Below are positions 1 to 64,000 of a DNA stretch of 64,000 nt, in pieces. A program made the position numbers and the translations under genes. Source of the DNA: Cheilinus undulatus (Eukaryota; Chordata; Actinopteri; Labriformes; Labridae); assembly GCF_018320785.1 (NCBI RefSeq), contig NC_054886.1, positions 2,629,177 to 2,693,176 on the forward strand. Direction: 5' to 3'. The notes beneath the pieces are model-generated. The model ran no database searches, was not told where the DNA came from, and saw only the letters and a list, made by a program, of their open reading frames with translations. Numbering within the stretch: position 1 is the stretch's first letter; each line of letters opens with the position of its first letter.

Positions 1-111
1 TGGGAAGCACTTGCCCTGAAGCACAAGTAGGCAAAAACCTTAGCATCAGACCCTCCTCTTCATCTCTCCATCATCTTAAATCTACTTTCACTTTTGACTT
101 TTAAAACTTAC

Positions 112-322
112 TGTTCCTCAGACAGTCAGCCAGCTTGTTCTGCTTCATTCTCCTCAGGAAGTTCTCTGTGATCTTCAGAAAAGCCTCTCTGCTGCTCCTC
201 TGCTCTTCATCTTCACCAACCAACTCATCCTCACTGGGACATTCTGGGTTATCCTGACTCAGAGCCTTCTGAAGTCTCTTCAGTTCCTTCTTCACAAAGA
301 TGATAATGTTCTCCTCCAGCAG
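112..322 (-). CDS. NLRC3-like NLR, third coding exon (helical segment before FISNA/NACHT)
   Basis: The exon begins at a TTCCAG acceptor with L-L-E-E-N-I-I-I-F-V-K-K-E-L and runs through an acidic EDELVGEDEEQRSSREAF stretch to FLRRMKQNKLADCLRN, ending at a GTAAGT donor with one base of the next codon. This LLEENI...FLRRM block is a hallmark of teleost NLR-C genes and precedes the fish-specific NACHT-associated (FISNA) domain. The following exons are not in the window, so function cannot be judged from here. Spliced with the two upstream exons the frame stays open for roughly 290 codons. An alternative is a truncated NLR pseudogene; only the sequence left of base 1 could tell. Confidence 0.8.
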
Positions 323-444
323 CTGGAACACAAAGAGAAAGTAAATGTTTAGAGGACAGCCTGGGTTTGACCTGACAGACTGATAGAAAAGAGTTTAGAA
401 AGATCTCTACATAGATGTGCTCCACCATAAACTGAGGTACACAC

Positions 445-520
445 CATAAATATGGAGTCCAGCTCTGTTTTCTGCTGTTTGGACTGATCTCTGAAGAACT
501 CTGATGGTTCCTGCTGAACT
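445..520 (-). CDS. NLRC3-like NLR, second coding exon
   Basis: A 76-base exon bounded by a TTTCTACAG acceptor and an ATG|GTGTGT donor. Read with the incoming split Gln codon it encodes V-Q-Q-E-P-S-E-F-F-R-D-Q-S-K-Q-Q-K-T-E-L followed by DSIFM. This matches the short linker segment that follows the N-terminal repeats in fish NLRs. It joins in phase 0 to the exon at 112-322. The intron separating it from exon 1 is about 5.8 kb and full of transposon relics, whereas the next intron is only 122 bases. Confidence 0.8.
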
Positions 521-3430
521 CTGTAGAAACAAAATCAGCTTTAAGGACATTTAACCACACAGCTTTAAAGGTCAACAACATGGCACGGCTTAAATGTAGG
601 GGCTTTAAATCATTATTACAATTTTACTATGGGATGGATGTATGCATGTTGAAAGAGATCAGTTCATCAATAACTAACCCCTTAACACCTCTGAATTGAA
701 ACCCCATCGGTTCAAAGGAGGTCTCCGAAATCTTGGCAGTCTGCTGTGGTGGTCCCTAGACTCAAAGACGGAGACCTTCCTCTTGTCAACTACAGGCTAC
801 TTTACAGAGTTTGATCTCTGCTCCATCATGACCCTGAAAAACAACAAATGTTTAATTACAGAATTGTTTATATAGAGATAATTTTATATGTAGAAGATAT
901 GTTTAATATAGAGAGGATATGAATAATTAGGGAGATCATATGTAAATCGTAAGGGTGTGATGAGACTTATTTCACGAGATGAGATTTTACACTTTTTTTG
1001 ATTATGGAAAAAAATACATGAGTGGAAAATACGTCCTTTATACAGCTGAAGGTTATAATTTCAAAGTAATTCATGTCTATTCAGAAATGTTTAAACTAAC
1101 TTCTCTTGTACTGAATAAGCCATCAATGCTTACACAGTTTGTTCAACTCTGAGTCAAACTGAACATTTTACTGCTCTTTAAATCAGAACTTTCATTTTAA
1201 TAGTCTACCATCTTTAATTCACCACATTGTCCCCTCATTGCTACAATTATAAGTAGAAAAAAATCATCTAGAATTTTTTTTAAGTTTTCGAAAAACTGTT
1301 TACAACAGACTGAAATATAAAGAGCTGCATGAGTAAAACTATTTCTCATCCTCTTTAAGGACATTCATATTTTAAACACTAAAGAAATCTTTCTGACAAT
1401 AAAAAGTTTGCTTTTTTACAGTGATTTACAGAAACAGATTATTTTATTGTTTGGTGGTCGTTTCTCTGATAGGAGCGCTGACAGTGTTGGACACGACACA
1501 CAGATGAGTGTGTGTGTTAATGTGTGTGCTCTGCTCTGCCTGTCAGACAACAAGCAGGGCGCGTTTAACTGGCGCTAAAACTTCAGTCTTAGAGTTAACA
1601 GTGGTCTCAATAGTCGTGTTTCCATCAGGGGGTCCGGTTTGATTCAGTATGGTTTGGTATGGTTTGGTACGCTATACCTCAAAATAGTTAGCATTTCCAC
1701 AGACACCTGTGCTCTCACTTGGTGGGCAGCTGTAAAGGCTATGAATGTGAAGTCACAGTCAGCGTGAGTCTGCTGGTCCAGCCGCAGAGTTGTAGAAAGG
1801 ATGAGAGACGGAAATCAGTAGGGAATAAGCATCAAACAGCTTTATTTCAGCTGAAAGTGCATTAAAAAATAACTAAAAATTATGTTAACTGCTGTCAGTA
1901 CAGATCCTCAGCTGATGGAATACATGATCTCGTTTGAAAATATTCTGCAGCCTTGAAGTTTAACAAACATGTTCACCAACAGAGCAATGTTTTCAGAAGT
2001 TACCTGAAGTAAGAAGTAGATTAATAACTACTTCTAGTACAGAGAATTTGTTCTAAGGCTTCATACTGTCAAGTGGATCCTAGTTTGATGTCACAGATCA
2101 GGCCTGTGTCTCAGGTTAGACCCCCCATAGAGAGGAGGTTTGGGCTTCAGCAGGAAGTCAGGCCTCAGAGACACTGTAGGAGATGACAAAATGGTGCTGC
2201 AAGTAGTCATGATGATAAAAAGGGAGGCCAGAATAACAACTTCAAGCCAGAATAACAAAACAGCATTTATTGATCTTTAAGTATCATCAAAATAGCTTAT
2301 GCAGCACAGCATTTACTAAACACACAGTATAAGTATTAAGTTTGATCAAAAAGTGCTTATGTGTAACAAAAAGGTAAGCTCCGGTAAAGGATAGCAGCTC
2401 TGCTCAGAGACAGCTGGTAGAAAAGGAGAAATTCAGAGGAGCTGTTAGAGAAAAGCAGAAGCCCTAGGCTGAGAAAGCAGAAGTAACTCAAGAGCCGTTA
2501 GCAAGAGAGGGGGCCAAACTGTTTGTGTGTAGTCCTTACCATTAGTGTATGTACAACAAGGCCGCACCCTGGCCGAGGGGAGAGGAAAAGTATGCAAATA
2601 TGATAAATATGAATAATGTAGCATGTATCCCTATAAAAAGGAGAGACACAAAGCAGAAGTAGTCAGTTTTGGGGCAGCACTTTTCAAGCAAGATCGATCT
2701 ACCCAGTTTGAGGACCACATCGGGGGAATCAAGCTCTCAAAAAGTGGTTCAAATCTCGCTGAGACATTACTGCTTTTTTGAGCTGATCTCTGAACATTTT
2801 TCTGAGAGAGTTTGGGGAAGACGAGAAGAGACTTTGGACAGTGCTTCCAGTATTTTTCCCTCTGGTTGTAGACTGAGTATTAGACTTTTCCAAATTTTTT
2901 AATTACAAGGTTTTCTTCGTCCCCCTTCTCCCTCTGCATGCTGCGGAGGTAGAAGAGGCTTTTTTGGGACCTTGCACCATCGAGGGTCCTGAAGTAGAGG
3001 CCTCTGAGCTGCTGAGGGCTAAAAGGAGGAAGGGCATTGGCCACGCTCTCACTCGTCTCCTCTCTGCCAAATTAGGAAGACTCTTCTACAAAATAAGGAC
3101 TTCAAATTGAACTGGCTCAGCTAAAAGAACAGGTTGTAATAAGTAATGAGTTTATTTCATTTTATTTTGATCTTTTATTATTATTAATCATCATTATTGT
3201 GATTTTAAGATTTTAGATTTTTAATCAGCAATTTTTTTTTATTGTAACCAATCAGCATTTATTCAAAGATTTTGATTTGTATGCTATGGCCATGCTAAAT
3301 TGCAATTAAAGTAATTAAACTGCATTTAAAGTACAGAATTAAGACTTTTTACTTCACACACCTCAATGTAATGTGGTCTCAGGTGGTGTGCATGTAACTG
3401 ACCTATGGTTCTAATAGGTTGCTCTAGCCT
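521..3430. other. NLR first intron, 3' half: no gene recognised
   Basis: AT-rich intronic DNA. A stretch near 1615-1680 with repeated GGTTTGGTATGG motifs and a 'gtttccatc' start looks like the end of a common fish MITE. A TATAAAAAGG box at about 2632, preceded by a GC-richer stretch and followed by short purine-rich leader-like sequence, could be part of an old LTR, but I could not define TG/CA ends or target duplications. No open frame above background is convincing. Confidence 0.4.
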
Positions 3431-3658
3431 AATTAAATTAAAACAGGTCCTTGGGATCATTTTTCCAGATCTCTAACAATTTTCCCGGCAACCAACAAAT
3501 GCACGGATCATGAGAAAGTAGCTGTCGTTAACAAATGTGTACGCCGGTGAATTATCATTCCGGCTATTCAATGATTTTCATGGGTGTAGGAGGCAGGGCA
3601 GGCATTTGGAAGTAAACAGTTAGGCAGCTGGGCCCAGTACTCTCGCCTCCAGCGACAC

Positions 3659-4106
3659 ATGCAACACGTGCACTGGAACCTGAACATGTGGAGGAACGTT
3701 ATGTTCAGCGATGAGTCCAGATTCTGCCTATGGCAGTTGGATCGTAGGGTCAAAGTGCGGAGAAGACGTGGAGAACGCTATTCTGAATGCTGCACCGATA
3801 GAGTAACATCTTTAGGTGGAGGCAGTGAGATGGTGTGGGGCTGCATCTTCCTCACTGGAAAAACCAGGCTTGTCATCATTGGAGGAAATCTCAGTGCAGA
3901 GAGATATGGAGATGAGAGTCTGCAACCAGTGGCAATCCCATATCTCCACAGTCTGGGACTGAACTCTATCCTTCAAGATGACAACACTCGCCCCCACAGA
4001 TCGGGGTTTATCAGAGACTACCTCCAGAATATGGGAGTGGGGAGGATGGAATGACCCGCCAGCAGTCCTGGCCTAAACCCCATCGAACTCTTGTGCGATC
4101 AGCGTG
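3659..4106 (+). pseudogene. Tc1-type transposase, C-terminal part, broken
   Basis: IS630/Tc1 DD34E catalytic domain. Visible landmarks are W-N-L-N-M-W, FSDESRF (first catalytic Asp), LQDDNTRPH (second Asp) and SPGLNPIELL (catalytic Glu; the usual Asp of SPDLNP is Gly). A TGA at about 4052-4054 falls where the family has Trp just before the PAxSPDLNP motif, so the frame is ended before the Glu. The sequence upstream of the first Asp is lost and the C-terminal tail is replaced by the 31-bp array. It cannot encode an active transposase. The stop is most simply explained by a single G-to-A change. Confidence 0.75.
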
Positions 4107-4541
4107 CAGGCTGGTGACCAGCATGAGGAGAAGGTGCCAGGCTGGTGACCAGCATGAGGAGAAGGAGCCAGGCTGGTGACCAGCATGAGGAGGAGGTGCA
4201 AGGCTGGTGACCAGCATGAGGAGAAGGTGCCAGGCTGGTGACCAGCATGAGGAGAAGGAGCCAGGCTGGTGACCAGCATGAGGAGAAGGTGCCAGGCTGG
4301 TGACCAGCATGAGGAGAAGGAGCCAGGCTGGTGAACAGCATGAGAAAGAGGAGCCAGGCTGGTGACCAGCATAAGGAGGAGGTGCCAGGCTGGTGACCAG
4401 CATGAGGAGAAGGAGCCAGGCTGGTGAACAGCATGAGGAGGAGGAGCCAGGCTGGTGACCAGCATGAGGAGGAGGAGCCAGGCTGGAGACCAGCATGAGG
4501 AGGAGGAGCCAGGCTGGAGACCAGCATGAGAAAGAGGAGCC
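4107..4541. repeat. 31-bp minisatellite, 14 copies
   Basis: Fourteen head-to-tail units of 31 bp (consensus start CAGGCTGGTGACCAGC) plus a partial fifteenth. Variation is concentrated in the last ten bases (GAGAAGGTGC, GAGAAGGAGC or GAGGAGGAGC). Because 31 is not a multiple of 3, each frame cycles through the others, and all three minus-strand frames happen to stay open across it. Those long frames are by-products of the repeat. The array begins exactly where the transposase C-terminus should continue, so the unit was probably amplified from the transposon itself. Confidence 0.95.
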
Positions 4542-4970
4542 AGGCTGCTGTGGCTGTGTATGGTTCTTCCACACTGAGGTTCCTGTTTGTTAAATGAATA
4601 AATTGATAAATAGCTAATATGTCTTGTATCTTCAAACTTCAATCATCTAATCCACCAAACACCAAACACCAAACAAGAGTCAATGGCAGAATCAGCTGTT
4701 TGGCATTGGCAGAGAAGATTTGGCAAACTTTCATGGGTGCAACCCACATACTCAGCTCTGCTGCTCATCTTTCTAATGCATGTTCCTTACAAATGTGGCT
4801 CCATTCAAAAGGGTAATAAACAGGCTTTCCAACGGTATAAGATTTATTACCAAGAAGCATTGTTGCAAGAAAGAAATAATGTACCAAACACAAATTTACT
4901 TACTTTTTGTGCTAAGTTTATATAAATTTTTATATAGAGAGGATATGATTATATGGAGATATGTTTATAT

Positions 4971-5290
4971 AGGCTGTGTCTGAAACCCATCACTCACTAC
5001 ACTCTAGCCACTATACAGGGAGCAGCAAAGAGTGGATGACTTTAAAACAAAAAGGATTTTGGACACTACTCTGGCAGCGGGCGATTGCCGTCTCACAGTT
5101 AAAGCAACAACAGCTCATAAATTTCCATGACAACTGCTGAGGATCAAAATTAACGGTAAAATTTCACTGAAAACTGATACCAAATGTATTGTTTTGTTGT
5201 TGTTGTTTTTAAATAAAAATAGATAACTAATACATAAAAAGTTGTTTTTTTTTGTTTTGTTTTTTTACTTTAGTGGCAAAACCGAAGAGA
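4971..5290 (+). mobile_element. ISL2EU-like MITE fragment, copy 1
   Basis: Starts with a GGCTGTGTCTGAAA terminus and contains GGATTTTGGACACTACTCTGG followed by a block (CGTCTCACAGTT, TGAGGATCAAAATTAACGG) that recurs at 7590-7770 in the same order. The 'GTGTCCGAAATC ... ACTATATAG' type end is typical of ISL2EU/Harbinger-related fish elements. Its distal end is not recognisable. Confidence 0.5.
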
Positions 5291-5309
5291 TCGACCGGGG
5301 ATGTAGGGA

Positions 5310-5530
5310 TGGAGCAGGTCTTAGGATATAATCAGGCACCTGCCCATGAAGGGCTCTATAGACACAAACAAGGATCTTAGAATGAATTTGGAGGCTGATT
5401 GGGAGCCAATGTAAGGAAATAAAACTGGAGTGATGTGATCTGTCCTAGTGGACCTACTCAGCAATCTTCCAGCAGCATTTTCAACCATTTTTAACTGATT
5501 AAAGGGGGATTTGGGAAAATATAAAAGCAT
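5310..5530 (-). mobile_element. LINE (L2/CR1-like) 3' RT fragment
   Basis: The minus strand encodes N-A-A-G-R-L-L-S-R-S-T-R-T-D-H-I-T-P-V-L, recognisable as the 'NAAARLL..T....HITPVL' segment near the C-terminus of L2/CR1-type LINE polyproteins. It is short and broken. The flanking stretch to 6310 shows no other recognisable feature. Confidence 0.45.
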
Positions 5531-6310
5531 GAATGAGCATTTCTAACTCAGCGTGAGACCTGATAGATTTCAGTTTGGATGTTTCTAACATGATGAGACA
5601 AGAACGGGCCAGGGATTAGACATTTTGGTCAAAAAGTTCAGATAATCTACAGCATCATCTGTAGAAAACAATCACTGAAAAGGTTCACATTTGGCTTGAG
5701 ACTTCGCACTCTCATGAATGAATAGAGGGACAGTGCTTCTTCCTCTCTGACTGATCAGCTGCTGATAGATGATAATAGAGCTGGGGGAATTTCAATCATT
5801 CATTGATCAAGGATAGCTACAGATTATAATAAAAGAAAATAAAATAGAAACGTAAAGGATACACAAAGGAAATGTCACCGGCAAACGCCATATGCTTTAT
5901 GTTGCCTTTTATGTGGAATTAAAAAAGAAGTTTTTTGTAAATTCCAATATACCACGACTTATCCCGTGCTAATACCAACACCAAACAGTGAAGTGAGGAG
6001 AGCATTTCTATTTTTTTATCAGAGCTCTCCAGGTATTACTAATCCTGTATAATAGTTGAATAGGCTTACTTGGCTCAATAAGTGACATATTTTGAAATGT
6101 ATAACATACAACAGGACATATAAACTAGTGTAATGTTGGGAATAAAAATGCCTTTATTATAAGGGCCCCTTGAGAATGCTCTGCCCCTTTTCTCATTTCT
6201 GGTTTTATTACCAGGATATCAGAGAGAAACATGTGGGGACTGTGACAACTCTAGTTCTGAAGACACAAAGAGCTAAATCCTGACAGTTCAGAGGTTAAAG
6301 AGAAGTTCTC
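5531..6310. other. NLR first intron, 5' end: nothing recognised
   Basis: AT-rich intronic sequence without an open frame or clear repeat boundary. The splice donor of NLR exon 1 lies at 6313-6314. Confidence 0.4.
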
Positions 6311-6314
6311 TTAC

Positions 6315-6895
6315 TGTGGATCTGAGGGTCTGGGTCCACTACTGAAGTTTGGAGGGTAACCTTTAGAACTGTCACTCTTCACTGAGACACCGCTGGGAAA
6401 AGAGGAAGATGGTCTTGGTACTGGTCCACTGCTGAAGAATGGATTTTCCATTTTAGACCTGTCACTCTTCACAGAGACACCGCTGGAAAAAGGGGAAGAT
6501 GGTCTTGGTACTGGTCCACTGCTGAAGAATGGATTTTCCATTTTAGACCTGTCACTCTTCACAGAGACACTGCTGGAAAAAGAGGACATTAGTTCTGGTC
6601 CTGGTCCATTACTGAAGACTGGATTTTCCAATTTAGACCAGTCACTCTTCACAGAGACACCACTGGAAAAAGAGGACATTAGTTCTGGTCCTGGTCCATT
6701 ACTGAAGTCTGGAGGGTTACCTTTAGACCTGTCACTCTTCACAGAGACACCACTGGAAAAAGAGGACATTAGTTCTGGTCCTGGTCCATTACTGAAGACT
6801 GGATTTTCCATTTCAGACCAGTCAGTCTTCACAGAGACACCGCTGGAAGGAGGAGGCTCTCCTCTGTCCTCTTGGTCTCCTCGGTCACTCATCAT
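6315..6895 (-). CDS. NLRC3-like NLR, first coding exon (N-terminal repeat region)
   Basis: This is the first coding exon of a fish-expanded NLR (NACHT/LRR) innate immune receptor. It opens with MMSDRGDQEDRGE and then holds six tandem copies of a ~30-residue unit built on S-G-V-S-V-K-S-D-x-S, an aromatic-Ser pair and a Gly-Pro turn. That repeat is characteristic of the disordered N-terminus of teleost NLR-C (NLRC3-like) proteins. The exon ends at a GTAAGA donor after two bases of a Gln codon, and the exon at 445-520 supplies the third base, so the splice phase fits. The start is one of two adjacent ATGs (6893-6895 or 6890-6892); upstream sequence is lost in the N gap after about 36 bases. No stop or frameshift is visible. 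The NACHT and LRR exons would lie beyond the left edge. Repeat copies are nearly identical, which suggests recent homogenisation or possible collapse during assembly. Confidence 0.8.
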
Positions 6896-6931
6896 CTTTA
6901 GTCCAGATTGTGCAGAGAACGATGCAGAACA

Positions 6932-7031
6932 NNNNNNNNNNNNNNNNNNNNNNNNNNNNNNNNNNNNNNNNNNNNNNNNNNNNNNNNNNNNNNNNNNNNN
7001 NNNNNNNNNNNNNNNNNNNNNNNNNNNNNNN
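6932..7031. other. Assembly gap (100 N)
   Basis: Exactly 100 consecutive Ns, the conventional size for a gap of unknown length. It separates the NLR start from a transposon-derived YqaJ frame, so the NLR 5' UTR and promoter are not visible and the true distance is unknown. Confidence 1.
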
Positions 7032-7447
7032 ATCCCAAAGGTAGGACCTGCATTTGGGTCAAACACCTTTGCATCTAGGATAGCTCCAAGATGAGGAGGA
7101 TCAGGATGAACGACATGGCCACAGGGTGAGACATTTACATGGAACATTTTTGAGTACTGTTCTAGCACTTGGGGTTCATGCTCAAGGCCCCTATTCATTG
7201 CACCAGTCTGTCTACCTCCTTTCAGTATACGTGCTGCCAGTGCTTGACCAGAGGACTCCCCCTGTATGTGGCAAACCTCATAGAACCTGCTGGCTGGTAC
7301 TCTGAGCAACTGGCACTTAGACTGCTCTTGTGTCCCCTCCTCAATCATACCTGAAGTCTCTGGAGTGACAGTCAGGCTCTCCAAAAAGAAGAAATGGTTG
7401 TAGTTGGCGACAAAGTGCACAGCAGTGGGGGGTTTGCTACCATCCAT
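7032..7447 (-). pseudogene. YqaJ-type exonuclease fragment, transposon-derived, cut by gap
   Basis: A 138-codon open frame reading left into the gap. The recognisable part is R-I-L-K-G-G-R-Q-T-G-A-M-N-R-G-L-E-H-E-P, then V-L-E-Q-Y, G-H-V-V-H-P and LGAILDAKVFDPN. This resembles the start of the YqaJ viral-recombinase (lambda-exonuclease-like) nuclease fold, where an N-terminal Arg and the 'G...E' pair precede the metal-binding Asp of an 'L.aspDg' motif. Here the last reads LGAILDA. In teleosts such proteins are common in ISL2EU-type DNA transposons, and an ISL2EU-like terminus lies upstream at 8216. The catalytic core beyond the Asp is lost in the Ns. A domesticated host gene is possible but not supported. 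Confidence 0.5.
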
Positions 7448-7588
7448 AGGAAGTCTGGGAAATGCTGGGGCACCTCAGTGTTTGACATGACTTGTGACTA
7501 CAACAGGAGGACACTGGTATGAAAGAGGTGAACCTCGTGGCACAAGTCCAAACCTGGATTCAACCACCTGGACTCAACTGCAAAACAC

Positions 7589-8216
7589 AAAAATGATTTC
7601 GGACACTACTCTGGCTGAGGGCGATGACGTCATCGCCGTCTCACAATTTAAACGTATAGCAGCAGCGGCTCGTAAATTTCCTTGACAACAGCTGAGGATC
7701 GAAATTAACGGTAGAATTTCAATAAAAACTGCCACAAAATGTAACGTATTTTCACAAAAAATAGATATACTAATAGATAAAAAAGTTGTCTCTATAGTGA
7801 CAACATAATATACATTTTTGTGTGTATTATCACTTATTTTTGCATAAAGCTGATGGTCTCTTGTAATCATCATAGGGGGAAAAAGTTACTCCGTTTTGAA
7901 TCCTTAATATTATCTTACAGATTTGGCAAAACCAATAAACAAAAAAGCATTTTAAAAAGTTTTCAAATATGTTCCTGTGCTCTTCTCGTTCGTCCGTCAT
8001 GCTTGAGAGCAGCGACCGCGATGCATTATGGTAAATATTGCTGAGCTAGTGACCATCGGTTGTTCACTACTTTTCACAATGCATTGTGGGATAGAATGAG
8101 TGCACTATATAGTGAATAACAATGCTCACTCAGAATTCGGACACTACTACAAAATGGCGTATTCACTGTATAGTGCACTATATAGTGAATAGGGAGTGAT
8201 TTTGGACACGGCCATA
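7589..8216. mobile_element. ISL2EU-like MITE, copy 2
   Basis: The right end carries two blocks of the palindromic core CACTATATAGTGAATA and finishes with GGGAGTGATTTTGGACACGGCC. The left part (TTTCGGACACTACTCTGG, then the block shared with 4971-5290) is the same family. Internal sequence is non-coding. The strict left terminus is missing or mutated. Confidence 0.6.
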
Positions 8217-9020
8217 GACACGGTCGGCGTCGCGTCACAGTTGCGTCATAGATGGGGGCGGGGCATTTCAAGGGGGAAAACAATCCTTTCCCCCTCGCCC
8301 GCAGCACTGTCAGCCCGGGATTTTAAATTCTGATATATATGCTAACCACTAAAATGTCACACATTGATTCCTTACAGCTAATTGACAGAGACAAAACATT
8401 AAGAAATTACTCTAATAGGATCTGATTCTTGTCCGTATCTTATTAAAGAGTGGACGAATGATCCTATTCAATGGCCTGATGTGTCATTCCCTGACATCTT
8501 CTGCTACCTGGTTGAATCACCCGGTAAGAGGCAAAATCACGTTTACTGATAAATTAAACCTGTCATAATTTCAATGTCTGACAAGGAAATAAGTACATTT
8601 TAGTGAATTACAGTTGGGAGAAATTGAAAAATGAAGCAAAACGGAAACACTGAGACTGCAGTTTCTGCTTTTGATAGAATTTTTAATGTGGTGATGCCGA
8701 TGGCGGTGCATTTTCATACCTCTTTAGGATTTGTTGAATATTCATGAACTATTTACAAGTCGACCAATGGCTGTATGCTGACGGCCCATCACGCCCACAT
8801 ATCCAAAATGACGTCATTGCCCCGCCCACATATCTGAAATTACATTTCTACTAGTAACAATTCCTTTTCAACATGTGGAAATTCAATTGTAGATATCTGT
8901 AATAATGATTCTTACTAGTAAAAATTCAATTACAGATATCTGCAAATGAGTTTCTACATGTCGAAATGTACAAATATATTTGTAATGTGTACAATTATAT
9001 TGTCGTCATCTTGTCAGAGA
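8217..9020. other. Intergenic: GC-rich patch and short palindromic MITE-like repeats
   Basis: 8217-8310 is unusually GC- and CpG-rich. 8840-8960 holds two copies of a motif ACTAGTAA.AATTC with GATATCTG nearby, like the ends of a small fold-back element. No gene seen. Confidence 0.35.
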
Positions 9021-9480
9021 AATCAGCTTTCTCTCATTCTAAAACTCATGAAGGGATTTGGTTTATTAGAAACAACCTCCTAGAGCGACTAATTTACATA
9101 ATGGGAAACTAGATGCTTATATGGAATTATGGAGTCCTTTTTTGACACAGACTGAGGAATCTCAGACCAAGGAGACCTAATCTAAATCATTACAGTGCCC
9201 TGGGTTCGACTGGCTTAAGGGAGGGGGGAGGGAGGGAAGAAAAGTTAAAAAAAACAAGTTTCCTTCAAGATTGGTCATACTGCTTGCTATTTTGCATACA
9301 CTTATGGTTTTGTTTTAATGCACTTTACTTTTCGATCTGTTGTGACTTATAGGAAATGCCTTACTTATTTACTTACTATGTTTTTATTTTTTTAAATGAA
9401 TTCCATGTTTTAATTCATTGTGTGCATTATTGGCACTATTATTGTTTAAGATGATTGTTTGTGAAGGAAACAATAAAATT
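9021..9480 (+). mobile_element. L1-Tx1 type LINE, 3' tail
   Basis: The plus strand encodes K-L-D-A-Y-M-E-L-W-S-P-F-L just before a TAA near 9178. This is the 'W.PF' C-terminal ending common to L1/Tx1 ORF2 proteins in fish. A G-rich then T-rich 3' UTR follows, ending with AATAAAATTTAAATTGG and an A-rich run. The rest of the LINE is absent (5' truncation). Confidence 0.5.
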
Positions 9481-9784
9481 TAAATTGGAAAAAAAGAATG
9501 TGTTTCCTAAAATCCTGGTAAATACTCCAGCTGCAAACGGGCTTGATATAAAATTACTTCTGGTTTCTCTGCACTACTTAAGCTTCATCTGCATTCCTTT
9601 CTCTGCATTATTGGTGGTGGCCACCTGCCTATCTCTCTGGGAAAAAAAAAAAAAAATCTTTTAGGAACAGAGCAACATAAGTGTTCATTATATGAGAACA
9701 GGTCAAGAAGACCGTCATAGTCACTGAATTAGAAATAAAAGTGCAGCGTTTCCATCAATCATTCACCATCACAATCATCATCAG

Positions 9785-10485
9785 AAAGGCTGGACTCCAA
9801 AAGAGGCTTAAACGCAATCAATCAAGCAAGGTCACCTTTCAGGTCTTTGGACCCCGCGAATGCCGAACCATCCTAAATACATTATAACATATTTACTCAA
9901 AAAGGGTCACCTTTTAGGTCTTATGACCCCGAAAAGGTTGGACACCCAAAAGTTTAATCACAGTTAAATTAGCAAGTTTACCTTTCAGGTCATTTAAATG
10001 TCCACATGTCACCCCTAAAAAGGTTTAAACATATTCAATCAAGCAAGGTCTGTGGTGTATTCGGACCGTGAGTTTTATTTTGTATTTTATTTTGATGATA
10101 CTTCCGGTCGCCGGCTGCCGGCGTCCGTTGTTTTGTTGGGTAACTCGTCAGTGCTTCTCCTGAGGTTCACCATCCCCCACGGCGCTGCGGAGTAGGATCA
10201 CACCTGCTGCATCCAATCTCGACTACCTACAAGAGGCTGCTCGTGATTTTCTGCAGTGCCAGAGTTTTGCTCTTACTCACCTGTGTGCCTCACTCCACGC
10301 TCACCTGCAGCTTTGTACAGCACTCTCTCCCACGACGATTCACTCCCTGGACCTTCCCCTAGTCTCAATAAAACCTTTAAAACTGCTTCATCATCTGCAT
10401 TTTGGGTTCAAACACCACTCACACGCAACAAAGGTCACCTTTCAGGTCTTTGGACCCCGGAAAGGCCGGACCTCCAAAACAGGTT
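9785..10485. repeat. ~73-bp tandem repeat, about four degenerate units, split by a solo LTR
   Basis: Units begin AAGGTCACCTTTCAGGTC and continue ..TTTGGACCCCG.AAAGG. They start near 9829, 9903, 9974 and 10431, with the first six bases of the fourth unit also preserved before the LTR at 10045. The repeats have drifted considerably. Confidence 0.75.
10051..10430 (+). mobile_element. Solo LTR, 380 bp, 6-bp target duplication
   Basis: Begins TGTGGTGTAT and ends ACACGCAACA, so it has the TG...CA termini of an LTR. The identical hexamer AAGGTC flanks both sides (10045-10050 and 10431-10436), and that hexamer occurs once per unit of the host tandem repeat. An AATAAA signal at about 10368 followed by a CTGCATTTTGGGTTC block near the 3' end fits a teleost Gypsy-type LTR in plus orientation. 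No internal retroelement sequence remains, so it arose by LTR-LTR recombination. Confidence 0.8.
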
Positions 10486-10990
10486 AATATTCACTAATAC
10501 TTAAATGGCTTAATAATTCTTAAAGTAAAGTCTCGCTTTTATCAAATGAACCCTGAAAATTCTGGTTGCCATTTCAATGTGTTTGTCACCTGCTATTCAT
10601 GGCTGATGTATTTCTGTCTTATTTATACAGAATCCTGTCTCTGCTAAGTAAGGTAAGGCTGGCATCTTTATGTCTCTCTTCCACCATTTTTGGGGGGGAT
10701 CCTACTCCTGCCGTGTGCTTCACTAGCCCTTTAAATATATATCATCACAGTGGAGTCTAATCGCCAAGAACTTTGCACAATTCTCTTTCATTCAATTTGT
10801 AAAATAAATCATTGTTGAACTTGTATTAAGTCTCTCCTGATTGAAATTGAACAAAATTCACATCATCTCTATTTTTACTCCTTTTCTTGTCAATAAATAT
10901 GAAGATGCTAAATTAAAATCTGACAAAAGTATAAGATCTTGTGAGGATCCTGTTAAGAACTTTGGCTCAGAATTAGAGAGAGAGAGAGAG
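10437..10990. other. Intergenic with short (GA)n
   Basis: AT-rich DNA with a short (AG)n run at about 10975-10994. No gene recognised. Confidence 0.4.
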
Positions 10991-10999
10991 AGAGGAAAA

Positions 11000-11225
11000 A
11001 AAAGTCAGACTTGTTGATAACTTTGGAATATTCTGATGTATTCTAGAAACTTTTACATTATGAACTCTATGTTAAGATTAAAGTTAAAAAAGGTTATGTT
11101 ACGTTTTTATTTCTTATTTCAGGGGAAGAGAGGAAGGTGATGAAATAAATATCAGTTCAATCTGTACAGCAGGAAATGTTTGTCATATTCTGCATGTTCT
11201 CATATCAGGTCTGATGGAGCCTCTT
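11000..11225. repeat. Segment duplicated at 20745-20950
   Basis: GGGGAAGAGAGGAAGGTGAT and the following ~110 bases (through CAGCAGGAAATGTTTGTCAT and TCAGGTCTGATG) match 20845-20945 with a few substitutions. The preceding ~80 bases (TTATGAACTCTATGTT) also match. The two copies bracket the GPCR gene and are in the same orientation. Confidence 0.8.
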
Positions 11226-11928
11226 ACTCAGTGAGTCACAATCCACTTTTTAATCAGGATGTCATGAACCCTGGAACAATAAGACTTTAACTCAGGGTGA
11301 ATAAGTTTGTAAAAAACAAAGGGATTCAAATGGAGGGAGAATCCAAACTAATCTACTAAGTCAAATAACAGTGAACTAGTCTCCCTGAGTATCAGCAACG
11401 CTCCAAACTGAGTTTAAGTAAAGCAAAGATTCAGCCAAACTAGAGCCAAAGAAACAATGAAAGAATGTGAGTTCACTAACAAAGAAGTGTGCTGTGGCTG
11501 GTTGGGAGCTGAATGAGACCAGGTTACCCCTGATGACATCATCACCTCTGCTGCAGCCTATCACCTGTCGGACCGGGGACTGGAGCAGCCGGTCAGCGTC
11601 AGATGATGTCACGCCTAATTCAGCAGATAGAGAAAAGACGGCCACATACACACAGCAGGCACAGCCACATTCTCCACAACAACAAAATATCATGTTAACA
11701 ACAAAAGCACATTACCACCATGGTCCTAACAACAATCTGATCAGGAACACACTACATGGTTTTCATTCACTACTACAATCACCATTTACACAAAGATGGA
11801 CATTCTGAAATATGAGAATAAATCACAATATAGTTCCTGTCTGTTCAGCGCTGTGTGAACGAGGAAAAACAAAACTTTTTTTGAACTTCTTCCTGAGCTC
11901 CCAGTGTGCGTGTGCCAGGGGCACGTGT

Positions 11929-11965
<37 letters not shown>

Positions 11966-12069
11966 TGAGGTGAGGCTGGACTGTTTCATGAAGGAGGGGT
12001 GCAGAGGTTAGAGGAGTGCAGGAGTTGATGATCTGTTACTGGTCTTAGTCTCCCGCTCACTTCCATGTA
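11226..12069. other. Intergenic with (GA)n microsatellite
   Basis: A pure (GA)n run occupies about 11934-11962. Open frames here are short and overlap on both strands with no protein family resemblance. Confidence 0.4.
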
Positions 12070-13703
<1,634 letters not shown>

Positions 13704-13967
13704 TATACATAAACGCTTTAGCGCCGCAAGTGTCTGAAGCTGTCACCTCTCCCTCCTGTTTTGTTTTGCGAAGAGAAGACTCGCCTAACTCGACCTCTGA
13801 TTGGCTCTATGTTTTAGCTGATCAATCCAACCCACAAATGCAACACGTATTAGTCAATCAGTGGCAGAGTAGGACATGAGGGACGAAATACGGAACAAAT
13901 GGCGTCTGGTATTGACTCAAAACAGGACGCTGCATTTAAATGCAGCAGCAGCGCACCACCTGCACTA

Positions 13968-14161
13968 AAACCAGACTATAGACCAGACCGTCTCAGTTTT
14001 ATAAACCGGTCTCAAACCAGACTATAGACCAGACCGTCTCAGTGTTGTGACCTGGTCTAAAACCAGACAATAGACCAGACCGTCTCAGTGTTGTGATCCA
14101 GTCTGAAACCAGAATATAGACCAGACCGTCTCAGTGCTGTGACCTGTTCTAAAACCAGACT
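13968..14161. repeat. 46-bp tandem repeat, four copies plus a partial
   Basis: Units start at 13968, 14014, 14060, 14106 and (partial) 14152 with AAACCAGACTATAGACCAGA, so the period is exactly 46 bp. Units are 85-95% alike by eye. No coding potential is supported. Confidence 0.95.
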
Positions 14162-14164
14162 GGA

Positions 14165-14705
14165 ATTTCTTAGTCATTGTGAGACATTAAAGATTAAAGC
14201 TGTGTAGAAACCACCTTTTCTAAACCTTTAGATAAAAACTGAAGTTTTTGTAATCGGTCAAATCATTAAAATCAGAGGGGTCAAGATTTGGTTTTTTTTA
14301 AAGAGGTTGGACCACAGCGTGTTTAAAAACAGAGGGAACTACACCTTCTGTTAAAGAACTATTAGTTACTGATAAAATACTGGGTCCAACCGTGTTAAAA
14401 ACCTCTTTGAGAAATTTGGTGGGAATAACATCAAGCTGTTTTCATCTGGGATAAAATTTCAGCTAAAAGGACATGGACACCGACTCAAAACTACTAAAAT
14501 AATTAAAAATCTCTCCCTGGATTTAAAATACAGGCTGGGGGTGTGATATTTTCCCTGATGTCCTTGACTTTGTTGTTAAAAGGAACTGAAAACTTCTCAC
14601 ATAAATCCTGAGAATCATCAGTAAAATGTGAAGGTGAGGGGCTGGTGATGGACTCTAACACCTTAAATAAAACTCAGGGATCAGAATGATTGGATCAAAT
14701 TAAAT
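14165..14705 (-). mobile_element. LINE (L2/CR1 group) reverse-transcriptase fragment, decayed
   Basis: The minus strand still shows D-V-I-P-T-K-F-L-K-E-V-F, then L-T-E-G-V-V-P-S-V-F-K-H-A-V-V-Q-P-L, N-L-D-P and a remnant of the 'YRPIS..PF.SKVLEK' motif. This is RT fingers region 1 of L2/CR1-type LINEs. Stops and small indels break every frame, and the catalytic YADD region is not present. Confidence 0.7.
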
Positions 14706-15049
14706 TAGAATAAAATGCTGCCCTACTGAAGTTGAGAAGGTGATTATATTCATGCTGAAAGTCATGCAATCAGGCCTCATGAATATTTTTTTCATGTGTG
14801 TCAGAACACACACACACAGTACCAGTGAATCTACAGAGACGAGAAAACGCAACAGTCATATCTCTCCTTCTGCTTCACTGGTAACATGAAAAGTATTAAA
14901 GAGGAAAAACCACAATGAAACCAGTTATCTCCATGGAAGATGCTTCCTTATTTAACATGGTTTGTGACGATGTTAGTTTCTGCCTTTCACAGCTGATGCA
15001 TAATTATTCATGACCTATGTTTTTCTGACTTCCTTGAAAGAGCAGTGCT

Positions 15050-15141
15050 ATATCATGAGTGAATGTGATCACTGACCATAATCAGCAAAGACAGTTTGGA
15101 TGCAGAGAAACATCAGACATCAGTGAAGAGACTTCATCCAG
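15050..15141 (+). other. Possible 5' non-coding exon of the GPCR gene
   Basis: The sequence ends in a good donor (TCCAG|GTAAGA) and lies 1.9 kb upstream of the first coding exon in the same direction, as a 5' UTR exon would. There is no direct proof of transcription; the left end is arbitrary. Confidence 0.3.
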
Positions 15142-16997
15142 GTAAGATCTGCTCACTGAAACATCTCTGAACTGTCATCTTATTACAAATACTATTTAAG
15201 GATTTAGATGTTAGACACTTTTTGATAACTTGTAAATATTATGAATATAAATCCAAGCGTGTCTCTGTGATAGCCTGCAGGATTGTTTGAGTATCTCTCA
15301 GTATCAGCATCCTCCTCCATGATTCAAATGCTGTTCAAACTTTGTTAACAATCTCCTACACAGTCTCTATGATTGTTTTCAATCATTAAAGGAGCAGAAA
15401 AAGCTGCATGGACTGTAAAAAACAATAATTTCCCCCTAAATCACAGAGATGATCATTCATACAGGATAAGTTTCACCTGTGGACCTCTGTGTGCTGAAAT
15501 ATGGTCGGTCATTTACTCTGGAAATTTTACTCCACAAATTACAGACATGGTTGATTTCATAGGTTTCATAGGAATAGGGCATAAGGCCTGCTAAAAAAGA
15601 TCTTTGATGACTAAAATAATTACTTAAAGTAAGTTAGACCATTATTTCATGCATCTGGGGGAAATTCACAACAACAAGAACAAGATGTTGAAGGAGACTG
15701 AGGTCACATATAAGTTAATATCTCTATAATCTGATGTTTTTAAATCATTTACATCGAGGAGAAACAAAAGGAAAGTTAAACACTGAAGCAACTTTGCATG
15801 TTACTGCAACAACCGAGGAACTATCCCAGAAACACTTCAGAATAACAGTTCTGTATGAAAACATGAGTAGTCTCACCACAGAAACAAACTGATGGAACTT
15901 TTACTTTGAAAATCCCAGTGGAGGTTTACCGTTCCTGTCATGTCAGCCTGGAATGAACTGACAGACAAACAGCTGTGCAGAGATCTGACTGCAGCTCTGA
16001 GCAGAAATCTTTTTCAGTCTCTGGAGTTCAGAGCAGACATTCAGCAGCTCCAGACTGATTTACATCGACATTCATATTTTGAATAATGAAGGGGTTTGAT
16101 GTGCTTACCCACAACACTGGCTCCTGTTGGTTGTGGATGGCGGTGGTGTCACTGAAAAACACGATTTGCATAAAACCACAAGTTTGATATTGTTGTAACA
16201 CCAAGACTGAGGAAAGACCGCCTTAAAACTGCTCAAATCAAGTCTAATGACCACCTCACACCTAGAGACTGAGACAACGAGAGCGAGCTGAGACTTTAGC
16301 AAGACTTCCCTGATTTTACTCCGACTCTGGAATTTTGTCTGCGACTTTGAAATCAGAGGAAAAGTGGTTAGGTGTAAGGCCGCCTTTAGACTATGGAGGT
16401 AAAGATCCGACTATTGTACAGCAGCCTGTGTCAGGACAGGATTCCTTTACATTGTCTGCATGTCTTCTGTGTGATATTTCCTCCAGATACAGAAAAATGA
16501 AGCACATAGAGCTATCTTTAAACAACAGAACAGATTCTACCCAGGATTCAAGCTTTGTAACGTAGCAACAATAAACGCTGGTGAGAAGCTCTGAAAATGA
16601 GGTTATAGGTGCTGGCAATGATAGAAAAAGCCGTCTATGGACACAGGCCCTAAACAGCTGACCTGACCTGCCAGATAGACTGTTTCATGGATCCATAGCA
16701 TGACTATACTTCACATTTAACTGGGAAAGCTCCCATAGAAAGAGTTTGGAAAGGGCAGGACTTTTCCAAGAATTCTGGAAAAGATGATTGGAGGAAAGTT
16801 AATGATTTTCAACCTTAATTTTATAACTTTAGAGATGTTTCTCATGACTGAAATTTGGCCTGGTGGTCCATAACACAGTGGCCTGTCATACAACAAACCT
16901 ACATAAAGATTTTTTATCACTTTACAGGAACTTTAGTTTTGAAAATGGTTGTAGTCATGCAATGTTTTTGTCTAAATCTTGATCTCTGTGATTTCAG
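15142..16997. other. Putative 5' intron of the GPCR gene, nothing coding recognised
   Basis: Contains a ~90-base dispersed repeat at 16805-16895 (CTTAGAGATGTTTCTC-like, TGGCCTGGTGGT) that is repeated at 40125-40200. The other frames are random. Confidence 0.4.
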
Positions 16998-17012
16998 GTT
17001 TCACTCTGAAGA

Positions 17013-17183
17013 ATGGCAAACATCTCTGTGGCAAGCATTGACTATGCTGACTATTATGATATTTATGTTGTACCTTGGGAGGATTATAAAAACATCTTCT
17101 TCATCAAGCATGTAGTGACATGCATCATTATTTCTATCGGTCTCCCTTTGTTACTCATGGCCATCTATGCTCTCTACTCTCTG
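17013..17183 (+). CDS. Class A GPCR, coding exon 1 (N-terminus and TM1)
   Basis: Preceded by an ATTTCAG acceptor 15 bases before the ATG. It encodes MANISVASIDYADYYDIY... with one early Asn-X-Ser glycosylation site (NIS) and a Tyr/Asp-rich extracellular tail. TM1 follows (VVTCIIISIGLPLLLMAIYA, residues about 34-54). The exon ends in phase 0 after Y-S-L at a GTATGT donor. Joined to the exons at 18640 and 18916 it gives a 310-residue receptor, a normal size for a small rhodopsin-like GPCR. Confidence 0.85.
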
Positions 17184-17424
17184 GTATGTGATTTATGTCT
17201 TTATTCATTTGTTTATAAAATGTCAATTATATAAAAATGTATTTGATCTGAAACATTTCAGTGTAACAAATATGCACAACCAAAAAAAGCAGAAATCAGG
17301 AAGGGGTCAAATCCATTTGTAGGCACTGTCTACCTGTATGCAGGTAGGACTCATTCTTGCTTGTTTATTTCATTATTATGGCCAGAGAAGGCTCATGGTC
17401 TAGGCATTCCTACTGTTTACATGA

Positions 17425-17962
17425 TGTCAGGAACCATGGACCAGAACACAGAATAACAGGACCCAAAAATGCAGACTCTCAGACAGGTTGACGTGAGGCA
17501 AAAATCAGATTCTTTAATACAGTCCGAAGTCAAAAACCAGAAGTTCCAAAACTCACAGGCAAAGGTACAAATAAGCAGCAGGCAGGAGCGGAGTCAAAAA
17601 GGGCTGGCGTGGTCGAGATCGAAACGAAACGAAGACGTGAGTAAACTAGAGAGCTGGTTCGTGACAGAGAAGGTCAACGGACTAACAAAGGAGGTGGGTG
17701 AGCAGGTGAGTATTATACTATGACTAATTAGTGATGCAGGACCGGTGTGAGGAGCAGCGTGCAGGACGGAGAACAGGAGAGGGAGGGGACGAGGTGAGTG
17801 ACACAAGAGGTAAGGAGAGTCAGTGCGGAAAAGGCGGGGCGCGGTGAATGGAGCATGATCGATCTAAAATAGAAAAGAGAAATTAGAACAAGAAAAAAAT
17901 AAAAAAGACATGAATGTGCGAAAAAGGTGAAAAAATAAACTTAACAGACGAGGATCGTGACA
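17425..17962 (-). mobile_element. Solo LTR in GPCR intron, 538 bp
   Basis: Read on the minus strand it starts TGTCACGATCCTCGTCTGTT and ends GGTTCCTGACA (TG...CA). Near its 3' end are ATTAAA and a CTGCATTTTTGGGTCCTG block, as in teleost Gypsy LTRs. Flanks are CATGA (17420-17424) and CATGC (17963-17967), a 5-bp target duplication with one mismatch. It lies antisense to the GPCR, so its polyadenylation signal would not end the receptor transcript. Confidence 0.75.
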
Positions 17963-18639
17963 CATGCTGATTTAAGATAATGAGGGACAGTTTACAAAGT
18001 CAAATATGCTCCAAGGTTTGGGACAGCTGATTGGGCCGTGGTGGGCCATGGTGTCCCCTACACTACACCAGAAACAGCGTACCATGGAGCTGAAAGTTGG
18101 CCTGACTTCAAAGTGAGTGGTGTTACTCAAACATGGTGTATGAATCAGGAGAAAAGTGCTCAGTGTACTACTGGTTAAAGAGGATGCTAATCCATATGTA
18201 GCATGATGCTAACAGAATACAATAGAAAATCTCATAGAGAAACCTATCCACTGGTCCATGAGCTCCCTGATCCCCTGTTTTTTATTTCTACACACTACTG
18301 GGTCTATCTATCTGATTAGCTTTTTTACTGACTACCATAAAAGGTGATGCTGGTCCCATAAACTTCAGCTGACTTTTAAAGTCATACTACTACTGAACTC
18401 ATCTTTATTTCTTTTGTAGTTCATGTAGATCCCATCAGTGATGCTCAGTAGGTACAGGGAGGAGAAGCTGACAGCTTGTGTAAATAAACTCAAGACATAG
18501 AGAATGAGATTTGACTGAAAATGTAGACCAGGCTGTTACTGCAGTAGCTGTGCAGAGGTTGATGTCCATTCTGGATGGAGGACTACAGAACGTGTTTAGA
18601 ACTTCTTCTCTTCTGTTTCTGTTTCTATATTTTCCTCAG
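17963..18639. other. Remainder of GPCR intron
   Basis: No recognisable repeat boundary or coding sequence apart from the splice acceptor at its end. Confidence 0.4.
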
Positions 18640-18827
18640 GTAAAGAATGGTCAGGTGGCTCCAATCTACATCATCAACCTTTTCATATCAGACCTCATTC
18701 AGTTCTGCTTTCTGATCGCTTTGGAGTCCAAACCTGAGGAAGTGATGATACAAATTATTCTGAACTGTATTTACATATGTGGTCTATTAACTAGTGTTGG
18801 CTTCATGCTGTGTATTTCACTGGAAAG
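18640..18827 (+). CDS. Class A GPCR, coding exon 2 (TM2-TM3)
   Basis: The acceptor is TTTCCTCAG. The exon starts V-K-N-G-Q and carries TM2 (IYIINLFISDLIQFCF, with the conserved Asp of the L..D motif) and TM3 (ILNCIYICGLLTSVGFMLCI). It ends within S-L-E-R, the ERY version of the DRY box, with two bases of the Arg codon; AG|A is completed by the next exon. The first intracellular loop is the short 'YSLVKNG'. The upstream intron (17184-18639) holds a solo LTR. Confidence 0.88.
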
Positions 18828-18915
18828 GTAACTATCTATTTAAATAGTATTAAATATAATATTTCTGTAGTATTGTGCATCTTTTCAGAGATAATACGTC
18901 CATCTTGTTTTGCAG

Positions 18916-19489
18916 ATATTTGCTCATCGCCCACCCACTGTGGTACCGCTTCAGACGAACCATCAGGATCTCTGTGGGGGTCTGTGTTGTAGTCTGGATC
19001 ATACCTCCCATCTTGATTTTTACTGTGTTCACCTGGAATACTGGGTTTGATGTAAAAATTATCTTCTTCATCTTCTTCATCATTCCCTTCCCACTGTTCA
19101 TCTTCTTCCTGGTTGGGACCCTCAGAGCTCTCTCTACTTCTGTCTCAGTCCCCTCTGATGAAAAACGGAGAATCGTGGCAATCTTAGTCCTGGTGCTGCT
19201 GATTTATACTCTGCTGTTCCTGCCTTACATTATTGCCCTCATTGCAGGAAAACATATCCATGATCTCACTCTAATTGACCTGTCCACCATGTTTGTAAGG
19301 CTGAGTCCACTTGCAGACTTACTTCTGTTTGTTTTCATCAAAAAAGAGACCTTTGGGAAGCTTTGGACCTCTGTGTGCTGTTGCAGAAAGGAGAACAATG
19401 ACACCAACAACACCAGCACAATCAATCTAGACCACACAGAGACCAGTGGTTATCAGTTAGGGGGGCGGAGCCAAAAAGTAGCTGATTGA
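18916..19489 (+). CDS. Class A GPCR, coding exon 3 (TM4-TM7 and tail)
   Basis: Begins after a TTTTGCAG acceptor and completes [14 protein letters not shown]4 has its Trp ([12 protein letters not shown]), TM5 its Pro ([15 protein letters not shown]), and TM6 reads [20 protein letters not shown]. In TM7 the NPxxY motif is replaced by D-L-L-L-F ([13 protein letters not shown]). The tail has a CCC cluster, a likely palmitoylation site, and many Asn/Thr. I see no Cys in extracellular loop 2, so the usual TM3-ECL2 disulfide is absent. The overall look is of the teleost-expanded receptors near the GPR4/GPR132/Mas-related group. The ligand is unknown and I assign no symbol. The frame is intact. Confidence 0.88.
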
Positions 19490-20100
19490 GCTGTTTTCAG
19501 AAGGTCACAAATATGGGGGTCAGAAGTTCTGGATGTCTGAGTGAGCCCATGTTTATATTTGATTGACTCCATTTTCCCATAATAAGGAGTAAATTTAGGT
19601 CGTTTCCCAAAGATCTCAACTATTTCTCTCCTTTGTCAGGATGACAAACCTGAGTTTCCCAAGATAACAAGGTCATTCCTCCAGAAATATCCCAAACTTC
19701 CCTTTTCATGTGAAAGTGGAGTAAAGTGACTTGAATGCATGCTTGTCCTCTGCTACAACCATTCTTTCAAACATCTTTGTTTTGTGCTGTCTTGCTGCTT
19801 AAACTGTCACATATGAGTGGCTTTAATTTATTGTTTTTAAAGCACTCATCTGAACAATATTATAAAACAATGAGCTTAAGTGTAAATCTGGAGACAAAAT
19901 TCTAAATGGCTCTCTTTTTAACTCTTTTTTGTTTTTTACATTTTCACTAATCAGGTATTGCACTCTTCAGCTTTTATGCAATTTTCAACCATTTGTATGC
20001 TAATTAGCTATTTAATGCTATTTTCAGCTATTTTTGTGCTTTCTCAGCTATTTTCAGCAGTTCTGCTCTCAGCATTCCCACACAGTTTCAGCTGAAATTG
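19490..20100. other. GPCR 3' flank, presumed 3' UTR then AT-rich DNA
   Basis: No canonical AATAAA is close to the stop; AATAAGG at 19580 is a weak candidate. 20000-20060 is a small run of TTTCAGCTATTTT-like motifs. Confidence 0.35.
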
Positions 20101-20105
20101 CATTT

Positions 20106-20740
20106 TTATCTAGTTTTTACAGTAATGTCCTCTACTTCTCTATAGGTAGGAGGGTCAAACATACTGATACTAGAATACTGCTCTGTGATATTTATAAGAG
20201 GGGATTTGTCTGTATTTTTTATATTTCTGGCCAAAACTGTAACAGTTTTTACAAAATATTGATTGAAGTTATTTGTGATGTCCAGAGGTTTAGTGAATTC
20301 TGTCAAACCCTCAGAAAACTGAGATGGAACTGATGTAAATGTTTTCCTTTTATTCAATAATTCATTCATGAGGTCTCATGTTGTTTTTATATCATTATGA
20401 GATTGTTCAAAGTTTTATGAAAATAGTTCTTTTTATGGTTTGTAGTAATTTAGTAAAATGGTTTTTATATTTTTGTAAACATCAATATTATACAACTTAT
20501 TTTTTAATAGAAGATCTTTGTAGACCTGGAGTCATCCAGGGCTTACACTTTGTTGACTTGCATTTTGTGTTAAACTGAACAAGTGGAAAACTTTTGTCTA
20601 AAATGGATGTAAATAATTCTATAAATAAAAGACAGGCAGATTTATCATCCTGATTATTGAGAACCTCCTCCCATGATGCCTCCTTCATCAATGCAGAGAA
20701 CAGTTCTTTGTTTCTCATAGTGAACCACCACATTTTATCC
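20106..20740 (-). mobile_element. LINE fragment, linker between endonuclease and RT
   Basis: The minus strand encodes, in order, W-W-F-T-M-R-N-K-E-L-F, K-P-W-M-T-P-G-L, then I-N-E-L-L-N-K-R-K and F-N-Q-Y-F-V. The WMTPGL and 'INELLNK..F..YF' motifs are typical of the region just upstream of RT in APE-type non-LTR elements of fish. Small indels break it into pieces, and RT itself is missing. Confidence 0.65.
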
Positions 20741-20744
20741 TCTT

Positions 20745-20950
20745 AGTGCATGTAAATGTCCTAATGTGTTCTGGTAACTTTCACCTTATGAACTCTATGT
20801 TCAGGTTAAAGGTCAAAGGTTCTGCAGTGTTTTCCTTCTTCTATCAGAGGAAGAGAGGAAGGTGATGAAACTAAATATCAGTTCAATCTTTACAGCAGGA
20901 AATGTTTGTCATATTCTGAATGTTCTGATATCAGGTCTGATGTTCGCTCT
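20745..20950. repeat. Segment duplicated from/to 11000-11225
   Basis: Direct-orientation partner of the block at 11.0-11.2 kb (shared AGGAAGAGAGGAAGGTGATG, CAGCAGGAAATGTTTGTCAT and TCAGGTCTGATG). The pair suggests the GPCR lies in a tandemly duplicated block. Confidence 0.8.
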
Positions 20951-21224
20951 CATGCAGCATGTCGCAGTTCACTTCAAAACATCTTAGTAGGAAGTCATGT
21001 TTTCTTCATACATATCTACAAACACAGCACAGCACACTTTTCCACTTCAGGTCCTGACCTTTTTATGACCTCTAGTTTGAGAAAATAAGGTGACCCAGAA
21101 AAAGTGATATTAAAATAGTTCCCAGTGAAACTCTGGCTTCTCTTTCACCGTCCTGTCTTAATAACACTGCTCTCTTAAATAACGGATGAATATGCACCAA
21201 TTTACGGCTATTCTGCTCAATAAT

Positions 21225-21850
21225 AGCTATTAAAACTTGGAAAAAGAAGCCCTAACATGAATAAAACTATGACTTGTTTAGAAACAAATCAACAGGGATC
21301 AGCAAAAGGTCCAAATTAAAGTAAGTTTTCAGTAAATAATTATAGTTTTCATAGTCTATGTATCATTTTCTCATTTCTATTAATTTGTGCTACTGTTGCT
21401 GATCCGATGATTTTTGTTAAAATTGTTAACTTTACACTCCAGTGTGTGTTTTCATGCAATGACCTGAGTTAAAAACCTTTGACAAATATTATGACATTGT
21501 TCTTTAAGTTGCTGCTCATGACAGGAGTTTAATTTTTTATCATGTTGTCCTGGCACATCTGTCAGATATTTCTTCCTATCTACTAATAATAATCAACACC
21601 AATTTGTTTTTGTTTTTCTTATAAAAAGACCATGGGGGAGGACCAGTTTACCAAAAAACAAACCTTAAATCTAAATGTTCAGACTCTTTAACAGAATTAC
21701 AGACATAAGCTAGCTATTAAAACTTGGAAGAAGAAGCCCTAACGTGAATAAAACTATGACTTGTTTAGAAACAAATCAACAGGGATCAGCAAAAGGTCCA
21801 AATTAAAGTAAGTTTTCAGTAAATAATTTTAATTTTTATAGGCTATGTAT
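21225..21850. repeat. ~130-bp direct duplication, copies 480 bp apart
   Basis: AGCTATTAAAACTTGGAA and the next ~110 bases (AAGAAGCCCTAAC, GACTTGTTTAGAAACAAATC, GGATCAGCAAAAGGTCC) occur at about 21226 and again at about 21712, with only a few differences. The function is unknown; it may be the long terminal part of a non-autonomous element. Confidence 0.8.
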
Positions 21851-24500
21851 AAACTCTCCAAAAACTCACAAGTTCAATGGATGCAAGAATAGTGAAGGTG
21901 ATATCAAAGAAGTGGTCTTTATGTTAACATGAACTTGGCCTGTTAAGATGTTTTTGATTGAAATAGCTTTGATTTCAGTAAATATGACCTCCTAATGCTG
22001 CAGATTCAACACATGAGAATCTGTTTGTTTGTTCAAAAACATCTGAATTATGCTCTAATGGCTGATGATTAGAAAAATACTCTGACTGTCATTTGCATTA
22101 ATATTTCAGAAAATAAGAGAAAAATGTCATTTGCTTAATAATGTGGAAAGCGGTGTAGACCAAGCTGCGTTTTAAAACGGTCAGTGTATTTTCAGACAGC
22201 GCCATTTCCTGGTTAAAACCAGCCTCAGAAACTCTGGTTATTCTTTTTTTTATTATTTTTTGGGGAAAAAATTAAAAATATGCAGTTTTCACTTCTTTTT
22301 TTTCATGTCAATTAAAGCAATGGAAAAACAAAATGCAAAACATCGGTCCATTTTTTCAGTTCTTTGTTATCTTGTTCTAAAAAATGACTCAGAGAAAAAA
22401 GATATCATGTGACCCAGTGGGAAAGGTGAAAATTTCCAAATCAAAAACCTCCATGCAAAATAATAGAAAATGTTTTTATACCATAAACATGAATAAATAC
22501 TCCAGTTGTCCAGAACTTCTTCATTCATTTTTCCTCTAATAATAATATTGCCCATTAGTTACCCAGTACATTTATCACCAGGATTACTTATAATACATTG
22601 TTTAAGTAAAAAAGGCCTCTTATTATACTGTAAAACACAATGGGTGACTATTTCAGCTTTATTTTGACATGGGACATTTGAATGTTTTGGTTTTGGCTGC
22701 TTTTCAGGTATTCATAATCGATTTCCTTCTTTTTTAAGTAATACTGCATGAAGCTGTAAATGTCAAGCAGTGTAACCACAAAGAAGGACAAATATTACAT
22801 AGTTTACTGGTGTATTCAAAAGTCATCATAAAAACTAGTAGTTACCTCATTTTAAAATATTGCATAGATATGGATTCCATGTAAGTACCTCATTTTTAAT
22901 TTGACATGCTTTTTTTGTGATACTGAGCAGGGAACATGTGCAGAAAATATATTTTTTCTAAATAACCAGTGTCAAATTGTTCAAAAAACTAGTTCAGAAA
23001 CATTAAATTCTTTTTATGTCATTTCTCTGTGTATTTTCTTTATTTTTGAGAAATAGTGGTTATACCAACTGACACTTAATGGCTACACCACCTGTCCTGA
23101 ACCAGTTGCTCCTATTTAGGGTAAAGACCATGTTTGTTTAAGAATTTGATTCTGACATCACGGTACCATGTATGTTTGTTCTCACTTTGTCAATGACAAA
23201 AAAACAAACAAACAAACATCTGCAGATATCTGTGAACAGACCCAACAGCATTTACCAACTGCTGGATAACACAAGAGACAAGTATAATACATAAGACATA
23301 AGACAAGTGTATGCTCCATGTAGAAAATGACTGGTACTCTTTTGTTATCATGACATTGTATTTTAGAGTCTTTACTTTGAAGAGTACAGTGGACAGATGA
23401 TTGTGGGTTTTAGGCATATACTTATAGAACCTATGTGCCTAGAGTCTGTGTTTTGACTAATTAGTGGTTGAATCTGTTGATTGGTGTTGTTGTTTTTTGT
23501 TGTATTGTCTCTGTCTTTCATTCTCTCTCTCTTCTTTGCACCCATACCCCACTTAAATCACTGTGTTGTTGTCATTCTGTGGATTTGAACTATGGTACAT
23601 CATATATTAAGGCCAAAATATGACTCCAAAGCACATAAAGAAAGACAGGACTGAAAAGAGTCTGAAGGAGTCACTTTCAGATGAGGCTTTTTAGGCACAG
23701 TGCTATGACATATGTGCTTGTGCTGGCCTATTTCTCCTCTGTCCATATAAAGTATGTCAGTATTGTCATGAATAGATTTCAAATCAGTGAAAGTACTGGC
23801 AGTGCAAATAGTAGATAGTCAAAGTGATTATTTTACTGTTTGCAGGGGCGGACTGGGGGAAAAGTGGCCCGGGAGTCATTGACAGACCGGCCCATTTAAT
23901 GCGTGGTATGGGGAGCCAGCCAGCTGGCAGCACACGTTTCATACAACTTGATGAAAAAAATCTATGCATTTGGTGTTTGACTAAAATTCAAACAGTTATC
24001 AACAAACTGAAGAACCCAACTGAGCAGCCAACAAAAAACTGCAGATACTTCTGCAGTGATTTTAATGCCTACAGATCACTGATTCAATATTATAAGGACC
24101 CATCAGTTTACCAGGCTGTTGGACACTGGAATTACACTGACTATCTATACCCTGAATAAACCACTAGAGGGCAACATCATCACAACAAGAAGACATTTTA
24201 AAAGACATTTTATTGAAAAATATTGACAAAGCTAACTACAAGTGCATAAAAAACTTAACCCAGAGCATTTATGAAAATGAGAACTAAACTGAAAATAGTA
24301 AAGTGACATTTGAAAAGTAAAAACTTGGAAGGTGAAGGACATTCACTTGATTCTCCTTACTGAAGCACCTTTCCTCTGCTTTTTTGGTCCTTCCTGATAA
24401 ACAGAGTCAGTTAGTGCCAGTCTGTCTCCAACTATCCCCCTCTTGATTGTGTGGTATAAAAGTGAGGGATGCAAGGTGCAGTTCAACTCAACAACATAAT
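21851..24500. other. Gene-poor AT-rich DNA
   Basis: No open frame here resembles a protein family. 23845-23900 (GGGGCGGACTGGGGG, GTGGCCCGGGAG) is a fragment of a common teleost DNA-transposon repeat. Confidence 0.4.
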
Positions 24501-24509
24501 GGTTTATAG

Positions 24510-25424
24510 CAGGGCTTTTCAAAGTGTGTGAGAGTGAGCCTCCCCTAAGAAGAACTGATCCATTCGGTGGACCCCCACCCACAAAAAGGATTCAAATTAA
24601 AACAATTAAACAACAACATTTCAAACATTTATGTCTAATCTTTAAACATTTTTAACATGAATATATTTGGGATATTTTGGTTTGCAAATGTCCTTAAACA
24701 TCTGCCTTTCCCTCTTATTCAGTCATTATAACATTAAAAAATACCCTTTTTCATATTTTTGGGCCATTTTACAACTTCTTTTTGCTTCTTTTCCCCACTT
24801 TTTCCACTTTTATCCAATTTTTGCCCTTTTTCACCTTTTTGCCCATTTAAGCTACATTTCATCATTAAATATCCCTTTTTTTCCATTTTTTGCTCAGTTT
24901 TGTGATGTCTTTTTGCCACTTTAATCTAATTTCTTGCCCATTTAAACTACCCTTTGCCATTACATACCACCTTTTTCCTCTTTTTTATGCCATTTTTGCA
25001 AATCTTGACTGCTTTTTGCCCATTTAAGTCACTTTCCACTCTTTTTTTTGTCACTTCTCACAAATTTTTTGTTATCTGACCATTTTTCCACTTTTTCTCC
25101 TCATTTTCACTCTTTTCTTGCTGCTTTATGTCCATTTTTGCCACCTTGAACCTATTTTTATTGCTACTTCAGGTTGTTTTTGCCTCTTTTTACCTCTTAG
25201 ATTGTGGCTCTTGCAAAGGTATTTTCAATCATTTGGCTCTTTGGTTGAGTAACACTGCTCTATAGCATAGTCCCTACAGTAACTATAAGTTTATTCATTT
25301 TGCTCCATGCACAGCAGAGGTTAGCAAAGCAAATCACCTTTTTTCTGGTTTATGGTTCCACGCCTCCCCTGAAGCTCTGTGGCGCCCCCCAGGGGAGGCC
25401 CGCCTCACACTTTGAAAACCACTG
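24510..25424. mobile_element. Non-autonomous hAT element, 915 bp, with internal pyrimidine-rich array
   Basis: Ends are CAGGGCTTTTCAAAGTGTG and (reverse complement of the right end) CAGTGGTTTTCAAAGTGTG, followed on both sides by GCCTCCCCT-type sequence. Flanks GTTTATAG (24502-24509) and GTTTAGAG (25425-25432) form an 8-bp target duplication with one mismatch. The centre (24750-25200) is a degenerate array of TTTTTGCCACTTT/TTTTGCCCATTT motifs. No transposase. Confidence 0.8.
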
Positions 25425-25599
25425 GTTTAGAGAGTACTCGTCCATGTGTTGCTTATGAAGGCTGGGTTGAAGTGGTTTATGTTGACAATGTGGCAGGGGT
25501 AGAAAGTAACTCATTACATTTACTCAAATGACTTTATCATTGAATCTTCTACTGATTGATGGACAGTATTATTTTGACAGCACTATTATAATGACATTA

Positions 25600-25965
25600 G
25601 ATTGACATCATACCTGCAGAGAATTGAGCTCAGGTGGGTTCCAGGGAAGAGTGGAGTCTTGATCAGCATCACCAACAGATGCAGGCCCAAAGTCAACTTG
25701 TGAGTCTTCAACAGATGCCTGGATGGCATGGGAGACAGAGGAATCTGGCCCATCATAGAATGGGTCTGCATCTTGATTCAGCTCAAGAATTCAGCAGTCA
25801 TCTTCATATTCCTGCAATCCTCTTGACTGACAAGTACGAGTGCCAACATCATCAGAAGATCCTGAATGTAGGGTCTCTGTGTTTTCATCTCAGGAGAGGC
25901 TGGTCCTGATTGCTGGCTAGGTTCCACAGTCTGTTGGTTATGGAAGAAGGAAAATCTTCTTATCA
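25600..25965 (-). pseudogene. Possible exon relic encoding an acidic low-complexity protein
   Basis: On the minus strand one frame reads L-E-L-N-Q-D-A-D-P-F-Y-D-G-P-D-S-S-V-S then an acidic Asp/Ser/Gln-rich stretch ending ...PWNPPELNSLQ exactly at CAG|GTATGA, a plausible donor. Upstream in the same frame there are at least three stops. I do not recognise the family. It may be a decayed exon of a transposon-linked or ubiquitin-ligase-like gene, or chance. Confidence 0.2.
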
Positions 25966-26204
25966 TCTACTATTTGGTTATCATATGGTCTTGTCCATCA
26001 CGTCTACTGTCAACCACCTGATGCAAGCCCTTGAACTTTGACCTTTTGTCTACACATTTTACGTGGTATATCAAGCTGAAATTAGTGACTGTGTCCTGCA
26101 GATGTAATTTTATTCCACTAGAGGTCACCATATATGATATTAAAGCTTTTATCTTGCTGTAAATCTGGATTGAAGTCAGGGTTAACTTAAACTCTGTTTC
26201 TATA

Positions 26205-26600
26205 AAGCAGGGCTGTCAAACTCAATCACAGCAGGGGCTGGATTCTGAATTTAGTTCTAACCTGAGAGCCTAAGAGGGTCAACATTTAACCCTAAACTGT
26301 CAACCTCATTTTCACCAGCAATGAATTATGGGAACAATAAAAACCTCAGCACTGATGATAATTGAGCTTGAGACTAAAAAAGTCAAAATGAAAAGTTTAA
26401 AGAGTAAAAATCTGAGATAAAAAGGTCAAACTTGTAAGTTCAAAAGGTCCAGTTTCATACTGTGATATTAGTTCAAAACTAAATTAAAAGTCAAAATAAT
26501 GTTGTTAAAAGGCAAAATACGAGTTAAAATTCAAAATATCATGAGTTTAAAAGGTCAAAATATGAGATATAAATTCAAAATCATGAGTTGAAGTATCTGA
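26205..26600. mobile_element. hAT-like repeat fragment with ~20-bp degenerate AAAGTCAAAAT motifs
   Basis: Starts with CAGGGCTGTCAAACTCAATC, the familiar end of a teleost hAT family, followed by A-rich repeats (AAAAGGTCAAAATATGAG). The other end was not resolved. Confidence 0.5.
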
Positions 26601-28074
26601 TTTGACATGTCTAATGTAAGGTAGGAACTATTTAGCTGCTACTTGTTGTCCAGGGGAAACTTTAGTTGGTGCACATTCATCTCTCTTCCGGACTCATTCC
26701 CTCTCGGTTGTGTGCAGACAGCGAGGTATTTATTTCATCTTTATTTTGATGTTTCACACTTTATTCTCCAACTTGTGTAATATGAATGCATGCTGCTTTG
26801 TAATGCAGTGTAGTGTATTTCAAACAGTTGGACGGTGGATTAGATGAAGATGATGTGCTGAAAGAATAAATCCATCAGTTCCAGAAGAACTTTGGTGTGG
26901 TATATTTCCTGGAGGGAGTGATAGTTCTGGTTGTCTCTCATGACGTTTTTCCTCTCTCCTACAGCGTCCATTACAATTAAATGCATCCGGACAATTCTGC
27001 AACAGTCCCGCCATTGACCTACTTCCGGTCAGCGCTGAGTGAGTCCACACGGCCCCTCGTCTCCTCTGAAGGTTAGAGTGATTTTCAGCTGGTCTGCTAA
27101 CCGCCAAAGAAGTCCAGAGAAGAAGAAGAAGAAGGTAAACCTGATCTGTGCTAAACTAAAGTTAGTGGTTTGACTGTGTCACAGTTGTTTGTTTGTTCAT
27201 CTTCTATGTTTAGTAGTGATTAGGGTGGACATGTGTCCGGACAGGCCGGAATTTAAATGTCTGACAGCCTTTTTTTCTTGACAAAAACTAGACTAAAACT
27301 AACAAAAATAGATCAGTGATGAATAAAACTGCCAAAAACTATCTAAAAAACTAAACCAACAGGAAGTGATGCAAATAGGTCATTTCTGCATTTGTCTTAG
27401 TGTGTTGAACCTATCATGCTCTGATTTTGACCTGAAATCCTCTATATTTGTCCCAACATTTACATGTTTCATTCCCAGATGACCCAGTGGCCATGGCGGC
27501 CATTTTGATTCTTCACCATGACACAGGAAGTGGGTCTAACTCTCATATGAAACACCCGATTGCCTTCAGATTTCACATGTATGATCAGGGTCTGCCTCTC
27601 TAAAATTTTAATGTTAATTTCATGGTTTTGCTGTAGCGCCCCCTACTGTAAGATACCGTTAGCTCCTCCAAAATAAAAATTCCAATCTTTATATGGTTAT
27701 ACGTGATAAATAGTCCTTCCCTCATCACCTCTACATATCAACATCCACCTCTGACATACTGCCACCTACTGTTGAGGGGCAGTATTACCTCAAAGTACAC
27801 TGTGCTGATTTTTTAGTGCAAGGACGCTCAGTGAAGGATCACCCTGGACTCTATGCCGTGTTGCAGCACACTGCACGGCTTTCCCTACACCCCACTATTG
27901 CCACACACTGGCAGTTGCACCACCTCCAACCTACACCGGGGTGCGAGGGTCCTTCAGCTGCTGCTTGCAGCCCTAGTTTATTATTATAACTATTATTATT
28001 ATTTTTAAACATTTATTTCATGATTACTTTGTTTTATTATTGGCTGAGCATGAGTAGTTACTCTGGTCCACTCT
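26601..28074. other. Intergenic dispersed repeats
   Basis: 27090-27135 (AACCGCCAAAGAAG then (GAA)n) resembles the 3' tail of the I-type LINE seen at 61.4 kb. 27270-27360 (AAAAACTAGACTAAAACTAA) is shared with 42105-42190. 27480-27975 ends GGTGCGAGGGTCCTTCAG/GCTGCTTGCAGCCCTA, a widespread teleost repeat tail. Confidence 0.4.
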
Positions 28075-28380
28075 CCTACAAAAAGGTTGCCGGCTACCCA
28101 AGGTTTGGGGCCAGGAAGAACCAACATCCAGCATTTAGGGAGGAGTTTCTGGAGAGTGATGGTATCAGAGTGAAGGAGCAGGTACTGCACACTCACACTA
28201 GGCCATCAGGACCGTGTCTGGGCTCTTTTGAGCCTAAAGTCCAGAACATTTGACCATTGAGAGTACATTTGTTCCATGCTTGAGGACGGCATGCTTCACT
28301 GCCCCAACACTGAAGGATGAGGCATGGCACGAAGCAAATGTAGGAGCACAACAAGGGGAAATGTGACATAAATGTAAATA
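28075..28380. repeat. Inverted segmental duplication, left arm outer part (partner 61143-61400)
   Basis: GCCGGCTACCCAAGG through CCAGAACATTTGACCATTGA and TTCACTGCCCC matches the reverse complement of 61143-61390 at about 90% by eye. It continues to GGCATGGCACGAAGCAAATG, whose partner is 59899-59930 on the other side of the hAT insertion at 59935-61142. This establishes that the duplication reaches upstream of the zinc-finger promoters. Confidence 0.85.
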
Positions 28381-28448
28381 TAGGCCTGTTTTGGATCTAA
28401 ATATAGACTTGTTTTGGCAGTAAATATTGGTTGTTTTGGCTGTAAATA
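28381..28448. repeat. 23-bp minisatellite remnant, left piece
   Basis: Three degenerate units (AATATAGGCCTGTTTTGG, AAATATAGACTTGTTTTGG, AAATATTGGTTGTTTTGGC) are the reverse complement of the large array at 56147-59864. The array was cut by the Tc1 element that follows and resumes at 30058. Confidence 0.85.
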
Positions 28449-30057
28449 CAGTCATGGACAAAAGTACCCCTGGAATTTTTCCAGAAAATACCCCATTTCT
28501 CCCAGAAATTTTTGCAGTTACATTTATTTTTGGGTATACACATGTTTATTGCCTTTATGTGCATTGGAGCAACACAAAAAATCCAGAATTTGACATAATC
28601 TTACAAAAAACTCAAAAAAGGGGCCAGACAAAATTACTGGCACCCTCAACTTAATATTTGATTGCACACCCTTGGGAGAAAAGCAACTGAAACCAATCAC
28701 TTCCTATAACCATCAACAAGCTTCTTCCACCTCTCAACTGAAATTTTGGACCACTCTTCTTTTGCAAACTGCTCCAGGTCTCTCAGATTTGAAGGGTGCT
28801 TCTTACAACAGCAGTTTTGAGATCTGTCCATAGGTGTTCAATGGGATTTAGATCCGGACTCATTGCTGGCCATTTCAGAACTCTCCAGCTTTGTCTCCAA
28901 CCATTTCTTGGTGCTTTTTGAGGTATGTTTGGGGTCATTGTCCTGCTGGAACACCCATGACCTCTGACGCAGACCCAACTTTCTGACACTAGGCCCTACA
29001 TTGCGGCCCAAAATCTTTTGATAGTCTCCAGATTTCATGATTCCTTGCACACAGTCAAGGCACCCAGTGCCAGAGGCAGCAAAACAACCCCAAACATCCT
29101 TGAAGCTCCACCATGTTTGACTGTAGGTACTGTGTTCTTTTCTTTGTAGGCCTCATTCTGTTATCTGTAAACAATGATGTGCTTTTCCAAAAAGCTCTAC
29201 CTTAGTCTCATCTGTCCACAAAATGTTCTCCCTGAAGGATTGAGGCTTACTCAGGTACATTTTTGCAAACTCCAGTCTGGCTTTTTTATGTCTCTTTGTC
29301 AGCAGTGGGGTTCTCCTCGGTCTCCTGCCATAGCGCTTCATCTCATTCAGATGACCACGTATGGTCCCAGCTGACACTTTTGCACCCTGAGTCTGCAGGA
29401 CAGCCTGGATTAGTGTGGAAGCTGACTGAGGATGTTTATTTACCATTCCAACTATCCTGTGTTGCATTCTTTTGTCAATTTTTCTCTTCTGTCCACATCC
29501 AGTGAGATTAGCCACAGCTCCATGGGTTATAGACTTCTTGATTATATTACACACAGTGGACAAAGGAATTTCTAGATCTCTGGAGATGGTCTTTAACCTT
29601 GAGATTGTTCATATTTTTCCACAGTTTTGCTTCTTAAGTCCTCAGACAATTCTGGGCTCTTCCTTCTCTTCTCCATGCTTGGTGTGACACACACAGGCAC
29701 ACAACACAAAGGTTGAGTCAACTTTTAGACATTCTAACTGGCTTCAGGTGTGATTTCTAGATTGCCAGCACCTTTTACTGCCACAGGTGAGTTTAAATGA
29801 GCATCACATGCTTAAAATAAAATGATTTACCCACAGTTTTAAAGGGGGACAATCATTTTGTCCAGCCCATTTTTTGTTTTGTGTAAAATTATGTCAATTT
29901 TGTCTTTTTTCTTGGGATTTTTTTTGTGTTGTTCCAATGAATATAAAGGCAATAAACATGTGTATGCCAAAAACATTTGTAATTGCAACCATATCTGGGA
30001 GAAATGGTGTATTTTCTGGAAAAAATCCAGTGGTGCCAATATTTTCGTTCATGACTG
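28449..30057 (-). mobile_element. Tc1/mariner element, second family copy, degenerate, 1.6 kb
   Basis: Flanked by TA on both sides. Outer ends are CAGTCATGGACAAAAGTACC and (reverse) CAGTCATGAACGAAAATATTGG. Inner motifs GGGCCAGACAAAATTACTGG and GGGCTGGACAAAATGATTG show the same outer/inner IR/DR layout with ~200-bp arms. Inserted in the 23-bp minisatellite upstream of zinc-finger gene A; the inverted copy at 56-60 kb lacks it. Confidence 0.88.
28783..29676 (-). pseudogene. Tc1 transposase, multiply frameshifted
   Basis: Pieces in order on the minus strand: MEKRRKSPELSEDLRSK (start), [51 protein letters not shown] (first Asp), [33 protein letters not shown] (second Asp) and, in another frame, MSPDLNPIEHLWTDLK (Glu). 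At least one stop near the start and two frameshifts separate these, so it is dead. It is related to, but clearly older than, the copy at 12.1-13.3 kb. Confidence 0.8.
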
Positions 30058-30150
30058 TATAGGCCTGTTTTGGCTGCAAATATAGGCTTGTTTTGGCTGT
30101 AAATATTGCTAGTTTTGGCTGTAATTAAAGGCTGGTTTGCATGTGTTACA
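30058..30150. repeat. 23-bp minisatellite remnant, right piece
   Basis: Four units (TATAGGCCTGTTTTGGCTGC, AAATATAGGCTTGTTTTGGC and similar) continue the array interrupted by the Tc1 insertion. They sit next to the promoter-proximal block of gene A, exactly as the large array does for gene C. Confidence 0.85.
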
Positions 30151-30154
30151 TCAG

Positions 30155-30415
30155 GTGTTATTTTTGAGCCCACCTCCTCTCTGAGATAAAAAACTACTGT
30201 TCCTTTCTTTCTGAATGGAGCCGCCACTATGACGCCTTTCTAGAAGTTTGTAAGAATGAGGCAGCGGGCTTCTGCAGACCGTGGACACTTGAGGAGCTGC
30301 TGTCTGATAATGTGTCTCTGTTTGTCCTCAGCTCAGTGCTGAGACCAGACACTTGTGGAGAGGAACGCCGTCCATCATTGAATCTGACTTCAGGGCAGCT
30401 GTCTGAGGAAGAAAG
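30155..30415 (+). promoter_or_regulatory. Conserved promoter/5' UTR block of zinc-finger gene A
   Basis: About 260 bases (TCTCTGAGATAAAAAACTAC ... GGAGAGGAACGCCGTCC ... GAGGAAGAAAGATG) are conserved in all three zinc-finger copies, in inverse orientation at 46379-46640 and 55869-56130. Conservation ends just upstream, where the minisatellite starts (A and C) or unrelated sequence starts (B). There is no obvious TATA box. The exact transcription start is not visible. Confidence 0.6.
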
Positions 30416-30433
30416 ATGACTCCCCCTCTCAAG
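30416..30433 (+). CDS. Zinc-finger gene A, first coding exon (MTPPLK)
   Basis: Six codons, ATG ACT CCC CCT CTC AAG, followed by the donor GTAGGAATG. The same exon is present in copy B (46361-46378, same peptide) and copy C (55851-55868, with synonymous CCA for CCT). The phase-0 junction joins it to the acceptor at 34516-34517, giving [17 protein letters not shown]. Preservation in three copies supports it being real, although translation could also start further downstream. Confidence 0.6.
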
Positions 30434-30538
30434 GTAGGAATGAATTTACACTCAACACATTTCAAGTTTGACTTTTTCCTTTCTGACAATGTGATGGAGT
30501 TGAGCAGCTGATTTTCTGGCTCCAGTGAGAAAGGTTTG

Positions 30539-30944
30539 TGTAAGTAACCAAATAAGTGTAAATGTTGAGCCTTACGAGTTTTTACAGATATAGCCTTTGT
30601 AATGCTTTATTTTGTAAGATTTGTATTGATTTAAGCTAATGTAAATATACTTCCTGTTTAACAATAGCAGACCTTTACTTTGAAAGCACCAGAAAGGAAT
30701 TGAGTAAAGTAACACGAGGTAACTTGACGACAAAGAGAAAGTTGCCGGAGCAACGTAAACAAAGAGAGCTACGGTAAAAAAGCAAAGACCTAGCACCCCT
30801 CGTGCAGGCTTTAAACTCTTACGGTGAATTTTTGTGCTTCTGTAACTTCTGTAAATACGGCTTGTTTGTTTTTTCAAGTTCAAATAAACCACGAAAATCA
30901 TCAGTACGAGAATCAAATGTCTTTCACACGGGAGGGATGCTACA
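30539..30944 (+). mobile_element. Solo LTR in intron of zinc-finger gene A, 406 bp
   Basis: Starts TGTAAGTAACC and ends GATGCTACA (TG...CA), with an identical 5-bp target duplication GTTTG at 30534-30538 and 30945-30949. An AATAAA lies at about 30884. Copies B and C both read AAAGGTTTGGATGTCC at this place with no insert, which is a clean empty site. The insertion therefore postdates the gene duplication. Confidence 0.88.
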
Positions 30945-31025
30945 GTTTGGATGTCCTGGAAGGTTAGACTTAGTTATTTGGTGTAGTTTCCTCTAACTGT
31001 AACTGAGCTCCTGTCTTGTAGCAGT

Positions 31026-31300
31026 AGGGGTGGGAATTGATAAGATTTTATCAATATCGATGCTGTTATCGATTCTTCTTATCAGTTTGTTTCTTTGATT
31101 CTCTTGTCGATGCCTTCCTATGAATTTTCTTCTTGGATTGCTAAAAATGTTAAAGTGCTTGGGAGGAGAACATTCAATAACATACAAAAAAACCTTCTGT
31201 TTTTTGTTGGATATGTCTCATGTTAAAATAAACTGCTCTCTGGATCTTTAATCCGTGAACTTGAATTAGAATATAGTACTACTGCTCATTTCCTTTTAAA
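31026..31300. other. Intron of gene A: ATCGAT-rich hAT-like end and unassigned DNA
   Basis: GGGGTGGGAATTGATAAGAT with ATCAATATCGAT is like the end of a teleost hAT MITE. Homology to the short intron of copy B stops at 31025 and resumes near 34300, so everything between is inserted or expanded sequence. Confidence 0.45.
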
Positions 31301-31307
31301 GATAAAA

Positions 31308-32293
31308 CAGGGTGTCCACGGGGTCTTAAAAAGTATTTAAAAGCTAATAATAATAATAATAATAAAAATTAAGGCCCTTAAAAAATACTGAAAAGTCTTA
31401 ATTGCAATTTTATGAGGTATTAATTTATAATAATATTTATATTTATTTTTTATTTATTGGTATTCAAACTTTGACTCCAAAAGTATCCATGAATATTTAT
31501 TTTCCTCCTCGTGACTATTAAGGCCGAACATACTCGAGCATACTGTGAGCTGTGCGGACTCCGTGCTGAATGTCCGCACTCTTGAGAGCTTCCATAGTCA
31601 AGCACACTGCCACGGAGTAGTTTCCTGTAAAATCCGTGAAATCCTACATTTCCCACAACCCTTGCGCGTTGTTTACATTTTTCTGTCATGCGTCCTACAG
31701 TGACGGAGCCTGCTGACTTTGCAAAGCAATAAAATTAAGAGGTGGTGGTATGTACGGCCATTAAATGCCACAAGAGACGAAGAAGGGGAGTATGCCATAT
31801 TGGTAATGGACAAGCAAAGTATTTTACGTGGAAAAAACATTTTCAATACTTCCAAATGACACATGAAAACTTTGATGATCTAGTTGGGTGCTTAGCCCCA
31901 CTCGGAGCCACCGCTCACCCATCAACGCTGCACAGAGGAACAAAATGCAGGTCAGTGTCACATTTAATAAGGGTCGATGTGAAAAATACATGCCGAGCAG
32001 TGTCTTGTGTGACACCAGTACGCCACGCGGAGCGGAGTCTGCCGGTTGTAAAATTTGAGCTTTGCGCCCTGAAGGGAATGTCAATAAACCTGCCTTGAGT
32101 TTAATTTATTCTTTCGAGCTTTATTCTTTCTCAGCTTACCTCATTTCTGTTAAATTGCAAACTACGACTGTTAAACATGTGTTGCTAACAACAGCTTAAA
32201 GTGGCAATGAGGTCTTAAAATTTTTTTGAAAGGTTTTTTAAAAAGTCTTAAAAGGGTATTGAAATTAACCTAAGGATTCCTGCATATACCCTG
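31308..32293 (+). mobile_element. PIF/Harbinger-like element, 986 bp
   Basis: Left end CAGGGTGTCCACGGGGTCTT and inverted right end CAGGGTATATGCAGGAATCC, with AAAAAGT.TTTAAAA-type subterminal repeats on both sides. TAAAA occurs directly outside each end, compatible with the TAA-type target preference of Harbinger. It contains an internal transposase fragment. Confidence 0.65.
31742..32098 (+). pseudogene. Harbinger (HARBI1-like) transposase N-terminal fragment
   Basis: The best family-like stretch is F-Q-Y-F-Q-M-T-H-E-N-F-D-D-L-V, equivalent to the 'YFRMS...FD.LL' motif before the catalytic domain of Harbinger transposases; a TLHRGTKC stretch follows where the H-R-T segment is expected. None of the DDE motifs is present. 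It lies inside the element with CAGGGT ends, which agrees with the assignment. Confidence 0.5.
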
Positions 32294-33180
32294 TAAAACC
32301 TTAGAATAAATACAAAACTAATCTCTGCATTCCAGATCTCCAGAGGTATCAAAATAAATTTAACTCGTGCAAAATGAACAGTTATTGGGCAAAAAGATGC
32401 ATGTCATGCATTAGACATCACTGTTTGATAGATGTTTCTCATTGCCCCGTGTGCGCCATTTTTGGAGAAATGAAGCAACATTTTGACCACTTTATTCTGT
32501 GTTTGTGACAGTTCACTGGAAATGGGTGGTAATACAGTAATACTGTATCCTAAGGGAATTAAAATTAGCCACGGTGTTGCTTTGATTACCATCATGAAGA
32601 CGGTGCTGTGGGATTAGCGCACATGAATAATGAATTCCTCGAGAATATGCGTATTTTCCCACCCACAGCACCACTGTCTGTGTATAAAGACGCTTTAAAA
32701 GTGACGAGTGAACACCTGCTAATCATGTCGGGACAGTTTTGCAAAAGACAAAAACTCACGTATAGACTGGCGCACAGATACTCATGCGCTATGGCTTGGC
32801 ATGGTGCGGGCACAGCTCTGACACCACGGTATGGTCTTCTCTAAAGTAAAACTGTGAGACGTGCTCCGCTGGCTCCAGTGTGATCTAAGACAATGTGAGT
32901 TTAAAAACGCTCTCATTCTTTTTCCTGGGTATACATCAGTGATGAGAAATTATTATGCACACCCACAGGTGCTGCGTCCTGCTGCAGACATGCCAGGTAC
33001 AGAAACCACTGAGGGTTTTTAAAAATGTCTAAACTCATCTTTACCCGTTTAATGTGAGATTTAGATGAAATTATTCACTGCTTGTAGGTCATTTTATGCA
33101 CTTAAGTATTCTGTAACTTTGAATAAGATCGGTGTAAACACTCAGGACGGAGCTGGCCATTGAAGCACAATGCAGACATT
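32294..33180. other. Intron of gene A: nothing recognised
   Basis: Short frames only. No repeat boundaries identified. Confidence 0.35.
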
Positions 33181-33960
33181 TTCATTTCAAACCTTTATTT
33201 ATTCTGGAAAGGACATTGAGGTTTCCCTCATTTCCAATGTCGTCGAGATTACAAGCACATTAAAACAAGCAAGAAAAAACAACAGTCAAATACAATCAGT
33301 CAAAACCAGCAGAAACCAATGAAAACAAAGACAATTAGAAACAAAATGACTGGAAACCAAGGTCTTAAACTCTGCAAGAGAGGGTAGAACTTCAGTCTTT
33401 AGAGTTTGTTGGAGTTTGTTCCATGAGCTTGGAGCACTAAAGGAAAATGCAGTTTTACCAAGTTCAGTAAAAGCTCTGGGAACTTTAAGAACAAGCCAAT
33501 CCATGGAGCGAGTCATGTAAGAGCTTGAACTCCACTCCAACAAGTCTTAGATGTACGGTAGTTTTCCAACGAAGGCTTTAAAAATATATAAAAACCAATG
33601 TCTGTTGCTCCTGTTTTCAAGGGAAGGCCAACCAACCTTCTCACATAGGACACAATGATGAGTGCTGTATCCATCACCAATTATAAATCTAAGCGCAGAG
33701 TGATAGACAGTGTCCAAGGGCCTGAGTGTTGAAGCTGCTGCATGCCTATAAATTACATTTCCGTAATCAATAACTGAAAGGAGCACAGCTTCAACTATTC
33801 TCTTCCTACAATACATTGGAAAACTTGATTTATTTCTGTACAGGAAGCCAATTTTCTGCCTCAACTTGGAGGTCAAAGAGTTCACATGGAACTTAAAAGA
33901 AAACTCCTCATCAAGCCACATGCCAAGATATTTATACTCTGTGACTCTCTCAATTTAATA
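33181..33960 (-). mobile_element. L2/CR1-type LINE, RT C-terminus and 3' UTR
   Basis: The minus strand shows WLDEEFSFKFHVNSLTSKLR, R-K-R-I-V-E-A-V-L-L-S-V-I-D-Y-G-N-V-I-Y, L-D-T-V-Y-H-S-A-L-R-F-I and then TELGKTAFSFSAPSSWNKLQ. These are the thumb and C-terminal motifs of a very common fish L2/CR1 LINE. A frameshift or stop separates the two parts. The tail GGAAATGAGGGAAACC to AAATAAAGG is its 3' UTR. 5' truncated. Confidence 0.75.
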
Positions 33961-34517
33961 GATAAATTAGCCTATTAAAAAGTCCATCTCTATCTGTTTA
34001 AATCTCACAGAGCATTACTTCACATTCAAAGATTCTGATATTAGATTAGGATTATCAATTCTCATTTTACATCTGGGAGAAGAGGAGGGAGGAAAAAGAG
34101 AGCACGTCGGTGTTTTTGAAAGAGAAAATAGAGAAACTTCATTTGATCCCCTGCCTTGATTTAACCTGTTTTACTAGTATTATTCACTTCTACCGCTCCT
34201 GTTAACGTCTCCTTATAAACCTGTTTTATTTTAGACTTGAAGCATTTTGACAAGGGATTGACTGAAGCACAGCAGAGGCGCATGCTCCACTCGTTGTGCG
34301 TATATTTTGGTCATGAAGGAAGAATTTGTGAATCAGTTTTTTACCCATATCACTGACTCCTACCAGGAGGCCATTTTTGTTGCAGTGGTATTGAAAAGTG
34401 TATCAGTTTGACATTGAAAACACTGCTATTGTGACAACTCTCCTCCGCAGTAATGCAAAGCTGTCAGCTGAAGATCTCCACCATGACTGTTTTCTTTTCT
34501 GCTTCTTGTTGTTCTAG
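33961..34517. other. Intron of gene A, 3' end shared with copies B and C
   Basis: From about 34300 (TTTTGGTCATGAAGG) to the acceptor the sequence is homologous to 45895-46080 and to 53527-53690 plus 47730-47787. A '[15 protein letters not shown]' frame runs here in all copies but is intronic in A, where a stop precedes the acceptor. Confidence 0.6.
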
Positions 34518-35462
34518 AAACGGAGGGGCACGCCTCGTAGTCATGACTGTCAGCAGTGTGGTAAAGAGTTCTCTTCTTCATCACGTTTAAAGACGCATAT
34601 GCGAGTTCACACTGGAGAGAAACCATACAGCTGTGATCAGTGTGGGAAAAATTTTGCTCAAAAAAAGGAGTTAAAGATCCACCAACGAACTCACACAGGA
34701 GAGAAACCGTACAGCTGTGATCAGTGTGGTTTGGCCTTCTCTCAAGCAAGTGCTCTAAGGATGCATCAGCGTATCCACACTGGAGAGAAACCGTACAGCT
34801 GTGAGCAATGTGGGAAAGCTTTCATACATTCATCTGCACTGAAGAATCATATACGCACTCACACCGGAGAGAAACCATACAAATGTGAGGACTGTGGTAA
34901 AAGTTTCAGTCAGGTGGGTAACTTCAAGACTCACAGAAACATCCACACCAGAGAATTACTCTACCCTTGTCAGGATTGTGGTAAAGTCTTTACAAATCAA
35001 GATGCTTTAAAGCGTCATGAGCGTATTCACACTGGAGAGAAACCGTACAGCTGTGAGCAATGTGGGAAAACCTTCAGGCAACAAAGCAACTTAACAGTCC
35101 ACCAGCAGATCCACACTGGAGAGAAACCACACAAATGTAGACACTGTGAGAAAGCCTTCAGATGTCAACAGGACTGCATCACACATGAATGCATCCACAC
35201 TGGTCTGAAACCATACGTCTGTGGGGAGTGTGGGAAGAGTTTTGATAGGTCATCTTCACTTCGCCAACATGAACTCACCCATGCTGGAGTCAGAGAGTAC
35301 CAGTGTGAGCGCTGTGACAAAAGGTTTGTTTCAGCTCACAGTCTTGAGAAGCATCTGCGTATCCACACTGGACACAGGCCGTACTGGTGTGTTGGTTGTG
35401 AGAAAAGCTTCACATGGAGCTCTGGGCTGAAAACACACAAATGTGTCAAAAAAGAGAGCTAA
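34518..35462 (+). CDS. C2H2 zinc-finger protein (gene A), 11 fingers, intact
   Basis: The acceptor TTGTTCTAG precedes [16 protein letters not shown]. The exon then encodes 11 consecutive C2H2 fingers joined mostly by TGEKP linkers, ending ...THKCVKKES and TAA. With the first exon the protein is 320 residues and nearly all zinc fingers. No KRAB, SCAN or BTB domain is seen, as usual for teleost arrays of this type. Finger 5 ends HTRELL and fingers 8-10 have HTGLKP/HAGVRE/HTGHRP linkers. The last finger lacks the second His (HKC), so it may bind zinc as C2HC or not at all. Predicted contact residues (-1,2,3,6) include QKEI, QSAM, HSAN, QGNT, NDAR, QSNV and RSSQ. It probably acts as a nuclear DNA-binding repressor; the target is unknown. 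It is the only copy of three here with an uninterrupted frame. Confidence 0.9.
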   Translation, partial: KRRGTPRSHDCQQCGKEFSSSSRLKTHMRVHTGEKPYSCDQCGKNFAQKKELKIHQRTHTGEKPYSCDQCGLAFSQASALRMHQRIHTGEKPYSCEQCGKAFIHSSALKNHIRTHTGEKPYKCEDCGKSFSQVGNFKTHRNIHTRELLYPCQDCGKVFTNQDALKRHERIHTGEKPYSCEQCGKTFRQQSNLTVHQQIHTGEKPHKCRHCEKAFRCQQDCITHECIHTGLKPYVCGECGKSFDRSSSLRQHELTHAGVREYQCERCDKRFVSAHSLEKHLRIHTGHRPYWCVGCEKSFTWSSGLKTHKCVKKES

Positions 35463-36240
35463 AGTTCTTTGTAGTCTTCAACTGTTTGACTAACTTTTAG
35501 ATGTGTAATTGTTCTACACTAACTGTTCATAAATAGAAGAGTGAATCAGCTTTAGAAAAAGGATAGAAGACGATGAAACACAGAGACTTTTAAAACACTT
35601 GTGCTGAGTCTTGAGAGTGTTGATGTTGTAAATGTTTTCATCCAAACTAAAGAATTGTAGTGAACACTTCAATCTTGAATGCTCACACTTATGTTTGAAA
35701 GTCTATTTACAGACGATCACACTACTAGCTAGGACCAGAAATATTCAAGCATTTTAACTAGTTTTCAACATTTCTGACTGTTAATACAAGAATTGTTATT
35801 TTTCAGCATATTTTTCAATAATCTTTCTTTTTTTGCATACTGTTCTGAAATGAAATCAGTGAACTCTAACATTTTATGGTCTGTTTGGGCAGTTTAACTT
35901 GAAATGAGTCTGTTATTACTTGTTAGTTTGAATAATTTAGTGATGTTTTGTTCAGTAATCTGAATTTATTGTTATAATAGAGTTGTTAACCTTCTTCTTT
36001 TTCATGTTTAGCTTTTCAAGGCACAACTGTAAACTCTCTAATCCTGACTTTAGTTTGAAATTGAACTTGTAATGATTGAATAATAAAACAGGAATGGTTC
36101 TCTTCTCTTTCTGTGTGTAAATGTCTCCTCTTTAACATCAGGGAGATTTTTATAAATAGGACCTGTTATGAGCAGATCAGCGTCTGCTAACAGTTACCAA
36201 ATGGAAGAGTGGTTTTAAGAGAGACCAACAGCCATGGTCA
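35463..36240 (+). promoter_or_regulatory. 3' UTR of zinc-finger gene A with polyadenylation signal
   Basis: AT-rich sequence without coding potential. AATAAA at 36082-36087 followed by TCTGTGTGTAAATG is a good poly(A) signal plus GU-rich element, implying a ~620-base 3' UTR. Copies B and C do not share this region: homology to B ends at the stop codon. Confidence 0.5.
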
Positions 36241-36244
36241 CATA

Positions 36245-37710
36245 AAATCCACTTTTTAACCCATTTTCCACTTTATTTGTTGTCTTTCTCCAATGTTTGC
36301 TTCTCCTTTCTGCCATTATAAACTGGCTTTAGTCAGTTTTTACCACTTTTTAGCCCAGTTTTTTCCCTTTTCACCCATTTTTGCTAATTTTAGCCTCTTG
36401 TAACATATTTCTTCACCTTGATCCAATTTTTCCACTCTTTTCCACTTCATTTTGTCCTTGAAACTTCTTGCCTATTTTAGCCACCATTTGACATTTTTTG
36501 CAAGTTTTTTTTCCCCTTTTTACAGCTTTTCACCCATTTCTGTTCTTTTTTCCTGCTGTAGTCCTTTTCTGCTCATTCCATCATGATCTATTTGTCCACT
36601 TCTTTAAATTTCTGCCAGTTTTAATCCATTTTACTACTTTTGACCCATTTTTGTATTTTTTTTCTTTTACCACTTATGACCTTTTTGCCACTTTTTTTGT
36701 CACATTCTTTTTTTGCTAATTTCTGCATGATCAATTTGTAACTGTTTGCGAACTTCAGCCAACATTTGCTATGTTTAGGCCTTTTTTCCCCCTTTTGCTG
36801 TTTTTGCCCATTTTTTCGCCAGTATTTGTCAACTTTTTAGCCACTTATATCCCATTTTTGCCCTTTTTCACACTTGTCACTTTTTTACCTTCTTTTGCCC
36901 CTCTTTGCCATTTTCTCTACCACTTTTTGTCCATTTTGCCACTTTTCACCCATTTCTGCATTTTCCCCCACTTCTTTTTGCCACCTTACCCCATTTATGC
37001 CATTTTCTTTTACTGTTTTAACCCATTCTTGCCACTTTCCACCCAGTTTTTGTCACCTTTCACAGTTAGTCACTATATTTCAAAGAAAAGTTGTCAGTTT
37101 CTTCCATTTTAGTTGAAAATGTTCTGTTTATCTGAAGCCTTTTACAGAAAGATTTACTGAACATCGGATAAAATTTGAGGACATTTCAGGGTATTTTTAA
37201 AGAGATCTTTGTCATTTTACAGGGACCTAATGCTGAAATGTTGAAAATTGTTGGTTCTTTTATGGGATTTTTGTTTGAAATTTTTTGAAAATTTTTGTTT
37301 GGGAAATTGTTTGAATATTTGAACAAGAATTGACTTTTTCTAGATGATTGAGGCCCGCAAGAATGGGTTAAAGTGGAATAAAGCAGCCAGAAATGGCTGA
37401 AAAAATGACAAAAGGGTTAAATGTGGAAAAAATGGTTACAGGTGGCAGAAAAGTAGCAAAACTGGAAAATGACTATTAAAAATGTCCGACGTGGCAAAAA
37501 ATGTGCAGAAACAGTCAAAATGCTGTGAAATTGGCAACAAGTGGCAAAAATGGGTTAAAGGGTCAAAAATCAGCAACTCAGAGGCAAGAATGGGCAAAAA
37601 CAGCAACAATGGGTTAAAGCAGCATAAAAGGGGCAAAAATTGGTGAATAATAACAGTAGAAGTGTTGAAAGTGGCAAAAAAGTGGAAGAACTGGGCAGAT
37701 TCCCAAACAA
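36245..37710. repeat. Mirrored low-complexity tracts (TTTTTGCCACTTT motifs, then their complement)
   Basis: 36245-37085 is built of degenerate 10-14 base motifs such as TTTTTGCCACTTT and TTTTACCCATTTT. 37365-37710 carries the complementary purine-rich version (AAGTGGCAAAAATGGG). The same motif family fills the hAT element at 24.5-25.4 kb. The two halves could pair as a long imperfect hairpin. Open frames here are low-complexity artefacts. Confidence 0.75.
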
Positions 37711-37724
37711 AAACAAAAATATTT

Positions 37725-40700
37725 CACAAAACACAAAAATATATTTCACAGAGCACAAAATATATTTTTGTATTTTGTGAAATTTATTTTGCACTTTTGA
37801 AATATTAATGGTGTTGGCCTTCAGGGCCACCGTAGTTATCAGTGCTTTGCAGCCTCGTGGAAACATTATTCCCCCCCAAAAAATCTTCAAATACTTAAAT
37901 TCAGGTGCTCTGGATCTCAGTCAGTAGTTTCTTTTTTTAAACCATTTTTTGGACAGAACAGTAGGACATTACCAGATATTCAAAAAATTCTAATTCCAGC
38001 TTCAACACTAGAGTAGATAAGTCGTCTGTTTGCTTAACAGGATGAAAACTAGTTTAAAATGTGGATGGATTCTTAGCAGCTAAAACATAGAAATACTTGT
38101 ATAACAGGTGCATATCTGTCTCATCCTGTGTTTTCTCTAAGCTGTTAAGATTTCTTCATTCTTCTTCCTTTGGTGGATTGCCAGTCTTTGCTTACACAGC
38201 CTTTTGATTTCATAGAAACCTCTATTTTCCATCTCTGACTCATTTCCTCATCTTTTCAGGAGCAGTGTCATTTAGATAGCAGATACTGTTTTTTGGACAT
38301 TTCTCTGAAATGAAAAGAACATTCTGCACAGTTAAACTTGTGTTTTACATTTGATTACATCTTATCAGGTTTATATCACATCATGAAATGCAGAGAACAT
38401 ATCAGCTCATTTCAGACAAGCAGACTGTCCTATTTCTACTGACTAGAACGTTCTGATGAAGGTCAAAGGTCAATTTACAATTGAACATGTGATTTATGGC
38501 TCATCATTGTTTGGCAAAAATGAGTCAAACCTTAGAAAAAGAAGATATTAGAACAAAATGATATGTTGTGATGAAGAACAAGCTGTAAGTGTAGCTCTAA
38601 CTCTAACAGCCACATAACAACAATGGACTCTGAAAACTTTGTAGAAGACTTTCAATGTGTGTGTGTTTAGAAAGACGTTAAAACTGTAAGGAGAGCTCAG
38701 CTCCAAAATACAGGATCTCACATTTTTACCACACAGCACTGAGAAAACTGAATCTGAGCCACAGCAAATGTAGCTGATTTCAATCTGTGATAACAATAAA
38801 AACAATCAAATAAGCTTCATAAATACGCCTCATTTTGAAGTCTGTTTATTTTGTTCAGACGTTGTGAAAAGTTGACCTGAACAGAATCATTGATGTAATG
38901 TCAGCTGATGTTTCTGAGTTCATCCACACAACTAAACTTCATTTTACTGGCTTCCATTCTTTATTTCAAAACACAAATACTACATTACCCATCAGCCATC
39001 AGCGCCCCCTGTGGTGCATTGTGGGTATTTCAGTATTAGGGATAAAGAGCTTTGTGAATGAACAGCTGAACTGTTGATTGAGGGGGGATTTCAAATGTGG
39101 GCAGAATTTTCCCATGATGCCCTGGGGCAGAGTGTAAATGTAGATTTGATGAAATGTGTGGAGAGATGACTGCTGAGATTCCTCTGATCCTGTTTGTGAG
39201 AGATTAGTGTTGTTAAAGAGAGCTCTTCCTCACTCATCATCTCTGCTATGGAGGAATAAAAGCAGAGTCAAACAGCAGTCAGGTGGATTTATACCGGCCT
39301 GCTGGAAGAGGCTTCTAGAAATGAAGTGTGGAAAAATACACAAACTAATGGCTACAAATCTGTGCTCTGATCAATCAACACCATAAAACTGAGTTTGTTT
39401 TAAAGCCGGCTTTACTTCAAACTACATTTATTTCAAGAAGAAATACCAAACTAAGCAAAGGCTAGCTTTGTTCAACCTACTAACAGAGTGAGAGAAAGTT
39501 ACAGAGATTTTTGGTTCTTCAACTAAAATAAATGAGTGGTTTATGTAAAGATTCATCTGACTGGATATTTTTCAGTGTCTGATAAAAACCTCCAGCCAGC
39601 TCTACTTAGAAATCTGATTTTTTAATGTAGATTAACCAAATTCATCTTTTTACACTGAGAAAAATCAATCTGGGCAAAAGTAAATGTAACTTCACTGCAG
39701 GCTTTGGTGAATGTCTCAGCAGTAAACTTCTACTGAGCTAAAAAGTCAACTGTGATTGGACCATGGAGAATGGTCCAGGTGGAAGAAAATTAAAATCTTT
39801 GGACAGTGATAAATACAACTTTGCCTCTCCAACAATTAATGCTCTCTTTTGCTCCAGTAAAGAATAATTAAACTGAATAATTTGTGTATTTTAACATGGT
39901 TTTTTTTTTAAATTAAAGTCCCTGTAGAGTAAAATCCAAACTTTGTGTCTTAACACACTAGATATGTTGGAGTAAGGTTGTCATGTGAAAACACTGAGAT
40001 CTACGTTTAATGGGACTGTATTTCTCATGAGTGGGCGTGGCTTCAGCTCATTCAACAGACACGCCCACACCATCCCGGAGCAGATTTTACTGCCTCATTT
40101 GTCATGATTTAAGCTTAATTTTACAATCTTAGAGATGTTTTTCGTGACTGAAATGTGGCCTGGTGGTTCATAACTCAGTGTTCTGTCATTGTAAATTGCA
40201 ATGGAACATTGTGATTTTGATCAGTGCCTTTATAACAGTCATGGCTGAGAGAGAGGCAGCAGACACATGTGGCTCATTTAAATCTGTGAGCCATCTGATT
40301 CAAGTTCATCATTGGTTTTTTTAACTTTTCAGAGTCAAGATGAGATGGTACAATAATCAGAACTGACTCTGATGTTGTGAATGTTTTATTTTGTACAGTT
40401 TTTAAATGTTGTAATATTTCTCTGTGTTGCAGTAGTCATGGATCCCCGTGTCAACAGAAGCAGAGAGAACTAAACTGAGAAATTCCAGGCAGACATGACA
40501 GCACATGCTCTCCTGTATCTGACAATAAATGTATTTATTAATAGCTCTCCCTATGCTGTGACCAGAAATACTTAGAGATTTTTTTCAGACACATTTTTGC
40601 AGATTAAACTTTTTCTAGACAAAGTTTTGGAAAGGTGTTCACAAGGTGTTCATGTTCATTTTCATCATGGACAGACAGTGGAGTCAGATAGGTCCTGATT

Positions 40701-41760
40701 GTTCATGATTAAGGTAAAAGCATCTTTTTATGACAGTATTTTAGCGGGTTTATGAAGATTTGAATGTGTTACAAAAGAGGTGGTCTAGTTTGGACTCTTC
40801 AGGTTAATGATGGTCTGATCGCTGCTGGCCTAAACCCCTGCACAGAGTTTGAATATTTCCAATAAATATTGATGTAACAGATGTAATAAGATCATTCTCA
40901 GTCAATCATTGAAGCTTATTGATTCTCTCTAACTAGCAAATTGATCCGCTGAGGTCTCGTTTTCACAGCAGGCCTCAGCAGAGATCATCTAAGAGTTCAA
41001 ATCTTACATTTTCCATGTCAGAAGTTGGTTGTTTGGATCTCGTGGGATTCAGGACGTTTTTATTTCAGGACAGAGTGGAGAAATCCTCAGATGAAGCGTG
41101 AATTATTCACAAATCGTCGACAGCGTCGTCTCAAAGTGTTTCTGCTGAAAATTTAGGATTTTGTTTTTGTTTAAATTGCGCTTTGATTTAATGACGCACT
41201 TAGAGGGAACCATGGCAACCATGGAACGATGCACGGCCATTTTAGGCTCAGGTGCGTGTTTACCATAGATGTAGACATACATACATATACATATATAATA
41301 TAGGTATATATAATATATAAGATCATTTGGAAAACTGTTCTGTGGTCAGGTGGATCCAGATCTTTGGCCCCCCTTGATTCACTTTTCATTCACTTGTTTT
41401 TAGGAGGAGGGCGCCCTCGTACCATGTTTCCAAGCTCATCACTTACACTTGAAGTGATAGAGAGTTTATGCTGGAGATATACTTGCTGTTAACTTGACAT
41501 GTGCATACACATAATGGCAGCCACACGTCTGTTTTCTACTGTGTTCATCCTCAAACATCAACATGACCCAGGCTTAATGTGCAATATGCACATGACTGGC
41601 AGAGTCAGTGTATAGGAAGAGGAGGTGTGACCATCTATAGAGTCTAACAACTCTCTCCACAATCCTCCACATCTAAACCATGTGTCCGTCACTACAGAGA
41701 CACAAACACGTCCGTTGAACAGATGATTTCTGCTTTCAAAGTCAAAGTCTAAACCTGTAA
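37725..41760. other. Long gene-free stretch
   Basis: 37725-37795 is a small AT-rich palindrome (CACAAAAATATATTTCAC / TATTTTGTGAAAT). 40015-40205 is a dispersed repeat (GTGGGCGTGGCTTCAGCTC) partly shared with 16805-16895. 41275-41320 is an (AT)-rich low-complexity run. I see no gene. Confidence 0.45.
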
Positions 41761-41767
41761 AGGCAGG

Positions 41768-41936
41768 CCGCAGATGGCCTTGTGGTCAGGTCATGGTGCT
41801 TACATGGACAGCACCAGTTCAAAGCTGGTCTGTGATTATTTTCCAGCATGTCATTCCCTACTCTCTCAAACCTTTTTCTGGCTTTGTCTACTGTCCTCCT
41901 GTCTAAATAAAGGCATAAAAGCCCCAAATTATTAAC
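41768..41936 (+). mobile_element. tRNA-derived SINE
   Basis: The head has a degenerate A box (CCTTGTGGTCAGGTCATGG) and B box (CCAGTTCAAAGCTGG). The body contains GCATGTCATTCCC and ACTCTCTC, and the tail CTAAATAAAGGCATAAAAGC is a signature of a widespread teleost SINE. It has diverged and no target duplication was resolved. Confidence 0.65.
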
Positions 41937-42099
41937 AAAAACACTGTAAAGCAATAAAATAACATCAGTGTTACAATTCAATATGTGACTGTGCAAACTA
42001 GTGACTTTCATTCAAGTGAATTGATGGCTGTGTTAAATACATATCTAAAAAGGGCTGCACAGTAGGGCTGTCATTTCATCGACTAAAACTGTGAGAAAA

Positions 42100-42560
42100 A
42101 TGTTTGTCTACAGCCTTTTTTTCCAGAACAAAAACTAGACTAAAACTAACAAAAATAGATCTGTGATGACTAAAACTGACAAAAACTAAGTTTAGTTTTC
42201 ATAGAGATGACTAAAACTAGACTAAAATGTAATGTAGTTTTGGTCAGACATTGTAAATCTGTGATATTTCTCCACTGTGGGTAAATCTATCTAAGAACAA
42301 TGCATCTGTATCTATTCTGCCTCTCAGCTGTAGAAAGCAGGGACCCCAGGTTTGACAGGGTGCAGAGAACACACTACCATGATTTGGTACCAGATTTAGG
42401 CAAGAGAATAAATGCTTGGACTAAAAGTAAAGACTAAAATGTGAGGACTTTTTCTAGACTAAAACTAAAAAGGGTTGAAATGACTAAAATGTGAGCAAAA
42501 GTAAAAATGCATTTCATTTAAAGACTAAAACTAAGACTAAAATTAAAAAAACTGCAAAAT
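42100..42560. repeat. ACTAAAAC-rich dispersed repeat
   Basis: Degenerate ACTAAAACTA motifs. The segment 42120-42190 is shared with 27290-27360. Confidence 0.6.
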
Positions 42561-42665
42561 TAACTCTGGGCCAGTGTGTACCCTGCCTCTCCCCCAATGA
42601 TAGCTGGGATAGGCTCCAGCAACCCCCAACGGGATAAGCTGTATAGAAAATAAATGGATGGACAT
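42561..42665 (+). mobile_element. L2-type LINE/SINE 3' tail
   Basis: TGTGTACCCTGCCTCTCCCC, GCTGGGATAGGCTCCAGCA and GGATAAGCTGTATAGAAAAT with a final ATGGATGG constitute the conserved 3' tail of teleost L2 (Maui-like) elements and the SINEs that use it. Confidence 0.7.
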
Positions 42666-42899
42666 ATGTAAAGAGTATATTTTGACATAAAGAAAACCAA
42701 AGAGCAAGACATTCACTAAGGCCTTGGTTCCCAACCTGGGGTCCAGGACCCCCTGGGGGGGCTGAGAGGCTGTCTGCTTTGATGTTGCCAGAATGAGATG
42801 ACCTGTTACTAACTAAAAGCAGATAAAACACTTATGAATGATTAATACAAGGGTTTCTAGGCAAGAAAACCATTGTGTAGGGCTACTTTATTTAGATTT

Positions 42900-44560
42900 G
42901 AAAAATGAAAACAATTACATTTGATGTTCATTTTTTACATCTATGTTTTCCCAAGTTTCATCCGGAATGGGTTCCCCAATATCAGCCTCCCAGGCACTTT
43001 TAGATTTTTCCCATTTATGGAAGAGCTCTTTTTGGATCAAGTTGTATCATTTGGAAATCAAACCTCTCTTGGATGGGTCAATGTTGAGGACTAAATAGGA
43101 TATATCTTCCGGGAAGTTTGTCAAATTGTAAAGCTGGCAAAGTGAAATAAATGGTAGGAAGCCCTCCTCATGAAACAAATCCTTAAAGAAAACAAGAGAG
43201 TTTGTACGCCACAATGAAAATGCTGAGTCTAGTTGAGATGGCCTGAAGAGATGGTTAAACATAATAGGGCAAAGTCTATTTATACCTTTAAGGCCAAAAT
43301 GTCTCCTGAACTGGTCCCATATTTGAACAGAGTTTCTGACAACCAAATGAACATTCAAATTCTGGTTAGTGTTTTTAGTACTCAGTGGTGCTGTCAGAAA
43401 TAAAACTGGAGAGACTGGGAGAGTTGACTTTAACTCCATGTCTACCCAAAGGGCTCCTTCTTTGCCAGCCAACACTGTGGTCCAATAATTGAGTTTGGCA
43501 ATGTTAGCAGCCCAATAGTAGTGTCAAAAACTGGGTAAGCCCAGACTTCCCTCTGATTTAGCTCTCTCTAAATGAGATTTTTTTTCACTCTTGCTGTGGA
43601 TTTATTCCATATAAATGAAGAAACAAGAGCATCTAGTTGAAGAAAAAAGGACTTAGAGTATAACATTTTGATCCACTTGCAGAAAACTGGCCCCATCCCA
43701 AACTTCTCCAACACTGCCAAAAGATAATCCCACTCAACCCTATCAAACGCCTTCTGGGCATCTAGAGATAGGATGACTTCTGGCTGTAGGGTTGAGTGGG
43801 AAGATAATAGCACATTAAGTAACCTCCGCATACTGAAAAAGGAGTGACGTCCAGGGATAAAGCCTGTTTGGTCCTCATCAATAATTGAAGGCACTACTGT
43901 CTCTAAACCACGTGCAAGAACTTTAGTTCATATTTTGTAGTCGCACCCAAGTAAACTAATTGGTCTATACCAACTACATTCTAGGGGATCTTTACCCTTC
44001 TTCAGCAGTACACATATTATCACCTGAGATAGGGTCTGTGGCAATTTCACACAGGAAAGAGATTCCTCATATACAGACTTAAGAACAGGTGCAAGTTTTG
44101 GTGCAAACTCCTTATAAAATTCAAAGGGAAACCCATCCGGTCCCGGTGCTTTCCCACTCTGAGTTGCTTTAATAGCAGACAATATTTCCTCAGGCGTTAT
44201 GGAGGTTTCCAGGGAGGCCTGGGCTTCAGGGCTTATTTTTGGGATATTAATGTATCAAGGAATGCATATATTTCAGTCAGCTCATTTTCTGACTCAGATT
44301 GGTAGAGATTAGAATAGAAATGTTTCAACTGATCATTCATGGTCTGGGGATTATGAGAGCTTGTGTTAGGATCTAAATTCATTCCTGGTATAGTGCGTTC
44401 CTCTGAATGTTGTTTGAGCTGAGGAGAAAGCAACCTGCCTGCTCTATCACTGTGCTCAGAATGAACTTGTTTACATTTCTCTAAAGCCTTTTCTGTCTGC
44501 CAGGTTGAATGCTTGTTGTATTCAGACTGAAGCAGTAGCTCTTTCTTATATAAATCAGGT
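42900..44560 (-). pseudogene. L1-Tx1 type LINE ORF2 relic, with the RT active site deleted
   Basis: Minus-strand pieces in order: F-Y-S-N-L-Y-Q-S-E; SGKAPGPDGFPFEFYKEFAP; V-I-I-C-V-L-L-K-K-G-K-D-P and WYRPISLLGCDYKI; DEDQTGFIPGRHSFFSMRRL; LSLDAQKAFDRVEWDYLLAV; then F-G-M-G-P-V-F-C-K-W-I-K-M-L-Y-S directly followed by LVSSFIWNKS. This is the APGPDG ... YRPIS ... GF.PGR ... D..KAFD order of L1/Tx1 RT. The section with the YADD catalytic motif is missing between the last two pieces, so an internal deletion removed the active site. Stops and frameshifts also separate the pieces. Confidence 0.85.
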
Positions 44561-44960
44561 GTAGGTGAGACAGCATATCTTTTGTCTAATTCAGTGCAAT
44601 GAAGTCTTTGGTCCTTACATCATAATGCATGCTCTGTGTGAGCCTCTGAGGAGCCTCCGCTGCTGCCCTCCCCCCAGAGAAGGTGCACCGGGGGTGAGGT
44701 GTTCCAGTATATTTACAAACAGTTCACTGAGTCTCTATCAACATGTAGCATTGTCCAAGTGTCCCCATTAACGAGGCAATTTAACTCACCAGACAGTTCA
44801 GCAGACGTTTATTTTTTTTTAATTATACGACTACAAACACATTGAAGTATGTCCTTTTTTGACTTTTAGACTGAGTGAGAGCGAAAAACAATATTTAAAT
44901 TTTAATCCATGCAGAGCTCATAAACCTACATCTTTAAATGTTGCTGCTCACGAGCGCCCC
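44561..44960. other. 3' flank of zinc-finger copy B
   Basis: No homology to the 3' UTR of gene A. GCGCCCCCTAG sits at the stop codon of copy B, suggesting that the original 3' end was replaced. Nothing coding is recognised. Confidence 0.4.
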
Positions 44961-45996
<1,036 letters not shown>

Positions 45997-46360
45997 TCAA
46001 TACCACTGCAACAAAAATGGCCTCCTGGTAGGAGTCAGTGATATGGATAAAAAACTGATTCACATTTTTTTCATGACCAAAACATCCACAGATTTCATTT
46101 TCCTGAGGTCAGTTGGCATAGTAACATGAAAATGTTTGTTTTTTGGAATTCAAACAACTGTAGAAGACTGGACTACTAGACTACTACAAGACAGGAGCTC
46201 AGTTACAGTTAGAGGAAACTACACCAAATAACTATGTCTAACCTTCCAGGACATCCAAACCTTTCTCACTGGAGCCAGAAAATCAGCTGCTCAACTCCAT
46301 CACATTGTCAGAAAGGAAAAAGTCAAACTTTAAATGTGTTGAGTGTAAATTCATTCCTAC

Positions 46361-46378
46361 CTTGAGAGGGGGAGTCAT
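46361..46378 (-). pseudogene. Zinc-finger copy B, first coding exon (MTPPLK)
   Basis: Identical in peptide to gene A exon 1 and followed by the same GTAGGAATG donor. The intron to the finger exon is only 466 bases, the shortest of the three copies and probably closest to the ancestral state. Confidence 0.7.
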
Positions 46379-46640
46379 CTTTCTTCCTCAGACAGCTGCC
46401 CTGAAGTCAGATTCAATGATGGACGGCGTTCCTCTCCACAAGTGTCTGGTCTCAGCACTGAGCTGAGGACAAACAGAGACACATTATCAGACAGCAGCTC
46501 CTCAAGTGTCCACGGTCTGCAGAAGCCCGCTGCCTCATTCTTACAAACTTCTAGAAAGGCGTCATAGTGGCGGCTCCATTCAGAAAGAAAGGAACAGTAG
46601 TTTTTATCTCAGAGAGGAGGTGGGCTCAAAAATAACACCT
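46379..46640 (-). promoter_or_regulatory. Promoter/5' UTR block of zinc-finger copy B
   Basis: Same block as in A and C, very similar by eye. Homology stops at about 46640 (CACCTGGCGTGACTCATGC) and the minisatellite is absent. The truncated 3' end of copy C follows about 130 bases away, so the B and C copies are head-to-tail. Confidence 0.6.
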
Positions 46641-46774
46641 GGCGTGACTCATGCTTTCACGGGCTGTGATTGGTTGATGTAAACTGTGAATAATAGGGAT
46701 GAACGTGATTAGATTTGTGTTTATATCAGACATTTACTAATTAGGTTTAGCTTATTCCTTGTAAGAATGTGGAG

Positions 46775-47729
46775 CAGACGTATGGTTTCAGACCAGTGTG
46801 GACGCGTTCATGTGTGATGCAGTCCTGTTGACTTCTGAAGGCTTTCTCACAGTATCTACATTTGTGTGGTTTCTCTCCAGTGTGGATCTGCTGGTGGCAT
46901 ATAAAGGTGTTCTTATGCCTGAAGCTTTTCCCACACTGATCACAGCTGAAGGGTTTCTCTCTGGTGTGGATGTGCTGGTGAACTGTTAAGTAGTGTTTAT
47001 GACTGAAGCTTTTCCCACACTGATCACAGCTGAAGGGTTTCTCTCCAGTGTGCACAGGAATGTGAGTTTTTTAGATTACCTTGAGTTGAAAATGCTTTCC
47101 CACACTGCTCACAGCTGAAGGGTTTCTCTCCAGTATGAATGCGGCGGTGTACGCTGAGGGTTGCCAACTTTGAGAAAGCTTTCTCACACTGATCACATTT
47201 GAACGGCTTTTCTCCAGTGTGGCGACGCTGATGGTTCCTTTGAGTACTTAATTGAGAGAAGGCCATACCACATTGCTCACAGCTGTACGGTTTCTCTCCA
47301 GTATGAATACACTCATGTTTCGTTAAAGTACTTTGATGACTGAAGACTTTCCCACAATCCAGACAAGGGTAGTGTAATTCTCGTGTGGATGTTTCTGTGA
47401 GTCCCGAAGTGACCCAACTGACGGAAGCTTTTACCACAGTCCTCACATTTGTATGGTTTCTCTCTGGTGTGAGTGCGTTTGTGACATCTCAATGCAGATG
47501 AATTTGTGAAAGCTTTCCCACAGATCTCACAGCTGTACGGCTTCTCTCCAGTGTGGATACGCTGATGCATCCTTAGAGTTTTTGCTTCAGAGAAGGCCTT
47601 ACCACATTGCTCACAGCTGTATGGTTTCTCTCCAGTGTGAACTCCCATATGCTTCTTTAAATTTGATGAACAAGAGAAGCCTTTACCACATTGCTGACAG
47701 TCATGACTACGAGGCGTGCCCCTCCGTTT
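46775..47729 (-). pseudogene. Zinc-finger copy C, finger exon, two frameshifts and 3' truncation
   Basis: Acceptor GTTCCAG, then [19 protein letters not shown]. Four fingers are open until NIHTR, where a 2-base loss (CACGAG for CACCAGAG, about 47384) shifts the frame. The next frame gives [13 protein letters not shown] and three more fingers to GNLKN, where an extra A (about 47070) shifts again. Then three fingers follow ([30 protein letters not shown]) and homology ends inside the next finger at K-P-Y-V-C. Twelve fingers are detectable, with contact residues mostly different from A and B. Confidence 0.82.
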
Positions 47730-48519
47730 CTGGAACAACAAGAAGCAGAAAAGAAAACAGTCATGGTGGAGATCTTCGGCTGACGGCTTTTAGTCCATGG
47801 GCCAGACCCCAAAATTTGAGGTATCGGTACCACTCAAGGTGGCAAAGGTTTGCGATAAATCTTGGAAAGGTCCATGTCTCTAGTTTATATTTTGGTGTGA
47901 TAACCTTTCCTCAGTGGTAGCTGAGTCATAGTTATCAGCTGATGAAGTCATCCACCCCCTACTGAAAATTGCCATTTTGATGCTGGTGCATATTCTGCTT
48001 TCGGCTCATGTTAAGGACATGTCAACACAAACAAGTGATGTGACTCTGGTTTACACTGTTCTCAGTGTTCAACATCCAAATAGACAAACAGAAGGACAAG
48101 ATGGAATAATTACTGACTATTTAAGTTGTCATTTTACCATCAGTATATATTGTTACTCTAAGAGTTAAGATAATTACTGTAATTAATTGTCCAAGCCAGT
48201 TTTTTAATTGTTCATGTTACTGGAAAGCGGTGCTCTACCTGAGAGAATGGAGGAGTGAAAGTTAGCACCACCAACATGTCCACATCAGTACAGTATGAAT
48301 AACTTTATTTTTAACAATCTGCAGAGCATTTAACATGAACACTCCCAGCGTAATCCAAGGGCCTGATTTACTAAGATCCCATGTAAAGAATACTAAATTG
48401 GGTGTGCATACCATATACCAATGCAAACTGTTCTCAGTGGTCAAAATCTGAATAGACAAATTTATCAACAAGGAATAATTACTGACTATTTAAGTCACCA
48501 TTTTAACATCAGTATTTTG

Positions 48520-50520
48520 TTGTTATATTTGTCTGATGAGGAGTGCAGTGCAGAAGTTCAATAACTAATTTTGGCTTATGACCAAAATGTCTGAAATCTG
48601 GCAATGTCCCCAAAATCCCATCCATCAATGACAAGCCATTCAACAGTTCAGTTAAACTTTTTGGCCACAGCCTCAAAGATGCAGCCACCATTCAGACATC
48701 CATGGAGGATCTGGAGACTTGGCTCAGCAACGGGCACAGGTCAGGACTGACCAGCAATCTGAAGTTGTGGATATACTAATAGGGCTAAACAATTTGAGAA
48801 AATAATCTAATTGCGATTTGTTTTTTACCCAATATTGTGATTGGCAATGAATTTGCGATTATTTAAGTTCCTCAAGTCATGTATTTTCCAACAAAAACGA
48901 TCAATAATTCATTCTAAACTATAAACAACACAATATTAGATTAAACTAGGGCTAAACAACTTTGAAAAAATATCTAATTGTGATGATTTTGTCTCATTTT
49001 GCAAATAGGATATGAACTGTTGTATTAAAGGGAAAGATCATTTTTACATAATGCCCATATTTAACAAGAAAAACATACAAAAATTAGAAAAATAGGATTT
49101 TTTGGTAAACTTTTCTAAAAAATATGCCACTAGAATGATTGCATGATATGTAATGCATAGCGTCTCTGCTGCAAAAAAAGGTTTTTAAACTGGTATTCTG
49201 ACACAAATTTCAGGTTAAAGGAATATGGCACTTTCTATGATTTGAAAATTGCAGCAGGTTATATTGCGATTTAATCTAATTTGCAAATAATTGTCCAGCC
49301 CTATATACTAATATGGCATCCTGCCCCAGATCCTTTGGCTGATAGTTGATGATGTACCTATCAAATAAGTAGATATGATGGAGGGAAAGCTCAGAATATA
49401 CCTCCACAGGTGGCTAGCTTTCCCATGAAGCATGAGCACTGTGTCTTTCTGAGGGAAGACTAACATCCTGGTAGTATCCTGTTCACAGCCACATGGGAGA
49501 GTCCAAGGTCATCCCACACCACAGAGGCAATACAGAGATTCCAAAAACCCCAAAGTCTAATTTCCTGGTACTGGAATTCACACAAGCTTAAAATGGAGTG
49601 GTGTCTGGAGACTGGAACGGCAAGGATGAGGCACAAGGCTATGGTTGGGTTAGTGGCAGTGGTCAATGATCAGGTGTGAGTACTTCTCTGATACCCCAGT
49701 AAGATAAAATGGGGGAAATGGGAGAACATTGTTTGTCCAGGAAGAGGTCAGAGCAGCAGGACAGCAGAACAAGAACATCAGGATGGAAAACATGAAGCTT
49801 CATGTGGCTTGGATGAGATGGGAGAGTACAATGCAGCGCAGGCTCACATGGAATGGCATCTGCCCATAGAGCATAATACTCCAATAATCCAAGCTCTTAA
49901 TGACAATTCTTACTAGCCCAGCAATCCTCCAGATTTTTTAGGCAAGTCCAGTACATGGTGTTATCTGCTCTGCTTGGAGAAAGAGACACAGAGTTCACCC
50001 TGAGCAGCTACCTGAAAGCCCTGAGGGATTGCTGCTATCATTTCTGCCATGGCCATGTGCTGAAGGAAGTTGCTGAGGTCTCATCACTCATCATGCCAGG
50101 GGATTATCAGTGTTCAGCACATATTGCAGCAACTTTATTGGCATTTTGTCTGAGGACAGCTTGTCCCAATAAATTTGACTATGCCCTCAGTACTGGGGAT
50201 TCCTGGAGGATTGCTGGAATCATGTGGAAAGGACTGAACCACTCAGTGGAAGAAGGCTGCAGAGCTTTCCAAGCCACAGTCTACAGAGTCTACATCCTGC
50301 AGAGCACTGGGGGCACTGAGGAGAACAACCATCCACTAAGAGGGCAGCAGAGCTTCCCAGACCACTCTGTTCACAGAGTCTACATCCTGCAGAGCACTGG
50401 GGTCACTGAGGAGAACAACCATCCACAAAGGAGGCTGCAGAGAAAGCCTCCATGTGGCTGTGGATGAATAGTATGATGGACTTCATCAGTGGTTGTGTTC
50501 ACTGGTGGCCATGTTCAATC
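48520..50520 (+). pseudogene. RLE-type LINE (R2/NeSL-like group), RT thumb to endonuclease, decayed
   Basis: Plus-strand landmarks in order: KPFNSSVKLFGHSLKDAATI, M-E-D-L-E-T-W-L-S (RT C-terminal region); Y-G-I-L-P-Q-I-L-W after the hAT insertion; R-M-R-H-K-A-M-V-G; YLKALRDCCYHFCHGHVLKE (relic of the zinc-knuckle and following 'CPKAL..GRY..RHD.VLK' stretch); E-E-G-C-R-A-F; and finally TKEAAEKASMWLW near the C-terminus. This order matches a teleost LINE family with a CCHC motif and restriction-like endonuclease. The 170-codon frame 49955-50467 is part of it, with a ~90-base direct duplication (TCTACATCCTGCAGAGCACT) near its end. Many stops. Confidence 0.65.
48780..49303. mobile_element. hAT MITE nested in the LINE relic, 524 bp
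   Basis: Ends TAGGGCTAAACAATTT and (reverse) TAGGGCTGGACAATTA, flanked by the perfect 8-bp duplication TATACTAA (48772-48779 and 49304-49311). The interior contains TAATTGCGATT and TTGCGATTTAATCTAA motifs. It splits the LINE frame between WIY and YGILP. Confidence 0.9.
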
Positions 50521-52379
50521 ATTTTTAACCACACTAAACATTCAGCGATGATCATTCCTTTGATGCAAAAAATGATTTAATCTCAAAGTACTTAGGTTCA
50601 TCATCCACAGCAAGAGGGAGTCCAGGCACAGCTCATAGCAGAGTCTAGCAATGTCTCCCAAATGCTCAGACTGCCCCACTAATCCATCCCATTTCATGCC
50701 ATATTTAAAAAATATCTGAAAATATTCCATTTTAGCCTTAAATTGACCAACTGTAGAAAACCATATTTAAACAATCTAAGTTTGATTGGTTGGCTGGGAG
50801 CTCTCCTCTCCCTGCTGTGGGAATACTTGGTTCAAGATATTTTACCACTGCTTGCAGTGACCCAGTCTTCAATCTCACTTGCCATTTATTGCTATAGTCA
50901 GACCAGCACTGACCAGCTGTTAGTGGTCAGTAGTACATGACGTCCTGCCTATTAGCCAGTGCTTCAGAAGACACAGCTAGCATGTTTGTGTTGAAAAGTA
51001 ACTGGCTCTCAGCATCCACACTGACTCTGCACTTTTGAGGAGTGCCTGTTTTATTTGCTGAGGTTTTAATATAAGCCATTTTTTCTTTTGATCTTCAAAT
51101 CAAATCTCACCATCTTCTCTGCATTTTATCTGTTGTTGTTTTTCTAACCAGCATTAACTTTCATAATTAAACTCTAGATCAGAGTGAACTAAAAGCCTAG
51201 TTCATGCTGGACACGGTACTCATACGCCCAGCTGAGATCATCTGATGACCAACTAATCCCAATTCTCCCCTCCCAGCCAATCTCAGTTCTTTCTCTACAC
51301 TCAATATTGTGTGGAGTCCTTTAAGACCTGCTGGAGCACTGGTGCTCCCATTGCATATCTGTCTTTAACTGCGGTTAGAATTGCAACTAAATGAGACAGA
51401 GCAGTAATTCTTTTTGCATGTAAAACCAGAGGAGTTGCAATGTCATATCAGACATTCAGTGTGTCCCACAGTACTGTTTCCTTTCAGAAATATCCTTCTT
51501 TCTTTTGCAGAAATGTAGTTAAAAGGACACACATCTAAAACAATATGCTAGAATATATTTCCGACCGCTGCCTTTTTCAACACCTCCTACTTTACATGTA
51601 TATGATGGCGAATGATGACATTTTGTCTGCACGAACCTATCAAGTTGTTTTCTTGCAGGTCACAAGTTGCACTTGTTATTGTTTCATCATGGCCTTCTGC
51701 AAACACATGTATGCTCAAAAGTCTCTGGCACACTTAGAGATTTGATTGCACTACTGTAAATAGTTTAGTTATTATAAACATGCTGTCTTTTTGCAAATTG
51801 AGCACAGTTTCATTTTATTTTTGTTTTTGCGTTCTATGGTAGGTCAAAAAGGGTTAGATATGACGTACTTTCCGTTAATTCCTGTTTGCATTGATGCTGA
51901 TGCACCACACTGCTGCTGGTAAAACTTAACCTCCTCCACCCCAGCCTCTTCCTTTATAGCATAAACATGCTACTATGGATTCATTGCTCTTTAAATAATT
52001 TAATGCATTAACATAAATGTATCTATCCATATGGAGGTTTCTTGCCATGTTCCCTGGAAAGTTCAAGCATGCTGCTTGATGAACACATGGAGCATTTTTT
52101 CAGCAGAGCCTTCTCTACTGATGGAACCGTATTTCCATTCTGCAATAAAATGGAAAATGTATGACAAGAGGATTCCTGACTGAATTGTAGTTCAATAAAT
52201 TCTTATTTCCCTCTCCATTAATTCCTCTAATTCCATGGTACTGGATTCCATTTTTTTTTCTTGCAGTCACTCTGCTTTATGTCCAATCTTTCTAGTAATT
52301 ATCAGTAAAACATGCAAACCTTGATATAAATACTACTGCCTCAACAGCCTTTGGGCGTGCTGTCATAAACACAGGTAGG
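50521..52379. other. Interior of the 5.7-kb element, unassigned
   Basis: No protein family recognised on either strand. Open frames are below 70 codons. The transposase expected for an autonomous relative is not here. Confidence 0.4.
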
Positions 52380-53747
52380 TCTCTCAGGTAGAGCACCGCT
52401 TTCCAGTAACATGAACAATTGAAAAACTGGCTTGGACAATTAATTACAGTAATTATCTTAACTCTTAGAATAAAAATATATACTGATGGTAAAATGACAA
52501 CTTAAATAGTCAGTAATTATTCCATCTTGTCCTGCTGTTTGTCTATTTGGATGTTGAACACTGAGAACAGTGTAAACCAGAGTCACATCACTTGTTTGTG
52601 TTCACACACCTGACCATATAAACTGATTCTGATTCCCTCAGCTGCTACTGCTAGCAGTCAGACACACTTCTCTAACAAGAAACAATCAGAAAATGAATGT
52701 TCAAACAGAAATACTGAGAGTAATGTGTCCTTACAGAATCACTGTGGGACTTAGTGAATTATTCTTTATGTTAATACAATAATTCTCTGTTTATTGTTTT
52801 ATTTTTTGTTATTTTCAGTTTTTTATGAAACAAGGAAAATACATTTTGTTTTTAAAATACAAAATTACCCAAACCAAAGTATACTGGTACAAATGACACT
52901 GATTTCTCTCAGCTGTCTCACATACCAATCACCATCTACCTGGACTAGGAGCAGATATTTGTGAGAATTGCGCCTGGTATTGGTCCACTTTATGGCTCAC
53001 AATAACAGCTCACAATGAAATAATATGGTTGTAAGATGCATTTCCTGAATCCTTATATCCATGTGAATAGTCCAGTGTCTGAGTTTTGTGTCCATGATGT
53101 TCCTAGTTGTCACAGAGCTAAAAGATAGAAAACAATTTAGGCGAAAATTGTGAAAAAAATGTGTATCAATGACTGTTTGAAAAGCTGCTGTTACCTCATT
53201 ATTTGTCAGAAAGAATTAAAATTGTGTTTAAATGAAAGCTTAGAGTGTCCCCTTTAAAATGATACCAAACACAATATCACAAAACATTGACAAATGTCCT
53301 TAACATGAACCTAAAGCAGAATATACACCAGCATCAAAATGGCAATTTTCAGTAAGAGGTAGATGACTTCATCAGCTGATAACTATGACTCAGCTACCAC
53401 TGAGCAAAGGTTATCACACCAAAATATAAACTAGAGACATGGACCTTTTCAAAAATTATTGCAAACCTTTGCCACCTTGAGTGGTACCGATACCTCAAAT
53501 TTTGGGGTCTGGCCCATGGACTATTTGCATTACTGCGGAGGAGAGTTGTCACAATAGCAGTGTTTTCAATATCAAACTGATACACTTGTTAATACCACTG
53601 CAACAAAAATGGCCTCCTGGTAGGAGTCAGTGATATAGGTAAAAAACTGATTCACATTTTTTTCCTTCATGACCAAAACATCCACAGATTTCATTTTCCT
53701 GAGATCAGTTGGCATAGTAACATGAAAATGTTTGTTTTTGGAATTAA

Positions 53748-55639
53748 GGGCGCTTTCACATTAGGCCCATTTGATTCAAACCGCACCGCGATTCCCCCCC
53801 CTCCCTAAGCATGCTTTCACACTAGCGATATCGAACTGTACCCTGGCACTAGGCTTGTTCGGTATACCGGTACTAAATTGGTACCGGGGTACTGAGGCAT
53901 TTAAAACGGTACTATACTTGGATGAGTCCGGTACTTTTTTTTTAACGTTGCCGCGTGATGTCACCGCATTGTAATTATTATTTTTAAAAACATTAATAAC
54001 TTTTGAACCATACGTGACAGTCGCTCACCATTTTTTTCCCATGAAAGCTGATGGTTTTGCCGTTCATTTGCTACCTTGGACGTCCTTGTAGCTCTCAAGG
54101 ACGCCGTTCTAACAAGCCTGGAACTTCGGTGACTTTTCAGGGTCTTTAAAGATTAAATCCACTGCATTGGAGCTGATTATAAATGCTGTTTTACCCATTT
54201 TTAATCCATTTTCGATTGTGTTTTGATTATCTTTCGCGGGTGCCGCCATCTTTGTTTTGGACAGTGAGGTCATTTTGTCATGCAAAGCATCTTGGGAGGA
54301 TTTTCAACCAATCAGAAGGTGGTGCTTCTCTCATGTCATCCTGTCTGTAACTGCGCCTGCCCAAACACTTCGACTTCCATTTGGAGATGGACTACAGAGC
54401 AGATAGGGCATTACAGAGAAAGAAAAAGGCGTTCAATGATGGCAAACACAAAAACATGAACAGGGTGCAAGCACTGGAGTATCTGTCACTGCAAAAAAAC
54501 GCATGGACATTTTTTGTATTTATGTAAATATCTTGAAAACCTGTGGTCACAGAATGTTACTTTTTTCACTTTTTTGTCCCCAAAACATGAAACCAGGCGA
54601 GAGAAATTTGTCAAAAATGGCTCAGGGCCCAGAGGGTTAAATAGCCTATTTATATTATTTTATTTTATATTATTATATTATATTTATATTCTCACAGTGA
54701 TTTTTAAACTTTTTGCCATACATGTAGACATGCTGATTTACGATAAATTTAAAGTGGTCCCTTAATTTTTTTTCCTGAGCTGTAAATGCACACATGCATG
54801 ATGCATTAGAAAAGCCTGCCTTTGTGGTACTTTATTTCATTTACTTATGCATAGTTATAGTTCTAAGATTTTCTGGAAAAATAAAGTCAATAATGACATT
54901 TTTTGTGTTCTCTTTTTATTTGGAAAAGTATCGAAAAGTATCGAAATACATGTTGGTACCGGTATCGATTCCAAAATGTTGGTATCTTGACAACACTACC
55001 TGGCACACTTATGTATTTACTTGCTCTGAAACAGCAGGTGGCGGTATGCACGTAGCTGGTTTACAACCCTGCAAAGGAGGAGAAAGAAGAAGAAGATTGT
55101 TTTTGTTTTGACCTGGCAAAAAGCCCATCCTACATCCATGGATGATTAAAATCACTTTTAAGATACCAGCAACTTCAGTCTTCGTATTTGCACATCTATG
55201 TGCAGCTTAGAGGATTAAATGGGCTCGCGCTGCACAGATACATCGGCTTTTGAGGTGACAGGAGACTTTTATTGCCTTTGCACATCCTCTCACTGACTCC
55301 AGCCAGTGTTCATCTGTAAGGTGAGTCACAACAGACCGTTTATTGACTGGATTTTCATGATTTCTGCCCTTTCTGGAGGAAAAATGTGAACAAACTGCCA
55401 CGCTGTTTAAAGAAGTTTAGCTGTAAGGATGATGTCATTAAGCTGATACAACGCTCTGTCACGTATCCGAGCGCGGTTGCATTTACATTTCATCCGAACC
55501 GTGCCAGAGTCCACTTGAATTGCGCCCGAGACCACCTCCCCAAGTGGGCCTGCATTTGTATTCACACTACCAAAATGTACCGGACTTTGGGCTCAAGTGC
55601 ACTCGGATCCGGGACCGGGCCCCTAGTGTGAAAGCACCC
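53748..55639. mobile_element. Harbinger-like element, 1.9 kb, in copy C intron
   Basis: Ends GGGCGCTTTCACATTAGGCC and (reverse) GGGTGCTTTCACACTAGGGG; TAA occurs on both sides, with the empty site in copy B reading GGAATTCAAACAACTG. Subterminal sequences (AACCGCACCGCGATT / CGGACTTTGGGCTCAAG) are typical of the teleost family whose ends read GTGCTTTCACACTAG. It contains a nested hAT and, at 55025-55096, a tail ending AAGAAGAAGAAG like that of the I-type LINE. Confidence 0.75.
53850..54998. mobile_element. hAT-like element nested in the Harbinger element, 1.15 kb
   Basis: Ends TAGGCTTGTTCGGTATACCGG and (reverse) TAGTGTTGTCAAGATACC; a perfect 8-bp duplication CCTGGCAC lies at 53842-53849 and 54999-55006. 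GGTACCGGTATCGATT-type motifs at both ends are characteristic of a common teleost hAT MITE. No transposase. Confidence 0.88.
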
Positions 55640-55850
55640 TAAAACAACTGTAGAAGACTGGACTACTAAACTACTACAAGACAAAAGCTCAGTTACAGTT
55701 AGAGGAAACTACAATAAATAACTATGTCTAACCTTCCAGGACATCCAAACCTTTCTCACTGGAGCCAGAAAATCAGCTGCTCAACTCCATCACATTGTCA
55801 GAAAGGAAAAAGTCAAACTTTAAATGTGCTGAGTGTAAATTCATTCCTAC

Positions 55851-55868
55851 CTTGAGTGGGGGAGTCAT
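55851..55868 (-). pseudogene. Zinc-finger copy C, first coding exon (MTPPLK)
   Basis: ATG ACT CCC CCA CTC AAG then GTAGGAATG. One synonymous difference from A and B. Its intron extends 8.1 kb to 47730 because two large transposons are inserted. Confidence 0.65.
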
Positions 55869-56130
55869 CTTTCTTCCTCAGACAGCTGCCCTGAAGTCAG
55901 ATTCAATGATGGACGGCGTTCCTCTCCACAAGTGTCTGGTCTCAGCACTGAGCTGAGGACAAACAGAGACACATTATCAGACAGCAGCTCCTAAAGTGTC
56001 CACGGTCTGCAGAAGCCCGCTGCCTCATTCTTACAAACTTCTAGAAAGGTGTCATAGTGGTGGCTCCATTCAGAAAGAAAGGAACAGTAGTTTTTATCTC
56101 AGAGAGGAGGTGGGCTGAAAAATAACACCT
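55869..56130 (-). promoter_or_regulatory. Promoter/5' UTR block of zinc-finger copy C
   Basis: Same conserved block as A and B; the 23-bp minisatellite begins about 20 bases further upstream at 56147. If C is still transcribed, its promoter sits directly beside a 3.7-kb tandem array. Confidence 0.6.
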
Positions 56131-56146
56131 GGCATGACTCATGCTA

Positions 56147-59100
56147 ACAGGCCTATATTTACAGGCACAACAGGCCTATATTTACAGCCAAAACAGGCCT
56201 ATTTCTACAGCCAAAACAGGCCTATATTTACAGCCAAAACAAGCTTATATTTACAGCCAAAACAAGCCTATATTTACAGCCAAAACAAGCCTATATTTAC
56301 AGCCAAAACAAGCTTATATTTACAGCCAAAACAAGCCTATATTTACAGCCAAAACAAGCTTATATTTACAGCCAAAACAAGCCTATATTTACAGCTAAAA
56401 CAAGCTTATATTTACAGCCAAAACAAGCTTATATTTACAGCTAAAACAAGCTTATATTTACAGCCAAAACAAGCTTATATTTACAGCCAAAACAAGCCTA
56501 TATTTACAGCTAAAACAAGCCTATATTTACAGCCAAAACAAGCCTATATTTACAGCCAAAACAAGCCTATATTTACAGCCAAAACAAGCCTATATTTACA
56601 GCCAAAACAAGCCTATATTTACAGCCAAAACAAGCCTATATTTACAGCCAAAACAAGCCTATATTTACAGCCAAAACAAGCCTATATTTACAGCCAAAAC
56701 AAGCCTATATTTACAGCCAAAACAAGCCTATATTTACAGCCAAAACAAGCCTATATTTACAGCCAAAACAAGCCTATATTTACAGCTAAAACAAGCTTAT
56801 ATTTACAGCCAAAACAAGCTTATATTTACAGCCAAAACAAGCCTATATTTACAGCCAAAACAAGCTTATATTTACAGCCAAAACAAGCTTATATTTACAG
56901 CCAAAACAAGCCTATATTTACAGCCAAAACAAGCCAATATTTACAGCCAAAACAGGTCTATATTTACAGCCAAAACAAGCCTATATTTACAGCCAAAACA
57001 AGCCTATATTTACAGCCAAAACAGGCCTATATTTACAGCTAAAACAAGCCTATATTTACAGCCAAAACAAGCCTATATTTACAGCCAAAACAAGCCTATA
57101 TTTACAGCCAAAACAAGCCTATATTTACAGCTAAAACAAGCCTATATTTACAGCCAAAACAAGCCTATATTTACAGCCAAAACAAGCCTATATTTACAGC
57201 CAAAACAAGCCTATATTTACAGCCAAAACAAGCCTATATTTACAGCCAAAACAAGCCTATATTTACAGCTAAAACAAGCCTATATTTACAGCCAAAACAA
57301 GCCTATATTTACAGCCAAAACAAGCCTATATTTACAGCCAAAACAGGCCTATATTTACAGCCAAAACAAGCCTATATTTACAGCCAAAACAAGCCTATAT
57401 TTACAGCCAAAACAGGCCTATATTTACAGCCAAAACAAGCCTATATTTACAGCCAAAACAAGCCTATATTTACAGCCAAAACAGGCCTATATTTACAGCC
57501 AAAACAAGCCTATATTTACAGCCAAAACAAGCCTATATTTACAGCCAAAACAAGCCTATATTTACAGCCAAAACAAGCCTATATTTACAGCCAAAACAGG
57601 CCTATATTTACAGCTAAAACAAGCCTATATTTACAGCTAAAACAAGCTTATATTTACAGCCAAAACAAGCCTATATTTACAGCTAAAACAAGCTTATATT
57701 TACAGCCAAAACAAGCCTATATTTACAGCCAAAACAAGCCTATATTTACAGCCAAAACAGGCCTATATCTACAGCCAAAACAAGCCTATATCTACAGCCA
57801 AAACAAGCCTATACTTACAGCCAAAACAAGCCTATATCTACAGCCAAAACAAGCCTATACTTACAGCCAAAACAGGCCTATATCTACAGCCAAAACAGGC
57901 CTATATTTAGAGCCAAAATAAGCCTATATTTACAGCCAAAACAAGCCTATATTTACAGCCAAAACAAGCCTATATTTACAGCCAAAACAGGCCTATATTT
58001 ACAGCCAAAACAGGCCTATATCTACAGCCAAAACAAGCCTATATCTACAGCCAAAACAAGCCTATATTTACAGCCAAAACAAGCCTATATCTACAGCCAA
58101 AACAAGCCTATATTTACAGCCAAAACAGGCCTATATCTACAGCCAAAACAAGCCTATATCTACAGCCAAAACAAGCCTATATTTACAGCCAAAACAGGCC
58201 TATATCTACAGCCAAAACAGGCCTATATTTACAGCCAAGACAGGCCTATTTCTACAGCCAAAACAGGCCTATATTTACAGCCAAAACAGGCCTATATTTA
58301 CAGCCAAAACAAGCCTATATTTACAGCCAAAACAAGCCTATATTTACAGCCAAAACAGGCCTATATTTAGAGCCAAAACAAGCCTATATTTACAGCCAAA
58401 ACAGGCCTATATCTACAGCCAAAACAAGCCTATATCTACAGCCAAAACAAGCCTATACTTACAGCCAAAACAGGCCTATATCTACAGCCAAAACAGGCTT
58501 ATATTTACAGCCAAAACAGGCCTATATTTACAGCCAAAACAAGCCTATATTTACAGCCAAAACAAGCCTATATTTACAGCCAAAACAGGCCTATATTTAC
58601 AGCCAAAACAAGCCTATATTTACAGCCAAAACAGGCCTATATCTACAGCCAAAACAAGCCTATATCTACAGCCAAAACAAGCCTATACTTACAGCCAAAA
58701 CAGGCCTATATCTACAGCCAAAACAGGCCTATATCTACAGCCAAAACAAGCCTATATCTACAGCCAAAACAAGCCTATACTTACAGCCAAAACAGGCCTA
58801 TATCTACAGCCAAAACAGGCCTATATTTACAGCCAAAACAGGCCTATATCTACAGCCAAAACAAGCCTATATTTACAGCGAAAACAGGCCTATATTTACA
58901 GCCAAAACAGGCCTATATTTACAGCCAAAACAGGCCTATATCTACAGCCAAAACAAGCCTATATCTACAGCCAAAACAAGCCTATATTTACAGCCAAAAC
59001 AGGCCTATATCTACAGCCAAAACAAGCCTATATTTACAGCCAAAACAGGCCTATATCTACAGCCAAAACAGGCCTATATTTACAGCCAAAACAGGCCTAT

Positions 59101-59864
59101 ATTTACAGCCAAAACAAGCCTATATTTACAGCCAAAACAGGCCTATATTTACAGCCAAAACAGGCCTATATTTACAGCCAAAACAGGCCTATATTTACAG
59201 CCAAAACAGGCCTATATTTACAGCCAAAACAAGCCTATATCTACAGCCAAAACAAGCCTATATTTACAGCCAAAACAAGCCTATATTTACAGCCAAAACA
59301 GGCCTATATTTACAGCCAAAACAGGCCTATATTTACAGCCAAAACAGGCCTATATTTACAGCCAAAACAAGCCTATATCTACAGCCAAAACAAGCCTATA
59401 TTTACAGCCAAAACAAGCCTATATCTACAGCCAAAACAGGCCTATATTTACAGCCAAAACAGGCCTATATCTACAGCCAAAACAAGCCTATATCTACAGC
59501 CAAAACAAGCCTATACTTACAGCCAAAACAGGCCTATATCTACAGCCAAAACAGGCCTATATTTACAGCCAAAACAAGCCTATATCTACAGCCAAAACAA
59601 GCCTATACTTACAGCCAAAACAGGCCTATATCTACAGCCAAAACAAGCCTATATCTACAGCCAAAACAAGCCTATACTTACAGCCAAAACAGGCCTATAT
59701 TTACAGCCAAAACAAGCCTATATTTACAGCCAAAACAGGCCTATATTTACAGCCAAAACAAGCCTATATTTACAGCCAAAACAGGCCTATATTTACAGCC
59801 AAAACAGGCCTATATTTACAGCCAAAACAAGCCTATATTTACAGCCAAAACAGGCCTATATTTA
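56147..59864. repeat. 23-bp minisatellite, about 161 copies, with higher-order structure
   Basis: The unit is CAAGCCTATATTTACAGCCAAAA with exact 23-base phase throughout 3.7 kb. Main variants are CAGGCC or CAAGCT at the start, TATATCT or TATACTT in the middle, and GCTAAAA. The first ~1.6 kb is mostly the plain form with HindIII-like AAGCTT variants; from about 57766 on, TATATCT and TATACTT types are interspersed. The trimer [G-type TATATCT][A-type TATATCT][A-type TATACTT] recurs at least six times, a 69-bp higher-order unit. No spacers, so it is not a CRISPR. Reverse-complement remnants lie at 28381-28448 and 30058-30150. Confidence 0.97.
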
Positions 59865-59934
59865 AATTTATTTCACGTTCCCGCACTTGTGCTACTTCAT
59901 TTGCTTGTCCCATGCCTCGTCCTTCAGTGCCAGG

Positions 59935-61142
59935 TAGGGCTGGGTATTGCCACTGGTTTCCTGAATCGATTCGATTGAATTCCGATTCTCAATGCCCTGA
60001 TTCAATTCGATTCAATATTGATTCATGTAGAGATATTTTAGTAAAAAATCCTATGTTGCTTCTACATTTAAGAGATTCTCAGAGAACTTTAGTTGGAAAT
60101 AGTACAAAGAATGTTCCAACTAGGCACATTATTAAAAATTTCAGGGTCTGCATCAAAAATTGACCCTTAGCTAAAAGTATTTTCATCATTACTTTACCTC
60201 TTTTTTTGTTCAGTTTGCCTGTCTTTGTAGTGTTTAAGAAATAAGTCACTTGTTGCAAGTCCAAGTTGAAAGTCTTGTTAAAAAATAAAATAAGTAAATT
60301 TGATCAATTATTTTTAACTAATTATCTTACTAAAAACTATTACTAGTAGTAATAGTCACATTTTCAGATATAGTGCAGTGTGGTGCAGTAATGTTTGTCT
60401 GTCTGCTGTCTGAGGTGTGTTCTATAGACACATATCTATGCTCTTTAATTTAAAGATCCACAGCGCTTATAAATAGAAATATGCATCATGTTATCTATCA
60501 TCTAATGTACATTTGCTAACTTGATAGAAAATCTACATGAGATGCAAGTTTGTTACTGATAGTTTTCTCAATGACTGAGCGCTCCGTCATTTCCCTGCTG
60601 TACAGCGGGGCCGTGCGTAATTTGCACGTGAAACAGAGGAATAAGGGGTCGTAAAATTAAGCACACTGTATGGAGCGGCATATACGGGGGTTTCACAAAT
60701 CAGTCGGGGTTTGCTCCTCTTTAACGTAGCATCTCAGACGATCACTAGTGTGTGTGTGAGTCTGCCCGGTCTGTAGCAGCAGCTCCACCTGTAGAGCTCC
60801 GCTGCTCTCACAGCACTGGCGGAAGTTTACGTCTGAGGATATATGCAGATATGCAGCTCGTATTAATAACACACCCAGATATCCAAAATTAGATGATTGG
60901 GTGTGAGATTTAAACCTTGAATCTGAGTCTAAACGTTTTTAGAAGCGAGTGCTGATTAACTTTCAGGCCGTGTGAGTGACGTAAGTCTGAGACGTCTGAG
61001 TCTGAGGCTCTGCGAGGAGCCGACAGGAGAGGAAAAAAGGCACTTATTAAAAGATCGATCTTTGGATTTTATGGATCGATATTGAATTTTTAAGAAAAGA
61101 ATCGATCTGAATCGGAGAATCGATCTTTTGAACCCAGGCCTA
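59935..61142. mobile_element. hAT-type MITE, 1.2 kb
   Basis: Ends TAGGGCTGGGTATTG and (reverse) TAGGCCTGGGTTCAAAAG, with ATCGATTCGATT-type subterminal motifs on both sides. Flanks GTGCCAGG (59927-59934) and GTCCCGGG (61143-61150) are an 8-bp duplication with two mismatches. The inverted copy near 28.3 kb reads TTCAGTGTTGGGGCAGTG with no insert, an empty site. The interior has no recognisable transposase. Confidence 0.8.
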
Positions 61143-61400
61143 GTCCCGGGGCAGTGAAGCATGCCGTCTCCAAGCAGGAACAAATGTACTCTCAATGGTC
61201 AAACGTTCTGGACTTTAGGCTCAAAAGAGCCCAGACACGGTCCTGACGGTTCAGTGTGAGTGTGCAGTAACTGCTCCATCACTCTGATACCATCACTCTC
61301 CAGAAAGTCCTCCCTAAATGCTGGAGATGTTGGTTCTTCCTGGCCCTGAACCTTGTGTAGCCGGCAGCCTCTTTTTGTTTTATTGGCAGGTGGCATTCAG
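61143..61400. repeat. Inverted segmental duplication, right arm outer part (partner 28075-28380)
   Basis: Reverse complement of the sequence upstream of gene A. Each copy carries a ~60-codon open frame ending K-V-Q-N-I or K-V-Q-N-V, but most differences between the copies change the amino acid and a 2-base indel shifts the upstream part, so I treat it as non-coding. Confidence 0.85.
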
Positions 61401-61990
61401 CGTAAAGGTGCAATACCGCCACCTACTGTGTTGGAGTTTGGCCCAGTGTTCAACCAATAATAAAACAAAATAATTAAATACTGTAAATTAAAAAATAATT
61501 AAAACAAAACAATCCTAAATTCTTCACATTAAACCTGTCTCAATAAGGTTCTTGAACAGACATTTTTGTCCCACAGTTCAAAGATTTTTAAGTGTCATCT
61601 CAACTCCCAGTTTCCTGACTTCTCTCCTCAATATTTCTTGCTTATCTTCAAACTTCTGACAATGAAATAAAACATGTTCAACTGATTCCACAAGGCTGCA
61701 CTGTTCACATAGTCCTGTCAGATGCTTTTTTATCAAGTGTCTTGTTTAAACCTGGATGTCCTACTCTTAATCTTCTTCATAGATTTTCTTCATGTGTTCT
61801 TCTACTCCTCCTCCTCGCTGTACCCACTTCTTGCTGTATTGCATAAAGGTGCCTTCCAGTATATCCATTATCCCAACTTTGTTGCCATACTTTCATGATG
61901 TGACTTTTAACTAATGCTTTAGCCTCATTTTTACTGATAGGGATATTCATTTTATCATCAAGTTTCAGAGACACTTTTAGACTCAATCAG
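61377..61990 (-). mobile_element. I-type (Nimb-like) LINE, C-terminus and 3' tail
   Basis: The minus strand encodes K-A-L-V-K-S-H-I-M-K-V-W-Q-Q-S-W, T-G-R-H-L-Y-A-I-Q, then after frameshifts R-V-G-H-P-G-L-N-K-T-L, LTGLCEQCSLVESVEHVLFH and C-Q-K-F. The 'GHTGLN.TL ... C..C....ESVEH....C' ending is typical of teleost I/Nimb-type LINEs. The 3' tail GGTGGCGGTATTGCACC ... GCCAATAAAACAAAA fits their usual GAA-rich end. Confidence 0.7.
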
Positions 61991-62235
61991 ACATTTCATT
62001 GTCTTTAATCCTCCTATGATCTTTCAGTCATAGTTTTAGTGGATGAAATGAACACTGATTTAACAGACAAACACCGGACTGATGCTCAGAGAGAGAGAGA
62101 GCAATGGACAGTGGCCGGATCCCAAGTCACTTATAGATCGGTCTCAGATCCTACGGATTCGCTCGAACCGGAAGTAGTTACCGATCCGCCATCTTGACGG
62201 CTGTGCCAAAGCCCTTACAGGGTTTTAAGACTCAA
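61991..62235. other. Intergenic, start of a CpG-richer region
   Basis: Contains (GA)n at 62088-62101 and GAACCGGAAGTAG (ETS-like). It may be the outer part of the fold-back element that follows; its partner would lie beyond base 64000. Confidence 0.35.
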
Positions 62236-64000
62236 GCCATAAGACCGAGGACTGAGATTTGAAGACCGATGAGGAAAGACACATCAGAGCAGGCTTCCCG
62301 GAACACTTTTTACTCAGAGGCACGCCCCCTTATTGGATATCTCTCTCTGATTGGACGGTGCTACACAGTGAAACTTTACAGCACCAGCAGAGATAAATAA
62401 TGGAGGAGAAACAGAGTTTATTACAGACGATAAACAGACTCAACGGACTCTAAACAGAATATAAACATCAGAAGTTTAAAAGGCTCAATAACTGATGGGC
62501 TGGGATTTAAAATAAGTGTTTGAAATAAGCATTGACAGTGAAATATTGAGAATAAATAAAATCAATAAGAAAGAGTGAATCAGTGTAGTTTAATATTTGA
62601 TTAGTTTTCTGATTCACCTTCAAACATCAAACATGTTAAAAGCTCATAAAATCTAAAGATTCAGATATAAATCTGCCCTTTCCCACCAAACGCCGACAGC
62701 ATTTAGATGTTTTTCTTTCTACATTCAGTCCATCACAGCCTTAATTTAGACAAAAGATAGTCGTCAGAAAGTGAGCCATGTTTTGTCCGTCTAATTTAGT
62801 CCAAATTTAGCCCAATAATAGTCGTTAAAAAATGACAATATTACAGCCACGTCTTTATAGAGAGGTCTTTATAGAGACGTCTTTTCAACGACCTGAAATT
62901 TACAGCATTTAACCGTTTACTTTTCTATTAAATCTAGACGTTGTTTAGACAGAGTGGAGATGTTTTTTAAACGTCTTTACCAATATTTTTTTCTAAGTGT
63001 TATAGTCTATTTAGAAATTTCTGTTTATTAGATTATGAAGAGAATTAAAATCAGACAGCAGCAGTCTGTCTGATTTTAAGAAGAAACAGGTTTAAATCAT
63101 AGCAGTATTAATAAAGTTTCTATCAGTCTGATAGCGTCAGGTTTGATCAACCTTCACACCGAATAATTATGATAATTAATAATTTGGTAATATAGCATTT
63201 GCAGGTAGAAAGAGCCCGCATTTTTTTTTATATCAGAAAATAGTTGCAATGAAATTAAAAACGTCTCCACTCTATCTAAACAACGTCTAGATTTAATAGA
63301 AAAGTGAAAGGTGTAAAGATGTAATTTTCATGTTGTTGTAAAGACGTCTCTGTATTGTCGTACTTTTAACGACTATTATTGGGCTAAAATTGTTCTAAAT
63401 CAGGTGGGCAGAATAATTTAATCATTTTCTATGACTATCTTTTGTCTTAATTCAAGGTTATGACAGACCGAATGTAGAAAAAATCCTCTAAATGATTTCG
63501 GTTTTTTGGGGGAAAGGGAAGATTTGTATTTGATTCTGTTGATTTTATGAGCTTTTAACATGTTTGATGTTTGAAGGTGAATCAGAAAACAAATCAAATA
63601 TAAATTCTATACTGATTCACTTTTTATTATTAATTTAATTCAATAAATTCTCAGTATTTCACTGTAAATGCTTATTTCAAACACTTTAAAATCCCAGCCC
63701 ATCAGTTCATGAGCCTTTAAAACTTCTGATGTTTACTGCAGGTTTCTCTTCATGCAGGGGTTTTCTGATCCCTGTAAATGCCGACTTCTGTTAATTTATG
63801 GAGACACAATCAGCTGTTTCTGCCTGCTGACAGCTGATTGATGATCAGCTGATTGATGATCAGCTGATTGATGATCAGCCGGCACCGTCATCATAAACTG
63901 ACGTCGCTTCAAGTGACGCTGCAGAGGTAAGGACGTCCCATGGACCGTTAATCGTCGGTCTTATGGCTTCAGTCTTCCCTGTCGATTCCTCGGTCTCTCC
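62236..64000. repeat. Large fold-back inverted repeat, truncated by window end
   Basis: AGCCATAAGACCGAGGACTG at 62236 is mirrored by GGTCTTATGGCTTCAGTC at 63957. The best arms are 62466-62970 and 63250-63745: for example ATTAAATCTAGACGTTGTTT on the left against AACAACGTCTAGATTTAAT on the right, and TCAGAAGTTTAAAAGGCTCA against GAGCCTTTAAAACTTCTGA. The arms pair over about 500 bases with small indels. The spacer (62971-63249) carries its own hairpin at 63047-63078 (AAAATCAGACAG / CTGTCTGATTTT). No coding frame. This is the structure of a fold-back or long-TIR non-autonomous transposon. Confidence 0.85.
63831..63878. repeat. 15-bp tandem repeat, three copies
   Basis: CAGCTGATTGATGAT three times head to tail, within the outer right arm of the fold-back element. 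The left arm lacks it. Confidence 0.9.

Follow-up and report, generated by a model that had tools for sequence, protein, structure and literature searches.

The insertion at positions 47791–53523 of the window (the whole analysed stretch of 64,000 nucleotides) raises the questions of what kind of element it is, what moved it, and why its two inverted arms differ in length. It is one copy of a dispersed family of non-autonomous DNA transposons, probably of a fish, and a real element of unusual shape. The best explanation of the family, which we hold to be very probable, is that its members move by cut and paste in trans and that the arms of each copy recombine with each other. The ends of the insertion read TAGTCCATGGGCC...GGCCCATGGACTA, TTT flanks it on each side, and within the window the exact 13-base end was found only at the two tips of the insertion, once per orientation. 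When the two ends were aligned with each other, element positions 1–235 paired with 5497–5733 (94.5%) and positions 230–456 with 4590–4816 (97.8%); the mirrored ends, coordinates and TTT flanks are thus as described in an earlier note on this DNA. The same note had put the right arm at more than 1 kb, the left arm at about 455 bp and the one-sided portion at about 690 bp, and the measured lengths (1144, 456, and 680 bp, respectively) agree. The features of the locus are as follows:

34302..34821, minus strand: paralogous empty site 1 (joined-flank alignment)
45586..46150, plus strand: paralogous empty site 2 (joined-flank alignment)
47788..47790, no strand: left copy of the target site duplication (TSD), TTT (flanks and empty sites)
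47791..48246, plus strand: left inverted arm, 456 bp, with an L-type end; about 680 bp are missing at 48020–48025 (arm alignment)
47791..47807, plus strand: 17-bp terminal motif TAGTCCATGGGCCAGAC, common to L-type and R-type ends (30-arm alignment)
47808..47817, plus strand: 10-bp block that marks L-type ends and is missing from R-type ends, its placement in a C-run being ambiguous by 1–2 bases (30-arm alignment)
48247..48412, plus strand: inner arm part as in copy E4, of which the window copy keeps the left one only (element 229–622 matches E4 919–1329)
48602..50100, plus strand: coding relic that we take to be LINE-like, in several frames with stops, split by the next feature; boundaries approximate
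48780..49303, plus strand: presumably hAT-like non-autonomous insert, 524 bp, with an 8-bp duplication TATACTAA at 48772–48779 and 49304–49311 (empty site in sister copies)
49304..52379, plus strand: remaining family core, about 85–97% to other copies (copy comparison)
52380..53523, minus strand: right inverted arm, 1144 bp, also with an L-type end (arm alignment)
52607..53286, minus strand: 680 bp of the right arm with no left counterpart in the window copy (arm alignment)
53524..53526, no strand: right copy of the TSD, TTT (flanks)

The flanks of the insertion, when joined, align contiguously to two other places in the window, 34821–34302 (84.5%) and 45586–46150 (82.0%). Both of these empty sites read AGCTTTGCATTAC, and the occupied site is GGCTTT[element]TTTGCATTAC. 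Four occurrences of the 12-mer GCTTTGCATTAC with at most one mismatch were found (two of them exact), against 0.48 expected per window. The left flank and its matches consist of arrays of 84-bp C2H2 zinc-finger units (labelled by sequence, not by library), and the empty site reported for two paralogues was confirmed in zinc-finger paralogues within the window itself. Two contiguous empty sites together with the TTT flanks directly show the insertion, its boundaries and the duplication.

A genome search with 121 bases around the left end as query gave at least 40 matches in the same genome (40 scored of 64 candidates, the window's two ends included, a selection that may favour younger copies). 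All 40 scored places fall in 33 stretches (L009–L041), which were examined for copies. In eleven copies, among them that of the window, both ends can be read and are inverted (E1–E10 and E11, the latter in L021), and the remaining ends have no readable partner inside the stretch examined. The copies are between 1.0 and 9.5 kb long. They are scattered over many contigs and share their ends and the 3-bp TSDs, but not their flanks. An exact 3-bp TSD was observed for 10 of the 11 copies (TTT, ACT, TGC, TAT, AAT, AGT, AAA, AAA, AAT, and TTT); the chance expectation is 1.8% per copy, and the probability of 10 or more such cases is about 3.7e-17. C17b, a twelfth copy whose left end is rearranged, was excluded from this count. 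The end search thus upheld the proposal that the element belongs to a family of non-autonomous DNA transposons whose ends are consistent. The TTT target did not hold as a family property, since the ten exact duplications vary in sequence and the signature is therefore 3 bp, not TTT. Nine of the ten fit WNW (37% expected for each, P about 9e-4), a pattern that was noticed post hoc on few sites.

The exception among the eleven, E8 (L017 431–1465), has no 3-bp duplication; it is flanked by CTA and TAG, and its flanks look inverted (CTACACTA and TAGTGTA). In the 9.5-kb copy E3 (L011:383 to L012:4772), part of the right side is present three times (96–98% alike), and each of two internal R ends is followed by a G-run on its outer side.

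Arm length ranges from 0.2 to 1.33 kb across the copies. The arms of E4 (1329 bp, 97.6%) and E9 (1304 bp, 97.7%) are long and closely alike, whereas those of the other copies are shorter or interrupted; E11 retains just about 28 bp of its R end and yet has a TTT duplication, so that long arms are either unnecessary or were lost after insertion. Compared with E4 and E9, the window copy has lost about 680 bp of its left arm, with a 6-bp overlap between the two pieces that match there; on the inner side of its right arm, about 170 bp are missing as well. The lopsided arms are accordingly private damage of the window copy, the left-arm deletion being absent from E4 and E9, and the asymmetry previously presented as a trait of the family does not extend to these two copies.

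The core of the window copy matches the other copies in pieces at about 85–97%, and outside the hAT-like insert approximately 3 to 13 of the examined loci match per 100-bp step. The relic at about 48602–50100 consists of peptide pieces in different frames and belongs to this shared core. We call it LINE-like because it presumably resembles LINE ORF2 proteins in their C-terminal part. No match of it in Pfam reached significance, and tblastx of the core against those loci of the 33 stretches that lie outside the listed family copies found no LINE relative. The site of the 524-bp insert, whose hAT label is likewise our assumption, is uninterrupted in four sister copies (E3, E4, E7, and E9), and relatives of the insert's ends were found, in pieces, in L023 and L029, which together mark it as a later, independent arrival. 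Among the copies compared, the hAT-like piece is private to the window copy and the LINE-like piece is shared. The family had been thought to carry both a LINE and a hAT relic; the first part of that claim stands, and the second does not, as the four sister copies show the empty site.

No transposase was recognised in the window copy, as already claimed: its core, translated in six frames, gave no Pfam match up to an E-value of 1, and its longest stop-to-stop frame is 187 aa. The nine other copies contain no recognised transposase of their own among frames of at least 75 aa, which were judged by eye only. Longer relatives encoding a transposase between the same ends were sought in the 33 stretches and none was found; nor was an autonomous partner recognised there among frames of at least 110 aa (L009–L028) or at least 130 aa (L029–L041), judged by eye, those of L033, L034, and L035 alone being also scanned against Pfam. 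The other frames in these stretches presumably include Tc1-, LINE-, and BEL/Pao-like pieces, which lie outside the paired elements. The sequence common to the unpaired loci is mostly family arms and core, plus flank matches such as a Tc1-like piece common to L021, L032, and L036. Rfam and a plasmid collection gave no match.

Two frames in these stretches are recorded for their own sake. The frame at L034 1485–2042 starts about 100 bp beyond a 1.2-kb family arm; its only Pfam match, AAA_33 (E 0.021), is below the cut-off, and we take it to resemble nicotinamide riboside kinase. At L035 6261–6698 there is a THAP-domain frame (Pfam E 3.8e-14), approximately 6 kb from an R-type end.

For a family of this composition, the explanation we prefer would run as follows. 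A transposase made elsewhere would recognise TAGTCCATGGGCCAGAC, the 17-bp motif at the tips, together with the adjoining inner sequence, and would join the ends to a 3-bp staggered cut; the target, usually a WNW site, would thereby be duplicated over 3 bp. In the ancestor, arms of about 1.3 kb would have enclosed a core that held a dead LINE-like fragment, probably with an L end on one side and an R end, devoid of the 10-bp block, on the other. In the window copy, a deletion would then have shortened the left arm and the hAT-like element would have jumped into the core.

The mover itself rather likely belongs to a known superfamily with 3-bp TSDs (AcademX, Zator, or an atypical lineage of PIF/Harbinger or EnSpm), perhaps catalogued under another name, a reading that is not exclusive with mobilisation in trans. 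EnSpm/CACTA elements have CACTA or CACTG termini and a 3-bp TSD, and PIF/Harbinger elements prefer a TWA target. The present family shares the duplication length with both. However, its 30 aligned arms begin with TAGTCC or a few changes from it, not with CACT(A/G), on which ground a typical EnSpm/CACTA element was rejected, and none of the ten TSDs is TTA or TAA, on which ground a PIF/Harbinger lineage targeting TWA was rejected. No partner transposase was recognised in L009–L041. Repbase, on the other side, sorts non-autonomous families by the length of the TSD and the 11 outermost bases of the termini, and the relevant passages of two papers state 3-bp duplications for Zator (PMC10045372) and PIF/Harbinger (PMC2213677) and duplications of 3 or 4 bp for AcademX (PMC10045372), Zator and AcademX being likened to the present family by TSD length alone. 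Neither 13-mer end was found in the open-access text searched; the 11-mer TAGTCCATGGG is present there in seven papers, none of which deals with transposons judging by its title. If the 10-bp difference between the ends has no function, this is an ordinary repeat family, possibly catalogued under another name.

If the arms, being long and inverted, recombine inside each copy, as the preferred explanation would have it, gene conversion between them should leave a copy's own arms paired in a tree. Such a tree was built, with up to 640 bp per arm, from 20 arms of 10 copies (E1–E7, E9, E10, and C17b); E8 and E11 were too short to be included. A copy's own arms are sisters in all ten cases, with support between 0.90 and 1.00. 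Measured by identity, an arm's nearest match is its partner within the copy in 8 of the 10 copies; the exceptions, E2 and C17b, are neighbours on one chromosome (C17), and each is nearer to an arm of the other. In a tree of 30 arms, each contributing at most 235 bp, the sister relation holds for 8 of 10 pairs but not for those of E2 and E5, and in the 30-arm alignment the own arm beats all others in 9 of 10 copies (arm a tested). Arms could also pair in the tree if both were copied from one template during transposition (foldback replication) rather than converted later. We consider this unlikely, since one-template copying would erase the difference between the unlike ends that persist in 8 of the 11 copies, and E4 retains its 10-bp end difference with arms otherwise 97.6% alike. 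Conversion within copies, by comparison, would keep a copy's arms alike and might sometimes turn both ends into L, as in the window copy.

The closest system in shape, and the nearest case known to us, is Galileo of Drosophila, which likewise has long inverted arms of variable length. This Foldback-like member of the P superfamily is described with long, variable terminal inverted repeats (1575 bp in one copy) and structurally changed arms, a transposase segment in some copies, no functional copies in D. willistoni, and a TSD of 7 or 8 bp with the consensus GTATTAC (PMC4168063). The present family differs in its 3-bp TSD, which does not agree with the 7–8 bp of Galileo and the P superfamily, and no transposase segment was found in it. 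It offers a clean set of insertions for measuring arm homogenisation, core flipping and unlike ends inside single copies.

The ends fall into two types. The 30 aligned arms (two from each of 10 copies, plus 10 single ones) share the first 17 bp; a 10-bp block follows in L ends and is absent from R ends, after which the sequences agree again. Eight of the 11 copies are L/R (E2, E4, E5, E6, E7, E9, E10, and E11), three are L/L (E1, E3, and E8), and none is R/R; C17b was scored R/R by script, a label that stems from its rearranged left end. When the L end of each L/R copy is set to the left, the core runs forward in E2, E7, and E10 and is reversed in E4 and E9, a small sample of five (E5, E6, and E11 lack the tested core piece). 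Crossing over between the arms would flip the core in this way.

The 10-bp difference may persist in eight of the 11 copies simply because conversion tracts would seldom reach a block only 17 bp away from where the homology ends; alternatively, selection may favour unlike ends. RAG/Transib signals have unequal spacers, and P-element ends are comparable; with these we liken the 10 bp, about one helical turn, in a more speculative reading. The block would be a functional left/right label for the transposase of an undescribed superfamily, surviving in 8 of 11 copies, despite homogenisation elsewhere in the arms, as synapsis would need one L and one R. We regard this reading as improbable. If the difference were functional, the family would add to the few transposons with ends unequal by one turn. 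We also think it improbable, taken by itself, that the family belongs to an undescribed transposase superfamily characterised by TAG...CTA ends and 3-bp duplications. We know of no superfamily signature that combines such ends with a weak WNW target and a 10-bp end difference, which argues for it; the lack of a match nevertheless means little after a single genome search.

Against the preferred explanation of trans-mobilised copies with recombining arms we count the absence of a TSD in E8, the arm identities of E2 and C17b, the 8 of 10 sister pairs at up to 235 bp, an orientation count of five, the failure to find a source of transposase, and the single end-based genome search (40 scored of 64 candidates). 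An inverted segmental duplication in a zinc-finger cluster, in place of a transposon, is extremely improbable: duplicated zinc-finger exons do surround the insertion, and on its contig four copies of the end, at 2.75–2.91 Mb, have common flanks, but the dispersal of the family over many contigs, where the flanks differ while the ends and the 3-bp TSDs recur, rules it out as the cause of the window feature.

These four copies of one transposon end on C22 (in L025 and L026, at 2.89–2.91 Mb, and in L027 and L028), with near-identical flanks (AATGAYGTCATA), are one segmentally duplicated locus. From about position 5716 to its end, L026 contains a tandem array that, by eye, is like one in the window at 56146–59864, where approximately 162 copies of a 23-bp unit (AACAAGCCTATATTTACAGCCAA) match at 95%. 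Short arrays similar to this 23-bp unit lie on the other strand of the window at 28373–28448 and 30058–30138, and a 31-bp tandem repeat of about 14 copies (93% matches) occupies positions 4107–4547.
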